The translations under genes and the position numbers were made by a program. The notes below the pieces were generated by a model that saw only the letters and a program-made list of their open reading frames with translations, did not search any database and was not told the DNA's origin. Positions 1 to 17,884 of a stretch of DNA of 17,884 bases are shown here, one piece after another. The stretch lies in assembly GCA_027063065.1 (NCBI GenBank), contig JAMOSO010000013.1, forward strand, positions 1 to 17,884. Reading direction: 5' to 3'. Position 1 is the stretch's first letter, and each line of letters opens with the position of its first letter. Source of the DNA: Planctomycetota bacterium. GTDB lineage: Bacteria > Planctomycetota > JAMOSO01.

Positions 1-67
1 TAACTCAAAAAAAAGACAGTTGCTAAGAAAAAAATCGACTATAATATTTGAATAAAAGGAGTCGAAA

Positions 68-361
68 ATGTCCAGAAAACGTCGTCAACACTCAGCAGAA
101 TTTAAGGCTAAAATGGCCTTAAAAGTTTTAAGTGATCAAAAAACATTAAGTGAACTAGCTGAGCAGTATGATATTTCACCATCAGTAATAACAAAGTAGA
201 AATCAAAATTAGTTGAGCAGTCGTCAACATTATTTGCTAAAGGCGGTAGCCCATTAGATAAAAATGACAATCAAGTTGAAAGATTATATGCTAAAATAAG
301 TAAATTAGAGATGGAGAATGATTTTTTATCCAAGGCGTTCGAGCCCTACCGGTCCCGATAA
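68..361 (+). pseudogene. IS3-family transposase OrfA, interrupted by in-frame TAG
   Basis: The frame from ATG 68 reads as a typical IS3 OrfA: a basic start (MSRKRRQHSAEFKAKMAL), then a helix-turn-helix (LSELAEQYDISPSVITK), then a leucine-zipper-like tail (VERLYAKISKLEMENDFLSKAF). It stops at 359-361. The codon at 197-199 is TAG where the family almost always has Trp (TGG) directly after the HTH, so one G-to-A change has split the protein into 43 and about 53 residues. The tail after LSKAF (EPYRSR) also does not look like the usual end. OrfA normally binds the element's ends and supplies the upstream part of the frameshifted OrfAB transposase; this copy should not. An UAG-decoding organism would be an alternative, but TAG ends coaE and polA here, which argues against it. 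Confidence 0.85.
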
Positions 362-369
362 AGCACCAA

Positions 370-1017
370 ATGATAAATAAATCATCAAAGTTTAAAATAA
401 CTAAAACATCTCAAGCTTCTTTGCTTGGTATTTCTAGAAGTAGTATCTCCAGGTCCTAAAACTACTAAAAAGACTAGTAAACACAAGGTTTACCCGTATT
501 TATTAAAGGGCCTTACAATTGATCGTCCTAATCAAGTTTGGTGTACTGATATTACATATACACCTATGCCAAAAGGTCATATCTATTTGGTAGCTATTAT
601 GGATTGGTACAGCAGAAAAGTTTTAAGTTGGAGAATATCTAATACTTTGACTGCCGATTTTTGTGTCAGTGCATTAAAAGATGCTATTAGAAAATATAAT
701 ATTCCTGAAATATTTAATACGGATCAAGGTTCACAATTTACTAGTGATGAATTTATAAAAACATTAAAAAATACTCGAAAAACAAAAATCAGTATGGATG
801 GCAAAGGCTGTTGGGTTAATAATGTTTTTATAGAAAAATTGTGGAGATCGCTAAAATATGAAGAAGTCTATCTTAATGCATACGAATCCATCAATGAAGC
901 AAAGCAGCGGATAAGTAAATATTTTAATAATTACAATACTTTTAGACCTCATGTAGCTATGGGTGAAATACGCTAGATGAGGTTTATTATAAAAAGGAGT
1001 TGAAACAAGTAGGATGA
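370..1017 (+). pseudogene. IS3-family transposase OrfB (rve integrase core), deleted and frameshifted
   Basis: The usual OrfB start (MINKSSKFKITKTSQASLLGISRSS) is read from ATG 370 but ends at TAA 457-459. The catalytic half continues in another frame from about 452 to 976. The intervening HTH_21 region, normally some 80 residues, is missing, so a deletion joined the two frames. The integrase core shows D (548-550, in WCTDITY), D (722-724, in NTDQGSQF) and E (833-835, in IEKLWRSLKYEE). There are 36 rather than the usual 35 residues between the last two, suggesting a further one-codon change. Near 970 the frame shifts again: the expected C-terminus (LDEVYYKKELKQVG) is read from 973 and stops at 1015-1017. 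The family identity is very secure, and it is clearly non-functional. Confidence 0.88.
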
Positions 1018-1108
1018 AATTTTATACTAAAAAATCAGTGGGAGACCTCTACGCAGTCGTTAATTAACTTTTTTAAATTTAATGGCTTTTTTCTTATTTA
1101 CCACTGAA

Positions 1109-1145
1109 TCTGTCCGTTGATTGGGGACCGCTTTAAAATTATCTT
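1109..1145 (+). promoter_or_regulatory. Possible hybrid promoter spanning the IS right end, upstream of the phospholipase gene
   Basis: TTGATT at 1117-1122, inside the putative IS terminal repeat, is followed after 17 bp by TATCTT at 1140-1145 just outside it. Each hexamer matches four of six consensus bases. A start near 1152 would leave a leader of about 40 nt to the ATG at 1192. IS3-family ends are known to supply -35 boxes to neighbours. The match is weak for an AT-rich genome, so this is only a candidate. Confidence 0.25.
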
Positions 1146-1191
1146 AGCAGTTATGTAAATTTATACAGTGCTTTAGGTGGCGGAAAAATTT

Positions 1192-2469
1192 ATGAAGATG
1201 AAACTTCTCAATAGTATTATTTTAATTTGCGTTATCATTGGCAATAGCAATACCTTTGCCGACGAAACCTATCAAGAAGCTGTAGTGTTTTTTCAACAAA
1301 AACAATACGCCAAAGCTTTTCCTATTTTAAAAACTCAAGCCAAACAAGGTTTAAAAGAAGCCATGTATCGCTTGGCGTATTTATACCAAAATGGTTTGGG
1401 GGTCAAACAAGACTATGCTAAATCAGCCTATTGGTATCAACAAGTTGCTTCTGAGTTTAGCTATACCCTAACAGAAAAGTCAACAACACAAACAGTTAGT
1501 CAAAAATTACACGAGCAACTAAATCAAGCTACAATACTAAAAAAAAACACCTTTATCTTAACCAAAGTTGACACCTCATCATCAGAAGTAAAAAGTTTGT
1601 TAGAAGATTTTTTAAGCGACAATTTTTTTGGTTTAAGTCCTTACAAAAATAATTATTTTTTACCCTTCAGCCAATCTGACAATAAATATAGACGCGTATT
1701 TTCTGGCACCCATCCCAACAATTACACTGCCGATCAAAAAAACAACGATACCTATAACAGTGAAACCGAATTAGAATTTCAACTAAGTTTGCAAAAGATG
1801 CTAAGTTATAATCTATTTGGCTGGCAAGAAACTATCAATTTTGCTTATACGCAAAAAGTGTGGTGGCAAGCCTATAGCGAATCAGCACCGTTTAGAGAAA
1901 CAAACTATCAACCAGAAATATTTATCACAATCCCTACCTCTAAATCTATCGATAAACTTATAAATTTAAAAGCTATGAAGTATGGATTTATTCATGAATC
2001 AAACGGTCAAGAAGGATATCGTTCACGTTCTTGGAATCGAGTATATATTACAGGTTTTTGGCAATTTAAAAATTTATTTGCCAGTACAAGACTCTGGCAT
2101 AGACTTCAAGAACAAGACAAATACAGCGGCTATTATCAAGGTCAAATCCATCCCGAAACAGGACTTATCCATCCAAATGCAAGCGGAGATGACAATCCAG
2201 ATATAGCGCACTATTTAGGATATGGTGATATCAGATTAAAATATTTATATAAACAACATCAATTTGGAAGTCTATTTAGATATAATTTTGGTGCCGGCGG
2301 TAAGCAAAGAGGAGCAATAGAATTAGATTGGTCTTATCCTTTTTTTGGCTCTAAAAATATTTTTTGGTATTCAAAAATATTTAGTGGATATGGTGAATCT
2401 TTAATAGACTACAACAGAAATATAAACAAAATTAGTTTTGGGTTTTCCTTTTCCCGTGGGTTATTTTAA
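1192..2469 (+). CDS. pldA: Outer-membrane phospholipase A1 with N-terminal Sel1 repeat
   Basis: Outer-membrane phospholipase A (OMPLA) is a 12-strand beta-barrel that hydrolyses misplaced phospholipids in the outer leaflet. The 425-residue product (numbered from ATG 1192) opens with a signal peptide (to about NSNTFA, residue 23). A single Sel1-like repeat follows at about residues 45-86 (EAMYRLAYLYQNGLGVKQDY), and then a full OMPLA domain. The catalytic triad is visible: His268 and Ser270 in HESNG, and Asn282 in SRSWNR, 14 residues after the His as in E. coli. DDNPDIAHYLGYG, SGYGESLIDYN and the C-terminal Phe used for barrel assembly are also conserved. A GTG at 1177 is in frame, but ATG 1192 fits the signal peptide and the AGGTGG at 1175-1180. 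The Sel1 extension is absent from classical PldA. The stop lies 1 bp from the convergent permease gene. Confidence 0.92.
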   Translation: MKMKLLNSIILICVIIGNSNTFADETYQEAVVFFQQKQYAKAFPILKTQAKQGLKEAMYRLAYLYQNGLGVKQDYAKSAYWYQQVASEFSYTLTEKSTTQTVSQKLHEQLNQATILKKNTFILTKVDTSSSEVKSLLEDFLSDNFFGLSPYKNNYFLPFSQSDNKYRRVFSGTHPNNYTADQKNNDTYNSETELEFQLSLQKMLSYNLFGWQETINFAYTQKVWWQAYSESAPFRETNYQPEIFITIPTSKSIDKLINLKAMKYGFIHESNGQEGYRSRSWNRVYITGFWQFKNLFASTRLWHRLQEQDKYSGYYQGQIHPETGLIHPNASGDDNPDIAHYLGYGDIRLKYLYKQHQFGSLFRYNFGAGGKQRGAIELDWSYPFFGSKNIFWYSKIFSGYGESLIDYNRNINKISFGFSFSRGLF

Positions 2470-2470
2470 T

Positions 2471-3541
2471 TTAAGTTGGCATTTTACTATAGAAATAAAA
2501 ACCAAATGCTAACAATATGCTAATAGGTAGATATAAAACTATAATAGGATTTATAGACGACAAAGTTGCCAACTGTATTAAAACCCAGCTAAATGCGTAG
2601 TAAGTCATAACCATTACAATGCAATGCCCCATAGATATTAAAAAATGTCCTTGACGGCTATTAAATAAAATAATCATACTCCATAAAAATAATAAAAATG
2701 AAGTTAAAGCCGTTAAAGGTCTGCTGATTAATTCGACATACGGCGAGCCTGAATTGTTAAGTTTTTTTAATTGAGCATTAGATAAAAATTCTGGACTCTT
2801 TCGATTTAACAATAAATCATCCATTGTTAAATTAATATTTAATTCCATTTTATCATAATGCTTGGACAACTCTGTGTCGCCAGCTTTTTGCATGCTGACA
2901 TTAGTTAAAATCCATTTACTACCGTGTTTCTCTGCTGTTTCTGCACGTAAACGATATAGCCAATTACCATCTAAATCTAAACGTGTTACAAATAACACTG
3001 AAATACGATTCTCTTTTTTAAAAATAGTTTTAGCAAACCAAAAATTATACCCCATTTTATCTGATTTGCTTAAAGCTACATCTCTGGCAAGTCTGTCAAG
3101 TTGATTATCGCCGTGCATCTTAGCGCGGATAATTTCTAATTTATTAGACGCAATAGGAACTACTTGAGATTTTAATAAATAATCACCAACAGAAATTAAA
3201 AACGTAATAAATAATAAAGGTAATAATAATCTTTGCCGAGATATGCCAGAAGATAACATTGCCACTATTTCATGATGTCTATCTAAGCTAGATACAGCAA
3301 ATAAACCAGAAATAACTGTGATAATCGGCAACAACCATTGACTTAATATGCCTGGCAAAATATAGGCATAATAAGTCAAGATAGAGTTCAATACTGGAAC
3401 GTCTTTGATTTTTAAAAATTCATCAAAGCGACCAAATAAATCTAATATTATAAATAAAGCTACAATTAAAAAACTTAATACTGCAAAAGGTGCCACAAAA
3501 GCCGATAACACATATCGGTCTAAACGGCGCATCAAAAACAT
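2471..3541 (-). CDS. LptF/LptG-family lipopolysaccharide export permease
   Basis: This is a YjgP/YjgQ-family protein of 356 residues, the usual length. The family forms the inner-membrane part of the LptB2FG ABC exporter, which extracts LPS and passes it to the Lpt bridge. The N-terminus (RRLDRYVLSAFVAPF) and the following helix (FLIVALFIILDLFGRFDEFL) are characteristic. Three N-terminal membrane segments are followed by a soluble periplasmic beta-jellyroll-type domain (about residues 130-260) and three C-terminal segments. LptF and LptG normally occur as a pair; only one is here, and I cannot tell which. It is last in the polA operon, two bases after the hydrolase stop. Neither ATG 3541 nor the in-frame ATG at 3532 (MRRLDRY) has a clear ribosome binding site, so the start is uncertain by three codons. 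Confidence 0.9.
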   Translation of the reverse strand: MFLMRRLDRYVLSAFVAPFAVLSFLIVALFIILDLFGRFDEFLKIKDVPVLNSILTYYAYILPGILSQWLLPIITVISGLFAVSSLDRHHEIVAMLSSGISRQRLLLPLLFITFLISVGDYLLKSQVVPIASNKLEIIRAKMHGDNQLDRLARDVALSKSDKMGYNFWFAKTIFKKENRISVLFVTRLDLDGNWLYRLRAETAEKHGSKWILTNVSMQKAGDTELSKHYDKMELNINLTMDDLLLNRKSPEFLSNAQLKKLNNSGSPYVELISRPLTALTSFLLFLWSMIILFNSRQGHFLISMGHCIVMVMTYYAFSWVLIQLATLSSINPIIVLYLPISILLAFGFYFYSKMPT

Positions 3542-3543
3542 TT

Positions 3544-4101
3544 TTACTTAACCAGTTTAGAAATTTCTTTAAAATTTGGATGAGTACTAGCACCCATTGC
3601 CTCAAAGAAAAAAGATTCTACATTATAAGCATACGCTCCTGCGGATTTAATCCTATCAATACCATTAGCTTTATTTAACTGAGTTCGACTGGATAAACAT
3701 TCTTCTAAAATAAAAACTTCATACCCCAAAGCCAATAAATCTACTGCAGTTTGCGCAACACAAACATGTGTTTCTATACCAGCTAAAATAATTTGTTTTA
3801 CCGGGCTATCTTCTAGCCAAGATTTAAATTCGGATGATCCTAAAGCGGAAAAGGTAGTCTTATCAAAAACATTTGATACTTTTACTTTTTCTTGAATCAC
3901 ACTTACAGTCTCACCCAAGCCCTGTGGATATTGCTGTGTTACAATCACAGGAATATCCAAAATATTAGCCCCTTCAATAGCCTTTACAGTGTTGGCCACA
4001 ACTGTTTCAAACCCATCAATTGCCGATGCAAAACGTTCTTGCAAATCAATAACTAATAGAGCACATAAATCCTTATTTATTTTTTTATTGTGTGTTATCA
4101 T
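3544..4101 (-). CDS. Isochorismatase-family cysteine hydrolase (ISOC1/ISOC2-like)
   Basis: This 185-residue protein has the complete catalytic triad of isochorismatase-like hydrolases: Asp19 (LLVIDLQERF), Lys81 (FDKTTFSAL) and Cys114 (GIETHVCVAQTA). The segment IVTQQYPQGLG, the SSR motif after the Cys, and the end HPNFKEI are typical of the ISOC1/ISOC2 (isochorismatase domain-containing protein) branch, not of pyrazinamidase/nicotinamidase or true isochorismatase. The physiological substrate of that branch is not settled, so none is assigned. It is cytoplasmic by sequence. It lies 1 bp after the rho stop and 2 bp before the permease gene, so it is almost certainly co-transcribed, although no functional link to its neighbours is evident. 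Confidence 0.9.
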   Translation of the reverse strand: MITHNKKINKDLCALLVIDLQERFASAIDGFETVVANTVKAIEGANILDIPVIVTQQYPQGLGETVSVIQEKVKVSNVFDKTTFSALGSSEFKSWLEDSPVKQIILAGIETHVCVAQTAVDLLALGYEVFILEECLSSRTQLNKANGIDRIKSAGAYAYNVESFFFEAMGASTHPNFKEISKLVK

Positions 4102-4102
4102 T

Positions 4103-5638
4103 TTAATCCGTATTCAGTAAAGTACTTTTTTTAGAACCAATAGTCAGTAACATTTCAATATTATTGGTTGTTTTTTCTATAGCGTTACTCATAAATTCCA
4201 TAGCGCCTTGGGTGCTTTTTTCACTTACGACTTTGCGTAATATATGCATATTTTCTAATTCTTCAGGTACAACTATCAACTCCTCACGACGGGTACCAGA
4301 TGGAGCAATATCAACTGCTGGCCATATACGTTTATTGGCTAATTTACGGTCTAAATGGATTTCCATATTACCTGTACCTTTAAATTCCTCAAAGATTACC
4401 TCATCCATTTTAGAGCCAGTATCAACTAATGCTGTAGCTAAAATAGTTAAGCTACCTGCCGTCTCACCTACAATATAACGAGCTGCTCCAAAAAAACGCT
4501 TGGGGCGGGTTAAAGCCATCGCGTCTATACCGCCTGATAAAATACGCCCTGTATGTGGGGTTTCCGCATTATATGCTCTACCTAAACGGGTGATAGAATC
4601 CAATAAAATTACTACGTCTTTACCAAACTCTACTAAACGTTTAGCCTTTTCAATACACATTTCTGCCACTTGCACGTGACGATCAGTAGGTTCATCAAAT
4701 GTTGATGCAATAACCTCTCCATCAACTTCTCTACGCATTTCTGTAACTTCTTCTGGGCGTTCATCAATTAATAAAACCATTAATTCACACTCGGGATTAT
4801 TTTGCGAAATACTAGCCGCAATATCCTTTAAAAACATAGTTTTACCCGTACGTGGAGGCGCAACAATCAAACCCCGTTGACCTTTGCCAATAGGTGTAAT
4901 CAAATCCATTAAACGCATACCCATAGAATCTTTACGTTCTAAAATTAAACGCTCTGCTGGAAATTCTGGTACCATTTCTTCAAATGGCGTTTGTTTAAAA
5001 ATAGTTGCTGGTGCTTCTCCATTAATCGCTTCTACTTTTAACATTGCAAAGTAACGCTCTCCGTGTTTAGGAGGACGTATTTGCCCAGCTGTAAAATGAC
5101 CTGTTTTTAAACCAAAACGCTTAATTTGTGAAGGTGATACATAGATATCATCAGCACAAGGTAAATAATTTTGCTCGGAACTGCGTAAAAAACCATAACC
5201 ATCTGGTAAAATTTCTAACACGCCCTCACCGTATAATAATCCAGCCTTGTGCACACGAGCTTTCATAATAGTAAAAACTAAATCTTGTTTACTAAGACCC
5301 TTGTAGTCTTCTAGTTCTTCTTCTTCAGCCAATTTATACAATTCTGTAGAAGGCATTTTTTGCAATTCTGCAACGTGCAAAACATTTTTTTTAGCCTCTT
5401 CATAACGAGCGTTTACTGCTTCTGGATCGGCGAGAGCTTCTTGCTTTAATTGCTCGCGCTCACTATCACAACGAGATGCTAGTTCACCCGATACGTGAGG
5501 GCCTGCTGCTCGATTGCCATTTACAGGACGATTATTGCCAGTACGACCTCGTGGCGCATAATATTTTTTGCGACCTCGAGGCACAGTTTGTGGTCTTGGT
5601 CCCGGTTTTCTGGCGGCGGGTTTGCTTGGTTCAGCCAT
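4103..5638 (-). CDS. rho: Transcription termination factor Rho
   Basis: Rho is the hexameric RNA-dependent ATPase/helicase that ends transcription of untranslated RNA. The order is: a basic, Pro/Arg/Gly-rich N-terminal extension (residues 1-45), a Rho_N helical domain (about 93-130), a cold-shock-like RNA-binding domain (about 133-205, with DGYGFLR and DIYVS), and the RecA-type ATPase. Walker A is [12 protein letters not shown] (256-267, Lys266), Walker B is VVILLDS (Asp347), and [21 protein letters not shown] contains the Q-loop region. At 511 residues it exceeds the 419 of E. coli because of the N-terminal extension; such basic insertions in other phyla add RNA contacts. The ATG directly follows the coaE stop (TAGATG), with GAGGAG inside coaE as ribosome binding site, so translation is coupled. 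Confidence 0.98.
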
Positions 5639-6202
5639 CTACTTTATCTCCTCTAGTAGTGCTAATATATCTTGGTGTAATTTGTCAATGGAGCCATCAT
5701 TCATAAGAATACTATGGCAATTTTTTCGTTTTGCATGATATGGTTCTTGATATTTTTCTCGTTTAAGAAAGTCTTGCTTGTTTACTCCTAAGCGGGTTAT
5801 TCTTTGACATTTGGGAGCATCAACAAACCAGCATAGATTACAGATAGTATTTAAATTTAACTCAAAAAGAAGCGCGGCATCAATGACCACTTTGTCATAT
5901 TTTTTCGCCTTTTTAATCACTTCCTGCTTTAATATTGGGTGAGTTATTTTGTTTAAACATTTAACTGATTCTGCACTGGTAAATGCCCTGTGAGCAAGAA
6001 CTTGGCGGTTCACAACCTTATTCTCAACCACATCCTCCCCAAACTCTTGGGTAAGCATATACATTATTGTAGGATTTTGCAAGACTTTATGTCCAATTTT
6101 ATCAACATTAATAATATTAAAATTCAAAGAAGCTAAAAAGTTACTAACTGTAGATTTCCCAGCTGCTATAGTGCCTGTTAAACCCAAAACTATTTTTTGC
6201 AT
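5639..6202 (-). CDS. coaE: Dephospho-CoA kinase
   Basis: CoaE phosphorylates the ribose 3'-OH of dephospho-CoA with ATP, the last step of coenzyme A synthesis, in the cytoplasm. The 187-residue product is of near-normal length. The P-loop is GLTGTIAAGKST (residues 7-18; the usual form is GLTGGIGSGKS). The CoA-binding Asp is in INVDKIGH, the lid-region motif is VVIDAALLFE, and there is a conserved Arg-rich tail (QRITRLGVNKQDFLKRE). The end is shorter than in many homologues but shows no frameshift. It sits between polA (4 bp gap) and rho (0 bp gap). From memory, this polA-coaE-rho order matches Chlamydiae and relatives. Confidence 0.96.
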   Translation of the reverse strand: MQKIVLGLTGTIAAGKSTVSNFLASLNFNIINVDKIGHKVLQNPTIMYMLTQEFGEDVVENKVVNRQVLAHRAFTSAESVKCLNKITHPILKQEVIKKAKKYDKVVIDAALLFELNLNTICNLCWFVDAPKCQRITRLGVNKQDFLKREKYQEPYHAKRKNCHSILMNDGSIDKLHQDILALLEEIK

Positions 6203-6206
6203 TACA

Positions 6207-8912
6207 CTATTTAATATCCATCCAATTTAAACCGGCAGAAATAGATACCTTTAATGGTACATCCAAGCCACCCACTGACTCCATAATATTTTTGATAAAA
6301 GATAATTCTTGTTCAACTTGATTTTTAGGCACTTCAAAAACCAATTCATCATGAATCTGAATTAATATTTCTGCATTAGTTTGACCACTTAATCTCGCTC
6401 TATGCAAGTCCACCATCACGCGCTTTATTAAATCTGCTGCGCTACCTTGAATAACAGTATTAACAGCGGTACGCTCGGCAAATGCACGCATATTTTTATT
6501 AGTTGCATTAATATCATTTAAAACACGTTGCCGACCAGACATTGTTGTAACCAAACCATTCTTACGAGCATCTTCAATAGTGCTATCAATAAAAGTCTTA
6601 ATACTAGAAAAATAATTAAAATAAGCATCTATAAATTCTTGAGCATCACTGCGACTCATACCTGTTTCTTGTGCTAGACCAAAGGCCTGTTGCCCGTAAA
6701 TAATACCAAAATTTACCGCTTTAGCATTGCGTCTTTGCTCTGAAGTAACCTGATCCAATGGTACAGAACAAACCTGAGAAGCGACCAAGGTATGAATATC
6801 TAAATCCTCATTAAACGCTTGTACTAATTTTGCATCTTTTGAAAAATGAGCCAATACACGCAATTCTATCTGAGAATAATCCGCTGCGATTAAAACCTTA
6901 TCGGCACAGCTAGGTATAAACGCTCTGCGAATAGATCTGCCTAGCTCTGTACGAATCGGAATATTTTGCAAATTTGGATTGCGACATGATAGACGCCCTG
7001 TTTCTGTACCTGTTTGCATAAAAGATGTATGCAATCTATTGGTGTAAGGATTGATTAATTCTGGCAACGCTTCTATGTACGTACTTTGCAATTTTGCATA
7101 ACTGCGATATTCTAACATTAAACGACATATCTCATGGTGCTTGGCCAACTTAGTTAAAACAGACACATTAGTGGAATATCCTGTTTTGGTTTTTTTGGGC
7201 GCTTTAATGCCCATTTTTTCAAATAAAATCTCACCCAATTGTTTTGGCGAATTTAAATTAAACTCCTGAGATGCTTCAAGGTAAATTTCCTGAGTTAAAT
7301 CGGTCAACACTTCTGCTAAAGCACTACCCATCTCTTTTAAAATATCAATATCTAAAGCTACGCCACCATATTCCATATCCATCAAAACATCAACTAATGG
7401 CATCTCTAAATCTGTAAACAAATCTAATAATTGACGAGTTTGCAAATCACGTTTAAAAACCTCATACAATCGCAAGCAAGCATCTACATCTTCACAAGCA
7501 TAAGAGCCAACCTTAGCTACTGGCAATGTATCCATGGTAACCTCTTTTTTGCCCTTTCCAATTAAATCAACAGTGGGTGTTTTGCCTAAATGCAAATATG
7601 TCGACACTAATGCGTCTAACTTGTACACTCTACTACTAGGATTTAACAACCATGCGGCTATCATAGTGTCAAATACCACGCCAGAAACTTCTATACCCAC
7701 ACTTCGCAATACCTGCTTATCAAACTTAGAATTTTGTGCTACCTTCAAAATATTGTCATTAGAAAACAACTGCTTTAATGGTTGGGCAATATCTTGCCAA
7801 GCCACTTTCGGTTGCCCTTCTGGGCTTAAAATAGGTATATAAACTGCCTTAGATGTTGTTTTACAAAACGATATACCAACAATTTGAGCACCTGGTATTT
7901 GCAAAGAATCCGTTTCTAAATCAAACGCCCAACACTCCGCTCTAGATAACTCATTAATCACCGCTAACGCCTGAGAGGTGTTTTGACAGATAACATACTC
8001 GCCATTAATCACTTCTTCCGCAACTTTGTCATTAGCATCTAATATTTGAGTTGGCGAACTACTAGGATCTAACAAATAGCGTAAAGTTTTAAGATTATAT
8101 TTCTCAAAAAACTTTGTAACATCTGCCTTTGGCTTAAAGGGAAACTTATATTCTTGCATATCTATATCCATAGATACATCACAGTCAATTGTTACTAATT
8201 TATGGGACAAAAAAGCATCTTCACGATATTTCAATAAATTCTCTTTTAATTTTTTCGCCGTGATTTTATCTATATTCGCATAAATACCCTCTAGTGAACC
8301 ATATTCTAATAATAGTTTAGTTGCAGTTTTAGGACCAACCGAGCGAACCCCTGGCACATTATCAGAAGTATCTCCAGCTAAAGCTAAAAAATCAATAAAT
8401 TGCTTTGGGGTTAAAGACGTTTCGGCCAACATATCTTCTTGATTGATTATTTTTTTCTTAGCATATTTATACATCTTAATATTATTATCTATTAATTGCA
8501 TAATATCTTTATCTTCTGTAACAATAAAAACATCACAATCTTGACTAGATGCTCTTTTTGCAATTGTACCAAGCAAATCATCCGCTTCAAAACCAGCTTT
8601 TATAGCTGTAGGGATACCCAAAACTTCAACTGCCTCTTTAACCAATGGCAACTGCACACGCAATTCTTCTGCAATAGGCTTTCGATTAGCTTTATAGTCG
8701 GGATACATTTCATGTCTAAAATTTTTACCCCCTGGATCAAATACTATAACCAAATAATCTGGTTGGCATTGACCAACTATCACATTTAAAACCTTTAAAA
8801 AGCCAAACAAAGCATTAGTAGGGATTCCTTCAGAATTAGTTAATGGCGGAGTAGCATAAAAAGAACGGAAAATATAAGCCGAAGCATCGACCACATAAAA
8901 AGATGGTGACAT
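6207..8912 (-). CDS. polA: DNA polymerase I
   Basis: A complete three-domain DNA polymerase I of 901 residues, which removes RNA primers and fills gaps in replication and repair. The 5'-nuclease domain is at about residues 5-285 (VVDASAYIFRSFYA, FEADDLLGT, GDTSDNVPG). The 3'-5' proofreading domain (about 300-490) keeps its metal ligands: Asp331 and Glu333 (FDLETDS), Asp398 (NSKFD), and Tyr471 with Asp475 (YACED). Proofreading should therefore be active, unlike in many Gram-positive and thermophilic Pol I. The polymerase domain has DYSQIELR (Asp678), the O-helix RRNAKAVNFGIIYG and QIHDELVFE (Asp855). A TTG four codons upstream is in frame, but ATG 8912 is preceded at good distance by GAGG (8919-8922). 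It is first in the operon, under the promoter at 8960-8988. Confidence 0.98.
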   Translation of the reverse strand: MSPSFYVVDASAYIFRSFYATPPLTNSEGIPTNALFGFLKVLNVIVGQCQPDYLVIVFDPGGKNFRHEMYPDYKANRKPIAEELRVQLPLVKEAVEVLGIPTAIKAGFEADDLLGTIAKRASSQDCDVFIVTEDKDIMQLIDNNIKMYKYAKKKIINQEDMLAETSLTPKQFIDFLALAGDTSDNVPGVRSVGPKTATKLLLEYGSLEGIYANIDKITAKKLKENLLKYREDAFLSHKLVTIDCDVSMDIDMQEYKFPFKPKADVTKFFEKYNLKTLRYLLDPSSSPTQILDANDKVAEEVINGEYVICQNTSQALAVINELSRAECWAFDLETDSLQIPGAQIVGISFCKTTSKAVYIPILSPEGQPKVAWQDIAQPLKQLFSNDNILKVAQNSKFDKQVLRSVGIEVSGVVFDTMIAAWLLNPSSRVYKLDALVSTYLHLGKTPTVDLIGKGKKEVTMDTLPVAKVGSYACEDVDACLRLYEVFKRDLQTRQLLDLFTDLEMPLVDVLMDMEYGGVALDIDILKEMGSALAEVLTDLTQEIYLEASQEFNLNSPKQLGEILFEKMGIKAPKKTKTGYSTNVSVLTKLAKHHEICRLMLEYRSYAKLQSTYIEALPELINPYTNRLHTSFMQTGTETGRLSCRNPNLQNIPIRTELGRSIRRAFIPSCADKVLIAADYSQIELRVLAHFSKDAKLVQAFNEDLDIHTLVASQVCSVPLDQVTSEQRRNAKAVNFGIIYGQQAFGLAQETGMSRSDAQEFIDAYFNYFSSIKTFIDSTIEDARKNGLVTTMSGRQRVLNDINATNKNMRAFAERTAVNTVIQGSAADLIKRVMVDLHRARLSGQTNAEILIQIHDELVFEVPKNQVEQELSFIKNIMESVGGLDVPLKVSISAGLNWMDIK

Positions 8913-8959
8913 AAGGTACCTCAAGGACTGTAATTTGGGGATTATTTGAATTACAAAGC

Positions 8960-8988
8960 AGAATAGACAATAAAAGTAAAAGGGTCAA
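8960..8988 (-). promoter_or_regulatory. Sigma70-type promoter of the polA operon
   Basis: On the minus strand TTGACC (plus positions 8983-8988) is followed after exactly 17 bp by TATTCT (8960-8965). These match five and four of six consensus bases. Initiation near 8953 gives a leader of about 40 nt to the polA ATG at 8912. It would serve polA, coaE, rho, the hydrolase and the permease, since no other promoter-sized gap exists among them. Confidence 0.65.
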
Positions 8989-9110
8989 TTAATTTATATT
9001 ATTATATTGTAATAAATAATTAAACTAACAACAAAACGACTTTTAGATATTTATAAAGAGAAAAAATAATATTTTAAAATTGAAACTTCAAATCAATTCT
9101 ACCTTTTTAT

Positions 9111-9139
9111 TTGACAAAATGTGATTTCTTTCAAATAAT
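9111..9139 (+). promoter_or_regulatory. Near-consensus sigma70 promoter of the envelope cluster
   Basis: TTGACA (9111-9116, perfect -35) and AATAAT (9134-9139, five of six) are separated by the ideal 17 bp. Transcription would start near 9146, about 28 nt before the TTG start codon at 9174. AT-rich DNA upstream (9000-9090) could act as an UP element. The promoter sits inside what would be an extended reading frame starting with TTG at 9111, which rules that longer start out. The quality of this promoter suggests strong, housekeeping-level expression of the four genes downstream. Confidence 0.8.
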
Positions 9140-9173
9140 GCAATCCTTATTCTTTCAGAAATGGAGATGTACC

Positions 9174-10268
9174 TTGAATAACGAACGTGGATCAGCACAG
9201 ATAATATTAATTGTTTTCGTAGTTCTAACCCTTATTTTAAGTGGTGCAACTTATTCTTTATTTATGGCTAAAGAAAAATCTGCCAAGATAGAGGCTAAAC
9301 AAAAAGCGCAAATAGACAATAGTTTAAATACTATGAAAAAACGTGAAGGAACTATTATAGACCTTAACGAAAAAATCAGCGAACTAACTCGCAACTATAA
9401 TGATTTAAATCAAAGATATATTGATAACGTGCGTGCATTAACTGAAACTCGCGGTGAACGCAATGAAGCTTTGCAAGCACGAGATGAAGCAGAAAACTTA
9501 TTAGATGAAGAAAAAGTAAAATTTCGTGATGAATTGACAGAACTAGAAAAACAACTGGCTCAAAATCGTGCTACAATGGAAAAATTAGAAGAAGAAATGG
9601 CTACTAAAGAAGAGCAACTAGAAGAAAAAGCTGCAGATTTAAAAGCTCAATCATTTGAAGAAATTAAAAAAGCTAAAGATAGTGTAAGTAACGCTCAACA
9701 AGAAATTAATCAATTAAAATCACGATTAGCCCACCTATCGTCTGACGAAGAAGTAAATTTTGATAAACCAACTGCAGATGGCAAAATCATATTTGCTGAT
9801 TTTGACAATAAATTTGTTATTATTAATTTAAATGAATCTGATGGTGTAGTGCCTGATATGCCATTTGATGTGTTTGAATCTGGCAGTGGTGAAAACACCA
9901 TCAAAAAAGGTCAAATACGCATTAAACAAGTTAAAAAAGACGTAAGTTATGCTGTTGTTGAAAATCTAAAAGATAACTTAAGACCCATTATTTCTGGTGA
10001 CTTAATTGGCAACCCTGTATTTACACAGGGCATAGATCGTAAAAAAACTTTTGTATTAGATGGAGAGTTCACCACATATAATACTGGTGAAATTGCTGCA
10101 TTAATTAAAGATTTTGGAGGCATAGTAGCCGAAGAAATCACTGTAAAAACTGATTTTGTAGTAGTGGGACTTAACCCAATTATGTTAAGAGAAGCAAAGC
10201 GTTTGCATATACCACTTATGAAAGAGGAACAATTATATCGTTTTATCCAGAAACGTTCTGGCAAATAA
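9174..10268 (+). CDS. Membrane-anchored coiled-coil protein with C-terminal BRCT-like domain
   Basis: Function unknown. The 364-residue product starts at TTG 9174, chosen because GGAG (9163-9166) lies 7 nt upstream and the promoter overlaps any earlier start. One membrane helix (about residues 9-30, IILIVFVVLTLILSGATYSLF) is followed by a long Glu/Lys-rich coiled coil (about 33-190). Next comes a beta-rich domain (about 194-284: DGKIIFADFDNKFVIINLNES, DGVVPDMPFDVF, IISGDLIGNPVF) that resembles small barrels with a 'Gv..G..f.Vy' turn. The C-terminal 75 residues look like a BRCT domain: KKTFVLDGEF, IAALIKDFGGIVAEEITVKTDFVVVG, REAKRLHIPLMKEEQLYRFI, with the paired glycines and the 'TD.vv.G' strand seen in NAD-dependent DNA ligase. 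The basic flank after the helix favours a cytoplasmic C-terminus. It is the first gene of the cluster. Confidence 0.8.
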   Translation: MNNERGSAQIILIVFVVLTLILSGATYSLFMAKEKSAKIEAKQKAQIDNSLNTMKKREGTIIDLNEKISELTRNYNDLNQRYIDNVRALTETRGERNEALQARDEAENLLDEEKVKFRDELTELEKQLAQNRATMEKLEEEMATKEEQLEEKAADLKAQSFEEIKKAKDSVSNAQQEINQLKSRLAHLSSDEEVNFDKPTADGKIIFADFDNKFVIINLNESDGVVPDMPFDVFESGSGENTIKKGQIRIKQVKKDVSYAVVENLKDNLRPIISGDLIGNPVFTQGIDRKKTFVLDGEFTTYNTGEIAALIKDFGGIVAEEITVKTDFVVVGLNPIMLREAKRLHIPLMKEEQLYRFIQKRSGK

Positions 10269-10278
10269 GGAGATCAGT

Positions 10279-10632
10279 ATGAAAACTAAACAAAATTTAT
10301 TAGTTGCTTTGGCTGTTGTTATTGCCTTAATCACTGGCTACTCGCTTAAACCAGAACCTGCGCTTGCCCAAGAAAGCTCCAATGGATATATATGTTTTAA
10401 ACTTGATTCGGGTAGTGGTAAAAGTGAAGATTCTGCCTTTGCTTTAATTAGCACCAACCAAAAAACTATTATGATTTATAAAGTCAAATACCAAAAAGGC
10501 AAAAAAACATCGCTTGAATTAGATGCAACTAGATCTTTTAAATTTGATGAACAATTAGAAGAATGGAAAACAGAGCCAAAACTATCTATATTAGAGGCAC
10601 AAATCAAAAAAATGGCTGCTAAAAGGAAATAA
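10279..10632 (+). CDS. Small secreted protein of unknown function
   Basis: I do not recognise a named family. The 117-residue product has a clear signal peptide: Lys-containing start, hydrophobic LLVALAVVIALITGY, and a likely signal peptidase I site after PEPALA (residue 30). The mature part, about 87 residues, looks like a few beta strands (GYICFKLDSG, AFALISTNQKTIMIYKV, KKTSLELDATRSFKFD) followed by a short helix (SILEAQIKKMAAKRK). The pattern of a value-reporting beta segment followed by 'A.RS...D..L..W' recalls small PVC-group proteins, but that is memory, not a demonstrated match. It begins 10 bp after the BRCT-like gene with a good AAGGAG (10267-10272) and lies 3 bp before the next gene, so it is translated from the same mRNA. 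It is likely periplasmic, possibly a partner of the anchored proteins beside it. Confidence 0.75.
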   Translation: MKTKQNLLVALAVVIALITGYSLKPEPALAQESSNGYICFKLDSGSGKSEDSAFALISTNQKTIMIYKVKYQKGKKTSLELDATRSFKFDEQLEEWKTEPKLSILEAQIKKMAAKRK

Positions 10633-10635
10633 ACA

Positions 10636-11532
10636 ATGGCCGATTTTATCTCATTTGAAGAAGCCAAACAAGAACTAGGATTAAGCGATAAAGATTTACA
10701 TTCTTTTATTGCCCAAGGCAAACTTTCGCCTAAACGCCAAGATGGTGTTGTACAATTTCCTGCTGATGAAATCAACGCTCTCAAAGAAGAACAAAACGAT
10801 AGTATTTTGCTAGATATTGACGAAGAAGCCATCGTTTTAGATTTTGCAGATGATGAAATCATCTTAGAGATGCCAGATGATGAGCCAATCGTAATTGATG
10901 AACCTGAAATTATTATCGAAGAGCCAGAAGAAACTGTTATCCTAGAAGAACCAACAATTAGTCTTGACGAGCCAGAAACTATATCCTTAGAAGAACCTGA
11001 AAAAATCCATTTAGAAGATTCTAGCTCAGATACTGTCATCATTCTTGATGATGAAGAAGAAGACAGTAATAGCGATACAATTGTTTTAATCGATGAAGAT
11101 GAAACCTCAGAAACTCAAACCATTGTTTTAAATGATGACGCTGAAAGTGATACCATTTTATTAGCCGATGAAGATGACGATAATGCGGCTACTGAAACCA
11201 TTTCTTTAACTGATGATACTAATGCCGCTACAACTCAAAGTGATTTAACCATTGCTATGAGTGAAGAAGAAATGGTTGCGGAAAATGATGACGACTTAGC
11301 TATGGAATTAGCTGGTGGAGGACAAGTTAGCGCTATACCCGAAGGAGCATATGTAGTTACAGATATGCCACCTAGTATGATTGTAACTATACCTTTAATT
11401 TTAAGCTTTGTAATTTTAATCTTTGGTGGTATGATTTTATATCCCATGGTTAGCAATGCTTCCCCTGAAGTTGGGGATCCTTTTGTACCTAGTTATCTTG
11501 TTAGTTTACTTGATACTGTGCGCAATTGGTAA
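10636..11532 (+). CDS. MerR/excisionase-like HTH protein with acidic repeat linker and C-terminal membrane helix
   Basis: Function unknown. The order in 298 residues is as follows. Residues 1-52 look like a MerR/excisionase-type winged HTH (ISFEEAKQELGLSDKDLHSF, IAQGKLSPKRQDGVVQFPADEINALKEE). About 54-225 are extremely acidic and repetitive: an EPE-type section (EEPTISLDEPETISLEEPEK) and then a run of units like SDTIVLIDEDE, TQTIVLNDDA, SDTILLADEDD and TETISLTDD. One membrane helix follows (about 248-270, MIVTIPLILSFVILIFGGMIL), then a 28-residue tail ending SLLDTVRNW. By topology the HTH faces the cytoplasm and the tail the periplasm. The architecture recalls HTH-plus-membrane proteins I associate with Planctomycetes, Verrucomicrobia and Lentisphaerota. 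The stretch also appears as a long Ser-rich frame on the opposite strand, which is only the mirror of the acidic codons. AAGGA (10623-10627) serves as ribosome binding site. Confidence 0.82.
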   Translation: MADFISFEEAKQELGLSDKDLHSFIAQGKLSPKRQDGVVQFPADEINALKEEQNDSILLDIDEEAIVLDFADDEIILEMPDDEPIVIDEPEIIIEEPEETVILEEPTISLDEPETISLEEPEKIHLEDSSSDTVIILDDEEEDSNSDTIVLIDEDETSETQTIVLNDDAESDTILLADEDDDNAATETISLTDDTNAATTQSDLTIAMSEEEMVAENDDDLAMELAGGGQVSAIPEGAYVVTDMPPSMIVTIPLILSFVILIFGGMILYPMVSNASPEVGDPFVPSYLVSLLDTVRNW

Positions 11533-11563
11533 ATCATAATTTTATAATAAAGCAGGAGTTTAT

Positions 11564-12262
11564 ATGTTATCCCTATTACACAAAGGTTCTTTATTGGCCT
11601 TGGTTGGTTTAATGGCCGTTGGTTGTTCTAGCAAAGAAACAGAATTATTAAAACAAAAAGTAACTCAACAAAACATTATCATTAAAGAATATGAGGCAGA
11701 AAATCGTGCCCTTTCTCAAGAAAATAACATTAATAAACGCCGTAATGAAGAATTAGAACTAAAAAACAGGTACTTATCTGATCAGGTCAATACTTTAAAT
11801 ATGCGTTGGCAAAAAGCTAACAAAGACCATCAAGAATTACTAGCTAGTTTGCAAAATGGAACTACTAAAGGCGTTATTGAATGGGATGCAGATGCGCATG
11901 TATATCGTGGCAATGGCGATATTATTTTTATGCCTGGAGAATCTAAATTATCTAAAAAAGGTAAAGCTGCTGTATTAAAACTTGGTAATGCATTAAAAAA
12001 TAAAGATGTAATTGCCGAAATTGCTGGTAATACAGATAATACACCTTTAAAACGTACCAAGAAAAAATGGCTTGATAATTTTGGCTTATCCGCCGCTCGC
12101 GCTCTTGATGTTTTGCGTATTTTAAAAGACGCTGGTGTATCAGAGAAAAAACTTTACATAACAGGTTATGGTCAAAACCGTCCATTAGCTAGCAACAAAA
12201 CTAAGCAAGGTCGCAAACAAAACCGCCGAGTTGATATTTACATCCATCCTGCAAATAAATAA
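11564..12262 (+). CDS. OmpA-family peptidoglycan-binding lipoprotein with coiled coil
   Basis: A 232-residue lipoprotein with a signal peptide ending in the lipobox AVGC (lipidated Cys21). A coiled coil runs from about 25 to 95 (ELLKQKVTQQNIIIKEYEAE onward). A C-terminal OmpA/Pal/MotB-like domain (about 115-230) follows. The domain shows NTDNTPL (the position of the conserved Asp), LSAARALDVLRIL and the end KQNRRVDIYI, with the Arg that binds meso-diaminopimelate in the family. It should therefore tie its membrane to the cell wall. The residue after the lipidated Cys is Ser, not Asp, consistent with outer-membrane sorting by proteobacterial rules, which may not hold here. It is not Pal itself as far as I can judge, because no tol genes are near and Pal lacks this coiled coil. 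AGGAG precedes ATG 11564; it is last in the cluster, followed by a terminator. Confidence 0.88.
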   Translation: MLSLLHKGSLLALVGLMAVGCSSKETELLKQKVTQQNIIIKEYEAENRALSQENNINKRRNEELELKNRYLSDQVNTLNMRWQKANKDHQELLASLQNGTTKGVIEWDADAHVYRGNGDIIFMPGESKLSKKGKAAVLKLGNALKNKDVIAEIAGNTDNTPLKRTKKKWLDNFGLSAARALDVLRILKDAGVSEKKLYITGYGQNRPLASNKTKQGRKQNRRVDIYIHPANK

Positions 12263-12275
12263 AAATTTTATAAAT

Positions 12276-12314
12276 AAAAAAATGCAGGTGCGATAATCAC
12301 ACCTGCATTTTTTT
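12276..12314 (+). terminator. Rho-independent terminator ending the envelope cluster
   Basis: A perfect 15-bp inverted repeat (12276-12290 with 12300-12314) has a 9-nt loop. The GC-containing core TGCAGGTG/CACCTGCA is flanked by A5+ on the left and T7 on the right. This is a textbook intrinsic terminator and would also work from the opposite strand. It separates the OmpA-like gene from rnpA. Confidence 0.93.
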
Positions 12315-12348
12315 ATCCTCACTGTTGATCATAATGCGGTAGCTCTAA

Positions 12349-12705
12349 ATGAACTCTTATAAATTTCTAAAAAAACATCATTTACGCACACAACGAGATT
12401 TTCAAACAGCCTATGGTGAGGGGGCAAAAACATACTCAAAAATGTTTACTATTTTTTTGTGCGAAAACAACCTGAACTATCCTAGACTAGGACTGTCTGT
12501 CCGTAAAAAATTTGGCTCTGCCCCTCAACGCAATAAATTTAAACGTCGAATGCGTGAAATATTTAGACTAAATAAAAATGACATCTTCCCTAGCGTTGAT
12601 ATTATCATTATCCCCGGCAACGAATCTGCCAATGCTAATTTTAAACAATTAGAAAAAGGGTTTTGCTATTTATTAGGAATATCTCAAAAACAATATGATA
12701 AATAA
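12349..12705 (+). CDS. rnpA: Ribonuclease P protein component
   Basis: RnpA binds the RNase P RNA and aids 5' maturation of tRNA precursors. The 118-residue product, normal in length, contains the central cleft residues ([28 protein letters not shown]) and the family signature [13 protein letters not shown] (about residues 62-75; consensus RNR.KR..RE). No rpmH lies upstream, although rpmH-rnpA is the common bacterial order; a terminator ends only 34 bp before the ATG instead. No strong Shine-Dalgarno is visible (GGTAG at 12338-12342 at best). Its last 11 bases overlap yidD, so the two are translationally coupled. Confidence 0.95.
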
Positions 12706-12916
12706 ATTATGCAAAACAGTTTTAATCTCAATAATTAAAATATATCAAAACTATATTTCACCTTTAAGCCCACCTAGTTGTCGTTTTCAACCTACTTGTA
12801 GCTCCTACAGTATTGAAGCCTTAAAAACCTATGGTATTTTTAAAGGTATCCTTAAAAGCTTATGGAGAATATTGCGTTGCAACCCCTTATCCAAAGGCGG
12901 TTGGGATCCCCCATAA
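12695..12916 (+). CDS. yidD: Membrane protein insertion efficiency factor YidD
   Basis: A 73-residue YidD: an amphipathic N-terminal helix ([20 protein letters not shown]) and the signature [19 protein letters not shown] with its Cys residues. After [17 protein letters not shown] the frame ends, close to the usual 'HPGG.DP' terminus. The family sits at the inner face of the cytoplasmic membrane and helps YidC insert proteins. It starts inside the end of rnpA (ATG 12695). The yidC gene that normally follows is absent; the next gene is a chemoreceptor. Confidence 0.94.
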
Positions 12917-12950
12917 ACCATAATTATAATATGACGTATTCAAACGGGCA

Positions 12951-12990
12951 AATATCAAAAACACTTTTTTTTGGTACTGTTTTTGATATT
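12951..12990. repeat. 13-bp perfect inverted repeat in the yidD/chemoreceptor gap
   Basis: Positions 12951-12963 and 12978-12990 are perfect reverse complements (AATATCAAAAACA / TGTTTTTGATATT) around a 14-nt loop that contains a T8 run. The stem is AT-rich and no T-tract follows it directly, so it is a poor intrinsic terminator. It could be a weak terminator for rnpA-yidD, an mRNA hairpin, or an operator for the receptor gene that starts 50 bp downstream. I see no convincing promoter in the rest of the gap. Confidence 0.6.
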
Positions 12991-13040
12991 ATAAATTACT
13001 CAAAAATAAGAAATTATAACTATTTCATAAAAGGAGATAT

Positions 13041-14744
13041 ATGAGAATACGATCAAAACTAACAGCGTTATTATCGGTCTTTATATTAAGTCCATTGTTA
13101 GGTGTCAGCATTTATGCAGTGCATAGTATTAATCAAGTAATCAATATCAGCACATCACAAAACGCATCAACTAACCAAACTATTTTAGATAGCTTAAATG
13201 AACTATCCAGCACTATTAATATCACATTGCTTATTATAGCTATTATTTTATGTACGATTAGCTATTTGGTTAGTGGTTTTATTGTAAAAACTCTAACTAC
13301 AATAAAAGAATTTACATCTAAAATTTCTGCAGGTGATTTAAGTACAAAAATTGAGAATATAAAAGACAATGAACTGGGTAGTCTTTTTAAAACACTAATG
13401 GATATGAATAATTTTATTGGTGATACCATGGGACGAATGCGTGCCGAATCAAAAATGGTACACTCCTCAGCGGAATCTCTAGGCAAAGAGGCTAAAAAGG
13501 TAGAAGCCAATATGTTAAATGTAGGTGAAAACTCTGGTGCAATTGCAGGTGCCGCAGAAGAATTATCCATAACTTCACAACACGTTTCTGACTCTGCCCG
13601 TGAAACAAACGACTCAGTAACATCAGTTGCAGCAGCTATTGAAGAAATGAGCAAAGCTATTAGTGAAGTTACTAAAAACTCAAATAAAGGTGCTGATTTA
13701 GCTAATTTTGCCGACGAAAAAACTCGTAATGCAATGCAAATTATCGAACGTCTAAAAAGCTCGTCCGATGAAATTGGTAAAGTTATGGATGTAATCAACT
13801 CTATTGCGGGTCAAACTAACTTATTAGCTTTAAATGCTACCATAGAAGCAGCAAGTGCTGGAGAAGCCGGCAAAGGCTTTGCAGTTGTTGCCAATGAAGT
13901 AAAAGAACTAGCTAGACAAACTGCCACTTCAACAGAAGATATTCGACAAAAAGTAGATGAAATTAGAAGCAATACAGAAGAAGTCGTAGAAGCGATGAAT
14001 GAAGTTGCAATTGCCAATACCGATGTGATAGGTATATCAAACGCCATTGCTGCCGCCACTGAAAAGCAGACCGTTACAGGTAAAAATATTGACGACTTAA
14101 TGGTTAGGACTGCAGGATTAGCTCAAGATACTGGTCGTCAAATGGACGAAATTGCAACAGCATCAAATGAGGTAGCAGAAAAAATTGTAGGCATTTCCAA
14201 GCTAACTAATGAAACAATGGAACAAGCCAAACAAGTAACTAAAAGCTCAGAACAATTAACTTTAATGGCTAATGAAATGCAAAAAGCCACCAACGCATAT
14301 AAATTACCCGATAAAGAAATCAACTTTATCACTTGGGGACCTGAATGGGAAAATGGCTTAAAAGTATTTGATGACGAACATAAAGTTTTAGTTAAATATA
14401 TTAATCAACTTTATAGTGGTATGTGTTTAGGCTCTACTAGAGATAAAGAAGAAAAAATTCTAGAAGGTCTTTTAGATTACACTAAAAAACACTTTGCCCA
14501 TGAAGAAGAATACTTTGCTAAAGTTAATTACTCTGGTACAGAGGCACACCTTAAAATACATCGTGATTTAGAAGGTACTGTATTAGATTTTGTTGAAAAC
14601 TTTAAAAAAGACGGTGCTGAAGTTGATGCAAATTTAATGACCTTTTTGCGAGATTGGCTAATTAATCATATCAAAAAAATAGATAAAAAATATCTAAACG
14701 AGTTAAGCACAGTAGCTGCAAATGCAGTTGCATTAGATATGTAA
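13041..14744 (+). CDS. Methyl-accepting chemotaxis protein with C-terminal bacteriohemerythrin domain
   Basis: A 567-residue chemoreceptor controlling CheA/CheW. Two membrane helices (about 8-28 and 61-82) enclose only some 30 residues, so there is no real periplasmic sensor. HAMP (about 80-133) leads to the methylation/signalling coiled coil, whose tip (about 256-296) has [20 protein letters not shown] and [17 protein letters not shown]. Residues 430-552 form a hemerythrin domain with all seven di-iron ligands in place: His447 (DDEHK), His484 and Glu488 (HFAHEE), His503 and His507 (HLKIH), His543 and Asp548 (HIKKID). Known relatives, such as Desulfovibrio DcrH, use this domain to sense oxygen or redox state, so the input is probably cytoplasmic O2. 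No CheR/CheB tether is present at the C-terminus. AAGGAG precedes the ATG. It ends in a terminator shared with the convergent transporter gene. Confidence 0.95.
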
Positions 14745-14760
14745 TTTTTATTATATCTTA

Positions 14761-14805
14761 TTTATAACAAAAAACCCCATTATAGATGGAGTTTTTTGTT
14801 ATAAA
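14761..14805. terminator. Bidirectional terminator between convergent genes
   Basis: A 15-bp perfect inverted repeat (14761-14775 / 14791-14805) continues inward, after one mismatch, with CCAT/ATGG around loop TATAG. The GC core CCCCAT...ATGGAG is followed by T6 on both strands, so it can stop transcription of the receptor gene from the left and of the YeiH-type gene from the right. The YeiH stop codon begins at the very next base. Confidence 0.88.
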
Positions 14806-15786
14806 TTAACTCAATAAATACAATATTAAAGAACTAAATAACAATTGTATAATAAATATCAAACTAGCGGTTAATAAGGCATTAAAACCATTTTGTAAAA
14901 TACTTTGTATTTTAATTTTTAAACCAATACCAGCCATTGCCACCATTAACAAAATATGACTAAATTGATTGCCAAAGATTATCATCTTTTGATTTAAAAT
15001 GTCGCTTGACGCTATTATCGAACAAAATATAAACCCAATAATAAAAAGTGGAATACCGGGTTTTTTAACATCACTTATCTCCATTACTTGTTTATTACGA
15101 TATAACGGTATTAAAACAAAAAATAATGGCAATAACATAAGTATACGCGCCATTTTAATAATAGTAGCCACTTGACCCGCAGAATCACTTATAGAAAACC
15201 CTGCCGCCACAACTTGACCAACAGCTTGCAAAGTATTACCGATAAGCATTCCAGAATGCAATTCATTCATCTTAAAAAGATGTACAGCTAAAAATGGAAC
15301 TAAAAAGATACCTATTGAACCCAAAAAATTAACAATAGCTATAGATAAACCAACGTCTTCTTCTTTAGCACCAATAATTTTTTCTGTAGCAGCAATGGCA
15401 GAGCTACCACACACAGCATTACCTATACCCAATAATAATGCCAAAGATGAATTTAATTTAAATATCTTACCCAAAACTAAAGCAGTGATAATCGTTATAA
15501 TTAAAGCCATCACAACAAATGCTATAGATTTAAAACCTAATTCCTGCAAAATTAAAAAATTAAGCTTCAAGCCCATAAATGCTATAGCCACAGACAAAAT
15601 ATTAGTAGCACAAAAATCAATGCCCTTTTTAGTGTTAGCTGGCAATTTTAAAATATTACCAATTATAAAACCTAAAATAATAGCATTGCTTACAGCGCCA
15701 ATATGTATAAATGCGCTAACATAAGTAGCCAATGATGCCAATAATGTACATACTAAAAATCCAGTTATATTTACCTTAAAAGTCAT
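14806..15786 (-). CDS. YeiH/YadS-family putative sulfate exporter (UPF0324)
   Basis: A 326-residue polytopic membrane protein, about ten hydrophobic segments, of the Cons_hypoth698/PSE family. The hallmark GIGNAVCGSSAIAA (about residues 120-133) precedes KIIGAKEEDVGLSIAIVNFLG, and GMLIGNTLQAVGQVVAAGFS is the equally conserved second half motif. Family members are usually annotated as sulfate exporters on limited evidence, so the substrate is not certain. ATG 15786 is preferred because AGGTGG ends 5 nt upstream. The GTG at 15795 would overlap that site. The gene stands alone, divergent from the CZB-type receptor gene (125-bp gap) and convergent with the hemerythrin receptor gene. No LysR regulator, common beside yeiH, is visible here. 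Confidence 0.92.
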   Translation of the reverse strand: MTFKVNITGFLVCTLLASLATYVSAFIHIGAVSNAIILGFIIGNILKLPANTKKGIDFCATNILSVAIAFMGLKLNFLILQELGFKSIAFVVMALIITIITALVLGKIFKLNSSLALLLGIGNAVCGSSAIAATEKIIGAKEEDVGLSIAIVNFLGSIGIFLVPFLAVHLFKMNELHSGMLIGNTLQAVGQVVAAGFSISDSAGQVATIIKMARILMLLPLFFVLIPLYRNKQVMEISDVKKPGIPLFIIGFIFCSIIASSDILNQKMIIFGNQFSHILLMVAMAGIGLKIKIQSILQNGFNALLTASLIFIIQLLFSSLILYLLS

Positions 15787-15839
15787 ACTTACCACCTACA
15801 AAATATAATGAATATAGTATAATTAAATTTAAAATTTAC

Positions 15840-15859
15840 TATATATATATATATATAAT
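15840..15859 (+). repeat. (TA)9 dinucleotide tract merging into a -10-like TATAAT
   Basis: Nine TA units at 15840-15857 run directly into TATAAT (15854-15859), in the gap between the divergent transporter and receptor genes. Initiation near 15866 would give a leader of about 45 nt to ATG 15912. The best -35 candidate I see is TTTAAA (15828-15833), 20 bp upstream of the -10. The tract could change length by slippage and so alter the spacer. Confidence 0.55.
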
Positions 15860-15911
15860 GAGCCAAGTAATTGTGTACTAAACAAAAACCTGTTTCTTAA
15901 GGAGGGAACAA

Positions 15912-17576
15912 ATGCTAAAAACACTTACTATTAAAACAAAAATCTATGCAATTGTGATAACATCTATTTTATCACTAATAGTCATCGGTGTATTTTTTAT
16001 GACTAACATGAATGACATCAAAAACCTAGAAACTTCTCTATTAACGATTACCGAAGCTCAAAGCCATTTTATAAATTTAGAAAATAAGCATTTAAAATGG
16101 AAAGCTAAAGTTAGTGATGCTTTGCTTAATAATAACCTAACTCAATTAAAAATTAAAACTGACCCGCATACATGCGCATTAGGTACATGGTTTTATGGCA
16201 AAGGACGCTCAGAACTTATAGCTTTAGTACCGCAAATAGCACCTATTATCAACAAAATAGAGCTACCGCATACCTCATTACACCATTCTATCAAACCTTT
16301 AAAAGAAGCTTACCAACAATCAGGTCGCACAGGTGCTATTAAGTATTTTACCAATCACACAGAAAAACATGTTGCAAAAGTCGGGGAAATTTTAAATCAA
16401 GCTAATGCAATATTAAAAAGTCAAAAAGAGCATTTGACCAAAGTAGTTAATACAAAAGTTACTCGCGCTAAAAATTTCGTTATTAGATTTTTAATTATAG
16501 TAATAATATTAATGACTATTTTAGGCATTATTTTATCCTCATCTATTATTAAGCCAATGCAGAATATGATGCAATTATTAAGTAAATTAGCAGGTGGAAA
16601 TTTAACTATTAAAATGCCAGATGACGAACTAAATACTGAACTAGGTTATTTAGCTAAAAACATTAATATATTTTCACAAAAAATTCATATTCTGGTGCAA
16701 AACACTAAAAACAATATTACAACATTAGTTTCATCGTCAGAACAACAACTTTCAACTAGCTTACAGATATCCTCAGCCGCAAACCATATTAATGAAGAAT
16801 CAACATCAGTGGCAGCAAGCACAGAACAAGCATCTACAAATATCACAAATATTTCAGATGCTGCTAATGATATGACAGACTCTGTCTCTACAGTCGCCGC
16901 TGCTATTGAAGAAATGACAGCGTCTATAACTGATATTGCCCAAAACTGTCAGAAAGAATGTGCAATTGCAAGCAATGCTGAAAATCAGGCTAAAGAAACT
17001 AATAAAACTATGAAAACACTAGAAAAATCTGCAGAAGAAATAGGTAAGGTATTAGACGTTATTAAAGATATAGCTGCTCAAACTAATCTATTAGCTTTAA
17101 ATGCCACTATTGAAGCCGCCAGTGCAGGAGAAGCTGGCAAAGGCTTTGCTGTAGTAGCTAATGAAGTAAAAGAACTAGCCAAACAAACAGCCACAGCTAT
17201 TGAACAAATAGAAGGTCAAATTACTAATATGCACACTAATACCAATAATGCAGTAAATGCGATAGAAAATATCACCGAAGTAATTGCTGATGTAAATAGT
17301 ATTTCACAATCTATTGTTGTAACAGTAGAAGAACAATCCTCAACTATTAATGAAATATCACGTAGCGTTACTGACGTGAACAATAAAAGTAATGATGTGT
17401 CACAAAATGTTCAAGAATCAGCCAAAGGCATACAAGATATTTCTAAAAGTATATCTGGATTCAATACATCTATCACTAAAATTACAGGCGAGGTAAACCA
17501 AGTAAAATCAGGCGCCGATGATTTATCCACAATGGCAGAAAATCTACAACAATCAGTGAGTCAATTTATAGTTTAA
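15912..17576 (+). CDS. Methyl-accepting chemotaxis protein with periplasmic CZB-like zinc-binding domain
   Basis: A 554-residue chemoreceptor. Helix 1 (about 12-31) and helix 2 (about 190-212) enclose a periplasmic helical domain of some 155 residues. In it stand the pieces of a chemoreceptor zinc-binding (CZB) motif: His60 and Trp63 (KHLKWK), Cys88 ([11 protein letters not shown]), and His120 with His124 (HTSLHHSI). In described CZB proteins three His and one Cys hold zinc, and the Cys responds to oxidants such as hypochlorite or to zinc itself. HAMP (about 210-265) and the signalling domain follow; the tip [20 protein letters not shown] (391-410) is nearly identical to that of the hemerythrin receptor. 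There is no CheR-tethering pentapeptide at the end (QFIV). A very strong AAGGAGGG precedes the ATG; a hairpin follows the stop. Confidence 0.94.
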
Positions 17577-17591
17577 TTTTTATAATTAAAA

Positions 17592-17631
17592 AATATCAAT
17601 AGGTTCTGTTTAACTAGAACCTATTGATATT
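17592..17631. terminator. Hairpin downstream of the CZB receptor gene, probable terminator
   Basis: A perfect 16-bp inverted repeat (17592-17607 / 17616-17631, AATATCAATAGGTTCT and its complement) has an 8-nt loop. It starts 15 bp after the receptor stop. The following DNA is AT-rich (TAATTTAAAA), without a clean T-run, so termination may be less efficient than at the other two sites. It lies between convergent genes and may serve both. Confidence 0.7.
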
Positions 17632-17670
17632 AATTTAAAAAATTATTAATTGTAATTTGCCTATCTTTTT

Positions 17671-17884
17671 TTACAACTCTTGGCTAAATTTCAACTCTCG
17701 ACCGTGAAAAATAAGTACCAGTTTTTTTAAAGTAACCGTGCCGTTTGGTTTAAGATTCCACGAATGTTGTAGGTTTTTATCAGATGCGTATTTTTTTAGC
17801 TGTGCGGTTGCTCTGTTGATTAGTGCTTCTTCTACTGCGGTGTTGTATGTTTCTTTAGATTTTAGATATTTAATTTCAATAAGA
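17671..17884 (-). CDS. C-terminal part of a PD-(D/E)XK nuclease-like protein (AAA-ATPase_like/PDDEXK_9 type), cut by window edge
   Basis: The minus strand is open from the window edge (first full codon at 17883) to TAA at 17671-17673, giving 70 residues. It begins LIEIKYLKSKETYNTAVEEA, followed by ATAQLKKYA and ends FHGRELKFSQEL. The 'IEIK' motif followed by a helix and 'QL..Y' is the end of the PD-(D/E)XK nuclease fold found at the C-terminus of the DUF1703/AAA-ATPase_like family, abundant in Bacteroidetes and gut anaerobes. The N-terminal ATPase part would lie beyond the window. The function of this family is unsettled; a link with mobile elements or defence is often supposed. Confidence 0.72.
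   Translation of the reverse strand, partial: LIEIKYLKSKETYNTAVEEALINRATAQLKKYASDKNLQHSWNLKPNGTVTLKKLVLIFHGRELKFSQEL

Follow-up and report, generated by a model that had tools for sequence, protein, structure and literature searches.

A conserved envelope operon of Planctomycetota with an OmpA-like lipoprotein, and its BRCT-containing membrane neighbor

Does a tightly packed run of four genes in a planctomycete genome code for one envelope system, or does it bring together components that are otherwise separate? The run, hereinafter p1 to p4, lies in a 17,884-nucleotide stretch of DNA (the window) from a 2.13 Mb genome (71 contigs, 90% complete) of a deep-branching planctomycete, which is the sole member of its class in the genome set compared. 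A reading of the window from sequence alone had placed the four genes, 3–31 bp apart, between one promoter and one terminator, and this layout holds. Of the phyla which that reading had put forward for a search, the genome falls in Planctomycetota, the label borne by most of its named relatives, and not in Lentisphaerota. The intergenic gaps p1/p2, p2/p3 and p3/p4 are 10, 3 and 31 bp, respectively, and the sigma-70-like element TTGACA-17-AATAAT upstream of p1 (9111–9139, forward strand) is the only match to at least 11 of the 12 consensus positions on either strand of the entire window. Downstream of p4 is an intrinsic terminator (12274–12316, forward strand) that is very stable by folding (−23.3 kcal/mol, z = −8.8) and is not picked up by a simple scan. 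The start codon of p1 is TTG. To its left, polA, coaE and rho lie on the reverse strand (4103–8924) as divergent neighbors, an arrangement seen in many genomes of the phylum, and to the right of p4 are rnpA and yidD.

Elsewhere the window codes for a fusion of an outer membrane phospholipase A1 domain with a Sel1 repeat (1177–2469), an integrase-core (rve) ORF at the contig edge that is apparently part of an insertion-sequence transposase (425–976), and two chemoreceptors (13041–14744 and 15912–17576), one with a terminal hemerythrin domain and the other with a zinc-binding CZB domain. The divergent promoter region was also considered as a replication origin and rejected: the window has a single DnaA-box match as against 3.2 expected, no match is intergenic, and dnaA is on another contig.

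The first gene, p1 (9174–10268, forward strand), codes for a protein with an N-terminal TM segment, a helix or coiled coil of about 180 residues, a FlgT_C-like barrel and a BRCT domain; these occupy residues 8–189 (helix), approximately 200–283 (barrel) and approximately 290–360 (BRCT) in an AlphaFold2 model with a pLDDT of 86. The BRCT-like end proposed earlier is recovered by Pfam both in the window protein (E = 7.5e-10) and in 25 of 34 family members, and it resembles the BRCT domain of LigA in structure (Z 11.5, rmsd 1.5 over 73 residues, 32% identity) as well as in profile comparisons (E = 5e-14). While it shares both fold and sequence features with the single BRCT domains of LigA and RFC1, it differs from them in being borne on a membrane coiled coil and in having lost the Thr/Ser-Gly and Lys that we take to be the phosphate-pocket residues of those domains. 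The Thr before the invariant Gly, as in LigA, is retained in just one of 34 p1 homologues, and the GSK motif with its lysine is absent. The barrel of the predicted structure in turn matches FlgT, a component of the LPHT ring of flagella (Z 10.3, rmsd 2.9 over 81 residues), and the p1 profile also matches TsaP; however, the identity to FlgT is 8–9% and no flagellar or pilus gene adjoins p1 in the window. In 28 of 34 homologues the charges flanking the TM segment favor an N-in/C-out topology, which suggests that the BRCT end may lie outside the cytoplasm in most of the family; the window protein, with +3 after the TM, does not follow this pattern.

A profile search at E ≤ 1e-20 finds p1 in 254 of 294 genomes of the phylum (counted by hand from the table). 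We prefer this number to the 291 of 294 obtained at 1e-8, because the latter is inflated by matches to the BRCT domains of LigA. The homologues commonly face away from rho-coaE-polA and have tatC and cinA downstream, and p1 is thus a separate, nearly phylum-wide family with its normal site beside these genes. Tandem duplication is frequent among p1 homologues.

The remaining three genes tell a different story. At the end of the run, p4 (11564–12262, forward strand) codes for a lipoprotein with a coiled-coil spacer, and its assignment as OmpA-like and peptidoglycan-binding stands on a Pfam OmpA match (E = 2.3e-17 in the window protein) and on the conservation, in 29 of 29 aligned members, of the lipobox Cys and of the Asp and Arg that bind peptidoglycan. 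A lipobox, a spacer and an OmpA-like domain in which these Asp and Arg residues are kept are features that p4 shares with Pal. It differs from Pal of the Tol-Pal system in that its operon lacks tolQ, tolR, tolA and tolB and instead has p2 and p3 as partners. Moreover, it scores 39–40 bits against the curated Pal model, short of the cut-off of 125. No other protein of its genome matches the Pal model, a count that covers Pal-model matches rather than all OmpA-domain proteins, and a canonical Pal above the cut-off was found in none of 40 genomes of the phylum.

The p2 gene (10279–10632, forward strand) codes for a small protein with a signal sequence (PALA-Q) followed by a predicted four-stranded sheet in the AlphaFold2 model. 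Neither the window protein nor its family matches a Pfam family, and a fold search against the PDB gave nothing below an E-value of 0.5, the best rows being blades of beta-propellers. The p3 protein (10636–11532, forward strand) has an HTH_17 domain, a long acidic linker and a C-terminal TM segment. The HTH domain claimed for it was confirmed through the family: although the window protein stays below the cut-off (E = 0.0015), HTH_17 is recovered in 17 of 17 members, with a best E-value of 2e-8, and is the only family common to them. Many members show the same succession of HTH_17, a TEPTIIL motif, the long acidic linker and the TM segment, after which the tail is very short; a search of the p3 profile against the PDB returned no match. 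The HTH domain of p3 is distinctive in its charge, with a mean of −2.1 as compared to +3.7 in 27 control HTH_17 domains taken from this genome and from close relatives (P = 3e-10), and it is acidic in 24 of 32 p3 members as against 1 of the 27 controls. Judged by domain charge, p3 therefore lacks the basic DNA-contacting surface expected of HTH_17 domains that bind DNA, and its recognition helix reads DEEELKRLVS in place of the SxxTVYRW of other HTH_17 domains. The acidic character of the p3 domain, unlike that of the controls, argues for protein docking.

Profile searches detect p2 homologues in 220 and p3 homologues in 241 of the 294 genomes, and the first single-sequence searches had already turned up the two side by side in other genomes. 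Among the best 150 matches listed for each, p2 immediately precedes p3, in the same orientation, in 90 of the 95 genomes with both; within these listed matches from the 95 genomes no nearby p2/p3 pair occurs in any other arrangement, and the same-strand adjacent pairs have a median gap of 108 bp. The next gene is usually p4, with the full p2-p3-p4 order present around 45 p3 genes in a set of 80 named loci that were chosen by p3 similarity and are in some cases interrupted by contig ends. Some loci have a second p4 copy or lack p4 altogether; the p4 copies form tandem duplicates in several loci. Given the 90 adjacencies and the 45 complete loci, the order of p2-p3-p4 is under selection rather than a local accident. 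We found no Pfam or NCBIfam family and no open-licence paper describing this gene set, in line with the earlier impression that no such system had been described. As the neighborhood is conserved and no described equivalent was found, p2-p3-p4 is neither a chance gathering of genes that are otherwise scattered singly nor a cluster of already known function. Hence, p2-p3-p4 is a conserved Planctomycetota envelope operon for which we found no earlier description.

Why, then, does p1 adjoin this operon in the window? Single-sequence searches for p2, p3 and p4 around p1 homologues gave no match, a result that the profile searches later reversed for p2-p3-p4. Likewise, an earlier comparison of 40 genomes yielded no p1/p3 pair within 10 kb, and the larger set then gave such pairs in four families: in six genomes p1 precedes p3 by 7.0–9.4 kb, with both genes on one strand. 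Across eight annotated loci, individual ones of which lack a member or have it uncalled, the order is rho, coaE and (polA) in divergent orientation, then p1, tatC, cinA, (dnaA), recG, p2, p3, p4, ksgA and dnaG; the position of dnaA before recG is confirmed by Pfam in two of the eight. The window has rho, coaE and polA divergent, followed by p1, p2, p3, p4, rnpA and yidD, and a position of p3 ahead of rnpA-yidD recurs in one further genome. On the simplest account, the stretch from tatC to recG would have been lost from the window locus or never have entered it. Since p1 lies 7–9 kb upstream in four other families, we read the window as a contracted ancestral locus rather than a dedicated four-gene machine, in which p1 shares the transcript of p2-p3-p4 because the intervening tatC-cinA-dnaA-recG stretch is gone. 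The four-gene envelope set that the sequence-only reading had proposed is thereby cut down: a neighborhood search across Planctomycetota keeps p2-p3-p4 together, and a single four-gene system is not supported, because p1 is a separate family that elsewhere lies 7–9 kb off or in another neighborhood. As an observation in its own right, rho, coaE, polA, tatC, cinA, dnaA, recG, ksgA and dnaG together with p1–p4 make up a conserved superlocus in four planctomycete families.

We propose that two conserved Planctomycetota units, the p1 family and the p2-p3-p4 operon, have been brought together here. In the operon, p4 would be an outer-membrane lipoprotein gripping peptidoglycan, p3 would be anchored in the inner membrane with its acidic HTH-fold domain serving in the cytoplasm to dock proteins and not to bind DNA, and p2 would be their small secreted partner in the periplasm. 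Their joint role would most likely be to link the inner membrane with the wall and the outer membrane, or to sense the state of all three, a lineage-specific equivalent of Pal/OmpA-type anchoring; p1 would be a separate membrane coiled-coil family beside rho-coaE-polA and tatC. Compartments, contacts and tethering are inferred here from gene content, conservation, gene order, domains and the key residues kept or lost, and we give about an even chance to p2-p3-p4 being a tether or sensor that spans the inner membrane, the periplasm and the wall or outer membrane. A bolder version, in which the operon replaces Tol-Pal-type outer-membrane tethering in Planctomycetota and p1 reaches across the periplasm as a coiled coil (~27 nm) bearing an extracytoplasmic BRCT domain recruited to envelope architecture, is speculative and, in our estimate, unlikely to hold in full.

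The domain layout of p3 also invites comparison with other HTH proteins of the membrane. It shares a cytoplasmic HTH-fold domain and a single TM segment with RodZ, but its HTH is of the HTH_17 rather than the Xre type, its linker is long and acidic, only a very short stretch follows the TM, and Pfam finds no RodZ domain in the window protein or its family. The resemblance to ToxR/ToxS and CadC, in which an HTH-TM protein is encoded beside a small periplasmic protein, underlies the main rival to a docking role, namely that p3 is a membrane-anchored transcription factor that senses the envelope via p2 and p4 and binds DNA from the membrane. The universal presence of HTH_17 in the family members, the C-terminal TM and the adjoining small periplasmic partner fit such a regulator, and an HTH domain of low charge can still bind DNA. 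However, the p3 domain is of the HTH_17 and not the OmpR type, it is paired with an OmpA lipoprotein, and its acidity relative to the controls, divergent recognition helix and very long acidic linker speak against DNA binding, so that we hold this rival to be somewhat unlikely. The sequence-only reading's own hypothesis was that the genes tie the nucleoid to the wall or form a complex that positions the chromosome. Both the BRCT and HTH folds on which it drew are real, and the replication genes polA, dnaA and dnaG are among the neighbors; yet a link to DNA is not supported, because the phosphate pocket of the BRCT domain is lost (the Thr in 33 of 34 homologues, along with the GSK lysine) and the p3 HTH is acidic, and the charge bias of the p1 family leans toward a C-terminus outside the cytoplasm. 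This makes it the least favored of the functional rivals and quite improbable.

A different kind of partner is suggested by loci in one family with near-complete genomes, where p2 occurs without p3 or p4 directly after a cluster of PilM, a pair of unassigned genes for membrane proteins and a gene for a TPR-secretin (five or six loci). Hence, p2 can work apart from p3 and p4. Together with GspE/GspF genes approximately 4–6 kb upstream in 30–38 of 110 loci, this makes possible a link to secretion or pili, in which p2-p3-p4 would be an accessory module that anchors a type II secretion system or a type IV pilus to the wall; the FlgT-like barrel and TsaP match of p1 and the presence of several such ATPases in the genome are consistent with it. 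However, the neighbors in the window and in the eight superlocus loci are housekeeping genes, and the GspE/GspF association falls within a single extended gene order that is conserved, so that it could reflect synteny and nothing more, leaving this alternative decidedly unlikely. That p1–p4 might simply be co-transcribed neighbors of unrelated function would accord with p1 usually being elsewhere and with p2 standing alone in one family, but the p2-p3 order is almost never broken, and we accord this explanation little probability.

The envelope of Planctomycetota is unusual, their cell division does without FtsZ, and for many of their conserved genes no function has been assigned. In one planctomycete species, 108 phylum-specific essential genes have no known function (PMC10632474). 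The p2-p3-p4 operon, whose order is maintained in many families, along with the near-universal membrane BRCT protein encoded beside polA, rho and tatC, offers named candidates for the attachment of the outer membrane and wall in this phylum. The operon represents a known type, the OmpA-lipoprotein envelope module, and its neighbor is an unusual membrane protein with a BRCT domain.
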